Positions 1 to 64,000 of a stretch of 64,000 nt of DNA are shown piece after piece (within the stretch, counting starts at the first letter, position 1; every line of letters starts with the position of its first letter). The position numbers and the translations under genes are program-made. This DNA is from Ulva prolifera (lineage: Eukaryota > Chlorophyta > Ulvophyceae > Ulvales > Ulvaceae). Where the stretch lies: NCBI GenBank assembly GCA_023078555.1, contig CM041200.1:2054001-2118000 (forward strand), in the 5' to 3' direction. The notes beneath the pieces were generated by a model. It was given only the letters and a program-made list of their open reading frames with translations. It had not been told where the DNA came from and did not search any database.

Positions 1-441
1 ACAAATGCTGAGCGGTATGACTAGTGGCATTGATAACGGCAAAATCGGCAGTGCACTGATGTTGTTGACATGAGCTCACCACGTTTAGCTTGCCTATGCT
101 GACTCTGCCGATGCAAGGCATGAGCTAGAAAAGGCTCTGCCAGCTGGTAAGGGCACCCTGACATTAGTGCAAGGTCTACCTGCTTTACTGCCTTTCCTGC
201 CCATTCGTTGGCACCCTGGCTGTGTGCAGTCACTGTGCTCACATCGCCTGCTAGCATTGTGAAGGCAGCATATCTGCAAAAGAGCGGCAACACTGGATCT
301 TGGAAGCGATTGTGACGTGTATTTGGAAGTCGTAATCTGACTTGGCAAGGCTTATGTCGACGGTTTGGAGCGCACAGGTGGGCAAATATTTTGCATTCCT
401 GCCAAGCGGGGGACTCCCAGCCAGACCCGGATGCATGTAAC

Positions 442-695
442 TTCCCATTCTGGCAGGCAGAGACCAGCTGTGTACATCGTTGTATGAGGCTTTGCGCATC
501 TGGCGTAGCCTCTGTTGGTTCATCGGCCTGTGCTGCGCTGTTGGCCAACTGTTGCGAACTGCGTGCAAGCTCCGAGAGCTGAGCTGCCGCGCTGGCTGCA
601 GTTCCGGTAGCCAGGTCGGCCAAATCCTCGGCAGTGCGAGGAACATGCTCAGCTGTGACACGATCTATACATTCCTTAACTTGTCGAAGTGACAT
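442..695 (-). CDS. Possible first exon of an unrecognised gene at the left edge
   Basis: An ATG at 693-695 on the minus strand opens a frame starting MSLRQVKECIDRV, followed by an Ala/Ser/Gln/Asp-rich, probably helical stretch (residues about 20-80). A possible GT donor lies near 441. The same frame stays open down to 21, but its later part looks like intron: many Cys/His/Pro and no helical pattern. The family is not recognised. Downstream exons would lie beyond the left edge or in other frames. It could be a helical subunit of a complex, but no motif supports a function. The start choice rests on an ATG in an amphipathic helical context only. Confidence 0.35.
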
Positions 696-699
696 GGCT

Positions 700-1484
700 A
701 TGCTATCGCATCGACCGCGTGCGTGGTGTCAATTGGAATGGCTATCGCGTCACCAGCTAGCGTGGCTGGACATTCAGTGAGTTCGAATAATCACCGCTTG
801 ACATGTTCAGTGACGGTTTCAAATCACTCGCTCTACGCCATCAACAGCGTTTGCCCCCATAGGTTGACAATCTCGGCCACGCCATCGCCGTGTACGCAAG
901 CGGCGCCGCATGAACTTGTAGCAGAATGCAGCTGAAGCCACTATCGAATGCCCTCTCGCGACATGTCCGTCCACATCGACGTCATCATCGCCACGTGCAT
1001 TGCCTGGGTTGTAGGCATCTGTTGTGTTTTGCACTGCCACGAAGACCATGGGGAAAAAGCCCAGCGCATGGCGGCTCTGTCATGTTAATCTTTAAGCTGT
1101 TGTCAAAGAAACGTTTGGTGGCCATTTTGCGTGTGTAGCCAACTCCATTTTAATTGGGTATGGGCAAGGCTGCAATGGCCATGCTGACAGCCGTCCCTCA
1201 GCGATGAGTTGAGGTCTGCTGGCAGATCTCGACAGTCCATCAAACGCGCATTCCGCGAGGCAGGTTGCCAGCCGCACCAGGCTCAAGTCGCATTGCAGCC
1301 GTGAAGGTGAAATCGGAGGAGCGTGTAGTGATGCACAAGCAGGGCCGATTGCGCCTATCGCCACGAAGCATCAGGACAAGCAACTGCAAAACAAAATCCC
1401 TGTCACAAATCACTGTTCACCACCACGCAAATCACGACACACGCGCCCTTGCAGTCCCGTCCGACTACCTCTTGCCGCTCACAG
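700..1484. other. Intergenic, no gene seen
   Basis: Only short overlapping frames occur on both strands, without conserved motifs or splice-consistent extensions. It would hold the promoter of the putative minus-strand gene starting at 695. Nothing else is recognisable. Confidence 0.4.
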
Positions 1485-2106
1485 GCCATCCGGCCTGAGC
1501 GGCGGGCCGCCCCTCGGGGTCCCCGCTCCGCGCATTTGACCGTTGCCTGCGCCTGTGTGCTGCCTGGCCCCGCTTGGCACACACGATGAATGGCGGTGGT
1601 AGTGCCGGGGGTGGGGCTTGAACTGGCACCACCTCGTTCCTGGCGTGATGCGGTACGGACTGGACGGGCTGCGCGGCGGTGCGCAGGCTGGCCGGGTTTG
1701 CTGCGAGTCTGTGGGGAGGGGGGGGGAAAGCCTGGGGCAGGGGGCCCCCGCCGGACTGGCGGCTCGGTCAGGCGGCCTTGGGAGGTGCCGGCTCTGGCGC
1801 GGCTTTGCGTGTGGGGGTTTGGGGGCGGGGTGTGTTGGGTGCGGTTCGGGTACAAGGACAAAGACAGAGAGGCCAGTAGCACCGCCGAATGCAGACCCAG
1901 CCTTGGCTGCCCAGCACAGCACGACGGCCACATACGCCACCCCAGTGCGCGGATGCGCACACAGGCCGGCACCCCCCAACCCACATGCTCCAATCATGCA
2001 GCCCCCGGCCCACTCACGGAACAGCCCCGCCGCCCGTGCAGCCGAAGTAGCCCAAGCTGATAGCCCGGCCGCCGCGGGCCCCCCAAGATGTCCGTGCCAC
2101 AGCTAA
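1485..2106. repeat. GC-rich dispersed repeat, copy A
   Basis: This segment is much more GC- and G-run-rich than its surroundings and shares blocks with 27445-28260 in the same orientation. One shared block is near 1492 (CCGGCCTGAGCGGCGGGCCG, compare about 27450). A 35-bp box at 1851-1885 begins TACAAGGACAAAG and ends AGCACCGC; it occurs twice in copy B with identical 14-bp spacing between the two ends. Pro/Arg/Gly-rich frames on both strands look like by-products of composition. It is probably a non-autonomous dispersed repeat; outer limits are approximate. Confidence 0.45.
1851..1885 (+). repeat. 35-bp conserved box (copy 1 of 3)
   Basis: TACAAGGACAAAG, then 14 variable bases containing GGC, then AGCACCGC. 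Same length and order as the boxes at 27922-27956 and 28023-28057. Function unknown. Confidence 0.6.
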
Positions 2107-2577
2107 TTACCAGATGATTGCAGTGCTTGTGCAGGTGCAATCACGGCAACACAACCCAGGCATATGCATGGTGGAACAGGTCGCGTTGGCTATCCACATA
2201 TCGCACTCATGAGCTGCAACGGGCGAATGCGGTGTACGGAAACAGACTTTGCAAACAGAATCACAGACCTCTTTTTTATATCGTCTACGGAACCCCAGCG
2301 AAATAGCATAAGTGTGCTGCACACGCCCAACGCAGCATGCAATTTAGGGAACGTCAACAGCGCCAAAGTTCCGCAGAGCCACGGCATGGCGCCCATCATG
2401 CACAAGCGCGAGCGGTACTCCTACGTCAATCGATGCCGGGCAGTTTTTTTAAACAGAAAAATGTCCACGAGGCTTCAGTACGTATCATCGTGGATACGTT
2501 TGCGTAGCGCGATGTTTCTCGACCATCAGATCGACTTCCTGAGGTTGCGTGCCTGCAGGCCTTCACGCAAGAGGCCA

Positions 2578-2585
2578 TTCATCCC
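2578..2585. repeat. Target site duplication, left
   Basis: TTCATCCC directly outside the left inverted repeat; the identical octamer is at 6519-6526. Confidence 0.8.
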
Positions 2586-2696
2586 CCCCCGTGTTATTTT
2601 CCCCGACGGTTATACACCACGCCACCCTCGCTAGCTTGCAGTCTCAACAAAACTCAAAGCGAAAGCATCAGGGCCACCACAGAGACACACTAAATC
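2586..2696 (+). repeat. MULE terminal inverted repeat, left
   Basis: 111 bp, beginning CCCCCGTGTTATTTTCCCCG and ending ACACACTAAATC. It is the reverse complement of 6408-6518 at 108 of 111 positions by my alignment. Confidence 0.9.
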
Positions 2697-3084
2697 GATT
2701 GTTGGTTATCAGTTAGGACATCGTGGCCTTCGCGGCGTGATTGCGACTCGGTGGCTGCGACTCAATGCAGATGTGGCATTGGACGACCGTTTATGGACAG
2801 CACTCCTCGAAACTCCGTCGTAACTTTGCACAGCTACGTTTTAACACATATCTGAGCTTTTCGTGATGTATCTGGGGCCCACACAACTCGACCTGTTGGG
2901 TCGGGTGCCTCGACCTGCCACAAGTTCACGTCAGATACTCAATTTGTTGAAAGCTTGTCCTGTCAACGCCAATAGACGATAGCACTGGTGCATCAATCGT
3001 AGCGGGACAAATGGCATTTGTAAGGTGTGCTGAACATTGCTACAGACGATGGCCAGCCCACAGCACTTACACTCTTTAACACTT

Positions 3085-6000
3085 CTACATACTGGACATA
3101 GAATTCTGTATCCCATTTGTCAGTAAATACACCATGTCGTCCATCTCGACGCCCTGAGATTCGATTGTATCGGCAGCATCGTCGGCTATGATGGGCTGAA
3201 GAGGTGGCCTTGCACAGCTCAACGGGGCCTCGCGCACTGCAGCTGCGTTCTCCTTCTCCAAAACTTTATCCACCCACTTTGCTGAACGCTCATCGAATGT
3301 ACTAGCTGTCTTCTTTGTGTCTGCTTTGATCTTCCTGCTGGTCTTGACAAACTTGGCACCCGAAGTAGGTCGAACACAATGGTTAGCCTCGACTGCATTC
3401 GATGATGTTTGTGGTCTGCTGCGCTTTCCAGCACAGTCATCTCTTCTCTGCAAAGCAGTTTTATGCCTTGTCACCTGTGGAACGTAACTCTGCACACAGT
3501 GGCCTTCTCGTGCAGCAATGTGGCCTGTAGCTACCACACTAGACCTCCGCGAGTGATGAAGGGCTTGCTTGAGCTCGGCCAAAACTGTTGTGAAGCTGCC
3601 GTAAATCCTCCTGCGGAGGTGCGCAGGGAGGTCACGATCACTGAACTGTTCAATAATCTCCTGTGCACCAGCCATCAGCTCTGAACCTCTCCTGTCTTGC
3701 TCGATCTTAGAAGGCGTTCGCTTTTCAGTGATCACTGCAGCGCTACTGACAGCAATGCCTTCAGTGTCGCAAGCAGCAGTTCCTGATCCTGCAGCTGCTT
3801 TGCAAGGCGTTCTTTGGGACGGTGCACACGTAAGCACTTCACAATCTTTTGCCTTTTCACCAGCCTGTGGCGTTTGCATCATACTCAGCGCTCGCACAAG
3901 TGGTGCGATTCCACCCTTGCCAAGGTGACAGTGTCCCATTGCTCCGAAGTTAGAACCAGCATGCTTGACGCACATGTTCAAGAATGCATCTGTGTTCTTC
4001 TGAGCGACTTCTGGAAACATAGTAGCGAGCGCCAACATGTGGTGGACACAGAAGAGCTGCTGGCGGCCTGCATCGCAACTACAGCAGTTGTGGTCCTCAT
4101 CACAAGCAGTGAGCATGTACTGCTTGCCCTGCACAGTGACACGAGCACTTGTTGAGTTCGTATGCTCATGAGTCAGCTCCACAAGCGACGTCGTCTGCAT
4201 GCAATGCAGCTCCAGAATCTTTTTTACATCTGTAGCTATCTCAAGCAGTGCTTCCTCACGTTTATGATTGCGAACCAAGCCTGCACACACATGGACAGTG
4301 ACATACTGCATTTGCAGCAGGTTGACCTGTTGTGGCACATGGCACTTCATGCGCACCAGCTGCGAGTAGTGCTCTGGAGTTGTAGTAGTTTGGCATGATG
4401 GTCGAAAACAGGTGGAGAATGAGCTGGTCCACTCGGAACAGATGTTTTCGACCGGTGACTCGGTCTAGCACACTCTTGGCGGAAGAGTTGAAGCCTTCAC
4501 ATACTCCAGTGGTCCTTTGTGCGGCGAAGCAAGTGAATGTGCATACACTCACCACCCACTTTCCTGCATACTCGGGTGCTTTCAGGATGCAGGGCCTTTG
4601 GCATGCTACAGATGTCAGTGAAGCGGCAAACTTACTGAGTTTTGGCTGCCATTGCTTCTTGACGTACTGCACGGCTCCAGGCTGTGTTTCAGACCACCTG
4701 CAAATACCTCTGAGCTGATCTAGAAGTAGCGCCTCACACAAGTGACACATCTTGAGGATGCGCCTACCTTGTGCACCATTCATCAAGCATCTTTGATGCA
4801 AGCGCAAGCGTCTGCTCTTCAGTGTCGCAGGCTTTCATATACATGATGGCCACAAGTCCTTTCTCCATGGCGTGATAGGCTTCTGCTCTTTCTGCCGGCC
4901 TGCCCGATGTTTTGCCTTGCAATTGCTGCTGCAAAGCTGCTCGGACATGATAGAGACATAAGCCTTGTACAGCATACGGGAAGACAGAGCTGGCAGCTTT
5001 CTGATTAGCTGCTGAATCATCCGTCAGAATGGAGGCAGGCTGCAAATTGCTGCTTCCTTCTCCACCCTCGTTCAATGCTTGTTTGAAAACTTGAAGCACC
5101 TTCTCGAAACTTGCTGCGTCCTCATGCATCATAATGGCGAAACAGACAGGCAGCCCTTTGCCCCGCTCATCGACTGCAAGCATCACGAGCAAAGAAAACC
5201 CATATCTGTTGGTTCCAAAAGTGGTGTCCATCACAAGGACTCGACCAGGAACGAATTCCCTTGCCCATTTCATCATCTGATCATTTGCTAGGATAATGAG
5301 GCAGTCCTGCTCATTGTTGATCACCGGCTCTGCAAGAAAAATCCTTGGCTCGGAGCTGCCGTCCTGTCCATACTGCAAGGAGTCAAATTCTCAGTGATGA
5401 AAGATTGGAGTGGGCGAGTGAGTTATTCTTTGGACAGGCTTACCCTGATGGTCACAGAAATGGCATCCTCGGGATTCTTTTTAAACATAGCTGTCGCTAT
5501 CTGCCTGCGCAAATTTGCAAGGAACGTGTTGTCGATCGTAGCGTCCTTTACGAAGGGTGTCTGCACAAGTTGTGACATCAACGTGTGAGGCTCTGCAGAA
5601 GGTAGTCCGGCTTCGGTTGCAAGCCGTTGCAGGTTGCCTGCACATGCGGAATCTTTCCAGTCCCATACATCAGACAGCTTAACCACACCATGTGATGTAG
5701 ATCGCACTCTGCAGTATCAAAGGATTTGGTACTCCATCTGTGATTCTGGCAGCACAGAATGCTCTTGTTGCATCGCTGACCTTCAAAGGCTGGTGTGCAC
5801 AGCCCTTTTCATTTGGATCACTACTGTGCTTCCCATGATTATGCAAGACGATATACAGATCATTGGGATGATTGCGAAACACCCGACAGTGCATGCTGTA
5901 CCGGCAAGCACAACATGTGGCACCAGTGCCCCTAGCATCTTTCCCTACTCGAGTAGGACATTTTTTGCCAGATGCCTGGCCTGAGTTCGTAGCCAGTTTG

Positions 6001-6368
6001 GCAGCGTTTGCGCCAACCAGCCCCGCACTCTGCTTCAGTTTAGCTGATTTTTTCCCAGCACCCGAGAAATTGCAATTGAACATTTGATTCAATGTAATTT
6101 TTTTACTGGCCTGATCCTTCTCCTTATATAGCTTGCAACCTCCCCGTTTTTCCTCAGAGAGAACAAAATTCGCAGCCGTGTTGTTGACATCGTCACAGCG
6201 AAGACAAGCAGCGACGGCACCCCTGCGCGAATCCAGGGTCCAAACTATTTGATCATAAGTTGCGGACTCATAAGGCTGAGGTTCGAGGCGCAAATCGCGT
6301 ACATCCCACGAGATGGACAGGTCCGGCAGTACATTCGAATTTGGAAGCGCCATGGCATCTAAACGCAT
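3085..6368 (-). CDS. MULE transposase (FAR1/MuDR-like, SWIM zinc finger)
   Basis: This is the transposase that would cut and move the surrounding element. The first suitable ATG is at 6366-6368 (MRLDAMALP), just inside the right inverted repeat. Segments in order: an N-terminal Cys/His-containing domain (about 6368-5690) resembling FAR1/WRKY-GCM zinc fingers; a linker (5707-5423); the catalytic core (5378-4764 and 4807-4262); and the SWIM finger plus tail (4356-3085). Likely catalytic acids are the Asp in VLVMDTTFGTN, the Asp in ILTDDSAANQK and the Glu in GVCEGFNSSAK; CLYHV gives the usual His. The SWIM motif is CCSCDAGRQQLFCVHH. About 300 residues of Lys/Ser-rich tail follow it. Exon joins are not resolved, and one join near 5700 could instead be a frameshift. 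Family assignment is firm; intactness is likely. Confidence 0.85.
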
Positions 6369-6407
6369 CTCGACTGAACGCAATGCCAACTGATTTGAAA
6401 AATGATG

Positions 6408-6518
6408 GATTTAGTGTGTTTCTGTGGTGGCCCTGATGCTTTCGCTTTGAGTTTTGTTGAGACTGCAAGCTAGCGAGGGTGGCGTGGTGTACAACCGTCG
6501 GGGAAAATAACATGGGGG
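6408..6518 (-). repeat. MULE terminal inverted repeat, right
   Basis: 111 bp, inverted partner of 2586-2696. The transposase start lies only about 40 bp inside it, so this repeat probably carries the transposase promoter. Confidence 0.9.
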
Positions 6519-6526
6519 TTCATCCC
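6519..6526. repeat. Target site duplication, right
   Basis: TTCATCCC, identical to 2578-2585. Confidence 0.8.
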
Positions 6527-7237
6527 TGGCCTTGAACATGTACCGCAGTACAGACGAACTAGCATGCGTAACTTCTTTGAGCTTGCTTGCGCCTGCCTTT
6601 TGGTTATTCCATAGCATTCAAGTCTGGTTTCGAGCCGTGGTCACGTAAATGGACACGTCGAATAAGCCTCAATGTAATCTATGCATGGCCACTGAAGGAA
6701 TTAGTGCTGCTTGAAGTGCTATGTGCGATCGCAATTCGCGGTGTCATTAGAGATGCCGATCACCCAGGTGGCGTTTGTTGCTCAGTAAGCAGGTGAAGCG
6801 GCGGTGCATGGCAACGGATTATAGCGCAAAATGGCTTGTTTGGGCATTCTGGGTGGCGTTGTTTGCTTGCTACTGGGCGAAAACACGATGCAGTGCTTGC
6901 TTGCCTCCTCGACCTCGGTACGACCTTGCCACAACACCCAGGGAAAACTGTAGCATAAGTGCTGTCATACCGCATTGCAGTACATTATGTTTGATCTGGA
7001 GCTGTCCGGTTTGATAGCTCCAATTGTGTCTTGTTCGCTGGACATGCTTGTTACCATGTTGGTGACAGCTCGTCCGACGTGAGCGTGTTGCGTGCTCGCA
7101 GCACATTCGCTTGGACGTAGCCAAGACTACTATTCACACAGCTCTATTGATGTGTTCTCTCAGGCGTCTCCGTCTCAAGGCAATTTGATGGACCCCGGTG
7201 CAGGGACAGCTGGCCAAGAGCTCACTCTTCCTGGGCG
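6527..7237. other. Intergenic upstream of the subtilase gene
   Basis: No conserved coding sequence. It should contain the promoter and first exon (signal peptide) of the plus-strand subtilase. Short ATG frames at about 7047 (hydrophobic, MLVTMLVTA) and 7188 are possible first exons but could not be joined by phase. Confidence 0.35.
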
Positions 7238-10200
7238 TTGCCGCCCGGATTGACGCAAGTCATCATTACGTCTGATTCACGTTGCATACGTTCTCTTGGT
7301 TCGGGACTCCATGTATCCTTGTTGCCACCCACGCACGCACTGGTCACGGCAAGTAGCAGCTCGCAATCACTGCCAACCAGCTGCCACCACCTCCTAACAG
7401 GAACTCCGCAACCTCAGCACAAGATCGCTGGTGCTTTGTGGGGCCTAATCGACCATGTCAACTCAGATGCAGGCAACGGTGTTTGTGACCCCCAGCGACA
7501 GGCGAGCCACAAGTGTGCTGTCCTGCATTCACAGCATCAGCAGCGACTCGTCGCAATCGAAGTACACCTCCACCAAGTTCAACACTTCAGCCCCAATGTA
7601 TCAGTGGCAGTAGCTGACGTCAGCAACGCCGATACTGCACAAGCAGCAGCAGAGGATTGGCAGCCAGTTTTGCAAAAAATCCTAGCAGGTGCCCCTGTAG
7701 CCATGCAAGCTCAAGACGGCTTATTGATCGTTTATGTGCCGCCCCGTCACATTGCTGCAGCTGCAACAGCGATTGCGCGACAACCAGAGGTCGCGCATGT
7801 GCTGCCACGCCGTTTGCACTTCTTGCACAACCTGCAGGACGTCAGCCTGCAGATTCAGGCAGGTGGTGATGCGGCACGCGGTGATGCAGCAACTGAGGCC
7901 CACTTCTGGAGCGCTGGTGTGAACGGCAGTGGGCAGGTGATCGGCTTAGGTGACAGTGGTATCGACATGGAGCACTGTGCGTTTACTGACCCAGCGGTCC
8001 CCTTTGGCTCTTTTACTGTTGACCGCTCCCGCGTGCCTGTCTTTCGCAGCACAGAGCACCGCAAAGTGGCACTTTACTACATGTGCGTACCTTCTAGCAG
8101 ATCCTCGGGGCTTCCGCTGCAGCCCTAAGTGATCTCACCTGCATGAAACACATAGCCTTGCATTAGGAGCAGTTGATTTGCAGGTTTGCGGATGGGCTGG
8201 ACGACTCGGGTGGGCATGGCACTCATGTCGCAGGAATCCTTGCAGCAAACCCGCTCACCAGCACACAGTACCGCGGCCTCGCCCCAGCAGCAAAACTGGC
8301 TTTCTATGACCTGGGGGCAACGTCGGTGCAGGCGTGGATCTCTGCCCCTGTAGGCCTTGACTCAAGGTGCGCACTTTACCCTTTACAGCACGCCCGCAGA
8401 ATTTCAGGGTTGCACAGACCGCTTCCTCTCAGTTGTCCAGGTTCCTGTGGCCTGACTGTTGCAGCTGCCACAGTCAACCGGCAACCAACAAGCAGCGACG
8501 GGCACAGTACAGTGACCTCTGGGCCGCATGAGCCCATAGGTGGGTATGGGGTGGAAAGCCGTTGCAGTCACTGGCGTTGCATGGGGCTGCAGGTATTTTC
8601 CTGTCACATATGAGGCTGGTGCTCGAGTGCATAGCGACTCCTGGGGCTCCAATGCGGTGCACTATGACGCAGACGCAATGGCCGTGGATGCCTTCAGCCA
8701 CAAGCATCAGGACTTCCTGTCTGTATTTTCAGCAGGGAACTTTGGCACGCTGCAGAGTGCGTATGAGACGACAGTCAACTCGCCAGCGCTTGCGAAGAAC
8801 AGCCTTGCTATCGGCAATGCTCGGCCGGCCGGCATGTCGTTTGGTGTCCCCATAGCGGCTGCAGGCTTTGTGGGGCAGCTCGCGTTTGCCGTGGGGGGCG
8901 TGCAGGCACTGAGCTCGACATTCGTTGCGGGGGAGTTCAGTTCTGACTGGAGCAAGCTCAGCGGCGTGCAGGCAATGCGGCTAGCTATCGCCGATCCACT
9001 TGAGGTACGCCTACGGCAGGGCCCATGCAATGATGTCTCATGATACGATTCTTTTAAACATCGCCATGTCTTGTCAAGTTGTTGACATATACGCTCTCGG
9101 CTAAATCGACTGGATATTGCGTGCACGTGCGATTGGATCGGCAGGCAGCACTCCTGATGGTTCCTTTCCACTTGCAGGCGTGCACAGAGCTCGCAGACCC
9201 TGGGGCCATTGATGGGGCGCTTGTGCTGGTGGCACGCGGCAGCTGTGCGTTTGATGTCAAGGCTGATGTGGCTGCACGCGCAGGGGCGCGGGCTGTGATC
9301 GTGGGAAATGATGATGCAGAGTATGTGGTCATGCAGCGCGCATCCGCTGGGCAGATGCCGATTCCTGCAGGCTTGATTCCGAGGCCGTCGTTCTCCTTTC
9401 TGCAATCCCTGCAGCAGTCCGGGCAGCCGGTGACTGCGACATTTTTGGGGGAGTTTGACATGGCAGGTCTGGATTCATCAGAGAGCATGGATGCATCATC
9501 CAGCCGCGGACCCACAGCCGACGGCCGCATCAAACCTGACCTTGTAGCTCCTGGTGCGCCGCCGCCGCCCCCCCCCCCCCCCCCCCCCCATATCACATGC
9601 TCGCCACAGCACCACATGCCTACCCTATTGCAACCTGCATGGTCTCTAATCTGACTCTAGGTGACACCTGCTATTCTATCTCCAACCTGCCTCGGCTGAA
9701 GGACAATGACTGTGGTCACCTGCATGTGTGATGACAGTGCATGCCTACAGGCACCATTACCTCCGCCAAGAGCTTGACTGAGTGCGGTGTATCGCCCAAG
9801 AGCGGAACTTCGATGGCCGCGCCGGTGGTTGCCGCATCTGCCGCGCTCGTGCGGCAGTACTTTGCCGACGGCTTCTATCCCGGTGGCGGCGCAAGCAAGG
9901 GCGTCAACCACGTTGCAAGCGGTCCCCTCATCAAAGCTGTGCTCATCGGCGGCGCCGCCCACATGCGGGGCTTCTCCGGCAGCAGCCCCCTGCCGATGGC
10001 GGTGCCATCCCCAGTGCAGGGCTGGGGCCGCGTCGATCTCGCCACGTCCCTGCCGCTACAAGGCGGCACCGCCGCCGCCAACCTACAGATTGTAGATCTG
10101 GCGGAGCTCACGGCGGTTGGGGAGGCGCACGTGTTCTGCCTTGAAGCCCACATGGGGCGCCTGGCAATCACGCTCGTCTGGCATGACCCGCCGGCATCGC

Positions 10201-13200
10201 CGGCCGCGGCGTCACCGCTAGTGAACGACCTGGATCTGGAGGTCCGTGTCGCCGAGCTTGGAGGTGTGCGGCTGTACAGCCAGGGTGCGCCGCAGCCGGA
10301 CCGCGTGAACAATGTAGAGCGGGTCGTGCTGGAGCAAGCGCCCCCAGGCACTGTCGCGATCTCCGTACAGGCGCACCGGCTGGCCGCGGGGCCGCAGAAG
10401 TATGCACTAGTTGTGCAGGGCGCCTTCTCCGGAATTCTGCAGCACAAGATGAACCCGGCCCTGCTTGACCAAGGTCTGCCGCCAGCTGGGCTGCCCATGT
10501 TTGGAAGCGATTGTCGGTTGTCGCTCTGAGTTCAACATCAGCAACTGAAATTTCTTGTTGTGCTGTATTGCTCTGGCTTCTTTCAAGGAGCAACCCGCTT
10601 TTGTCATCAATCAGGGTATGCGGCGGCAGGATTCACGCCGGCAACGAAGAGCGATGGTGGCTGCAGGGGTGTCCAATGACGAGTGTGTGGTGCTGGCAGC
10701 TGAGATTGACCTGACACCGGACCCTCTCACAGCGGACGGCGATCCAGCGTTTACGTTCTCCAGCCTGACGGGCGTCATGCCGGCACTTGGCTTTGAGTGT
10801 CAGCTGCGTAGCAGTAACGATGCTGCTCCGCCAGCCTGGCAGGCGTGCGAGAGCCCGAAGCAGTATACCGGCTTGCAGGATGGCGATTACACTTTCTATG
10901 TGCGGATTTCGGGTGAAGACCTGGCAGACTCATTTGAGTTCTTCATTGACAAGTCTCCTCCAGACACAGAGTTCATCGAGGTGCGCCTGGCACACATTGC
11001 TGAATGCCTGCGTGCCGGGCCGCATCATGGCCCTTCGCCCTTCTCGAGCACCCAGGGGGATGCTCGAGAAGGACGAAGGATGCATCTGCAGAGCTGCTTG
11101 CTGGTCGTCTGGGGCAACAGGCTTGTCGGGCATGCGTGACAGGTTGTGGAGCATGCAGGATTTTGGCTACGACAGAGACAGTCCACTCGCTATGCGCCTG
11201 CCGCCTGCAGTGTCGGGCCTGCAGGTGGCTGCGTTTGCAATACGCTCAACAGACCGCAGTCCCGTCCAGCTGACTTGCAAACTGGCAGGCCCAGCCGCTG
11301 CCGCCCTCCTGCCGCCAAACTCCGCCTTTCAGGTCAATACAGAGTACAATTGCACATCGCCGCAGGTTTTCTCCATCAATGCTGCCGGGAGCTACAAGTT
11401 CTCGGTGTATGGGACTGACTCTGTAGGCAACTGGGAGAAGAAGTCGGTGGTGCATGCCTTTGACATCGAGTACGCAGCAGGTGCACTGTACACACAGATC
11501 AGCGGGCCCGCCTGGGGCCCATCGCAGCACCGTACCCACACATTTAATCTTGAGGCCGTTCAAGGAACGCCCGATGGCAATGGGGTCGCACCTACTCAAC
11601 CTGTCGCCTTTGAGTATTCGGTCGGAGCGCTTTCACAGGCAGGCGCACACGACTCAATGTGGCTGGACTCGCCATGGCAGTCTGTCAATGGCTCGGTTTT
11701 CTCCCACACAGTGTGCCCCAGCTAGCCTGACGGTCTTGACAATAGCAATGGAGCTTAGCAGGTGTCACCGCGTTTGACGTCGGTGTGGTGCAGGTGGAGA
11801 AAGATGGAGAGGCACGTGTCCGTGTGCGCACCTCAGCAGCAGGTAGCCGCAATGTCGCTACACTGTGGCGCCTCAGTGTCGATTCCACCCCGCCAACAGT
11901 AACGTTCCGGAAGGATCCGCCAGCTGTGCTGCTGACGGACGCCGTCATCATCCAGGTCGCTGCAGACGAGGAAGCTGTAGATTGGCAGTGTGCCCTCATT
12001 GATGGCAACTTCAGCACTGTTGCAGCAGAGCTGCTCGCGCCGTGCCGTATCACCGCATCTGGGCTGATTGAGTACGGCGCACAGCAGGGTGCTGGAAGGA
12101 ACGGCAGCGGCGGCGCGCTGGATGACGGCAAGAGCTACACGTTTGCCGTGCGCGCACTAGATGCAGTTAGCAACGCGTCGCCCACGCAGCTGCGCCACTT
12201 CCTGGTTGACTTGTCCGCGCCCGAGGTCCGTGGCCTGACGGTCCCCAACACAACACGCGCAGAGTCAGTTCCCATTGCGTTCGGCGTCACAGACGGTGCA
12301 GCAGGCACCGGCGTAGAGTCGGTGGAGTGCGGCCTGCGGTGGCTCGGAAACAGTCCTGACAGTGAGACGCACTGGGTGGTGTGCAACCAGACCGCCGCGC
12401 CGGAGAACAATGCAGCGTGCCGCAGCTGCCTCTGGTATACGTATGAGATTAAAACTGTAGAGCAGGGTATCTGGGGGTTCAGCGTGCGCACGCGTGACGG
12501 TGCAAACCAGACCAATGCCACAGCCGAGGCGAGCATTGTGGTGGACCGCGAGGCCCCGGAGGCAAGCTGGGCCACCGCCGGCATCCCGCGCAATCCGGCA
12601 CCGCCGGACTTCCAGATGCAGATTGAGGCCATCGACCAGGGGGCATACAAGAGTGGCGTGCAGGGGGGGCTGTGCGCGCTTGTACCGGTAGGGGAGGCCG
12701 GCGACGAGGCATTTCAGGCGCAGGCACAGGCCGCTGTGCTGCTACTGCCGCTGGCTGGGCAGCACAGCAGTTCGCGCTTTCAGTACAATGACCCATCGAT
12801 GCACATTCGCAGTGCAGGCTTCAGTGCATGGTTTTTATGCGCATTGCCGGTGCAGGTCCGCGGCGTGCCGTCGGGGACATATCAGTTCGATGTCAGGCCC
12901 GTCGACAACGCTGGCAACGTGGGCCCAGCTCTGTCGACAAACGTCACTGTGCAAGCCTCCCTGGCGCCAGATGCGGCACTGGCTAAGGGAGGCGAGGCGC
13001 GGCCAATGAAGACATGGGTGCTAGGGCTGCTGGTGACCGGGGGCGTGCTCGTGTGCGTGATCGCTGCAGGGATAGCTATCTGGGCGTCACGCCGGCGGCG
13101 ACGAGCACCTGGTATCAGCAGGCAGCCGCATGAGGGCACTGGGACTGGCGTCGGGGTCACTGTGATCTGTCTCCCAGATTCTTCAGAGCGGACCCAAACG

Positions 13201-13350
13201 GACAGAGCTGCACTGGCGAAGCATGATGAGCTGCGCTTGAATCAGGCACTGGAGCAGTCTATGCTGGAGGCTGGAGTGCATGCGTCACGTGCACAACACA
13301 GAGATGACACAGCCCTGGAGCTGGCCATACAGGCGAGCTTGAGCCGATGA
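7238..13350 (+). CDS. Type I membrane subtilase with PA domain, Ig-like repeats and UIM tail
   Basis: A subtilisin-like (S8) serine protease. The inhibitor-like prodomain (about 7540-7840) is followed by the Asp motif GLGDSGIDMEH, the His motif GGHGTHVAGIL, an Asn region FSAGNFG and the Ser motif SGTSMAAPV. A PA domain (9178-9450) is inserted before the Ser motif. Ig-like repeats of the form D-x-PP-x-T follow (IDKSPPDT, VDSTPPTV, VDLSAPEV, VDREAPEA). Then comes one transmembrane helix (about 13009-13080) with an RRRRR stop-transfer, and a tail with two UIM-like motifs. Supported exons: to 8082, 8184-8366, 8593-9004, 9178-9553, 9751-about 10472, about 10667-10979, about 11161-11709, 11794-13350; most joins are phase-consistent. 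The frame at 7238 opens with TTG, so the true start and signal peptide are unresolved. Probably in the secretory or endosomal system or at the cell surface. Confidence 0.85.
9554..9750 (+). other. Subtilase intron with a 22-C tract after the donor
   Basis: Donor GT at 9554, acceptor AG ending at 9750. Splicing restores VAPGTITSAKS before the Ser motif. The intron begins GTGCGCC(GCC)n followed by 22 consecutive C (9568-9589). Read through, it would give a polyproline run. Confidence 0.75.
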
Positions 13351-14334
13351 AGCCCTAGATAGTCCATCGCTCAACGCTGATGCACACATAACAGAGGTTC
13401 ATGAACACCAGAGGTTCATGCGCGTCAGCCGTTTTTCTAGATTATGGGCATTTTAGCCTGCACTTGCAGGAGTGTGTGATGTGACCTTCTTAGTGTCGGG
13501 ACAATCGTTTTGTACTTGTTGATGCCACAGATCTTACCTTTAACTGCGTATGTGATGGTTGCTACTGTTTGCTGCTACACCGTGTCAAAGCTACCAGACA
13601 CTGTCCGTCCTCAGGTTGTCAGTGAGATGATGCAATCCACAGATGGCATCTCCCTGTCAGTTTGAGCCTGTGTGTGGCACGAAGGGGGGTGGGGAGGGTA
13701 TTGGCTGTTGCTACATCCTATGACTCGCGTATTCAGACGCATGCTGATTTCTGGGAAATTATGTCTCCTAGATGTTGAATGTCAAGTCCAAATCAGCAAA
13801 AGGTTGGTCCATGTGTGCAGGGGCAGTGGCTTGTCATGACTGCGCTATGTTTTGTGAGCCAATAGACAGCCGCATGGCAAGAAGGACGAGTGTACAGCAG
13901 ACTGCTACAGACACGATCTGAGAGACCTGGGAAATCAAATGTCAACACGAATGTCGAACTCCAATTGCACTGGTGGGCAGCTTTGGAATAGTATTATTTC
14001 TGTTGCCTCGGGCACATTGTGGTGCCTCACCTATAAATCGTATCAAGATGGTTCGCAGAACATAACCAGTGGCGTCCTATCCTTGTGTGCCGTTTCAGAA
14101 ATCTGGTAGCAGCGGCATAGATGATCGATGTTACTGAGATGATACACCAGGGGTGATGCAACCAACATGACTTATCATCAGTACTGCGCATCACTGGGCC
14201 TGCACATCTGGTAAGCTTCCTGCGTTGAGATCCTCAGACGTACTTTGGCGTCAGGGCTGCGTGGCACGCAGTGCGTGGCATCCATGTGACACCATCAGCT
14301 GGCAACTGTAGCGTCTACATTGAGAATCGTGCCA
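13351..14334. other. Intergenic, no gene seen
   Basis: The 3' ends of the plus-strand subtilase and the minus-strand peroxiredoxin-like gene converge here. No conserved frame, repeat or RNA gene was recognised. Confidence 0.5.
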
Positions 14335-15333
14335 TTAGACTGTTAAAGATCGAACCAGCTGCAGTGCGTTGGCTGAGCTTGTCACGTCAACTATATCGGG
14401 GGACTTCTCAATGCACTGCATAAATCGAGATGATCCGGGGTGGTCAGTTCGGCGTGACCACAAGTACAGATGCGCTTGACAATCATAGGTACACAGATGA
14501 TCGGATCGCACGATTCGGGTAAGAATTCCATCTTGAACCAGACCCATGTATCTTTGGGATGTGGGTGAGCCCTGGCCGGGAGGGTGGATGTCGAGACCCA
14601 GCATTCTTGTGAAGGCACCATGACTGTCCGCTACAGCACAAATGCCACTTGCATCGGCTCCGGACTTACTTAAGAAGGTGCCGAGGTCCTCAGAAGATGC
14701 AACGGCACATAGGTATACATTTCCGAAGCCTGTGGTGCGAAGTTCTGCAATGTCCCTCACGTAGCCCTGAATGTGAGCTTGCTGGCTGTCCGCTAAATCA
14801 GGAATGCCTATCACCAAACTGTCCCGATCCTGTACAATCTTCAGCTTTCAGACTGGTATTTGCCAAGGGTGGGTGTGGGCGGTAACGCGTGAACCAGCAT
14901 CGGTAGAGCATTGGCTTCCAGATTGACGATGAGAGGAAGTCTATTTTTGTGACGCATCGACGATCTGGTCGAGTGCTTCTGTTCAAGGGCGCGAAGTGCT
15001 GGGAACATGCAGGTTTAGTGAGAATTTCAATCTGAAGACGCTCTGGCACTTGTTCATGTGAGCGTATTCGGGACGCTGCTCAGAGCTCTGCCGCACCTTG
15101 AATAGCCCAGACAGCGCTACGGAAGTGCCGTTGCATTGAACTCGAATGTCCTGTCGTAAGGTAATATCACGTCTTCTATTGAGGCTGATGTTGCAAGCAG
15201 AACTGGTCAGGTCGCTGCCATGATGCCCTGCAGGTACGTCGTGTGTGGATGTTGTCCATGGCCGTGTGCTACCTAAACAAAACTTCGCGTCCGTGGCCGG
15301 AAGCAGTCTGGAAGCGTGTCTCAAACGTTGCAT
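14335..15333 (-). CDS. Peroxiredoxin-5-like protein lacking the peroxidatic Cys
   Basis: Three phase-consistent exons (15333-15273, 15227-15097, 14829-14335) encode 228 residues. The N-terminus MQRLRHASRLLPATDAKFCL is Arg-rich without acids early on and looks like an organelle presequence. The rest follows the atypical 2-Cys peroxiredoxin (Prx5/PrxII) fold: LSGLFK, then GIPDLADSQQAHIQGY where active relatives have a GxPGAFTxxCSxxHxPGY-type motif, then ADSHGAFTRMLGL and a C-terminal VQDG turn. The active-site Cys position is occupied by Asp or deleted, and two residues are missing, so thiol peroxidase activity is not expected from this site. Other Cys residues occur at positions not known to be catalytic. 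Alternatively an unrecognised splice variant restores the motif. It shares a 520-bp divergent promoter with the zinc-finger gene at 15854. Confidence 0.8.
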
Positions 15334-15853
15334 GACTGTCTAAATCGTCGCAGCGGACTGACTGTGTGTGTTGGCCAGCTTATTGGTCGCGGTGGACGCG
15401 TCCTCGTCAAGGACTGCAACCACACACAACGGTATGATGTGACAACTGCAAATGGAGCATGCGCTTCGGCGCAGATTCGCTGTACGCACACGGTTTTGTG
15501 TCTGCACCGCCAACACCTACATACAAGAATACACGAGCTGCAGCACGTGCATCGATGGTTTGGTAGAAGGTCTGTAAACTTCATGTTTCTCGGCGTTCAG
15601 AAGCTGAAATCCTCAACATTTCTTAGGCAGCGAGCAGTGTGTTCGGATAAACTTCCATGCATGAGCTGTAGACACGTCGCCTTCTCGAGCATGCGGGACT
15701 ACATCTGAACACCCAACTTTGTCCGCAGGAAAATAGGTGGTATTAATGGCCTTCTCAACATGTACATTTTCTACATCTAGGGTGTTTGTGAGCCTTCAAA
15801 GCTGTCGCCGTTTCGCCATTCGTCGTCGCTGATTCCGGTGTCCCGCTTCACAC
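15334..15853. promoter_or_regulatory. Divergent intergenic region between Prx-like and zinc-finger genes
   Basis: 520 bp separate the start codons of two genes reading outwards, so both promoters should lie here. No clear TATA box or repeated operator was seen. Confidence 0.4.
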
Positions 15854-17996
15854 ATGGCCGCGCTAATTGGAAAAGATGGAATTCACCACGTTGCAGGCCT
15901 CTGTGAACTGTGTGGTGAGCCTGCTGATGCGTCTGCGGAAGAGTTGAACGCTTTGACGTGCACGTTCGCACAATGTAACGCAAGCATCTATCACCAAGAT
16001 TGCCTAGAAAAGTACCTCAAACGTTCCGGATGTGAAAAGTGTGTTCCCATTTATACTTTCATATAGCCAACTGCGCGATGCTCTTTCACGGAATCGTTTC
16101 GTGCAAGCTTGTGCTCCCGCGCTCACGACGGGTGCCGTTTCAGCTGGCACACGCATGCAGAAATCGCAAGACAGGATTTCCTTGCCCACGAGGGCGTGGA
16201 AAATGTAAAGGCGGGGATCAATGTCCCGGGAGGGTGCGATACAGTGCATCTGTATGTGCAGAGTGTGCAGAAGTATCATGCACTCACTTGGTGCATGTCT
16301 TGCAGATTGATAAATCGCATCCTATCCATCCTAGAAGGGAAGACAAGGTGAAGAAGGTATGTGTACGTACATTCATCTTCTGGTCTGCTGTTGCGAGATC
16401 ATGTTCCCGTCCAACCCTCATGCTGTGTGCAGGCAAAAGCAGTTGAACCTCAGGCAGTGGTGAAAAAATTCGGTCCGGAGGCGAAGGAAGCAAGAAAGAA
16501 AAAAGCTGAAGCAGAGAAACGTGCGGCTGAACAGAAGCACAAACAAGCTGAAGAAGAAGCCAGGAAAGCGAAGGCCAAGGCCTTGTATGCTCTGATCTCG
16601 CTGCAGCGTGTGCTCGTCTTTCGCGCCAGTGACAGCTCCAGCTGCTGCACTGTTGACTCTTGTATTCTGCAGGCCTCCAGCAAAACCTGGGAAAGCCAAG
16701 AACGGTGTCACAGACACCAAGAAAGCAGCACAAATGGTCGATGCGATCCGCCGAGAACTCAATGGGCAGCCGCCACCCAAGGAACCAGTCAAGGCTGCTC
16801 CACGCGAATTGTATACCCTGGACGACTATGAAGCTCGCAAGCAGCCAGCTGCTGCACCAGCACCGGCGTATCGGCCAGCACAACCGGCCAGCAATGCCTG
16901 GAATGCCAAGGCGCAAGCAGCGGGCACCGATACTGATAAACCCAACCTCACATCCAGCGCCTTTCCGACCATACCGGGCAGTAAAGCACCGCCAGTCAAG
17001 CCTCAGCCACCAGTGGCTGGGGCTGCACAACGAAACTGGAAAGCCTCCCTGGCAGCACAGCCGCCGGAGCCTTCCAACGAGCCATTGCTCACAACGTTGG
17101 CTGCGCCACTGCCCCGACAGCCACCACCACCTCCCCCCCGAAATGATCCTGTCAGGGATACTTCAGCAGGTTCAGCCCAGCCTTTACCAGCTGTTTCAGC
17201 AGCAAAGCAGTCCATGCACAGGAATGGCACGAATCCGTCATCAAACTCGTCACAAGTCAGCTCGGGCTCATATGTGTCTGGAGCTGCGCAAAGCACTGCA
17301 AATCATGCTAGTACACTTTTTGATACTGCTTCGCAAGTTTCTGCGGCTGTGTCTATGCAACATGGGAGTACGCCATCGCTTGATGGCTTTGCACCTGCAA
17401 CGGCAGCTCAGCAGGATGCCGTGGCACAGGCTATTTTCCAACAGCAATCAATGCAACACCGGGGCAAGTCAAATCGTGTGCTAGAAGATGTCATTGCGGA
17501 ACGCCCAAAACGCCCCGCTTGTGTGAAAAAGGAATGGGAAAATGATGAGGAGCTGTTGAAGGAGTGTATGACACAACTTGCACGCTTCAAAGCGTTATGC
17601 TGTCTTTACAAGCTTTGCTTTGTTGGCTTCAATGCTTGGCACTGTCTGGCTGCCATCCAGCAGACGGGAATTGATGGGGACAGAGCCAGTATCTGGATCC
17701 TTGACAACCAGTTAGAGGGTGTGGAACCTGATGAAGTCTGGTTTCATGAATTCATGCGCTCACAAGATTCCACCATCAACGTGGACATTTCAGCGGAGAT
17801 GTCGATACTGGATCAAGTGGGATCATGTCTCCCGGGCGGGTGGAGTGCGAGAGATGTCCAGATTGCTGTTGTGGAGAGCGAAGGTGATTTGTACAGTGCT
17901 TTTTCGACAGTCATTGAAGCCTGTCGATCAAATGGCCGGCATGAAGCCGGCCATGTAGGCATGGAAACCGCTGAGGCTGTCCTGCACGGAATGTAA
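15854..17996 (+). CDS. RING/PHD-like zinc-finger protein with charged coiled coil
   Basis: Five phase-consistent exons (15854-16038, 16161-16233, 16306-16356, 16433-16584, 16673-17996) encode about 594 residues. The start MAALIGKDGIHH leads into a Cys/His cluster: CELC, CTFAQC, HQDC, then CPRGRGKCKGGDQCPG and a conserved-looking SHPIHPR. It looks like a treble-clef or RING-like zinc-binding domain of about 100 residues. A Lys/Glu/Ala-rich coiled coil follows (16440-16584), then a long Pro/Ala/Gln/Ser-rich disordered region and an ordered C-terminus (about 17480-17990) with a UBA/CUE-like helical pattern. A further short intron near 17595-17659 is possible. The exact family was not recognised; a ubiquitin-ligase or RNA-associated adaptor role would be a guess. 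Confidence 0.7.
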
Positions 17997-18272
17997 TTTC
18001 CATCAAACTTTCCGCCAATTCTCTGCCTTCCTCGGAATATTACATTCAACATCGCTTGCTTGATTTGTTCGTAACTTCGAAGCATTTTCAGGCATAGAAA
18101 TACAAGGTGCTTCTATATCCTTTTTTCATTGAATGTCGAAGAGCATCTGCCACTGTGTCGGTACTACCATGCACGTGTAGCATTTGTAGTAATAAACCGC
18201 TCTGCATTCGCGAACCAATAAGAACATCATGTGACGAAGATCATTTAAAAAGTTGATAGAAAAAGCAAACGA
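17997..18272. other. Convergent 3' intergenic region
   Basis: 276 bp between the stops of the zinc-finger gene (plus) and the RabGAP (minus). An AATAAA is present near 18190 on the plus strand. Nothing else recognisable. Confidence 0.4.
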
Positions 18273-21200
18273 TCATGCGACTACATCTACGTGGCCATCT
18301 TGCTCTGCTGCCTCTGGCTCAACACACTGTGCTTGGACGATTAATGTTTCAGTCTCAGAGGCATCAGCTGTCTGCTGTCCCTGTGCACTGTCCACACTGG
18401 TGAATGCCGGTGCAGCCACACCTCCCGAGAGGCGCAAGAGAACATGTGGATCCTTGACAGAAGCCATCGCTGCCGTGTCTGCACTTTGTCCCTCCCCACT
18501 TGGCCCGGCCCATGTCAATTGATCCAGCTCGTGCTTCATAAGATCATCAATGCCACCCAATGCTTGCATGCTCTCTGGCCCTTCAAGAGAGGAGGCAGAT
18601 GGCTTGTGTGTGCCTGGAATGGCTGCACCCACTTCACACTGGCTGGAATGGGCCACATTATCTCCGCTGGATTGCAGGCCTTCAGTACCTTGTGCACTGT
18701 CATTCACGGCATGGACAGCATGAAGGGATTCTGCAGTGACCGACTTGCATGCCAGCTGAATTTCATCCTCAGAGACGGATGACAGATAGGATGCCGTAAG
18801 CAAACCACGCAACTTGTCGTCAGACCATGTCGCTGGATCCATTTTCAAGCATGTCACAATGTCCTCAAAGTCGTCCATTCGAAGCAGTCGTTCCTCCACC
18901 TCTGCCATGATCGCTAGACAAGTCTGCAGCACACTGATCTCAGAACAATAATCCTTGAGACTCAGTCTGAATTGACCCTCTGCAGTTGTGAATACATCAA
19001 TTATTCAATGAGGATGTGTGTCCAAACAAGACCATAAGAGATACTTATCAGTAAGAGCAGGGCTCACCTGCATGACGATCCTATCACTGTCCTCCAGCAG
19101 GAGGATGTCAATGATTTGAGCAGTGAAGAATGCAGGGAACGGGCATGCAAAGATGGTCAGCAACCACTGGCTGACATACAACACGCTGGGGATGCAGCGC
19201 TGCTGCAGATGATTTGAGAGACGAGGGTGATGGCGTGCCAGAAGAAATTCAAACATGGCCATTTCATGCTTGAGATCGGAGAGACCATCGAGGTAGTATC
19301 TCCTCAGATTTGGGCCGTCCTGAGACATCAGCTTGCAGAACAGCTCAAAAGCCAGCCGCTCTGGCATGTACATCAGCAGAATTCCAGCTACGAAGGCCAT
19401 ACCTTGACAGTATCCCTGTTAACACCAAGACGCTTGAGATGGCTGACAGCAGAAACCACACAGTGGACTCACTGAAAACAATCATCACGGCACTATCTGC
19501 GCACCACTTCCATGTCAACAAGGCTATATGCTTTCAAGACGTTGAAGAGCTCAGCTTGGCCTTGTCCAAGCACAAATTGCGGGTGCTGCGGAAATGTTCG
19601 ATGAATATCCCTGCGAATAATTTCTTCTACATCCTCTTGTCCTACGGTCACCTGTAGCAGGGTCATGTACCTACTACCAGGCATCTGGTTGTCCTGCACG
19701 GCACATCATACTACAGCATACGCAACACACAAAACATGGCCGATCGGAACAGGGGCAGCACCAGCCAGGGGCGGACATTGATGATTACGACCACGCATGC
19801 ATCAACAGTCGCAACGGTCAGTACACTTCATAAGCGGCACGGCCAAGCCAACGTAGAGCTCGAACTTCACAGCTTCCTGAGACCAGTGACTCATGACAGG
19901 CACATAGCATTTGACGCGCACCGGTATTGGCCACTTGGCTGCGATGATAGCAGTCTTGATACGGTCTTCCGACACACGCATCTTCAATGCAGTTGCTTCC
20001 TGCCGTTCAAGGCGGCGCCTTTGCTCATCATCGAGCTTGCGCCCACGAACACCTCCCACGCTGCCATCCCTACCTGGACCCCCTGCACTGCAAGAAAACA
20101 TGCAGCACAACCATATGATTCTTCACTCCAGCCAGCTTTCCCAGAGGGCGCATTCAACCACCTAGTGTGAAAGCGCAAGCACCTGATCCGTCCGGAGGCG
20201 AAGTCGGAAAGCTGTCTTCCTGCTCAGCTCGTTCATGTGCTATTCCGATATGAGTGATCGTGCGACGTGGAGCCATTGACTGAGCAAACGTGGCCGGGCC
20301 AACATAGCTGCCATCCTGGAGCGTGTCAGCCTTCTCCACCACCTCCCACTCATCCTCACTGCTGCGCTGCTTGCCCTTGCCTCCGTCATCTGCATAACCA
20401 TCATGTCATGACCCTTTTGAAAATTGAATTTTCATCACGCATGAGCAGCTCTCACTATCACAGAGACACATCCACTCTAACATTTGCAAAAACATAGACG
20501 TGGAAGTGCACAAGCCAATGAATGAAACAATATAGACGACAATTCGGTAGACAAGTCCCACCGTCTCCACTGCCCAGGATTTCGCCACCGCGAATCATTG
20601 CGTTGCTTTGCCCCAGATGGAGATTCTGAGCTGCAGCGACGTCCTCTGAACATACATCGCTCAGATTGGCTGTGACAGAATCTCTTGACGCCTCTAGCGC
20701 AGGATGAGATCTTCTGGATCCCACATCAGGATCCACGCGAGCCACATGTGCATCAGCTACAGAGCTATTGCCTTCTTTTTCATCGACTCGAGTGCCGCAT
20801 TCATTCATGGCCTCTGGTGAAGTGGCATCTGAACGCGGTTTGGTTACAAACATCGTTCCGGATGATTCAGTCAAAGTGTTGGATCTTTGAACACCATCTG
20901 GAGCAGAGTGATCGCATATGACGCCAGCCTGTCGAGAGGTTTGTTGTGAATCATACGCCGCCACGGTTTCCATATCAAAATGACCCTGGTCGGGGAATCT
21001 GCCCAACTCCTACATGGTGCAAAAATCAATGACATGACAGATCAAAAGTAGAGGCATAACTAATATCTGCCAGTGATGGCCTTCAAGGGGGCAGGCACAG
21101 CGATAGGAAGCAAGACTACCTACAACTCCAGTAATATCCGCAGGAGTGTCAAGAGGCCGTCAACAATGAGAATGGCATCAAAGTCCACTTGCAAATGCCA

Positions 21201-21449
21201 TCATGGTAAATAATAGCAAGTGCAGGCGAACCTGCTTCAGTACATGCAAGTTATTGGTCAGCGCACCTGGAGCGGGATCGCGAGCGATGGTTCATTCAAG
21301 ATAACAAGCCATAAGCGTGAACGCATCTCTTGTGGAACATCGAGATAAACGTTGAAGCCAATCTGAATATCGATGGTCTGGCCACGTCGCTGTGACAAAG
21401 CACGCATGAGCCTCTGCTCTTGCAGCTGCTCTTGTACTCTATCGAGCAC
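18273..21449 (-). CDS. TBC-domain Rab GTPase-activating protein
   Basis: The TBC domain speeds GTP hydrolysis by Rab GTPases on membranes. Three 3' exons are phase-consistent: 19651-19505, 19415-19068 and 18923-18273 (stop). They carry the arginine finger IRRDIHR (IxxDxxR) and the glutamine finger GYCQGM (YxQ), so the dual catalytic fingers are present. Downstream, the YVSQWLLTIFACPFP and LLRMDDFEDIV helices match the family. The C-terminal 170 residues are acidic and low-complexity. Upstream exons are less certain: 20110-19802 (Lys/Arg-rich), 20342-20154 and a neighbouring acidic stretch, 21006-20458 (Ser/Thr-rich linker) and 21449-21258 (contains VPQEMRSRLWLVIL, like the first TBC helix). 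The start codon is not resolved. Confidence 0.8.
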
Positions 21450-21467
21450 ACCCTACATCCCATGTGA

Positions 21468-21494
21468 TGCGTTGCCGTGCGTTGCCGTGCGTTG
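21468..21494. repeat. Short tandem repeat, 10-bp unit
   Basis: GTTGCCGTGC occurs twice in tandem at 21471-21490 with a partial third copy after it. Confidence 0.6.
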
Positions 21495-21499
21495 ACAAA

Positions 21500-22500
21500 A
21501 TGGAGATGAAGTAGTTCGATGCATCCAACTGGTCGCCGCTAAGCTGTGGATCTTCGCCGTTCGAATCGGGAATTCATCATGCTTGCTGGCTGAGATGTGA
21601 ACCTCTGAATTACTCAGGAGCGGTAACGCACCTTTGCGCCTTTCCGTCCGTGTGACAAGCCCTCTCCAACATTTTGAAGAACATTCTTGCGGACCGCTTC
21701 GGCTGTTGATCCAATTCCTGCAAACGCGCACTTGGTCTCAGCGTGGACAAGGCGTTCATCCCGGATATGGACGCATCAATGTCCATGTGCGTTGAAGAGA
21801 CACCTTGAATTCCGCCTTGAATACCCTTAACGATCTTGATGCCGGTTTTCCTGCAGACGAGGGCACCTTCGTGACAGGGATCGTTGCGTGAGCCGATCAG
21901 CCATCCCTACGCATATGCAGGATGGCGTACAAAAAATCACAGTACAAATTTTATGTCGCTGGGATCGGTTTTCAGGGAAAACGTCCATAGATCCGCCATA
22001 TATGAGCTCGGTCGTGTTGCGACCAGTGTCAAGCGCACGTGAACTCATAAGAACGTGATGACATCAGAACACACTTCCGTAAGTCTTTATCAGACAGCAC
22101 TTCACCTGCCGATGCGGCAGTTCGGCTGATGATTGAATGTAGCTTGAGAAATTGCTTCTTGATGGAAGCAGCGTCTGACGACATGCCAACACTTGATTTT
22201 CACATATATATAACAGCTTAGACTAGTTCAGCTGCTGAGAAGTAAATTGGCCGGAACGTGCCCTTCAACTCGATCGTGATCGGTACGGCTTGAAGAGCAA
22301 CATACGGCACGAAGGAGAGATCGTGACACCCAGCCTCACGAAGCAACGGCCACAAGATAGCGATGATGATATCTGCTCCTATCACCCTGTTCTGTAACCC
22401 CTTGTAATACGGATGATATCTACTATGCAGTTTCTCCAGCAACAGGGATACCTTGCATGCGTTCTGAGCTGAGTAGTTTGCATCCTGCATGTGCAATGCT
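21500..22500 (-). other. Minus-strand exon-like segments, unassigned
   Basis: Two stretches look coding but were not identified. At about 21893-21630 an open frame contains MDIDASISGMNALSTLRPS and a Lys/Arg-rich helix. At 22496-22218 another contains LLEKLHSRYHPYYKGLQ and ends after YFSAAELV. They could be 5' exons of the RabGAP gene below or a separate gene. No join was verified. Confidence 0.35.
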
Positions 22501-22909
22501 GACGTACATGAACGAGATGCTTGCCATATTGTTTAATGTCCATGTTCGGTGCGCTGCGCTCACATGCCGATATCACGGCGTAAGATTGTGTCTACAGGCT
22601 CCATCGTGGCACGTAACATCGTGACATGGAGGTGGACTCGGCCGTTTTATGCCTTGTGGATCTTGATCTAGCCGCCAGACATGTCAAATATTATGTTGCA
22701 ATGATGCATACAAAACACAGCTGCAGGGAGCGGAGCCCCCAGGTGACGCGAGGTAAGGCCTGCGTTATATTGATGTTCCACCGGGAAGCAATTGGTGTGG
22801 GCCAGGAAGAACATCTGAATATGTCGTGAACAGTGAAACGGGAAACAAACGATGCATCGCATGATCTCGTATATGTAATATCCGGTAAGCGCTGGCGATC
22901 AGGTGCATC

Positions 22910-25873
22910 ATGAGCTACACGTTTGTCATGGAACCCCGCCCGGACGACTGGGATGACTTGGTACGCAATCATGAACGGCATTGTGGCTGTTTCCGGCGTC
23001 TAAAATTGCACCGGAGCTGAACGGGTTCAGGTGGATCTGCCCAATCCCACTCATGTTGCACCGCAACACCTGAGAGGTATCAGCGAGGAAATGAACCCTT
23101 CAGCTTTGAATCGTCTTGCATCCTTCGTAGAAGAAAAAATCGGTACACTTGTCAAAACTTTCCAACGGACTATCAGTGAGGAGGTTGGCAATGCTGGTCC
23201 AGAGCATTGCCGTACCAAGAGAGCAATAGTCCAGTCAATGCGCAAAATTCAGAGTCTCTTACGGTATGGTCTCGGACGCCAAGAGGCCCGGTTTTCCCAT
23301 GCGTTCATCATGATCGAGGTTCATGAATTGCAGTGATCCGCCTTCAGCCCTCAGCACTGTTGATTTGAGGTGCTTTGCACAAGATCGATTCAGAGCTGTT
23401 CGACAAGAGCTAGAGCAGCAGCACATTCGAAGCCGGCTGAGTGTACGAATGTTGGAAGACATGGTTCGATACAGCGTTATGACTGTACATGAAATGTGCC
23501 AGGGTATGTCTGCAAAACTGCGCCAGTGCATTTGACTGTTGCAAGTCATAGACATGACACTGTCATTTGTGCAGCCTCCGACTACAGCGCACCATTGGGG
23601 ATCGACAAGAATGAGATCTCGAAAATGCTGATGTCACTGCAGCAAATGTACCAAGAGCACAGGCAGGCGGGCGATGCTGTAGACACCGAAGCAGAGTTCA
23701 CATCTTACGCAGTTCTGCTGAAGGAAAGAACTTGAAGCTTACTGCCTGGACTATCCTTGCGTGCTATTCTGCACCGAATTAGGTCCACTCTTGCAGGCTG
23801 GTCAAGATTTGGGCGGCAGTGTATCGTTGAGCTTGGCTGCTTTGCTGGTGAGCATACATGACGACATGGCAAACGAACCGTGTGTAAAATGGTCACTGGA
23901 GATCTCCAGGTATGTGCGCGAGCGTAACCCGGCACGGTTTTTCCGCCTGTGTGCAGATGCCACCTACGTACAAGCATGCTTTGTGCACATGCAGTTCCTC
24001 GAGGTGCGCTCCCGCAATCACCAATCCTGTGTGCATGATGTATTGGTTTGCATGGTGTTGGCCTCCAGTCTGGTTCCTGGTCCCATGTCATGTTTAGCTG
24101 TCACAAGCGTGCATGCAGGTCATGCGGCAATCTCAGGCAAACATGCTATTTCAACGAAAGAACTCTTTTGCCGTGCAAGAACTACGTCAATACCTGCTAC
24201 TTGACACTGATCAGGATGTGATCAGCTGGTTGAATGCATACAAGCTACCATTCGAGATTGACAACGGGAAGCTCATGCTGGACAAGCTGCCTCCTCTCGC
24301 AGGGCGCGGTCCTGGTGCGGAGATGTCGCAGCAGTTCCTGCAAAAAGCCCAAGGTATGTCATCTGTACTAATCACTGCCAATATCCACAGACTGGCTGAC
24401 CAATGTGATGTGTACCATGTAAATGCTGGTCTGTGTTGCAGGGCAGACTCTGGGTGACATGATATCATCCCAGCTGACGTGGCCGAAGGCGGGGCAGGGG
24501 CCTGGATTGCTGGCCGGCTCGAAGCAGGCTTCGCTGTCTTCTGAAGCGCCAAGCATCAGACCGATACGATCCCTGCCGACTGAACCCATAACATACAGCA
24601 GAATGCTGAAGCATGGTCAGGCCACTGTGCCTTTGACAGGCTTTGCACTCTCAGCCGCAGAGAGCCACCCGGGTCAACATGGTATCAGCCCAGGGTCAGT
24701 GGACATGCGTATACCAGCGGCAGGACGTGTCCGGCCAGAAGCTACAGCACATCTGCACGTAGCGGAAGCTGTGCCTGATCAAGCTGCAGCAGACGCTGCA
24801 GAGCAGCTGATTGCCCATCGTATTGAAGCAGATCGTGCAGCAGCTGCCCAGGCGGCCAAAGAGCAGGCAGTCGCAGCACATGCAGCTGCTCTTGCGGCAG
24901 CCAAAGCAGAGACAGCCAAACAGGAGCTCCAGGAGCAAGAGGCTCTAGCTATTGTTGCAAAAGAGGCTGCTACGAAACGTGCTGAGGCTGAAGCTGTTCG
25001 TGCTGCAGACCGGATGGCCAGGATGCAGCTGGACGCGGAATATGTAAGGTACCTTCGCTGCTGCAGACCTTTGGCGGCATGCTGTGTACATCAGCTCGTG
25101 GATCAGTCTTTTTCAATCTTGTACAATCCTGCAGCAATGCTGAGATTCATGGCGCACATTACGCCGCCGGTTCCTTTTGGTCAACCGTGACTCGTGGCTG
25201 CAGGGCTGGAGAGGTGGTGAGCAGCAAGGAGAGGGACGCATGGGCCCAGGCGGAGGAGCAGTACCGCCTGGTTGTGGCCGAGGTGGGAAGGCAGCGCGCC
25301 GAGGTGGAACGGCTCAAACATCAGCAGGCCACCATGGAGGCCCAGGCCACAGTACAAAAGGAGCGCGAGGAACATGCAGCATGGTATCAGAGCATTGCAG
25401 AGTCTCAAGGAGGACTTAGGCCACAGCTCGAGGAGGTGTGCATGGAGGCTCGTCGGCAGCGAGAGCAGTACAAGACTGTGAAGAGCTGTGTGCTTCAGTC
25501 GCTGCTGTTCATGAAGGCTGTGGGGGACAGGCATGGAACCGCACCAGGCGAAGCTCCGGTAGAGGCGGCCGCACCGGCAGAGCAGCTGGCAGGCAACATG
25601 GAAGCTCCTGCTAATGCTGATGCAGCCGTACGCGTTACAGGAGGATTTCATGTGGCAGCTCATTCTGCCGTGTCAGATGATGTTGGCGCCACGGCTCGAC
25701 TGGGATACAAGCGTGCAGCCACAGCACATGCATGGCATGAGAACAAGGCAGTCATGACGGCAAGGATCTGTGCGAGGAGCCGTACCAACATTGAAATCTC
25801 CCCCCCAGCATATATATCTAAGCTGCTTGGGACCAGGAGATTCAAGAGTGTCAAGGACAGGCCTCGCTGGTGA
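22910..25873 (+). CDS. SAC3/GANP-domain protein (TREX-2 / MCM3AP-like)
   Basis: SAC3/GANP proteins scaffold mRNA-export and processing complexes. A candidate start ATG is at 22910 (MSYTFVMEP). Recognisable segments are VDLPNPTHVAPQHLRG (after the acceptor near 23030), DRFRAVRQELEQQHIRSR and MLEDMVRYSVMTVHEMC (about 23385-23510), then ISKMLMSLQQMYQEHR (about 23610) and a helical region to about 24350. This order matches the SAC3 helical-repeat/winged-helix domain. The remainder (24430-25873) is Pro/Ala-rich followed by a long Ala/Glu/Gln coiled coil (about 24750-25480). The typical N-terminal GTCxxMCP motif was not found, so a 5' exon may be missing. Exon joins are only partly resolved. Confidence 0.7.
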
Positions 25874-27444
25874 TGATAAGCTTGTGATGCTGTTTGAGTG
25901 CAGAGTTTCATTTATTGTGGGGTGGCATCAGTTAGGGCTGCCTGCAGGGCCTGCTCATGTTCAGCTAGGGCTGCAATCCCATGGTGATTGTGTGACTTGG
26001 CCTAGAAGTCGTTGGCAGCAGCAGAGATGCAGGGTGCTGCTTGCCTGGCCTATTACTGAGAGTGTGGCTATGTTGACGAGGGCTGGCGCTGACATCAGTT
26101 CGAGCGCCGTTTTTCAGTTGTGCTCAGAAGCAACGTACCCACAGTTGTATGTGTGTTGATTGTGTTGTAAAGTCCATGTTACTGTATTCCTGACGCTTTC
26201 CATATGGAGCTGTGCAGACATGCATCGATGGCTTACCGGTGGGTCAATATCGCATGCTCGATAATGGTGTGTCAAGAACCTGCACCAACCACGGCATATC
26301 TTTGAAGTGCTCGCCCACGATGTGTCGAAATCACCTGGTAATATCTTGGACTGTAGAGGGCCTTTGTCCTCGGTGGATTGCTGCTTTCGCACCACTGGAT
26401 GCATGCATGCAACCTGCTGAGCGCAGTCATGCAAACCTTGCACGGATCAGTGTGCAGACAGCTTCAGAACATGCCTCTGCCGCAGCTTAACAACGTGCAT
26501 GCCTAGAATGCAGGGCGCGGTTGGAAGGGCGCCCATGCATGCCATACCTCCTGGTCTCACATCTTCTCCAGTGTGCACCTCTTCGGTAGAACACCACCCT
26601 CAGATTGAAGCCAAGGCCTTGCAAGAAAGCTTGGGTACTCATGACAGCAAGTGGTGTGCACTCAGGTGACGTCAGACCCACTTCAGTCCACACAGATAAT
26701 TGTTGGCACGGGCTTGCAGCAACAACCAGTCCATGGGAAGTGCCGTCATCACTCCACCGTATTGCTTGTCCAGCCCCGCAGGCATGGAATTAGTCCCGAC
26801 TAAATCATCGGCCATGTTGCTGCAGCAGTCGGGCTAGTGTGAGGGTTTCTGCAGCTGGAGCTTCGCACACACAACCGTGATCTGCCGCAGAATGCAACAA
26901 TTGTCAAGAACGTTTCAGGGTACTGCGCCACGTCTGCACATCTGCCACCGCTGGCACAGACCAGGCTGCGCGGGCGACCCCTGTGTCGCCTGTGCAAGCG
27001 GGAACGGACAGGAGCCAGAATCGCAACAGAGAACACACACGGGAAACACACACAGCCTGCTCAGAAGGCTAGCTGGGAAGAATATCAACCTACCTGACCA
27101 GAAGACAAGGTTGGCGTTGACCCACAACACTAAAACAAATCGTGGCACTGCCCAAGGTGGAGCTCTTCATGTACTCAGTGGCGCCTGAAGCGCTCCTGAG
27201 TGTCGCTCGGCCAGCAAGAGCTCAACTCATGAAATCGGGCATCATGCCTCACCCAACCGGGCGTCGGCCTCAGCACCCAAGGGACGGAACACATAGCCAT
27301 TGACCAACACACGGTCATTCGCCACCGCATCGTGCGCAGGGCTTCAGGAAGAACTCAGGAGTGACAAAGCCGCTGTGCCGGTTGCTCCACCCAGGGAACA
27401 CGACCCGCAAGATATTGGACTGGTTGCTGCATGAATGCACACCC
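25874..27444. other. Intergenic, no gene seen
   Basis: Only short overlapping frames without motifs. Nothing recognisable. Confidence 0.45.
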
Positions 27445-27738
27445 GCTTTGTCCGGCCTGAGTGGCAGGCCGCCCGTGTTTGCCCCACAGCGCCGCCTCCC
27501 GATGGTACTCACTGCTTGGCGCAGCAGCTCTGCCCCGAGTGCGGAGGTGCTGCAGCATTCCTTGCCTGCAGGTCGTCCTGACAAGGCCCTTAGATAAGGA
27601 TCTTACTGCGGTGACTGGTTCAGCTTGGGCGTGCCACGGCTTGAACATGCTACGCCTTGGGCATGCTACACGGCGATGGCGCCTCTGGGTGGGCATGCTA
27701 AGCAGGGGCGGCTCTGTTGATGGAGGATATTTTGAGAA

Positions 27739-27758
27739 GGGTTTGGGCACCCAAACCC
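27739..27758. repeat. Perfect hairpin GGGTTTGGG/CCCAAACCC
   Basis: Nine-bp arms with a 2-nt spacer (CA). It lies in repeat copy B and is absent from copy A. Confidence 0.7.
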
Positions 27759-27921
27759 CTCCCGAAATACGTGTGGGGGCTGCGGGCCCCCTGCATTCGT
27801 TGCGCCCGGCATGATCCGGGCCATCGCGTGTTAACCGCCCCAAAGACGCCTGCGATGTGCGTTTCTGAGCGCGTGCGGCTGTGAGGGGTGGCTGCATGCG
27901 TGTGGACGGGTACATGTGTGT

Positions 27922-27956
27922 TACAAGGACAAAGCAAGCAAGGCAGGTAGCACCGC
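27922..27956 (+). repeat. 35-bp conserved box (copy 2 of 3)
   Basis: TACAAGGACAAAG, 14 variable bases, AGCACCGC. See 1851-1885. Confidence 0.6.
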
Positions 27957-28022
27957 GAGCAGCAACCAGGGGAACTGCACACTACGCAACATGGGCACAT
28001 GTGTGTGGGAGTGGGCGTGTGT

Positions 28023-28057
28023 TACAAGGACAAAGTCGGAGTGGCCGGCAGCACCGC
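28023..28057 (+). repeat. 35-bp conserved box (copy 3 of 3)
   Basis: TACAAGGACAAAG, 14 variable bases, AGCACCGC; 101 bp downstream of copy 2. Confidence 0.6.
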
Positions 28058-28260
28058 CAGGGCAATGAGCAAGCATGCCAACGCCCCCATGCATGCACGG
28101 CAGGAGATGCTCACCCACGAACACGGCGCCCAATCACAGCATGACGGACACCCACTGAACACGCACCTGCACAACCACGCATCACACCCGTGCACCTGCC
28201 CGCTCACCAGCCCCAAGCACCCGCAGCCCCGGGCCCTCACAGGAGTGGGCATGTGCAACT

Positions 28261-30807
28261 GAAAAGTGCAAGTGAAAAGCGTCAGCAGAGCTGCAGCATT
28301 GGCGGTGGTGGATCCAGTCCACATAGCATACTAGCAATTGCTACTGTGAGCTCAACACACAATCGGCACGCCAGCGCATGTCCACACATGATACCGCCTG
28401 CTGCCTGCTGCCGCCTATCCATTTGCATTCATTTGATGGCAGGTGGTGGCCGGATGGCAGAGGCAGCCCGGGATGATTACGTACACATTTGTAAAGTAAA
28501 GTGAATCTGAGTTTGCTGAGCCGTATCCTGAAGAGGACATCGACAACTCCAAATTATCGGCCCTACATATGTCGAAGGGGTAAACCATCTGGCAACCCGC
28601 TCTCAGACGACCGTACGCAACTCACAGGGCCTCCACCCGTGCTAGGCGAGGTGGTCACGCACGGCCGATTCGATTCCCTAAAACGCACGCAGAATCGAGC
28701 CCACGACCTTCTGAAAAGGAGGGATAGCTTGTTAACCGTCCTCAACCCATTGGACAAGTGTGTATACCGGGCTGACGCCACGATACTGCGATACAACCCA
28801 TGAAGGTTATCTCGAGCGTCTCTGTGATGCCATTGGCCAATGTCCTGCACCGTGCAGAATCGTGCCGCTGTCGAGAAGGTGGCTTCATGCCGCTGCTCCC
28901 TCAAGCCCGTGCATGCATATAGTAGTGGTTGCGCACTTGTGCATGGATGGAGATAGCACGCTGAAGATACAGAATGTGCAGCGTGGTACAGCAAAGGCAC
29001 TAGAAGAAGTTGTCGCGACCACAGCCTAGGAAGCTCTGGGACGGACGTGCATGGCCATCATGATCAGCGGATGCTGTTACATTGCACACATGTATACATA
29101 CATAATTTCATTCAAAGGGAATGCTTATGTGCTCCGTGCGGGGCTTCAATCTTTGGCTGGAATCACCGGTAGGGCTGTGCTACGCGCTCGTGCCCGGCGT
29201 AGTGCCATGAATGGGTGAGTGGATTTGCGTGTGGATTCCGAGACACGACTCCATGCCCGGCCTCTGTCCTTTGTAACTACGTACTTTCCCTTCCACGGGT
29301 ATCCTGTCACGCGTTCAAGACCGCGTGCATATTTTTAGCGTAATGTCTGCTCTCTAAAACTTTTACAGTAGCTACAGGGGGAAATTCGGAGCCGGACCAG
29401 CAAGATGTACTTTTTGCTCCTTACAAGTCCGATCAAAAAGAATTTCCAACTGGTAGGATTACTTTCAAAAGATAAGCTCATCGCGAGAGGCAGTAATCCC
29501 AGTCATGACGAGCAGCACAGCTACAAAGGTAATGCTGGAACGAATCAGTCTGCAGACACGCCACACATCGAATGCCAAGCCACACGAATGCGAGTGTGCG
29601 GAGGTCAAGTTGCTGACGCAGAGTAGCTGCAGTTTGCTGCGCATCCACATCGCTCTCGCCACCGTGAACGAACCGCTATTGACATCGATGAATCACCATC
29701 ACAGCAACGCCAAAACTGGTTGGAATGATTTGGCACATGTAAATTTGTAGCGTGTGACCGGCGCGGGAGACTGTACATCGATGTCGATTTGACACAGCTC
29801 TGTCGGTGCAGTTACGCTCGCGCACGCGGTTACACATATGCTCAGACTGCAGCCTCACGTTATACATTGTCCACTCAGAGATGTGCTCAGACGTTATTAT
29901 CGCTCCATCTGTGAAATATACGGTGCGTATGCCACTACAGAGATGCATGCCCGTGCGACAACAGGCTACATTCGTTCCTCATGTGTGGCCTTGATTGGTG
30001 CACCCATGCGTCCTGTGCGGTGACAATCACGGCGATCCATGGTCAGCGTGGAAATTCGTGTGGAATTGCACACTTCCTGCTTGCGTGGGGTGCTCGTATT
30101 AGAGCCCTGTCGTGATCACTTGCACGGCAGCTGGAAGCTAAGCTAAGACGCAGCACGACTGGCATGGGAGCTGTGCTGTGAGGAGGCTGACGTTCAATGC
30201 ATCCTAGAGAAGTTTTCGCAGGGGTACTTGTGGGCAGCGGGAACTTGAACAGCGCATCCGTGTCATCGACGCAGCTGAGCTCGGTGCCACGCGCATGTAC
30301 ATGTCTACAGGCGATCTTCGCGACTGTCCCGTCTCCGAATCCCATTGAGTACCAGCGTACACTTCGATTTCATGAGCATACAGAAAACGTGTCGATGGGC
30401 GGATGGCAGGTCTCTCTTTGCTGCATGTGTCGTGTACGTATCCGATGATATGCTGGATGAATTGGCTGATAGCATGTTGCACCCAGAAATGCCTGGGCAG
30501 AAGCCGTAGGTTCTTGCGGACCAGACTCGAGTGGATCAGCTATCAAAGGCACCAAATTTTTCTCCCGCTCGTTGATGTGTGTTGCTGGGCCATCCTCGCA
30601 GCCTGAAGGCAGACACCACGCCTCGTGTAGGCGAGGTGAATTTGGTTACAACCTGAGCAGATTCGATTACATCGGCGTCGCCCAGCACATGTGAACATCT
30701 TTCAAACGCTTGGTGCTGTGGCTAGTGCTGGATCTAGTGGATGATGTATTACAAAGTATAATCAGCGTGGGTGTATCCCCACCCCCAGGTGTGTCGTCAG
30801 GGCAGAC
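28261..30807. other. Intergenic, no gene seen
   Basis: No conserved frame. A tRNA-like stretch on the minus strand near 28760-28660 was judged too degenerate to call. The last few hundred bases should hold the promoter of the ABC transporter. Confidence 0.4.
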
Positions 30808-33800
30808 ATGGGCAGCGTAGACGTGTCTCTGACCTTTTCATGGGTCGGAGCCCTGCTAACGAAGGCCTTGGAGTCGGGAGCTCTGCACTTCACGGATCTT
30901 GCGCGGTATGGGCAGGATATCCAGCCGATGTGGTGCGTTCCGGGCTCCTCACGACAGGAGCGTGTGCACACAATAACGCACGCAGCTGCGTTGCGACTGA
31001 CCGAGTATCGACTGCAGGCACGGTACATGCTATTCAACTGACTCAGCGCCGCAGACCGGCGTGCGTTTGCTTGGCGCCATGATGGCAACCGTCAAGCAGA
31101 AGTACTTCGTCCTCTTGCTGTGCAAGGTGTTGGACGACTCCCTGAGCTTCGCAGCTCCACTCATCCTCGGAGATCTTGTTGACGTGGTGTCGTCGGGCTC
31201 GCCACAGACAGAGCAACGGACAAGTCTCTCGAGCGGGTTTTTGATTGAGCCCATTTGTGCTATGCTGCCGCATGCCGGGCTCGTGCAGCGATGCGCGATA
31301 CTTGCATCACTCCTCTTCGTGGTAGCTCTGCTGAAGGCAGTGGTCACAACACAGTACAACTACCATCTGAACTTGATGGCCATTCGTGCCCACGGTTCTT
31401 TGATCCAGGCGCCCCTGCATGCAGCCCTCTGCATGCCAGCTTATGTCCGAGGCCGATTCTCTGACGGTACGCAACATGCTGTACATATTTGCTTTTTGAA
31501 ATAGCTGTGCATGCGCTGCCTGCCCCGCGATACCACAATAGCAGCAGTTACCCGGTGTCACCAACCTGCACCTCCATGGGAGTCCCTGCCTGCTGTGGCC
31601 AGGCAAGGAGCACTAAACCCCTGCTGACACATGCCATCACTGCAGGTCACTGCCAGTCGCTGATCTCTGTCGACGCCCGCAAGCTTTCAGATTTCTTTTG
31701 TGGCTCGCATGCGATTGTGACCCTGCCACTGCAAGTCGTGCTGGCACTCGTCATCCTCTGGCGGCAAGTGCGCATGGCTTTTGTGGCGGGCTTGATCCTT
31801 GTCATTGCCCTCATTCCCATCAACCGCCTCCTTGCCTGGGGCATCACCACAGCATCTCAGCGGATGCTGGAGCACAAGGACCGTCGGCTTGCCTCCATGA
31901 CCACGCTCCTTGGCAACCTCCGATCGCTTTTCATGATGGGGTGGCACGATGTCATGCGCATGCAGGCGCGTCCCACCTCGCCTGCATGCAGCACTTGACA
32001 TGGGCACCATGCGCATATGCCACATGATGGCCAACATGCATGCACACCGTTACCACAGTGGCTGTGCAGGCGTGGAAGCACCGCAGGAAGGAGCTGGGGA
32101 TGTTACGGGTGCGGAAGTACTTGGATGCGGTGTGTGTGTGCGCATGGGCGCTGACGTCCAGCCTCTTTGCGGTGACAACGTTTGGACTGATGGCATGGTG
32201 GGGCCAGCCGCTGGCGCCGGCGACGGTCATTGTGTGCCTCACGCTCTTCAACATCCTCATCGCGCCACTCAATGCGCTGCCGTGGGTGCTCAATGGCGTG
32301 CTGGAGGCCCTCGTGTCAGCGCGCCGCCTCGCCGCCTTTCTCGGTGCCGCGGGGCCTGCTACCGGCACGCCCTCAGCACTACTGCGCAACAAGCCGACTG
32401 CGGTGTCGCGCACCCGCATCCAGGCAGGTGCCGCAGCGGTGCCGGGCGTGGCGGTGCCTCCGATCCGTTCGTTTGGGTGGGATGCGGTGATCCAGGAGGT
32501 GCATAGCGCGCCGCCGCTGAGGGCCCAGACACCGCTGCTGGACCGGTTGGCCCCTGCCGCTGAGCCCTCTGTGCAGATGAAGGGGGCCAGCTTTGCCTGG
32601 AGAGCCGAATTGTGTGCTCCAGCAAAGGATGTGCTGCACAATCTCTGCTTCTCCGTGCCCAAGGTGCTGTTACTGCTGTTGCTGCGGGTGTACGGCCATG
32701 TCTCCACCGCTGATCCAGTACACTATGTAAACCTCTTCGCATCACAATTCAGATGATGGATGATTTCTCAGGGATGTGCGCAACGTTTGTCAATCCAGAC
32801 ACCCGTCGCAAAGTTGGCCCAGCCTCGACTTGCTGGCAGCACCTGCTGATCTGGTCAACGTGCTACTGTGCAGCAATGCTTTGTGCCGTCGGCTGTGTGG
32901 ACTGGTGGCTCCATGCAGGGCTGCTTCTGCGTGTTGGCGGGCCCGAGCGGCTCGGCCAAGTCCAGCGTGCTCTCAGCTATCCTGGGGGATATGCTTCTCA
33001 CGGGCGGGGCCTGCGAGGTGTGCGGCACATGTGCGCTCGCCCCGCAGGAACCATGGCTAGTCGCTGACACAATTAGGGACAACATCGTCATGGGCGGCCG
33101 GGTTGATGAGCAGCGTTACCACATGGTGCGCCGCCTTTCGCACTCAAAGCTCCTGCTGGGAAGCCCGCTCAGCGATCATAAGACGGCTGCAATCGGGGCG
33201 TGCTTGCCAGGCACAATTGCACAGTTTGAAGTTGATTCTGTATGCATGCTGCGCCGGCAGTCGGGTGGAGCCATTGGCATGGGGACCTCGGTCTAGGAGG
33301 CAGCATACCGCGTGCAAGGGATGGCAATGCTGGCCACAGCAACTGCATGGGAAGCATAGAAAGTGCTGCAGCGAGTGGCGTCCTGCATGATTCAGGCAAA
33401 CAAGCAGCCGCGGCATTGCGACAAGCGGCCCCGGTGTGCAGGTGCTGGAGGCATGCGAGCTGATCCCAGATATTCAGGCGATGCCGAGTGGCGATGCCAC
33501 CCGCGTGACTGACTGCGGCGACAACCTCTCCGGCGGCCAGCGCGCCCGCGTCTCCCTCGCGCGAACCCTGTACACACGCTCTGATATCTACCTCCTCGAT
33601 GACTGCCTCGCGGCCCTCGATGGCCGCGTCGCGGCCTGCGTGCTGCGCAGCCTGCTCTATTCCCCGCTCATGGGCCACGCGACGGTCATCATGACGTCAT
33701 CGCACCAGCCCTCTATCGCCGCAGCAGACTTTGTGATCTCGATGGAGCATGGCCGGATCGCGTCGGTGGTTGGGCAGGGCGGGCGTGCGGCTGTGGATTA

Positions 33801-36800
33801 TGTTACACAGGCAGGGGGACAGATGGCATGGTCACCCACAAAGCGGCGCTCTGCACTCGGCCGGCCCCGCAGCAGAAGCAGTCGCTCCTTTGAGACGTCA
33901 TTGCCGCACTTCCTGCTGGAAGACGCATGGGAGCAATGCATTACCACTCGGGAACAGTGGGAGCCACGCATTGCAGCCGGGGAAGCACCTCCGTGGGTCG
34001 CGCACGCGCAGGCGCTACACGATCAAGGCGGCTGCAGCAGAGACATGCACCAGAGCGCTGATCCAGAGGAGGAAGCTGTTGGCGCTACCGAGGCTGGCCT
34101 GTGTGGCAACTGCTCTTCGGGCGAACAGAGCTGTGTACCAGAGCAAGGGGTCGCCGCCCCACAGGCGCGCACCTCGCTTGTGCATTTGGTCCCAGCCTGA
34201 CGTTGCACCTCCACAATCTATCAGCTGTAGCTATGCCGTGCCAGCGCTGCACGCGCTGAGCATGCTGCGCTGCGATCTTAAGCCTGCCATGCTCCTTGAC
34301 AGACCGTGTCTCTTCCGCAGGCGGGCTGCAAAGATCAGCCTCTGCCCGAATGTGTGCTGTGTTTCCGGCACACCCCTTCCCTAAACCGGACTGAGCTTGC
34401 GCCTAGTTGACACAATTCTCTGCTGCTGGCGTAACCGTTTCTGACCGGCTGTGCAGCTAAGGCCACACCCCTCCTACAGCCCACTCTCACCGCTGCCATT
34501 TTTCACTGTCCCCGACAGTCCCCTCGCCGCATGCTCCTCTACGGCGCCTGCATGTCAGAGCAGCTCCGCAGGACTCGGCAGCGTTGCCGCCACCGACAGC
34601 GGCACCGTCCGCGACCCCCACATGGAATCCGGGTTCGCTTCTGGAAGATACTCGACCCATTCCTTCACACATGCTCCGCAGTACACGCCCGATCTCCAGA
34701 CAGGCTTTGTTGGGGCGCTTTCCTACTCCAGCATCCCCCGTAGCCATGCATGCTCCGCTGGAACCATCCGGTCCGCCAACCTGGCACGCGCCAGCTCCTC
34801 TGACACCACAAGCCTACTGCCGAAGAGCCGCAGGCGGGCCGGAGGCTCGAGCAGCGAGTTTGCAAGTGTCAGCGCCCCGGCGTCACCCTCCCACATGGGG
34901 CAGCAGTTCTCTGGATATCCACGCGCTTGGGGTAACGTGCATGCGCGTGTTGGGTCAAGCAGCAGCCTCAACGACCTGCCGCTAAGCGTGCGCGCCGGCG
35001 AGAGCAGCTCCATGCGCACTGCTGGCGGCGGCGGCTCCCGAGGCATGTTCCTGTCGTCGCAGGGGGATGCCGCAAGCATGCATATGCCTGGCAGTGAGAG
35101 CATGGCCGCCCTGGACAACCTCTCAATGCACCACAATGCTGCGGCTCGGGAGGAGCCGCGGGAGGAGGGTCACGTGAAGTTTGCTATTTACTGGGAGTTC
35201 CTGACAGCAGTTGGCTGGCCCGCAGTCTTTGCCGTTGTGACGGCCCTTGTGGCCATGCAGCTCGTCCGCACGCTGACAGATGTGTATGTGACACTGTGGT
35301 CTGGGGACTTGCATGCTGGGCACACGCGGCCGCCCGGCGTGTCACTGCGGCATGAGTGGACGTCCGAGTCGACATCTGCGTTTCTGCGTGGCCTAGGTGC
35401 ACTCACCGCAGTGTCCTTGGTGGCTACCATTGCGCGCGCCTTCCTGTTCGCCAACGCTGGCCTCAAGGCCGCCGAAAGCCTTCACACCCGCCTCATGGAT
35501 TCGTGCGCTCCTGTGTGGCTCTTGCGCACCGCCCTCAGACAGCACAAGGCTGTGCTTGCTCTTGCGATGGCTGCAAGCTGCCCCTTGTCTGCATTGCACA
35601 AAGTGTGTGGTGCAGCGTGAGGAAGTTCTGCGCAGGAAGTGAACCACATACAAGCATCCTGTGCAAACTACCTGGCTGCGATAGGGACGTGCGTACAGGG
35701 TGCTTGCGGCGGACCTGTCGCTGCTGAGCCGCATCCCGCACGGCAGACTGCTGGCCCGCGTCAGCACGGACACCGAGGCAGTGGACGACCAGCTGCCGTT
35801 CATTGCTAATATTGCACTCGCGTCCGCAGCGGGCTTTGCCGCGGCGCTGCTGCTCATGCTCATCAGCCAGCCGCTACTGCTCATCGCTGTTGCCGCGCTC
35901 GCCGTGTTCTACCTACGCCTGCAGCGCCGCTACCGGTAAGCCTTCATTTTCCCATTTCCCCTGCTTCTCATGCATGCCTGAACAGCCCCAGATTCTGTTG
36001 CAGCGGCCACATATCAGCGTAGTGGCAATGGATGTACATGCGTTTCCAGCCACATCCTCCTGTCAGAGCAGTGGCCGTAATCAACACACAGCAGTACGAT
36101 GTGAAATACATGTGCTCCTGTCATGCCTAGTTACGGAGGGTTGTGCGTCGTGCAGGGCGGGAGGCCGCGAGATTCGGCGGCTGGAGAACTCGTCCACTGC
36201 ACCGGTGTACTCGGTTTTTGCGGAGGCCACCGCCGGCTCGGCGGCGGCGCGCTCACTTGGCCTGGCAGACCACCTGCAGCAGCGTTTTAGGGAAGCCGTG
36301 TGTGTCCACCTAGCTGCGCGGGTCGCCAGTAACGCCCTTGACCAGTGGCTTGCGCTGCGGCTGCAGCTCGCGTCGGCCGCCGTTGTTGGTGTGCTGGCAT
36401 TCCTTGCGGTCGCATCGCAGGCGTGTGTGGCTCCAGGTGAGATCTGCCGGCTTGCAGCGGCGCCACCAGCTGTGAGCGCACGAGCTGTCAGTGCAGCCAT
36501 GCGAGGCCATGTCTGCACTTGGATCCCCTTGATATCTAAATCTGGCGTGGCCAGCTTGCGAAGGATGCAGTGCCTGTTGCAAGGGACATGTGCAGACTGC
36601 TTGCTTCACCGAGCTTGACCCACCACCAATGCTTACAGGGCTGCCTGGAAAGAAGTGGCCAATGCTGCTGACAGGATTGAGCCTGGCATACGCGCTGCCG
36701 ATGGTGTCGCTGCTGAGTAGCTTGCTCACGTCTTGCGCTGAGGTGGAGCAGGAGATGGTGGCCGTAGAGCGTGTTACTCAATTCACACACCTACCCGCCT

Positions 36801-38199
36801 CAAAAGCCTCCCAGTGCGACAGTTGCCAAGAGAGTGTGTACTCTCTTCATGTCTGAGATGTGCAGCAAGCGTAACAATCTCTGTGCCAAGTGTACCGCTC
36901 GTACACTGGAGGGTAATGTTACGTTGCAGCTGGTTGCAGGCACCTCTGCACAGGACCCAGGCGACAGCAGCTTGGTTTTTGAAAGTGTGTGTTTGACATA
37001 TCCAGGCCGCCGTGTGCCGGCACTAGACAACGTTTCATTTACGGTTCCGGCCGGCTCGCACTTTGGTATCTGTGGCCGCACTGGTGCTGGCAAATCATCC
37101 ATCTTGACGGCGTTGTTCCAGCTTTCGCCTCTGCAGCACGGGTCAATACGGATTGGCAGCGTGGACTTGGCTGCAGTATCGGCAGGGTGCGCCTCAGGGT
37201 TTTGATCACTGTCCTGCTGTGATCTACCTGTCCAGATGCCGGAATCCACAAGAACAAGTGTCGTATTGAGGGCTACAAGATTTATGTCCACAGGTGCACA
37301 TTAGAATTTTTGGCCTCACAACCATACTGCGCAATATGGTCGTCAGTGTTCAGTAAGATCTCTCACGCCGGGCATATGCAAGCTTGCTTTCGTCGGCTGT
37401 CAATGCATTACTGGTGGATATGGTTCATGACTTCGAGATCATGGCGATCCTGATGCTGTGATAATCATGTGTGTGCAGAGGGCTGCAGTCTCTCCTGGCC
37501 GTTGTCCCACAAAATCCTGTCATTCTTCACGGAAGCATCGCAGACAACCTGGATCCCCTTGGCAGGCACACACCGCATGATCTGATGGCAGTGCTGTACA
37601 ATGTGCGGCTCCTATCAGTACTCGCCGTACATGCTGAAGAACAGTGTGCTGGCAGGAGCGCTGCTGGCCAAGGCGGCGCCGGAGCATCTACATCCAGCCT
37701 GTTTGCCAGTTGCCAAGATCCAGTTGTATGTGATGCAAGCAGGTCTGCCGTTCGGTGTGATGCCGATGCAGAGGAACCACTGCTTCCTGTCACTGACACA
37801 ACCGCACACGATGGGCAGACGTGTGGACACCATTTTGATGTACTAGGCGTGCAGCTTGGTGAAGATGGTGCTGTCTTGTCCGTAGGGCAGCAGCAACTAC
37901 TCAGTGTCGCTCGGGCTTTGCTAAGAAACCCTATGGTTTTATGCTTAGATGAGCTGTGCGCACACTTGTCTGACGCTGAGAGCACCATCATAGAGACTGT
38001 CGTGTCTGAGCGGTTGAAGAACCGTACATGTGTACGTATCAGCCATGATGTAGAGATTCTGATGGCATGTGACACTGTGGGAATCTTAGAATGTGGGCAG
38101 CTTGTAGATGTAGGACCGCCAAACGACTTGAGGTCATTGCTACTAAATTTGCACAACGTTACTCATGCCCACGATATCACGTCTGAATGGCCTGTGTAA
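30808..38199 (+). CDS. ABCC/MRP-type ABC transporter
   Basis: A full transporter with two membrane domains and two nucleotide-binding domains, which would pump organic anions or conjugates across a membrane. The start ATG at 30808 opens MGSVDVSLTFSWVGALL, typical of the ABCC segment before TMD1. TMD1 spans about 31060-32500. NBD1 has Walker A GPSGSAKSS (about 32938), Q-loop APQEPWLV, signature LSGGQRARVSLAR (33526) and Walker B IYLLDDCLAALD. A Ser-rich linker (33850-35150) precedes TMD2 (about 35160-36760). NBD2 has Walker A GRTGAGKSS (37073), Q-loop PQNPVILHGS, signature LSVGQQQLLSVAR (37873), Walker B MVLCLDELC and H-loop ISHDVE. The NBD1 Asp / NBD2 Glu asymmetry at the catalytic position is usual in ABCC. 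NBD1 has Ala for the second Gly before the Walker Lys. About a dozen exons; joins not all resolved. Closest in style to ABCC10. Confidence 0.85.
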
Positions 38200-38299
38200 C
38201 ATGTTCGTATTGAAACGGATTCCGTTGTCACATCGCATTGGAGCTGTCATGCCTCAGTGAATCATGCACCGTGACTGCACATGCACAGCCTTATGGGTT

Positions 38300-38309
38300 T
38301 GTAATTACA
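38300..38309. promoter_or_regulatory. Palindromic TGTAATTACA between convergent stops
   Basis: It reads TGTAA, the green-algal poly(A) signal, on both strands. It lies 100 bp after the ABC transporter stop and 5 bp after the stop of the minus-strand SAC3-domain gene. Use by the latter would give a very short 3' UTR, so the role is speculative. Confidence 0.25.
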
Positions 38310-38314
38310 CAAAC

Positions 38315-40428
38315 TCACAGCATACGGATGCTGCTCCTATCTGCTGGCAACTCTTTCAAGAATGCCGCACAATTCAGATGCGTATTGCCTACGGCTCGTG
38401 CAGATGTCTGCTCTTGCTTTGGCACCACAATCTTGCCAGCACTGTCCTTTGCTAGAAAAAGGATTTTCCCCCCAGCATCAACTTTGATCAATCCCCCATG
38501 TGCACGCAAGCATTCCACACACTGCCTCTCCCTAGACAGCACATCTCCCGCTCCGCCCTCGGCGCCCAGCAAATGACCCACAGATGCACCTGGCAGAGGG
38601 AAAGTGTCTTGAGTGCAGTCCGTTTCATGCGAGAACCCAAGCAACCGCATGCACATATCCAGGGGTAAGGTTCTGTAAGACATCACCAGTCCCTGGACCG
38701 TTTCGAAACGAAGACTTCTGACACCCCAGTCCATCACGAGCTGGCCACAGTGTGGGGCAGTGAAATACAGATTCCAAAATTGCACGTAGTTGCAGGTCGT
38801 GATTGCTTGGTATACACTCATTGCATGCTGTACTTCAGGTGTTTCCCACACGCCTTGGGCCACAAGCTGCAGAACAGCGCGACTGAAAGACAGAGCCCGG
38901 TCTTTCTGTTCGATGCATATGTAGAGCAGGAGCTGATAGCCGCCAAACTCAGCTTTGCTGCCGGGCAATCCCTCATCATACATGGCTTGCAACGTGCTCA
39001 CACACTTTCGAAACTCTTGTTGGTCAGAGTGCTCAAGAGCAGCCCGAGCAAACACTTCTTCTGTTCGCACCGTTGTTGCGTTGCGGATGTGCTGTACTGT
39101 CAGATCTTGGCGTATCGCTTTCAACTGGCTCCAAATATACATGAAGTCCTTCTCACCCCCTGCAATCATACTGACAATGCGATCCAGTGCTTGTACCAGC
39201 ACCGGTTCTGGTCTGACCTCCTCTGGCTTTGGGACACCGTTCAATCGTAAAAATGACTTCTCCATGCGCTGACACGTCCCCTGTATGATGATGTCCGGGT
39301 TCCACACGGGCTCTGGGATACTGGGTCCGGACCCTTCAGAGAGTTGAGCAAATCGCGATGTGCGATCACGAATCTGCTTGTTCATCTTCTTCTTCCGCTT
39401 GCTGACGACAATGCTGGTTTCACTCAGTGACGGGCCCCTATCGGACTGTCGCACAGTCCCACCTTTTCTATGTGTGTCGCGCAGTGGAGAGTCACGCCAC
39501 TCATGCATCTGATGATCAGAAGCCGAATGTGCTGGAGGTGCAGGCAATGATGGCAGCATGGGCATGGGCTCCCTGTCCCAATCATGAGTGTACAAAACCC
39601 CCTGTGCTCGTTTCTCCTCCAGGATTTGTTTCATTGTTTGTCGTAGGCGCTCACTCTCGTGCGAATCGTATTTTTGCAATGCTCGCTTGATCCAGTCTTT
39701 GAGTGCCTGTGCCTTGTCTCCCTGTGCAGGATCTGCATGGACAGCTTTTACTTATTGTTGGCTCGTCAGCAGAGAAGAGTATCTTACATTTCATACAAAA
39801 TACCAAGGAGATCAGAGCAAAGAAACGTACGAGCTGTTGGCGCAGGTGTCCGGGGAGGCATGGCAGTTTCGACAGCTAATGGTAGAGGTCTCTGCGCGGG
39901 CACCTCTGGCGACCTGCTTGCCTGAGCAACAGCTGCAGTACCTGGCCTGGATGTGCCGTCCAAGCTGAAAGAAATGATTCCCGTTCCGTTCCCTGTTCCT
40001 GGAGAACTTGTGAGGGATGCTACAGCCGCATTCGATGTGGTGACAGCAGCAGAGTCCCATGTTGGTGGCAATGGTTGTGCCGGAAATGCCTGGTACTGCT
40101 GAGCCGTCTGATACGGGGAGTACGTCGGGATACCCCCGTAAGTGGGATGCACAGCTGGCGCCTGCCAAGCATTATATGCCTGGTATGATGGATAAGGGTT
40201 GTATGCTTGAGTGTACGGCTGCTGCAACGGATATTGATACATGGGTTGCTGAGCGTAAGGGTACGCTGCGTTTCCGTTGGGAACCTGATACATCTGCGGT
40301 TGCTGCATATCTACGTACTGCTGCACGCCATCGCTGGCCTGCGTTGGCGTGATAGGCGGGGGAGGCTCATCCGGCAACGGAGGCGGAGCTTCTGGCGGAG
40401 GAGGGGGCGGCACGACTGAAGCACTCAT
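38315..40428 (-). CDS. LENG8/THP3-like SAC3-domain protein
   Basis: Two phase-consistent exons (40428-39831 and 39732-38315) give a 671-residue protein. The start ATG at 40426-40428 opens MSASVVPPPPPPEAPPP. The N-terminal 170 residues are a Pro/Tyr/Gln-rich disordered region, as in LENG8 relatives. Basic segments follow (SKRKKKMNKQIRDR). The C-terminal SAC3/GANP domain starts at GTCQRMEKSFLRLNGVPKPE and contains LKAIRQDLTVQHIRN, with helices to the C-terminus. Yeast Thp3 and animal LENG8 act with a CSN12-like partner in mRNA processing, export and transcription elongation; the same nuclear role is inferred here. Convergent with the ABC transporter (115 bp apart) and divergent from the pfkB gene. 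Confidence 0.9.
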
Positions 40429-41104
40429 GAGACTCCTCACGATAATAAGGCACAGGGAAGCGGTCGGCGAAGCTTCGGGCGAGGCAAAGCGGATTGGCCC
40501 TCAGCACTTACGAACGGCGACACAGGACAGGTATGCTACGCAGGCGAACAATGCGAAAATCTCAGGGACAAAATAACACAATATCTGGTCCGGCTTGGAA
40601 ACCACAAAGCCGGAGACGGTGATCCCCCTACCAGAAAGCACAAGCTGGAGACCTGTCCCTTTGAAAAGCAGGCCTAGCAGGACCTTCCAAAGTAGCTGCG
40701 ATATGCAATCTAGCTTCGGTGAATGAGAAGTTCACGTCAGATCGTGCGGTACGGGAGCCTGTGGTAAAGCTTCTGACAATATGCAGGAGAGGTTTGGCAA
40801 AAAATGAGCTCAATTTTCCACATGCAGGAGCTGTGGGTAAATACACTGAGAATCGTCCGTGCGCATCATCGAAGCCGGTTCGCTGTAGTGTACCATCTTG
40901 TAGTACCTTCCCGGTGTAGCGAGGTATGTGCATGCATGTCCGAGCGCTCTGCGCAGTGATGGCAGATGATCATGCGAGTGGATGAAATTGCGCTTGTTGA
41001 GCCGCCACAAGCGTCCAGGGATTATAGACACCAATCGCTCGAAGCAGGTAATATGCTTGACCCGTCGTGGGCACGTGCAGCGGGAGGTCCAAAAACCTGC
41101 TGCG
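40429..41104. promoter_or_regulatory. Divergent region between THP3-like and pfkB genes
   Basis: Start codons at 40428 (minus) and 41105 (plus, or 40982 in the same frame) point outwards, so both promoters should lie here. No TATA box or repeated site stands out. Confidence 0.4.
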
Positions 41105-42743
41105 ATGGCGTGCTCACGTTTGTCACTCTCCGCGTCCATATTCGCTGCGTTTCTTTCTGCATTCATTACATTCGAATTGTGCCGTCCCGATCTTCTGCTG
41201 GTCGGAAATGTTACAATCGATGTTCTAGAGAGCAAGGGCAGCCGGTACGAGGCACCGGGAGGTACGTGTATCGGACAAGCTGCTTCGATACCGCGATCAC
41301 GATGTGCAATCACCTTGTGTGCATGATGAGGTTGTCTGCGTACTCTTGATGATCTATGTTGGCCTTTCTGGCGCTCCTGACCGTCGATGCGTTTTGATGC
41401 AGGCGCGGTCACTTACGCTGCAGCGGTTGCACAGGGACTGCGCCAACGAGCCTGCATTGTGACACTTGCAGACACAGGCTATGATCTTACTTTCCTCGGG
41501 GACCATCGCGTTCATGCAATATCATCAGGGGACACGCTCACGTTTGAGCATTCCTATACCTGGTTTGGGAATCAGCGACGTCTAAGAGTCGCCGCACAGC
41601 CTGATCAAACACTTTCAGCCACACACGTTCCTTGGAGATGTAGATTGGCGAGGACGGTTCTCGTTGGTCCGTTGACGCAAACAGATGTCGATGTCAAGTC
41701 ATTCACACAGCCTGGCTCGTGGGTGGCAAAAGTATTGCTGAATTTTCAGTACCTCGGTGTAATGGCCCAGGGATATCAGCGGAAACTGGGGAAGGCTGAA
41801 AGAGTTGAACACATCAAGCAGCCATCCCCAGCTCTGGAAAGCTCTATCACCAAAGCTGTGACTTTGTTTTTGTCAGATGTAGAGACAGATCCATGGTCAC
41901 CTGCGGAATTCAACCGGATAGTCGCTGATGTGCAGTCTCTGATAGTGACGCGAGGCGCGAAGGGTGTGCTGCTCATTCCTTGTCACGCAAATTCTGGAAG
42001 CGTTTTTGTCAGCAGCTCAAGTGCAGGCGTGCACGGTGCTAGTTGGCTGCCCTGGTGCTGGTTCTGCTCAAGCATGCAGCAAACCTGCTCGAGCAGCAAC
42101 AAAGTGTTGTAGCTTTTCAAAAAAAGTGTACGTCTGTGCACGTTGGCATTGACATGCGACTTGCCTGTGCTAACTCATTCCGACTCAGCTTCTGTTCCAG
42201 CACATATGTGGCTTTAGTAAGCAGCATCCTGCTGTTTGCGTCTTCCCTCAGCTGTCAACGCGAGTTGTAATGATTGTGCAAATTGCAGGAGTCAGTGTGT
42301 ACCAGCATGGCAAGGATCCGTTGCACATCCCAGCTGTGTCCATCAAACCCTTAGACACCAATGGTGCTGGAGACACATTTGCTACAACTTACATGATTAA
42401 GCTGGCCAATGGAATGACTATTGAAGGCGCCGGAATGAGTGCTACATGGGCGGCTTCCAGGGTGCTTGCCACCAGCTTGCATAGCTGACGCGTGTTGTGA
42501 TGGACACCATGAAAACTATCGTAAATTGTTGTCTTGCAGTGCAATGTTCAAGTAGGTGATGCACGTGTTTCACATCTTGTTGCTGTTGTGCAGGTTTGCC
42601 TGAAGCCACAGACATGTAAACCTGCTTGCTGTGCGAAAGCTGTGCAGGAGTCGGACGAGCGGGATTTGCAGCCACACGCCCAGCATTTGCTGCCTCAATT
42701 CTTCAAGCTCGAAGCGATTGAGGAGGGCATGTCATCGGAATAA
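41105..42743 (+). CDS. pfkB-family carbohydrate kinase, myo-inositol-kinase-like
   Basis: Four phase-consistent exons (41105-41261, 41403-41963, 42289-42461, 42594-42743) encode 346 residues. Key motifs: LLLVGNVTIDVL in the first strand, APGGAVTYAAAVAQGL with the substrate-binding GG, IVTRGAKGVSVY, and the pfkB signature DTNGAGDTFATTYM with the catalytic Asp. The spacing and short N-terminal strand resemble plant myo-inositol kinase and related pfkB proteins, which phosphorylate polyols or sugars in the cytosol; substrate is inferred. An upstream in-frame ATG at 40982 would add 41 residues; the one at 41105 fits the family length better, though MACSRLSLSASIFAAFLSAF before the first strand is longer and more hydrophobic than usual. 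Confidence 0.85.
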
Positions 42744-43723
42744 ATCAAGGCACCTGCATGTCATGCTCTGCTAGTCCATGCTCGATTGTCCACTGGCTGT
42801 GCAATGCATACGTGCTTGCTCATCATGCCAGGCGCATAGCACCGGGACCAATCCTGACTTGCGGAGACCAGTATCAGTACGTGTGCATGGAAGCGTTGGA
42901 TTTGCCATGCTACAGTCAACACATCCCATGTCGATGAATAATTGAATAGCATTGATCGATTAGATTTTCCATATAGAATCATTAGGCCACCACCTGTAAG
43001 TTGGTGCAGGGTGTGAACCGCTGCAGGTCGTGCAACACTGAGACAGGCTCAGCCTGGCCGGCAGATGGAAGCATCCACTGAAGTCGAGGCACTGACTCAG
43101 CGTTGACCAATAACTCTTTGACAGTGAAAGCCTTCGTGGTGTTGCGGTTGCCGAGTCAGTTGCAGGTTGTGTGATACGAACACATGAATTGCAGCTGGTA
43201 ACCGTGTTGAACAATCACCCAACCGCAACGTATGTAATGGTGACCACTCCATACGGTAATTGCGGCCACGTTATTCGACATTACTTCACCAACTTGATGA
43301 ATCCCCGCAGAGTTCCACTGTTACTGAATCACATCAGCCCTCCGTCAGAGTTTACGCAGCACCACATATCTAATTATGCCAGAATCGCCTTCACACCATA
43401 TCAAAGCTCCATTCCAACTATGCGCTGATCTGATTGTTTCTCTGTCTGTGAGACACTGTGCACCCCAGCTACAGCATACATTTGCCAGTCCCACCAGTCG
43501 CAAACTCATGCCTTACATGGTTTCATCAGCAACACCCGCAAGTGAACATCAATTCGACTAATTCCTTGATCCAAGTACAGCACGGCAACAATGTTTAAAA
43601 TTGGGCGCTTGAGCCACAGTGGCAGTAAGCCCTAACAAGCCTCCCGTCCCATTGTGACGTCCCATGAGACGCCAAATCTACACCAGCGTGTGCTTTCCCG
43701 CTGTAACGACCATTACCAGCACG
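42744..43723. other. Convergent intergenic region, no gene seen
   Basis: About 1 kb between the stops of the pfkB gene (AATAAA overlaps its end near 42741) and condensin CAP-D2. No conserved frame or repeat. Confidence 0.45.
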
Positions 43724-46700
43724 TTACCTATTCCACATTTGCTTGCAAAGTCTGGCAGCAGGGTCTCCCATGTTTGATGCTTCATGCACAGTCTCCACGG
43801 TCTCGTGGTCTTCAGCATGGATCGCGGCAATCTCTGAATCTACCTTGGCCATCACAGCCGCAGCGTCGTCCTTGTCCTCTTGCTTTCCATATCGCTTGAT
43901 GCTCGAAAAAGCTTTCTTTAGAACATCCTTCACAGCGATTGGAAAGCACTTGGTAATATTTGATGCTGGGGCTGCGCGTGGATGTGCGATTTGATGGTCA
44001 ATCTGCCAAGAATACACGTTTACACGTACCTTCAGTTTCTTATCAAAGGTCTCATCAAACAGCAGCCTCCTCAGCCGGGGAAGCTCCTGCTGAACAGACT
44101 TGAAAAGCTGCTTGCATGCCCCCGTTCCTTTCAACAGATCAAGGCAACTCAGCAGGAGGACGGCAGACACAGCATGCGATTGATGCAGCATACGGTCCAT
44201 GAATGTCCCAACAAGCGCCACATGATGCTTGTCCTCCCTCACATGCTCCAGAAGAACTTTAAGGATATATTCAAATTTGCCGGGCTGGTCAATCATCGTG
44301 GAGTCTTTCATGAGGTTGGAGATTATGTCCGGCAGCAGTTTATACACAAGATTTCCTCCCTGATCTGTCTTCTTGCTAGCACATTCCTTGAAAAGGTTCT
44401 CTGCGGCATTCTGAACCTGCAAATCACAACAAAGTGTACTGTTGACCAAACTCCGCCCAAGGCAGTGCTGTTATGGCAGGACATGGGTAATGTCTCTCAG
44501 GACAGATGGGGTGATAGCACCTCTATGTCTTGATGATATAGGCAGTGGCAGACTTTGTAGATGTGTCCTGTAGGTTTCAACATAGCGCTGAGAATCAGCT
44601 TTGTCAGAATTCTGATGCCATGCTTCAGTGGCTGCACATGGTCATTCACGAAGCTGAAAAAGTGGTCTGTAAATGGATCCAGTATATTTGCCCATCTGTT
44701 CAGTAAATCTGCAGCTCCTGCCATTAATGTCAATTGCAGGCCTGAATCAATAGCATCCCTGCAACACACAGATGCCACATCATGCAGGCTTTGTCAGCAT
44801 GGTGTCAACTGCTTGCATACGGGACAACAGAAAAGGAAACAAAGATGTTTAGGTCAACAGAAACGCAAATGACACATGAAACGTTCGCACCGGTGGCAAG
44901 GGCTCAGACAGGTGAACAGCAAGCGAAGAAAGATCGTGTCCTCGCAAATTCCCTTGTACGAACACATCAGCTTCATCAGTGCTAGCAATGCAGACGCACG
45001 CAATGTCTTGTTCGTGCGAAGCAGAGCCTTGCTTCGGCACAGAGTGACAACTACTGCCAGTGTTGGCTGCAGTGCTTGCTGCACATGATTTTCGAGGCAT
45101 TCTCTCTCCAAGTCTAGATTCTCCTTCTGCGACTGGACACATGCAGCCAGCGACGTGTCCGAATTTGGTTGCTTTTGCTGAACAGCTGCTGCCTGATCTG
45201 ATGCTTGCATGGACTCCGCCTGGTCCATGCGCAAATCCACAACATGCTTATGCATCAAGCCTGCTTCCCCAGCTGAAAGGAGAGCCACTGCAAGAGTCGC
45301 CTGATATTGACTGCCAGTGACGAGGGTCATTTGCTCCCTCCCGATTGTATCCGGCACATCTGCGTGTGTTGCCTCGTCTAAGTGCATGTGGGGCAGAGGG
45401 CTGTCCAGCTGGCCCTCCTCATGCTCACCATCCGACGCAGCACCCGCATGGCCACTCTCAGTATCTGCGTCGTCAGCATCATCCTCATGATATGCATCAG
45501 TCGCTGAGACTGCGCCTCCAGCTTGCAGAACATGGACTGCGTCCGGATCCCTGTCGCAGAAGGATCCAATTTTGGCTGCAGCAGGATCTGGGTCCTCTCG
45601 TGGTGTGGGCTGCACAGAAGCACGTACAACCTGATGCTGCAGTCCTCTTGCGGCAATGTGCGCGTTTGCTTGGCAGACAAGCCGCATGAGCCTGAGCGCA
45701 TTAGTTGTGTCAATCTTGAAGAGCCCACGTAAGCTTTCCTTGAGCAACATAATCGACGATGCCGCTGTGGGAGACCCTACCATGTGCCTAGTGAAAAACT
45801 TAAGCACCTCTGTGTGTTTCACCTGCACACATGCATTCGGCTTGGCTTCTTCGGCTAGATTAGCAGCCCTCATCACCCTCAATGTGATCACAGACGCACC
45901 TCATCTCTGGTTCCTGTATTGTCAAACATCAGCAAGAACATACGCATGACGATCAGCTGCAGGTACGCATACTGGCTCTGCGGGAATCGATAAATCAAAT
46001 CCAGTAGCTTGAAAACTTTTCCCGAGCACACACTGGGCCTGTGTGAAGCAATTGCATGCAGCACCCTGAGGTGCAGAAGCACTGGACGAAGCAAAGCATC
46101 GTCTGTGGCTAAGTGGCATGAAATCCGCATCACATCCTCGAATAACACATTAGCCACCGCAATATAGTTGAAAACGGAGTCATTGTCATTGCACATACTC
46201 ATGGCCTTCCCCAGGCAACAAGTGATTGTGCGCTCCATGTCTTCGCCCGGTCTGGCGGTCAAAAGTTCCACCAGTGCGGTCGCTGTGTGGTGTGGTTCGA
46301 CCTGCAATCAGGATTGCAGATGAATTTATGGAACAAGCAAGCGACCCTTAGATATGATGCATGTCAATGTTACTGAACACTAAAGCGTACGTGTGTCAAG
46401 TACAACGTCTCAAACATGTCCATGGCTGTTGTCACCACTTCCGGTTTCTGAGTTGGCTGCGTGACGAGTTGCAGTGCATTTCCTAGGCTATCTGTTGCAG
46501 GCTGAACGCCGAAGTTCCTCATCAGCTTCAGCGTTGTAATGGACTCCACAACGTCACTTGATTCAACAGATGTCAGCAGAGCTTCAAGGCTGATCACACA
46601 TTCATGGAGCGCTTCTATCATGATGACAGCGGACTTAGCATTGGTTTCCCGCTCCAGTGCACGCTCCAAGTGCTCATGGATGTCCCTTCCGCACAAAATG

Positions 46701-49237
46701 TTTTCAGCATTGGCCAAAGATGCAACATTTTCTTGTCCATTGATCAAATTTTCAGCAGTGTTGCTGTGACCTGAAGCATGTGGCAATTAGAGTTTCAAAA
46801 GCACTTTCATTCAAGGCCAAAAGCTGAAAAGTCATAACAGGAACCTCGATCTTGATTGGGTACACACCGTCGACTTCAAAGTGCAGTTGACTTCTTCGCC
46901 CATCAGCAGTTCCAACAGAAGCCAGCATTTGACGCCCTTCCGCTTCTTTCTGCATGTGTTTGAGCTGGCGGGAAGCTTCCTTCTCTGCTTCCTGTGCTGT
47001 GTGAAGATCCAAATCTCCCCCAATCGGGTTGCGCACAATGAAAGTCTGCGTGAGCTTCATGGCTGCCCTGCGGACGGTGGGCCTTACGTCTTGAATCCTG
47101 CTATGCAGCAGGCCTGCCAGTCGCTCCATGGCTCGACTTGAATTTTTCCCAAGCGTGGCTCCAGAATACTTGGAGTGTTCAACAAGCATGTCCAAACACT
47201 GCAGGAAATTTGCAGTCACTGGCATCAGCGGCTGGAGCTTGACCAACCGATGAAAACTGCATCAACAACATCGGCCTGGACCACAGCATGCAACGCACCT
47301 GAATCACTCGCACCCTTGTCCGGGCATTTTCATCTTCACTCTTTATCAAAATCTGGTGCAGGAGGCTCCAGTTTGTAGTACGCATTGCAGACTTTGATGC
47401 TTCACTGCTATCCTCAATGCCTTCATCACAGTGTCTGATCATGTTTCCCATCAGAGTGACAATGGAACTGCGCATCTCTGGTGGGCCATGAGTTAGATGT
47501 CGCTCTAGACATGGAATAAATCTTCGACGGACCAGTGTTGTGCAGCTGCAACAGAGCCAGCCGTTTGCAGTGCTAGACATGTCAGCACCATGTACAAGCA
47601 GCATGGCTGGATCATGAGCCTGGAGACCAACACCTTTCAGCTGCACAGTTCAAAAACTCGGCAACACGGATTCCCATGTCACTCAGCCTGATGTAATCTT
47701 CTGCCTGGCGTTTTTCGAGCATGTCTTCAAAAATGGCTTCGGGTAGTTTTGTAAGCTTCAGGTTCAAGCAATTTGCACAGATATCCTTTGCCAGGAAGTG
47801 TACAATGGCATTGTCGCTGACATCATACAACTCCCGAGTGAGAACAGTCTTGACTTCCTCCAAGAGGTCATGCTCATGTGCCAATGTGATGAACACATTG
47901 CTCACGCTAGCAAGAGCAGCGGTGCAGCTTTTTCTTTTGATCGCGTGTGATCTGGCAGCCAAGTCTGCCTGCATACATATGCCAATTACAAGTACCAGGC
48001 AGGCCTATAAGGCTCTGGGTGTTCCATTTTGACAGATCACCCACCTGCTTCAGACATAGGTTTAACAGTGAACGTGTATGATGATTCCCGTGCTGGAACG
48101 GGCCCAGGTTGAGACCAGTGACGGTTTGCAAAGCCCCTAGCGTGACCTTCCACACTTTTTCTCCGTTCGTCGCTGGTGCACTTGGTCCAGTGACAGACTT
48201 CTTTCCTTTCGCCTTGTTTGATTCAACTGAAAGATCAAAGGTTTGAAGTTAACTTCCTGAATTTGACATGCAAACAGTGTAGACTCTGTGCAATGCACAC
48301 CTGTGCCCGCTGGGACTGCGTTGCAAATCCAGCATAGAAAGAACATGGCCACCTTGATCGCCCCAAATGCATCTTCTTTGTATTCAGGCCGTTCATCGTT
48401 GTTTTCCAGCACTCGCTGTGCTGTAGCAATATGCTGACCAAGTTCCTCGGCTACAATTTGCGCTTCTTGTTTGCTGCTGTCAAAAGACCTGCATACTGAC
48501 TGGCCGCGTTGACTGTATTTCCGGAAGTTTGAGTTGAACCAGCAATTCTTCTTCAAGGCACCCGATCAATCATGTCATACGGTGCAGCATCCACGGTGCG
48601 AGCCTTCGATGCAATCACGGAGCCGGATATGTTAACAACGCTCATCAACCACAGACGAAAAAGACACGCCATGCGTTGCCTGCACCTGAGGAAGGAGTAG
48701 ATATGACCAAATTTCCCGCTGTCCACAGCGACGTTGAGTGATCTGCAGCTTTTCAACAGGTCCACCACATCTGCAAACATCGTCAGCTCAGCCAGATTTC
48801 CTTGTCGCGAGCACAGAGCGGGCAGATTTGTGGAGCTGTCACTTTCCATTAAATTTGGGTACATCTCTTTCAGCACTGCAGTGCTTCTCTATATCCTCAG
48901 GTCGATCCGGAATTTTGAAGCACATGTGCGTGTAATGGCTTCAAATCATTAGAACTAGCATCGATAAGCGACGAGGCATTGATCAACGCTGAAGCTTCGT
49001 ATATGGGACAGAGTTCGTCAGTCGTTTTGAAGGCCTGCCGTCTATGCACAGCGCAGGGGACGATCAGCAGCTTGACAACTGGAGAGGCAGACAGTTCACG
49101 ACACAAGCAGCAGTACCGCGTTCAGTCGCCAGATCGGCATTGCGAGCACTAAATTCCGCAATGTCGAGACTGTTGGTTGCTGGTGTGGGTGATGCAGTTC
49201 CGCGATTGGGTGTCTGAAAAGAAACCCCAGTGGACAT
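43724..49237 (-). CDS. NCAPD2: Condensin complex subunit 1 (CAP-D2 / YCS4)
   Basis: A HEAT-repeat regulatory subunit of condensin I, which compacts chromosomes in mitosis. A candidate start ATG is at 49235-49237 (MSTGVSFQTPNRG). Conserved segments in order: 48876-48553; 48556-48137; 48155-47907; 47974-47612; 47646-47179 (RSSIVTLMGNMIRHCDE, then ARTRVRVIQV); 47246-46752 (DVRPTVRRAAMKLTQTF, IVRNPIG); 46786-46370 (SSDVVESITTLKLMRNFGV); 46307-45888; 45891-44854 (acidic insert, then RASALLALMKLMC, LLFTCLS); 44778-44497 (RWANILDPFTDHFFSFV); and 44449-43724 (LVYKLLPDIISNLM). These match the order and spacing of CAP-D2. About 12 exons; most joins approximate. The N-terminal two exons are the least certain. 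No neighbouring gene is functionally linked. Confidence 0.85.
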
Positions 49238-50110
49238 TGTTAGCTTAAAATGCGTAACAGCTCGCTGTGTGCAGCGTGGTTCAGCGACCGTGTATTCTGT
49301 GCAATTCGCCGCGTTTCTAGGAGCGTATCCCGTGTGATGTATCTTGCACTCTCTGAGCTGGCACCTCTGGCCCGGATAGGATCGGCGAGCATAGCTGCCC
49401 AGTGATGTACAATCGGCCCGAAAATTGGGTGAAAATACAATTGTGGAGCAAATGCCGCGCAGTTTGCCGGGATGGCGGGGGGGGGCGGCGGTGTACTCCC
49501 GTGGGCGACATGCATGCTTGCTTACGCCGCGCGTTTGCGAGGAGCCACACCGGAGTACCCCGCGCTGTACAGGAGCGCGAATTTTGGGGTGCTTGACGAA
49601 TGTTCTGCTCTGCATGAGGTCTGGATGATGTGACATGTGCCAGTAGCTATAGGGCTGAGATGGAGGCTGAAGTGGATCGCTTGACTGTACTGCTTGCAAG
49701 TGGAGTGTGATGCACAGCGCGCAGAGTTGGTGTAATGTTCAAGCATATATTTCTGTTTTTTCTGAGTGATTTTGCGTGTGACAGCCTTTCTTCCGTGCCG
49801 CCTTAAGCGACGAGCATATGCGCGGCGTATTGCGAAGAGCCCCTCTCACTCCGCGCGCAAAAATAAAGTGCACCCGACACCCCGAGCAGATTGTAAAGAC
49901 AGAGCAGATACTCCGATGTGAAAATCAGAGTCGCTCCGACAGCCCGGGGACTTTTTTTTTTTTTTTTGTACATCATCTCCGCCGCATCACGACCAGACCG
50001 ATCGGTTTCCCGACAAAAATTGGGGAAAATGGGAAAAAGCCCGACGACCAGCGAGGGAGACGTCGGTGTTTCCGCCGACACGAAGGGGTCTCGCGGTGCA
50101 ATCCGAAAGT

Positions 50111-50162
50111 TTTCCCGCCAGATTTCGGAAGTTTTTTTTGGCAGAATCCCGGTTTTCCCGCC
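50111..50162 (+). promoter_or_regulatory. Two E2F-like sites TTTCCCGCC
   Basis: TTTCCCGCC at 50111-50119 and 50154-50162, 43 bp apart, both within longer TTTTCCCGCCA. They match the E2F/DP consensus and lie about 0.9 kb upstream of the condensin start. Function inferred from sequence only. Confidence 0.3.
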
Positions 50163-50410
50163 AGGAAAAAATCCAACTGTAGAGCACTGATCACGACCGA
50201 AATACTATAGGCCCTTAGGTTCAGTGGCTCGACCTCGGATACAAAAAATGTCGTAAAAAGCACAGAATACGCGTGACATTTACTCTAATAGATGTTTAAG
50301 TCCATCTGAATCGGTCGTTTGACGTTTCATGATGCTACTTGGGAGTTATTTGTTGATCTGTCTCGTGACGGTGATCGTGAACGACCGGGCTCGTGATTCA
50401 AGTTCGAGTC

Positions 50411-50435
50411 GTGAACCCCTCCGAGGGGGGTTCAC
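50411..50435. repeat. Perfect hairpin with 9-bp arms
   Basis: GTGAACCCC, a 7-nt loop, GGGGTTCAC. It sits in a tract with repeated GTGATCGCGGTCACG-like and CGCCACTGAACACG segments. Confidence 0.7.
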
Positions 50436-50803
50436 AGTCCCGGATCGCGGTCACGGTCGTGATCGCGGTCACGGCCCATGGTCACGAGACATTGCAGATC
50501 GAACCCATCCCGAATCACCGCAGCGCACCAAACAGCAGCAAAATATTGTACACAGAAGATGTAAGAATGCTTTTGAACAGTTTCTGATTGCTTTGAAGAT
50601 TTTTTTTGCGTTGTCGTGGCTTCGCGACGGCAGTGCGCATGCACTAACCGCCACTGAACACGTCCCGCAGCGTGACCAGTCACAGCGCTCGTGACCGCCG
50701 CCGTGACCGGTCGCCACTGAACACGGCCTTACAGATGTCGTGATGGGCATGCTCCCCTTCATCAGGTTGCCTAGAACCGCGTCATGGCCTTTGTTCTGAC
50801 CAA

Positions 50804-51295
50804 AGTTGCATTAATACGCGTATCTTTCGATTTCGGTACGTTTTTAATACGTGTATTTTATGCTTACGTACTTTAACAGCGTACAGTACACGCGTACGTT
50901 TCGGACTTGAGCGATTTCGGAGAGCCTGCAGCTCTGCACTGTGGCGCACCTCTAGCTACAAGGCCAAAGAAGGTCTTGAACATCCCTTACATTGCATGAT
51001 GAACCTGAGTAACCTGATCATCTGGTTGACTGCTAGTTCATTGTACTATTCTCTGCAATAATGTGCCTAAGCATAGGTGACAGTGACAGTGGCACTTTCA
51101 AGTCTGGCCATCACGGGCACTATCAAGTCTGGCCAGCCATCACGGGCACTTTCAAGTCTGGCCAGAGGCGCCAAGGCTTGCAAGCCAGCAATGTAGCCTA
51201 TACAGCGTACTTTTCAACCCCCCCTGATTAGAGCCAATGTACCATACGCGTATTTGTGCTTAACGTACTTTATCACGAAACGTACTAATGCAACT
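50804..51295. mobile_element. Possible MITE-like element with 15-bp inverted ends
   Basis: AGTTGCATTAATACG at 50804-50818 is the inverted match (14 of 15) of 51281-51295. Inside, ATACGCGTAT and a GCTTA(A)CGTACTTTA segment are repeated near each end. No target duplication was seen, so the call is tentative. Confidence 0.3.
51091..51165. repeat. Three-unit minisatellite
   Basis: GGCACTTTCAAGTCTGGCCA-type units begin at 51091, 51116 and 51145, separated by (GC)CATCACG. Confidence 0.8.
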
Positions 51296-51892
51296 CTGCG
51301 CGAGTCAAGGCGGTCACATGATAAGGTGCCCTCCATGTGCAAATGTACACCTGATCAGGAAGTCGACTTCTATTGCATAATTGCTGTCCGCAAAGTTTTG
51401 CAATCGCAGTCAGGCATATCACGGGAAACAGTGGTTTTGTGTGTGCCACTGCTTGTCCTTGCATATGTGGTCCCATTCATGCCCCGTTCAAAGCAGTGCT
51501 TCCTAAGGGTGGAATTCAGCAGTTCAAGAATAAAGTTCTCAAATTACTGGTGGCCTCAGTCGGCTGGAGCCTTTATTAAGCTAGAGTTTGCAGCGTCACG
51601 GCTATCCAGCCAACAATTAGCTGCAATTCTCTGGACCGGTATATTTCAGCAGTTCGACAAGCAGCTTCCACTTGAAGAATTGGTGTATGCACACGTTCAG
51701 CTCTATACCTCTCGATCAATGCCACACATGGTCTTGGATGATGTGCTTCTGGTGTCATGATATGGTGAACAATGTAAGCCATATTGTAGACCGATGCTCG
51801 TGAATGAGGCGCATCATAGCAACAACAAGAGTTGATGCAGGGATGTTACATATTATTACGCAAGCAAATAGTTCGTGACGATATGGACTAAT

Positions 51893-53981
51893 CTATGTAT
51901 GCCCTTTTGAGCTACTGGTGCCCGGTCCAGGGTCTGGTCGGGATTCTGCATCCACATCTGGTGGCTCTTTCATTGCATCATCTGGTGCATCCTCAAAGGG
52001 CACAGATACAGGACGCACAAATTCTTGCAAGTTCATACGGATGTTGGACACGATCTTCTGAATTCTGTCGCGTTTGTTTTTGTTTGGTGCGGTTATTCTG
52101 GGAACACGATATGGGACAGCCCCAATGTCATACACACGCTCCCGTTTGACGTGCTCCCAGTAGAACGGATCCTGCATAACGAAAGCATGGTAACTGCCTG
52201 CTGGTGAGCAGACTGGCTAGACACAGGTACTCTCGTGAATGCCCATCAGATAATGCACAGGCATGATAACACCACAGGATTGCATGCATACAGCGCAGGG
52301 CCATACAATCGGACAGTAGTAAGAGATCTGCTCATCTTGGTATCCCAACATCGAGATGGTTTCATAACTCCATGTTCTTGCAACATTAGATATTGTGTAC
52401 CCGCCCCCACCCAGCATCATCACTGGTACATTTGGATACATTTGTCGCAAGTACCTCCCTGCCTCTGCGTGGCCCAGCGTAGTGAGATTGAATTTCCCAA
52501 TCTTATCTCCAGCGAGCGAGTCTGCTCCACATTGCAGGACGATCACGCTTGGTTGATAATGTTCCATCACGCCATCTATCACAGGGATGAAAACGTCGTT
52601 GACAAACATCTCATCATCCAAGCCATCGGTCAAAGGAACATTCACCGCATATCCCTGTATCGCCATAAGAACTTCAGTAACAAGGCAGCATTCCACACAG
52701 CTCATCGCGACAGGCAGTACCGTCCACGTTGTGCGGTACACGAAGTGGGAACACTGTGCTCGAAATGCACGAGACAGAACAAGCAGCATGAAGTCCCCAG
52801 CTGACAGATGCGTCCAGCACACATGTTTATGCGCTGCGAAAACGATGCAGTGCCATGTTGTCACAGGGCAGTTGCTGCATACTCGGGCTTCATGGTGTGC
52901 ATCGTCTGGACCAATGTCGCACACATCGCCGGTCCCCGGAAAGAAAAAATTGTTACGGTCCTTGTCTCCACGATCATACTTATGAAATGAAACGGTCATG
53001 ACTCGATTGGTGTGTAGGAAAGCTTCCTCCACACCGTCACCATGATGAATGTCAATGTCAGCATACATCACTCGAGGATGATACTTCAGCAATTCAAGAA
53101 TTCCTAAGACAATGTCATTGATATAGCAGAACCCTTCAGCCTTGTCCATGCGTGCATGATGAAGGCCGCCTGACCAGTTCACTGCAACTTCCGCCAGATT
53201 GTGGTTGAGCATGACTGCAGCGCCGACAGACATCGCTGCCGCAGATTTGGAAAAATCGAAGATGGTTTCAAAAAATGGGCAGTCTTCCTGCATAAGAAGC
53301 AAATCACCATGGCAGTGCCATGCAACGCTTGTGACACGGCTTTCCACAATGAGAGATGTCTGCGTACCGTGATACCACACTGTTCTTGCTCAGCTTTCTC
53401 AGCACTGGATCCCAAGTTTTCTTTGACCAGCTTGTCGAGCCTGTCCCAGCCGGCAGCATCCCTGGGCTTGGACAGGAAGCGAAAGTAATCATCTGTGCAG
53501 AATTCCTTGATAGCTTGCTCGCCTATAGGGCCAGCCTGCTTGATCTGCAGTAGATGCGAAAATCATAGTTTCTTCAACTGATCGAAACTCTCCTGCCTGC
53601 AAGAAGCCAACCACCATGCCGAAAGGAACGCACATTTAAAGATGGCCAAAACGGAGAGTGCATCAGAAGGGAATGCGTCATAGTGATGCGGTGGGGCTTC
53701 ATTGGGTGTCGGTAACCATAGTACACAGAGCTGGCTGACCGTCCAGTCTGCTCTGGGTCCCGATAACATGCCGGGTCATAAAAATATGCCACCTGCAGCA
53801 GAAACACTCGGCTGAACTCCAGACAGAAGTGAAAGTTGACAGACCATTCGGTGTGGCCTGCTTGCATATTACAAATGTCAGCAAACGTTGCGACTTGAGG
53901 GGGATTTGGGAATGAACACATCCAGGTGCGAGTCCGAGACCAATAAGGAGCAGATCTTCCCACCTTGCTTTCTCGAGGCAT
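51893..53981 (-). CDS. Class I (RPD3/HDA-type) histone deacetylase
   Basis: A zinc-dependent lysine deacetylase of nuclear corepressor complexes. Six exons with exact phase: 53981-53964, 53792-53634, 53544-53368, 53287-52883, 52654-52307 and 52171-51893, giving 461 residues. The start MPRESK joins [17 protein letters not shown] and then [15 protein letters not shown]. Catalytic residues are present: the His pair in [15 protein letters not shown], zinc ligands in [14 protein letters not shown] and [14 protein letters not shown], and the transition-state Tyr in LGGGGYT. A small insertion (DRGDKDRNN) lengthens the loop between VSFHKY and FFPGTGD. The tail is short and acidic/Pro-rich. The 228-bp intron 4 is stop-free and in frame. 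The exon 5-6 join is the least conserved. Confidence 0.92.
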
Positions 53982-56779
53982 AATAAATCTATGGGACCTT
54001 GATGTTTCAGGCTGTCTAGGTCTGGGCGACCGGCTGGGGCATCAAGCTAGATACCCAATCCATTGCTCAACAGGCATTACGGCAGCATGGCTCCGGTGCG
54101 TCACAGCACCCGACCATGATCCCTTGATACAGATTTATGGCTTCTATAATGCAAACTAGTGATCCCCGCCAAGTTGGTTTTCGCATGTACTGTATGAAGT
54201 TCAAATGCAGTGCAGACAATACTCTGGTCGGCGCATACGTGGCGTCGCATTGCGAAGCGGGTCAAAACGGATTGACCACACATATATGAGCCATGTTCCA
54301 CGGCCGCGACAACTTATGTCTCCGTTGAACTCCAACGCGGCCGAGCGGCAGCTGAAGCGACGGGTAGCTCCTGAAGCCACTGTTCACGTCGACCCGGCTT
54401 TACAGGCAGGATCGACAAATGAGCAGTCTGGAGGTATTCCGATGGCAGCTTAGGCAATTTCGGTAAAAACACGGAACGCTGCAAAACCAGTTGCATTCAA
54501 GTCCTCATCTTCTGCGCTTCACATTGGTGTTTTTTCGGGCTTCAGGTGAGGTCTGAGCACGCAGCCAGATGAATTTCTCTGTCATGGAGAACGCCGCTTT
54601 ACGCCGGGTGACCGCTCGAGTACACCGGAGAGTGTGCAAGCGCCGCGGTTCATTGTGAACCCCGTTCAAATGGATTGATGTTGCTGTTGAGTGCACGACT
54701 GCGTTAATTGCGCTGAAATTGGAGCCATGTTTTGTTGTGGCGGTCTGTTGCAAGTGTGCCCGCTTGCCCGTCCGTACCGCTGAATTACGTCGACAGAGCT
54801 CGATCAGGCCTTTGGCCAGCCTGATCGGGCCTCTCTTTGACAGAAGCCATCCACACTTGCTTACGATATAACTTCAGCTGTGACTCTGTCTAGTTTTAGG
54901 GCCTATGAGTGGCAACTTGGACTGCTCGGGTCTTGTCCACTTACACGGCGTTACTCTGAAAGAACGTGAGGCCGCTTGTAACGAGCTGAAAAGGGGACAT
55001 ATGAAGGGATGTGCTCAGAATTTTGTGCAGGACAACATCTGACCATGTGGTCGTGACCGGGGCGTGAGCCAGATCCAGCCTGAGCACTTTCACACCAAGA
55101 ATGCTTTTCTGCCCTTTTGCCACGCCGCACAGAGCCATGAATGCCAATGGTGTGGACACTGGCGTTGTTAAGTAATTCCTTGTTTTTCTTCAAAGCAAAC
55201 GGGAATCGAGAACTCAACACTCAACTCTTGGAATGCGGTTGACGATGGCACTGACTCACACCAAACCCAGATGCTTCTGTCACAACCCCGAAGCAACCAT
55301 TCAAAGCACTGTGACACTTCCATATAGATAATTTTGGCATCTATGCCGCTCTTCCGAGCGCGACCGGTTGATGAGCAGGGTGCCCTTGGAGCTGCAGTCC
55401 TATGAGGCCCCGGCAGAAATTTTGGTCACTGGTTATTGCACACCCTCGTAGCCACAGCATGTCGCTGCAGTAGCGGCTGATCAAGCGCTCCGTAGACGTT
55501 TCAACACTACACACCAAGATGCACAACTGAACTTCAGAAGCGCTGCTGAACGTGATATTTTCAGTAAGACACACTGACCTTGTTCGACCGTGCACTGCTG
55601 AAACGCTTCGCGATAGCTGTTTGTGCCCAGTCACACCCCCACCTCGCCCTGTTCATTACGTAGTATTCTGTAAGCTTTTGCTTTGCGTCGATATGATAGC
55701 CCAAGGCCCCTCGGAATGTAGCGCTACAGCATTCTTTTCGCGCTGCGAAAGGACAGCATGATCTCGAGCTTTGTTTTTCGACGATTTGATTGCACCTTCG
55801 TCGCACAGATGCAAACTGCTGCTTGTTTCGAACTCTGTGAGGAATGCTGCAAGTGAAGGCTGGATTGGTGAAGCAGCTAGACGCACTCAAGCACAAAGCC
55901 ACTCGCGGCAACCGTGGAAGCACCAGAATCCGTTGAAGCATTCACTTCAGATGTGTTACAAGTGTTCTTCTGTGCCGCTCTACGCCCTGCTCAAGGACAT
56001 TATTGTTGACACATGAGCACAAGGTGAGGAAGCAGACTGCTACATGTGGATCGTGGAGGCATGCAGCACGGAAACTCCCGTACTGAATAGGCGATCCCTG
56101 TGCAGCTGAGTGAGCCATCGGAATACATTGGACAGAGTCATGGCGACCAGCCTGGAACATAGACAATCGCTTCAAGCAACACGACAAGGCGTTTTCCTTG
56201 GACTATCGAGTAGCCTGCACATACAGGTTGGCGCCAGCACATTCAACAATGGTGCATGCCTGAGCAATGGAGTGATCTTACTAGGCTTATGATGCAGGCA
56301 TGAGGTTTGTACTGTACATGATGCAGGTCTCACAAGACTTCTACTTGCAATGTGACCACTGATGCACCTATGAATTCGACACAGCAGTCATTGGTGGACA
56401 CTCAAACTCAACTGCCATGAGATCATGACGGCTTGCACATGGGGATTTATACCCGCACTAAGCTGCAAACTCGAGGACGTCCGTGTACACTGTGTTGGTT
56501 GCGACGGGATGAGCACGTCAACACGGTCAAGCACACCGGCTCCCCGACATCACATCGCATTATCGCACTGGGCGTATACCCCATGATGAGAGTAAGAAGC
56601 TGCAAATGAGGTGCTTCAACCCGACTGCATGATGCTGGCATCATGCACCTCCGGACAGGCCTCGGATTGTACCCGGCCGTGCTTGGCAAGCAATTGTATC
56701 TCACAGCAATCATAATTGCAGGCAACACAGGCACGCGCACAAAGACGCGCCGGGCATAGGTCATCTACCTTCAAATGCT
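53982..56779. other. Intergenic, no gene seen
   Basis: Short frames only, none with conserved motifs. The first part should contain the HDAC promoter. No repeat or RNA gene recognised. Confidence 0.45.
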
Positions 56780-57795
56780 TTGAGAATCTGATCGATCAAA
56801 CTCCTTCAGGCCCGTAGACCGTCCAAAGATAAAAATATCATCAACCCACAGAAATATGAAACACCTACCAGCTTTTCTAACATACAGTGCTGGGTCCGAA
56901 TGTGATCTCACAAAACCCATTTCACCTAGCAAATGTACAAGGGCCTTGTGCCATTCACGTGCAGCCTACTTCAATCCATACAAAGTCTTAAGCAATTTCC
57001 ACACACAATTTGTACCATCATTCAGGATAGGAGGCTGTTCAACGTAGACAGTCTCATTCATTACCCCATTCAGAAAGGCACACTGGATATCGACATGCTT
57101 CATTTCGAAGTCCTCTACTGCAGCGACCGAAAGCAATGCATGCAAAGTAGCATAGCTCCTATTGGAGCCCACGTTTCAAAGAAATCAATTCCCTCTTCCT
57201 GGGTAAAACCCCTAGCTACATACCGCGCCTTGTAACGCTGGATCTCCCCTGTGGGTCCCCTCTTTATCTTATAGACCCACTTACCAGAAATGGCCTTGGC
57301 CCCTACTGGCAGCTCAACGAGCTCATAAGTTCCGTGCTCGCTCGACGAAGTCACCTCCTCCTTCACAGCACCATGCCACTTCTCGGCATCTTCTCCAGCT
57401 AAGGCCTGTTTCCAAGGCGGGCTATCAGGAACAAAAGGCTTCCTCTTCTTAATAGCTGCAACCCGACGGGATGAACGTCGCTGGGCTGACTTACCGCCAT
57501 CAAGCTCCCCATGCGTGGTCACCTCTGCACCAGTCACTGCACGGTCAGCGGTAGCCAACATACCTGATGTGTCGGCTACCTTTGGTGCTACTATCTGCTC
57601 ACTCACTGTGCTATGCTCTATATCAACACTAGCTTCTACGACAGCAACATCGGCATGTGGAATCAAGCGCTTGCGTACAAGGGGGTTCCATTTGTGTCTA
57701 ACCAGGGCCGACTGCGCTTCCTGCACAAACCAGACCATAAAAAAACCAGACCATAGCATCGAAGCCGAAATCCATAGACTGTGGAGTCGATTCAA
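56780..57795 (-). pseudogene. Degenerate Copia reverse-transcriptase fragment
   Basis: Matches the RT region of the Copia frame at 58510-64000: ISGKWVYKIKRGPTGEIQRY, then YATLHALLSVAA, the IQCAFLNG segment, and FIFLWVDDIFIFG with the catalytic Asp pair. The frame is broken by a one-base deletion near 57160 (after ETWAPIG) and a stop after LYGLK near 56966. Gag, protease and integrase parts are missing. It is an old relative of the intact element rather than part of it. Confidence 0.85.
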
Positions 57796-58127
57796 TTCCT
57801 TATCACAGAATAATAGAGACGTGGAGTCCTACTGTGGTGATGTGATGAGTGTTTACACTCAACTGGAGGCACTAGGTGCCGATGTGGGCCAGCGATGGCT
57901 TTGTTTAAAACTGTTAGAAGTGGGGGAGGAGTTCAACGCCGTGCGCGGCGAAGTTCTCCACTCTTCCCCACGCGTAATCATATCACGTTTGACAGAGCAT
58001 GCCGATTTGCTCAAGCAAGCCAAACCAGGCCATGGCTGGCGCAAGCAGCCCCGTGGTGATGGTCCTGTGGTCGCCGCTCTCGCGACAGGCCAGGCTCCTC
58101 GCGAGGAGACCAGGACCTGTTTAGAAA
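57761..58127 (+). pseudogene. Copia gag fragment, opposite strand
   Basis: About 120 codons (EAEIHRLWSRFNSLSQNN through GQAPREETRTC) nearly identical to the gag of the minus-strand Copia element, but on the plus strand. About a dozen codons are missing between DLLKQ and KPGHGWRK. It ends abruptly about 10 bp before the LTR edge. Preservation suggests a recent rearrangement. Confidence 0.85.
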
Positions 58128-58137
58128 AGCTATCATT

Positions 58138-58467
58138 TGTGCAGGTCAGGACGCGCAGTCCTTGTTCAGGTCAGGTCAGGGCAGCCAGCATCTCATACCT
58201 GCTGCGCACAGAGGTATAACCGAGAGATGCTGAGGAGAAGTGCTAGTACCGGGAAACAGTAAAGAGAAATGGTTACAGATCTCAGTGTGCACATGCTTAT
58301 ATGCACACTGAACACGCAAGGTTACGGCGGGAAACCCTCGCACGATCTCTCTCACTACATCGAGACAATCCTAACTGGCGGCTTACCCCTACACTGGATC
58401 CGCGGATCGTCCGTGCATGGGTGCACCTGTCACCACGCTGCTGCCCGCAGGCTCATGCATTGTGACA
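58138..58467 (-). repeat. 3' LTR of the Copia element
   Basis: On the minus strand it begins TGTCACAATGC immediately after a polypurine tract and ends CCTGACCTGCACA, giving the usual TGT...ACA ends; 330 bp. It contains a TATA-like GCATATAAGC inside a perfect inverted repeat (58282-58311). The 5' LTR would lie beyond the right edge, so identity and target duplication could not be checked. Confidence 0.65.
58282..58311 (-). promoter_or_regulatory. TATA-like element within a perfect hairpin in the LTR
   Basis: Ten-bp arms TCAGTGTGCA / TGCACACTGA with a 10-nt loop. The minus-strand TATA motif (58303-58298) spans the loop and one arm. Confidence 0.5.
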
Positions 58468-58477
58468 CTCCCCCATA
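58468..58477 (-). other. Polypurine tract (plus-strand primer)
   Basis: TATGGGGGAG on the minus strand directly before the TGTCACA start of the 3' LTR. Confidence 0.65.
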
Positions 58478-58509
58478 AACCCTGCTACGTCTCCACTAGC
58501 TGGAGTTTA

Positions 58510-61500
58510 TTACGAACTTCTAGCAAAGCAGGTCCGGGCATTAGTAAACACATCCGCTAACTGATCAACAGTGCCTACCCATGCTACCTTAAGTTCATCC
58601 ATCTGGACATATTCCCGCACCCGCAAGTGCCGCACACGAATGTGCTTGGATCTGTCAGTGGACACAGCATTCACAGCCAAAATATTGGCACTTTTATTGT
58701 CACCCCACAGAGTCGGCTTATGTGGGACGAGTTTCAGATCGAGAAGCAACTGCTTCACCCACATCAACTTGTTGGCTGTTGCACTCATCGCGATGAGTTC
58801 AGCCTCTGTTGTATCCCCAGCCACTATACTCTGCTTCTTCGAACGCCAGAGAACATAGTTCCCATGTACCCGAATAACCATACCAGACACGCTTTTCAGA
58901 TCAGCAGAGTTCGCAAAATCTGCATCTGAATAAGCCTCTAACAAACACCCGTGTCCCTCAGAGCCTATAAATTTTATTCCTAAATTCTTTGTGGACTGCA
59001 GGTATCTCAGAACATGTTGCACGGCAGACCAATGTTCCTTCAGACTACTAGACATGTGCCGGGCCAGGGCATGTGCCACATAGCTCAGGTCAGGTCGTGT
59101 CACTCCTGCAATATACTGGATACTTCCTACAGCACTCATGAACCTGGAATGCTCAGCAGCACTGGCTTTTTCCAGGTCAGGATGCTCTTTCGCACTCCTT
59201 AGTTGTTGCCGCGGCACTAAGGGAGTGGGAGACTTGCGACAGTCAGACATACTGTACTTTTCAAGCAAGTTGTGAATTTTGTTTCGTTGTGTCATGATGA
59301 TTGTTTTGGCCTTGCGATCACGCATGATCTCTGTGCCAAGTGCCCATGCAAGTTCACCTAAATCTCTGCCTTCGAATTTCGTGAGAATGACGTCGACAAG
59401 TTCTTGTAGCCCCGCAGAGCTACTGAATATGAACAAGTCATCGACCCATAAAAATATAAAGCAGCGACCAGATGTTCTAACATACAGTCCGGGATCACTT
59501 TGTGCGCACACAAATCCCATCTCAGCTAAGACCTTTATTAAAGCTTTATGCCACTCGCGAGCGGCTTGCTTTAGGCCATGCAAGGTTTTATGCAATCGCC
59601 ATACATGTGCTGTCCCGTCAGTGAAGAACGGGGGCTGTTCAACGAACACTTCTTCTTCTAACTCACCATTCAGAAAAGCGCACTGAATGTCTATATGTCT
59701 AATCTCTAAATCTTCCTGAGCAGCAACTGACAGCAACACACGCAGTGTCGCATAACTACCAACAGGAGACCAAGTCTCAAAAAAAAAAATTCCTTCTACC
59801 TGAGAAAAACCACGCGCTACATAACGTGCCTTATAGCGCTGAATCTCCCCCGCAGGCCCACGCTTAATCTTAAGCACCCATTTGCCCGAGATAGCCCGTT
59901 TGCCCGCAGGCAGATAGCACAACCCGAAGGTTCCGTGCTCACCCAGTGCATCTACCTCCTCCTGCATGGCACGCAGCCATGCATCCCTGTCAGCACTCGC
60001 GAGCGCTTCCTTCAAAGAAGGCATATCAGGGTCGGAGGCCTTCTGCTTCCTGGCGGCAGCTGCTCTGCGCGACCCACGACGCTGAGCATTCTGCTGCTCA
60101 CCAGACTCCACATGCTGAGGCTTCATGCCTGCACAGGACACTCCACAGTCAGCCGCGGCTGATGTGTCCTGATCGCAAGCTGAAACATCAATAGCAGCTA
60201 CAACTGTTTCACTACTAGCAATGTCAGAGCCCGCAGGCTCATGCATTTGTACAGCTGCTACATCCGCAGCCAATGGAACAAGGCGTCTGCGTACAAGAGG
60301 ATTGATTTTAATACGAGGCAAGGCGGCTGGAATGGCCCTCACCTCGTCAGGCAAATCAACCCCAACTGCGGCTGAGGGGTCCGGATCCTCTCCCCCTAAT
60401 TCGGACCCGGTCTCCACCTCATCTGGCTCATCCTCCCAGAAGGGCCTCGGCGCCTCAGCTCCTCGCAAGGGCTGAGCAACTGCCCCCGCGCCAGATGCTG
60501 AGGCCGCTGCCGAATTACTCCCAGAACGGACCCGCTGAGCCTCCAGATTCTGATGAGCCGCAGCTCTTTCATCATCTGAGACGGTGTAGTCCATGCGCTG
60601 TTCATCGTCATCATCATAGATGCCAAGACTGTCGTCGTCCTCATCCATGTCATCATCAGACGCACTGACAGACACTTCAACAGGGAACGCAACTTCTACA
60701 CCAGGGTCGTGCAACACAGCGTTGCGCGTCACAACATACTGCGCAGTACGGGAGGGCGTGGCGACAGAGTGATGCACTTCGCCGCGCACACGATGGGGGA
60801 CAAGGACGTCAGGGTGAGCAGCAGCTCTGGACATTGCACGCGTGCGATGCAAAGCTGCTCTGGCTATCTCCGGCGTTGCCCTAGCAGGGTCACGCCGGAT
60901 AATCTCCGCAGAGGAGCCAGCTCCAAATCTTGGAGAGTACACAGCAGGACTGGGCTCAGGGTTGTCCTGCCGGAAAGTCATTTCCATGACAGGAACCCTA
61001 CCATGACCAGGGGGGGTGTGAAGCTGGTCACGCAGACGGCGCAACACTCCCCCATCATACGTGTGCTCTGCCGCGAAAGGAGGGACATCGGCGTCTGTCA
61101 CACGCTCACCCTCATCGTCCCGCTCGAAAACAACCGTATAGGAGTTCGCAAACTCCTTAGGTTCCCTCTTGTCCACAACGGCGGACGCATCGTACTTGCG
61201 TACGTGCCGGATCATCTGATCCGCAGTGCACATCACCTGACGCACAACAAAAACCCTACCCCCAGGAACGTCCTGGGCGTACACACGCTGCATGCTGGGG
61301 CCTAACCCAGCCCCGACCCAGTATGCAGGCACACCCCGGGGGGACAACTTCCGCAGCTTGTCATCCCTAGGGTATGCATACACTTCAACCCCCCATGGAC
61401 GCTGCTGCCGCAGCAGATCTTGGAACACCTCAACGGAGGTGTCTCTGAAAAAGGCCATATAAGGAATGATATCCTTATCACAAGACCGCACTAGAAACTC

Positions 61501-64000
61501 ATCTAATTCTGTTGTCGCAAGCAATTTGTACTTGCGCTTCTCCTCATCCCTCAACTTATCGCGCTCGGCCTTTTTCATGCGCTTACCTTTCCCCAGGCTC
61601 TTCTCAGCTTCGTCAACATCCGCAGATGCGTTGACAGCATGCTGAGCTTTCAAGCCCTTGAGGATGCTCGCCAGTTTGTCATGGTACAGTGCCGACGACG
61701 GCGTGAGATTGTGACCATGGACAACGCTGGCGAGGCATTCTATCCACAGGAACAGAGGCAAGCCGCTCGCGAGCAGCACAGCACGGAGTGACTCAAAGGC
61801 CACTCCGATCCTCCTCTCGATCATGCCATTACAGCGATGAGCGGCTGTGGGGGTCAAGCGGTGAGTGATGCCACGACGCTGGAGGTAGAGTTTTAAGGCC
61901 GCGACCATAAACTCTCCCCCTTTGTCGGTGTGTAGGATGCGCACACCCGGTTCACCTGGCTTCACCACATTCACCCGAATGCGTTCGATAATATAAGAGA
62001 TCATGGCCGCAGCCTCACTCTTTTTGCGCAGACCTACCACGAAAGTATAACGGGTAAAGGCACACATCACAAACAAAACATATTTCACACCACCAATTCC
62101 TACCGGAGAGACAGGACCAGCTAAATCGGCGTGCAGTTGCTCACCAGGCCACTTGGCCTGGCCCATGAGCTCACGATCATTGGCAGAAAACTTGCCCGCA
62201 GGCACTTTGCCAATTCTGCAGCCGTGACACCGATTCCCTAGTGGCTCGGAATCGACATCCAAATTCAAATGACCATAAAATTCACTGTTGGATTGCATGC
62301 GCTTCAGGACCCAATTTGACTGGTGAAAAGACAAGTGTGCTAGAAAAGCAGGTTCCAGCAAGTATGCATCATGCGGGACCTCAGCTCCCCCAGCATTGGG
62401 TCGCTGCAGGTCAATGGCCGCGACCGCCACATGATGCCACTGCTGTTGATCCTCTACGACCGAGGTCGGACTGCTCTGGTTAGACCAGACTACCCCCCTA
62501 TTGACAGGCGCACCGACGAGAATAGGTTTGGTCTCGACTGCCATTTTAAACGCAAAGACAGGGTGACCATCCACATCTAGTTCCTGATATTTGGCATCGT
62601 CCTCTACGTCGGTAGCCATATCGCCTAAACCAGGGACATACAACACATTCCTACGCGTGTCTAAGAACATCTGCTCGTGTCTAAGACCCATCGTGCTGAG
62701 CAGGTTGTACGGACATTCAGGAGCATAGTATACACCAGGAATTTCCACATCCAGTGGATGCATGTTCCCATGCTTGTCCACATAAGTACCCAGGTTTACC
62801 TGAATGGTTCCCCTGCCCATGATAGAAAGCTGCCCTGGTCCCGCGAGATTGGCAACTTTCTGACATGGGCCGTACTCAGTGAACATTTCCCGATTTCCTA
62901 CTATATGCATGTCCGACCCACTATCAACAATGATGTTCCACGGCATGGACGCGTCCGGCTGTGGATACTTGGCAGGCATTTCAATAGTGCAAACATCTCT
63001 GGCCGCAGCCTGTTTGCGTTGGGGGCAGTTCGCACGCAAATGTCCCTTCTTCTTGCAGAAGAAACAGGTCCTGGTCTCCTCGCGAGGAGCCTGGCCAGCT
63101 GCGAGAGCAGCGACCACAGGGCCGTCACCACGGTGCTGCTTGCGCCAGCCATGGCCTGGTTTGCCCGCGGGCGCCCCAGACCTAGCCTGCAGCGACCGCT
63201 GTTGTTTGAGCAAATCAGCATGCTCAGTTAAACGCGATATTATCACATGAGGGGAGGAGTGTTGAACTTCGCCGCGCACGGCGTTGAACTCCTCCCCCAC
63301 CTCTAACAGTTTCAATCGAAGCCATCGCTGGCCCACATCGGCACCTAGTGCCTCCAGTTGAGTGTAAACACTCATCACATCACCACAATATGTCGCAACA
63401 TCTTTATTGTTTTGTGACAAAGAATTAAACCGACTCCACAGTCTGTGGATTTCGGCTTCAGTGCTAGGTCTGTACTTGGCAGTCAAGTAAGACCATGCTT
63501 CACACAAGTGTGACATGCGATAGACAGTCGTCCTATCCGCGTCAGGCAAAGACATTAGGACCTGTGTCCTCGCCCTAGCATGAACACGCTGTTCGTCCGC
63601 AGACGGCGCGTGCTGCAACAAATGATCTAACTCAAACTGACCTAACCACAAAAAGACTTTCTGTTCGTACGCAACGAAACTTTCAGTCTTGTGATTCCAC
63701 TCAGGCAATTTCCCTTTAGTCAAATCAGGTTCGCTACGTCCCCGAGATGCGCGCAGCGCCTCGGTCAACGTTTCGAGTGATATGAGTGACTCAGTGTGAC
63801 CAGGATCGTTCACAACATGAGAGGAAAAAGGCACCTGCTGACTGCTCTGCCCAGTGTGGGAAGAGGGTCGTGGCCGGACAATTCGGCCGCCCCGGAGCAA
63901 CATACCCGCAGGCTGTTCTCCGTCAGGGAGCTGCTGGTCAGCGTCCCTGTCGACGAGAGGCTGCTGGCCAGCGTCGTCACGCCTCTCCTCGCGAAGGGGG
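58510..64000 (-). CDS. Copia gag-pol polyprotein, N-terminus beyond the window
   Basis: One frame of more than 1,800 codons. An ATG at 63901-63903 (MLLRGGR) is available, but the frame stays open to the window edge, so the start may be further out. Counting from that ATG: gag to about residue 270; zinc knuckle CFFCKKKGHLRANC (about 280); protease DSGSD (about 327); integrase HHCC zinc site (H...H...CHGC) and HTDKGGEF Asp (about 660); RT with LWVDDLFIFS (about 1487); RNase H with YSDADFA and VAGDTTEAEL (about 1690). A Lys/Glu-rich segment (KGKRMKKAERDKLRDEEKRK) and a long acidic spacer separate integrase and RT. All catalytic residues looked for are present. Confidence 0.92.
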   Translation of the reverse strand, partial: PLREERRDDAGQQPLVDRDADQQLPDGEQPAGMLLRGGRIVRPRPSSHTGQSSQQVPFSSHVVNDPGHTESLISLETLTEALRASRGRSEPDLTKGKLPEWNHKTESFVAYEQKVFLWLGQFELDHLLQHAPSADEQRVHARARTQVLMSLPDADRTTVYRMSHLCEAWSYLTAKYRPSTEAEIHRLWSRFNSLSQNNKDVATYCGDVMSVYTQLEALGADVGQRWLRLKLLEVGEEFNAVRGEVQHSSPHVIISRLTEHADLLKQQRSLQARSGAPAGKPGHGWRKQHRGDGPVVAALAAGQAPREETRTCFFCKKKGHLRANCPQRKQAAARDVCTIEMPAKYPQPDASMPWNIIVDSGSDMHIVGNREMFTEYGPCQKVANLAGPGQLSIMGRGTIQVNLGTYVDKHGNMHPLDVEIPGVYYAPECPYNLLSTMGLRHEQMFLDTRRNVLYVPGLGDMATDVEDDAKYQELDVDGHPVFAFKMAVETKPILVGAPVNRGVVWSNQSSPTSVVEDQQQWHHVAVAAIDLQRPNAGGAEVPHDAYLLEPAFLAHLSFHQSNWVLKRMQSNSEFYGHLNLDVDSEPLGNRCHGCRIGKVPAGKFSANDRELMGQAKWPGEQLHADLAGPVSPVGIGGVKYVLFVMCAFTRYTFVVGLRKKSEAAAMISYIIERIRVNVVKPGEPGVRILHTDKGGEFMVAALKLYLQRRGITHRLTPTAAHRCNGMIERRIGVAFESLRAVLLASGLPLFLWIECLASVVHGHNLTPSSALYHDKLASILKGLKAQHAVNASADVDEAEKSLGKGKRMKKAERDKLRDEEKRKYKLLATTELDEFLVRSCDKDIIPYMAFFRDTSVEVFQDLLRQQRPWGVEVYAYPRDDKLRKLSPRGVPAYWVGAGLGPSMQRVYAQDVPGGRVFVVRQVMCTADQMIRHVRKYDASAVVDKREPKEFANSYTVVFERDDEGERVTDADVPPFAAEHTYDGGVLRRLRDQLHTPPGHGRVPVMEMTFRQDNPEPSPAVYSPRFGAGSSAEIIRRDPARATPEIARAALHRTRAMSRAAAHPDVLVPHRVRGEVHHSVATPSRTAQYVVTRNAVLHDPGVEVAFPVEVSVSASDDDMDEDDDSLGIYDDDDEQRMDYTVSDDERAAAHQNLEAQRVRSGSNSAAASASGAGAVAQPLRGAEAPRPFWEDEPDEVETGSELGGEDPDPSAAVGVDLPDEVRAIPAALPRIKINPLVRRRLVPLAADVAAVQMHEPAGSDIASSETVVAAIDVSACDQDTSAAADCGVSCAGMKPQHVESGEQQNAQRRGSRRAAAARKQKASDPDMPSLKEALASADRDAWLRAMQEEVDALGEHGTFGLCYLPAGKRAISGKWVLKIKRGPAGEIQRYKARYVARGFSQVEGIFFFETWSPVGSYATLRVLLSVAAQEDLEIRHIDIQCAFLNGELEEEVFVEQPPFFTDGTAHVWRLHKTLHGLKQAAREWHKALIKVLAEMGFVCAQSDPGLYVRTSGRCFIFLWVDDLFIFSSSAGLQELVDVILTKFEGRDLGELAWALGTEIMRDRKAKTIIMTQRNKIHNLLEKYSMSDCRKSPTPLVPRQQLRSAKEHPDLEKASAAEHSRFMSAVGSIQYIAGVTRPDLSYVAHALARHMSSSLKEHWSAVQHVLRYLQSTKNLGIKFIGSEGHGCLLEAYSDADFANSADLKSVSGMVIRVHGNYVLWRSKKQSIVAGDTTEAELIAMSATANKLMWVKQLLLDLKLVPHKPTLWGDNKSANILAVNAVSTDRSKHIRVRHLRVREYVQMDELKVAWVGTVDQLADVFTNARTCFARSS

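Follow-up and report, generated by a model that had tools for sequence, protein, structure and literature searches.

The window analysed here, a stretch of DNA of 64,000 nucleotides, raises the question of whether a green alga encodes a membrane-anchored subtilase with its own ubiquitin receptor. An earlier note on this DNA had proposed such a protein from its motifs. Our model is a nine-exon, phase-consistent gene at 6808-13350 of the forward strand, with predicted splicing and a predicted product of 1679 amino acids (Table 1). All eight introns in the model are GT-AG and in phase, in agreement with the phase-keeping upstream joins noted before. The start at 7238 given in the earlier note had to be abandoned, as there is no start codon there and the frame has no ATG before 7703. 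The gene likely starts at the ATG at 6808, in an upstream exon that is an ORF with a hydropathy of 2.31 over 12 residues and a phase that fits the acceptor at 7204. This signal-peptide exon is placed by hydropathy and splice phase, and codon usage lends it no support. Exon 2 is an open frame with an in-phase acceptor (ggtgcag/G). Alternative in-phase acceptors are possible for it at 7180-7381, and the donor of exon 6 is atypical.

Table 1. Predicted features of the gene, in window positions.
Feature	Position	Strand	Content and evidence
Exon 1	6808..6917	+	ATG and likely signal peptide MATDYSAKWLVWAFWVALFACYWAKTRCSA; donor TCG/gtacga
Exon 2	7204..8082	+	prodomain-like stretch (by eye) and catalytic Asp287 (7952-7954)
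Exon 3	8184..8366	+	GHGTHVAG, catalytic His341 (8215-8217); Peptidase_S8 1.5e-7 on ORF
Exon 4	8593..9004	+	oxyanion Asn440 (8738-8740, SAGNFG); Peptidase_S8 2.1e-9
Exon 5	9178..9553	+	PA domain to ~9384 inside S8, then SSRGPTADGRIKPDLVAPG; PA 2e-11, S8 2.4e-4
Exon 6	9751..10473	+	GTSMAAP, catalytic Ser674 (9810-9812), KP-43-type C-terminal barrel; S8 3.8e-5
Exon 7	10667..10980	+	first Ig-like repeat; phase and repeat pattern by eye
Exon 8	11225..11710	+	Ig-like repeats; donor gtgtgc weak
Exon 9	11794..13350	+	last Ig-like repeats, transmembrane helix, basic stop, tail, stop codon; single open frame
Transmembrane helix	13015..13089	+	WVLGLLVTGGVLVCVIAAGIAIWAS; Kyte-Doolittle 2.58 over 19 residues
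RRRRR basic stop-transfer	13090..13104	+	sequence; positive-inside rule points to a cytosolic tail
UIM-like 1	13222..13272	+	HDELRLNQALEQSMLEA; 7/8 consensus positions; not reported by Pfam
UIM-like 2	13300..13347	+	RDDTALELAIQASLSR; 6/8 consensus positions; C-terminal end of the protein

The predicted protein comprises, in order, a likely signal peptide, a prodomain-like stretch, a KP-43-type S8 domain with an inserted PA domain, the KP-43 C-terminal barrel, Ig-like repeats, a transmembrane helix, RRRRR, and a tail of 81 residues. The S8 motifs and PA domain reported earlier were borne out by profile searches of the stitched protein (Peptidase_S8, PF00082, E = 3.9e-39; PA, E = 8.8e-11), and the D287, H341 and S674 triad is complete, with the oxyanion N440, all placed by motif. 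The best PDB relative was KP-43 (1wmd, E = 9.8e-39); the alignment runs up to position 432 of its 434 residues and thus through the C-terminal barrel in exon 6. Judged by its sequence, the protease is an S8 subtilase of the KP-43 subfamily. It shares with that subfamily (1wmd; SubHal, 5fax) the catalytic domain, SSRGPT...KPD.MAPGT and GTSMA, and also has the KP-43-type barrel with its LVNDLDL...NNVE pattern. In the alignment, nothing in the KP-43 chain (434 residues) corresponds to the PA domain, which is inserted in the algal protein; the Ig stalk, transmembrane helix and tail are further additions to the KP-43 plan. Membership of plant SBT1-5 or of furin/kexin (S8B) was rejected, since in the PDB ranking, led by KP-43, none of the 27 sequences at E ≤ 0.001 was named as either. 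NCBIfam gave no family above its cut-off.

The Ig-like repeats described in the earlier note were likewise recovered: on the stitched repeats, Y_Y_Y (2e-9), Big_13 (1.2e-8) and Big_3_3 (1.9e-6) each exceeded the curated cut-off, Big_13 on the stitched repeats only, no single stretch being sufficient. Exon 7 alone had no Pfam match above cut-off. When its end was joined to exon 8, the Y_Y_Y match went from E = 0.0027 to 3.7e-5, with the best stretch unchanged and inside exon 8, and four weaker Pfam matches became slightly worse. A PKD match that spans the join of exons 8 and 9 is weak and lies below cut-off (E = 0.029), and neither half matches alone. As stated before, the last Ig-like repeats, the helix and the tail share one uninterrupted exon, and a Kyte-Doolittle scan found one strong hydrophobic segment with RRRRR directly after it. 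The tail is predicted to be cytosolic because RRRRR follows this segment (positive-inside rule). Hence, we regard the protein as a probable type I membrane subtilase, with a luminal or extracellular catalytic part. The luminal or surface protease of the earlier note is upheld to this extent, with a UIM-like cytosolic tail whose segments miss the Pfam cut-off. In AF2 models the hydrophobic segment was a helix (pLDDT 88-93 in the middle, 63-67 at the ends); the model of the whole last exon had a pLDDT of 34 and was unusable.

As in the furin/Kex2-type convertases and in Chlamydomonas VLE1 and Cre03.g190250, an S8 enzyme is here probably membrane-anchored. The tail signals of furin and Kex2 are tyrosine or acidic motifs. 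A pattern scan of the algal tail found no YxxPhi, [DE]xxxL[LI], NPxY or AIM, which leaves the UIM-like segments as the one sorting-type signal of those sought. The UIM consensus is Ac-Ac-Ac-X-Phi-X-X-Ala-Phi-X-X-Ser-X-X-Ac (PMC8273247), of which 15 known UIMs matched 6 to 8 of 8 positions. Both tail segments fit the core hydrophobic-x-x-Ala-hydrophobic-x-x-Ser (the earlier note had seen the fit to hydrophobic-x-x-Ala-x-x-x-Ser), and their acidic lead-ins occupy the same two positions. The third acidic residue is missing in both, and UIM-like 2 has no last acidic residue.

The profile search, by which the earlier note had proposed to overturn its own claim, largely went against it. With Pfam UIM (PF02809) on the 85-aa tail, UIM-like 2 reached 9.4 bits (E = 1.3) versus a curated cut-off of 21, and UIM-like 1 went unreported. 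Six UIM peptides from two genes of the same genome scored 14.7-25 bits (one of them instead 15.8 with UIM_2), and two of the six exceeded 21 bits alone. The UIM pair of the ataxin-3-like gene scored 23 bits; the tail pair, treated alike, gave no match. A genome-wide PF02809 search found nothing, though UIM sequences are present, and we consider it blind because it missed the existing UIMs of this genome.

We therefore also scored the segments with a position-specific matrix trained on 15 UIMs, six from this genome and nine from a table in PMC8666691, whose PUX13 row was dropped for having no UIM core. UIM-like 1 scored 10.8 and UIM-like 2 14.6, versus 15.3-32.9 when each of the 15 known UIMs was left out in turn and scored; the second lies just below and the first clearly below the lowest known UIM, and both lie well above background. 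None of 20,000 shuffles reached both scores, and 8 of 20,000 held the core pair. The single core pattern arose in 659 of 20,000 shuffles. Among 132,129 15-mers from the six-frame translation of the window and 17 loci of the same genome, it occurred 73 times, true UIMs included. Part of this background is counted twice, as three pairs of loci overlap (L018/L025, L020/L024, L021/L022). Eleven loci that duplicate the window's gene or L009 were kept out of it (L001, L003-L008, L010, L023, L027, L028), and six prokaryotic loci (L029-L034) were unused. One 15-mer outside the known UIMs and this tail scored at least 10.8, and two cores 12-40 residues apart occurred in two places only, this tail and the ataxin-3-like gene. 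The six own-genome UIMs recovered in the scan were also members of the training set. An earlier, replaced matrix had combined those six with ten 14-mers taken as UIMs; it gave 7.0 and 18.6 for the two segments and 17.1-30.4 for known UIMs left out singly, and again none of 20,000 shuffles reached both scores. Compared with the final matrix, UIM-like 1 was thus weaker and UIM-like 2 stronger.

When the 49-aa end of the tail was compared with 177,635 distinct PDB sequences, a single match came up at E ≤ 10, a weak one to AN1-type zinc finger protein 2B (AIRAPL, E = 0.31). It covers 37 residues without gaps, 15 of them identical, and the tandem UIM of AIRAPL/ZFAND2B (4xkh) has the same core Ala/Ser pattern and the same Ala-Ala spacing of 26 residues as the tail. 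Moreover, the UIM-like 2 core is LELAIQASL, compared with LELAIKASL in UIM2 of the alga's own ataxin-3-like protein. Unlike the known tandem-UIM proteins (AIRAPL and the alga's own ataxin-3-like and Rpn10-like proteins, the latter two named from a nearby Josephin or VWA_2 match plus the motif in genes read unspliced), the tail pair has sub-threshold profile scores and is seated in a membrane protease. In the best of five single-sequence AF2 models, both segments and their linker formed one helix (residues 86-136 of the piece), with pLDDT of 83-91 from residue 101 and 53-69 before it. The notion of two UIM-like helices, putative ubiquitin binders, is thus partly supported.

The alternative that survives best is that of an ordinary membrane-anchored KP-43 protease, whose tail has helices that are UIM-like only by coincidence, or amphipathic helices that serve some other function, such as contact with the membrane, a coiled coil or a different partner. 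The Pfam non-match at the curated cut-off, the scores under all 15 known UIMs and the commonness of the single core pattern would all suit it, as would the fact that the segments were picked out of 64 kb. We nevertheless find it rather unlikely in view of the pairing, the matching acidic lead-ins, the AIRAPL spacing and the few equal scores in the background.

We tentatively favor, short of calling it probable, a type I surface or luminal protease whose tail binds ubiquitin and which travels with ubiquitinated membrane cargo. The signal peptide would deliver the KP-43-type catalytic domain, the PA domain and the Ig-like repeats to the lumen or the cell surface, with the single helix as the anchor. 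The tail, a long helix with two UIMs at AIRAPL-like spacing, would bind ubiquitin or ubiquitin chains on membrane cargo. The protease would then be carried together with ubiquitinated proteins into ESCRT-dependent vesicles, plausibly endosomal. As the alga is ciliated, the destination may be ectosomes, where the subtilase would act on the cell wall or on neighbours. Endosome and cilium are plausible but hypothetical destinations for this protein.

The genome encodes radial spoke proteins, light-harvesting proteins and an ESCRT-I-type UEV match. In a VHS (ESCRT-0) search the controls were silent. In plants, canonical ESCRT-0 is generally described as absent. According to reviews, Chlamydomonas ectosomes contain ubiquitinated proteins, proteases and ESCRT (PMC6970386, which refers to Long et al. 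2016) as well as membrane subtilases (PMC6919629, PMC10886904); the main text of PMC6919629 mentions neither ubiquitin nor ESCRT. The four subtilases reported from Chlamydomonas mating ectosomes are type II, with the transmembrane helix before the protease, unlike the protein described here (PMC6919629, PMC6313938). The earlier note took secretion as the normal fate of plant and algal subtilases, which overstates the case for green algae: in Table 1 of PMC6313938, 7 of the 21 Chlamydomonas S8 proteins are membrane-anchored, one as type I and six as type II. Cre03.g190250 (1229 residues; S8 at 298-792, transmembrane helix at 1149-1171) resembles our protein in layout, as compared by the positions listed there, and the word ubiquitin does not occur in the main text of that paper, the only one found for it. 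How proteases and other membrane proteins are chosen as cargo for ESCRT-dependent or ciliary vesicles needs much further work (PMC10886904).

If ubiquitin-guided transport of the protease is correct, an enzyme with its own ubiquitin receptor would directly couple ubiquitin to surface proteolysis, and ubiquitin tags might determine its place of action or its targets; the tail motifs themselves are ubiquitin-binding-like only. A stronger version, which we think unlikely, is that cytosolic ubiquitin directly rules the luminal or extracellular subtilase: the tail would read ubiquitin on membrane proteins, perhaps as K48 chains by analogy with the AIRAPL spacing, and the tag would choose the proteins cut across the membrane or the vesicles that export the protease (e.g. 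ciliary ectosomes).

Such logic is known from RHBDL4, a membrane serine protease with a cytosolic UIM, and the topology predicted here would permit the UIMs to hold ubiquitinated proteins in the same membrane while the subtilase cuts their luminal parts. RHBDL4 is an unrelated intramembrane protease with seven transmembrane helices (PMC5559722), compared with a luminal subtilase here; the S8 protease domain excludes rhomboid membership, and the likeness is one of working only. There is no known substrate, and a protein with a PA domain and a long stalk of Ig-like repeats would be expected at the surface more than in the ER, which makes this reading quite improbable.

Binding of ATG8 (at the UIM docking site) or of another ubiquitin-like protein, with the protease as autophagy client or adaptor, is very improbable. 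AtRPN10 UIM2 and PUX7/8/9/13 reportedly bind ATG8 via UIMs with the core Psi-zeta-X-A-Psi-X-X-S (PMC8666691). Both segments have the Ala, the Ser and the hydrophobic residues of this core, and ATG8 matches above cut-off exist in this genome, yet ATG8 and ubiquitin binders are inseparable by consensus. Furthermore, we know of no precedent for an ATG8-binding surface protease, which we count against this reading.

Least probable of all is a gene-model error, with exon 9 or the tail in another transcript or spliced out: the donors at 11710 (gtgtgc) and 10473 (gtctgc) are unlike the others, no TGTAA or AATAAA occurs at 13350-14400, and a donor-like GT at 13051 with CAG/G at 13333 would excise 282 bases in frame (most of the transmembrane helix and both UIM-like segments), but the exon 9 frame has no ATG before 12616 and so is not a start-to-stop gene by itself, the PKD match crosses the exon 8/9 join, and among the six frames that of the tail scores best in codon usage (-0.148 versus -0.343 or lower bits per codon, still negative).

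The earlier remark that no described subtilase has such a layout was not contradicted in the literature searched: no paper combined subtilase, UIM and transmembrane, and a search on apicomplexan type I subtilases returned nothing relevant. Searches of the genome with exon 9, with the catalytic core and with the tail found no paralogue. The one weak further hit, L002 (30%, E = 0.012), was rejected by eye, as its transmembrane stretch is a separate one that leads into an unlike tail. Viral contigs gave one pattern match and no relative. In a set of genome contigs, 20 stretches matched the pattern, and six of them code for prokaryotic relatives. L029 and L030, the two of these six that were examined, combine S8 with an InhA-like MAM domain and show no match to Pfam PA.

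The stitched subtilase gene (6808-13350) comprises nine exons encoding 1679 residues, with a single stop at the end. Each of the eight introns has GT-AG borders and preserves the phase, which agrees with the claim of the earlier note that the joins keep phase. The start it gave, 7238, had to be abandoned, as this is not a start codon and the first ATG in that frame lies at 7703 or later. The exon beginning at ATG 6808 encodes MATDYSAKWLVWAFWVALFACYWAKTRCSA, plausibly a signal peptide, and its donor is in phase with the acceptor at 7204. Confidence in the model is lowest at its 5' end: alternative in-phase acceptors are present from 7180 to 7381, and codon usage gives exon 1 no support. Joining exons 7 and 8 improved the Y_Y_Y match (E from 0.0027 to 3.7e-5), with the best stretch inside exon 8, and four other weak matches dropped slightly. 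A PKD match spans the 11710/11794 join (E 0.029, weak and under the cut-off); each half alone gave no match. In the exon 9 frame, no ATG was found upstream of 12616. The frame of the tail has the best codon usage among six, yet values are negative throughout, and neither TGTAA nor AATAAA was found from 13350 to 14400. We also observed a donor-like GT at 13051 and CAG/G at 13333; splicing there would remove, in frame, 282 bases containing most of the transmembrane (TM) segment and both UIM-like segments (UIM, ubiquitin-interacting motif).

Features of the subtilase gene and of other parts of the window
Feature	Position	Strand	Remark
Exon 1	6808-6917	+	stitched model
Exon 2	7204-8082	+	stitched model
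Exon 3	8184-8366	+	stitched model
Exon 4	8593-9004	+	stitched model
Exon 5	9178-9553	+	stitched model; PA
22-C run	9568-9589		in the intron separating the PA and GTSMAAP exons; exact length possibly an assembly effect
Exon 6	9751-10473	+	stitched model; GTSMAAP
Exon 7	10667-10980	+	stitched model
Exon 8	11225-11710	+	stitched model
Exon 9	11794-13350	+	stitched model
UIM1 (UIM-like)	13222-13272	+	HDELRLNQALEQSMLEA
UIM2 (UIM-like)	13300-13347	+	RDDTALELAIQASLSR
MULE transposase domain	4767-5390	-	PF10551, 2.3e-19; directly upstream of the subtilase gene, opposite strand
ORF within 33391-35620	33391-34200	+	ABC-transporter signature by eye, LSGGQRARVSLARTLY...DIYLLDD
Next ORF in 33391-35620 (+)	34445-35617		no Pfam match at E<=0.001
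SAC3/GANP domain	38318-39751	-	7.7e-26
Histone deacetylase domain	52220-53389	-	3.6e-59

The stitched catalytic part matched Peptidase_S8 (3.9e-39) and PA (8.8e-11), with the triad D287, H341 and S674, plus N440. The top solved relatives were KP-43 (1wmd; 9.8e-39), whose cluster is recognised inside S8A according to PMC6713707, and SubHal (2.6e-37); the alignment covers both flanks of the PA insertion and the C-terminal barrel. Peptidase_S8 exon matches in the same genome number 11, at six places by our grouping, and the catalytic core as query retrieved solely the subtilase gene itself. Prokaryotic relatives made up 6 of 20 pattern-matched stretches. The two examined (L029, L030) carry S8 and MAM domains with no PA match, so that, relative to them, the PA domain, Ig stalk, TM helix and tail are additions.

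The single strong hydrophobic segment (residues 1569-1593) is followed by RRRRR, so that the positive-inside rule predicts a cytosolic location for the 81-residue tail. This tail contains a single lysine and no tyrosine, and a search for YxxPhi, dileucine, NPxY and AIM patterns found none. Single-sequence AlphaFold2, run on the piece made up of TM and tail, predicted a helix for the TM segment and a second, long one spanning both UIM-like segments; this is support, short of proof, because mean pLDDT across the five models ranged from 70.7 to 34.7. In a 518-residue model every residue was below 70.

Against the consensus in PMC8273247, UIM1 meets 7 and UIM2 6 of the eight defined positions; the ataxin-3-like gene in this genome has a UIM, TDEQQLELAIKASLGD, that shares their two acidic lead positions. 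A matrix built on 15 known UIMs was applied to 132,129 15-mers (six-frame translation of the window and 17 own-genome loci), of which only nine reached at least 10.8 bits, the UIM1 score: six own-genome UIMs that were training members, UIM1, UIM2 and one other (12.2). Known UIMs, each left out, scored 15.3-32.9, compared with 14.6 for UIM2 and 10.8 for UIM1. The Pfam UIM model gave UIM2 9.4 bits on the 85-aa tail (E 1.3; cut-off 21) and reported no match for UIM1 alone, UIM2 alone or the 49-aa pair. As a local yardstick, we used the ataxin-3-like (L009; C3, Josephin) and Rpn10-like (L011; C4, VWA_2) loci, with three UIM-like segments each. The ataxin-3-like pair scored 23 bits; of the six single peptides, five scored 14.7-25 with PF02809, the sixth only with UIM_2 (15.8), and two exceeded 21. 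PF02809 found no match in the whole genome (G000) although it contains UIM sequences, so that this short-motif search was blind. Since the Pfam cut-off was missed and both scores lie below those of the left-out UIMs, the tail segments are, as judged from sequence, UIM-like at the weak edge. The pattern fit noted earlier for both segments holds, and at the Pfam cut-off neither segment is a match. Among 20,000 tail shuffles, none reached both scores together, 13 reached that of UIM2 and eight had the core pair; the pair was spotted by a reader who had viewed the whole window, which bears on its rarity. The 49-residue tail end had one match at E<=10 among PDB sequences, the AIRAPL UIM region (E 0.31; 15 of 37 residues identical without gap); PMC5361193 describes the tandem UIMs of AIRAPL as selective for K48 chains.

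Light-harvesting and radial spoke proteins are encoded in the host assembly (88.9 Mb in 44 contigs), which hence belongs to a photosynthetic eukaryote with motile cilia, most simply taken as a green alga; a UEV match is also present. The most likely reading, which we hold tentatively, is that the tail would couple the protease with ubiquitinated membrane cargo and with ESCRT-dependent vesicles. Proteases, ESCRT proteins and ubiquitinated proteins are reported as enriched in Chlamydomonas ectosomes (review PMC6970386), and its mating ectosomes are reported to contain four membrane subtilases (PMC6919629 and PMC10886904); all four are type II and none shares the Ulva layout. Alternatively, by analogy with RHBDL4, the tail could capture substrates: there, according to PMC10920636, a cytoplasmic UIM aids binding of ubiquitinated TMED7 and the luminal domain specifies cleavage. 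Binding of ATG8 is possible, since some plant UIMs bind it (PMC8666691) and ATG8 matches were found in the host. That the UIM likeness arose by chance is less likely than the cargo reading but retains an appreciable probability.

We found no paper combining subtilase, ubiquitin-interacting motif and transmembrane; among the matches listed for 'subtilisin-like', 'ubiquitin-interacting motif' and 'UIM', two contain all three and, judged by title, deal with Arabidopsis RPN10 and NbHYPK. The components of the S8/TM/UIM layout are already known, and the layout would be new within reach of these literature searches. Of 21 Chlamydomonas subtilases, seven are membrane-anchored, one as type I and the other six as type II (PMC6313938 Table 1). 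By its description in that table, Cre03.g190250, with the TM after the protease, is a possible relative of like layout.
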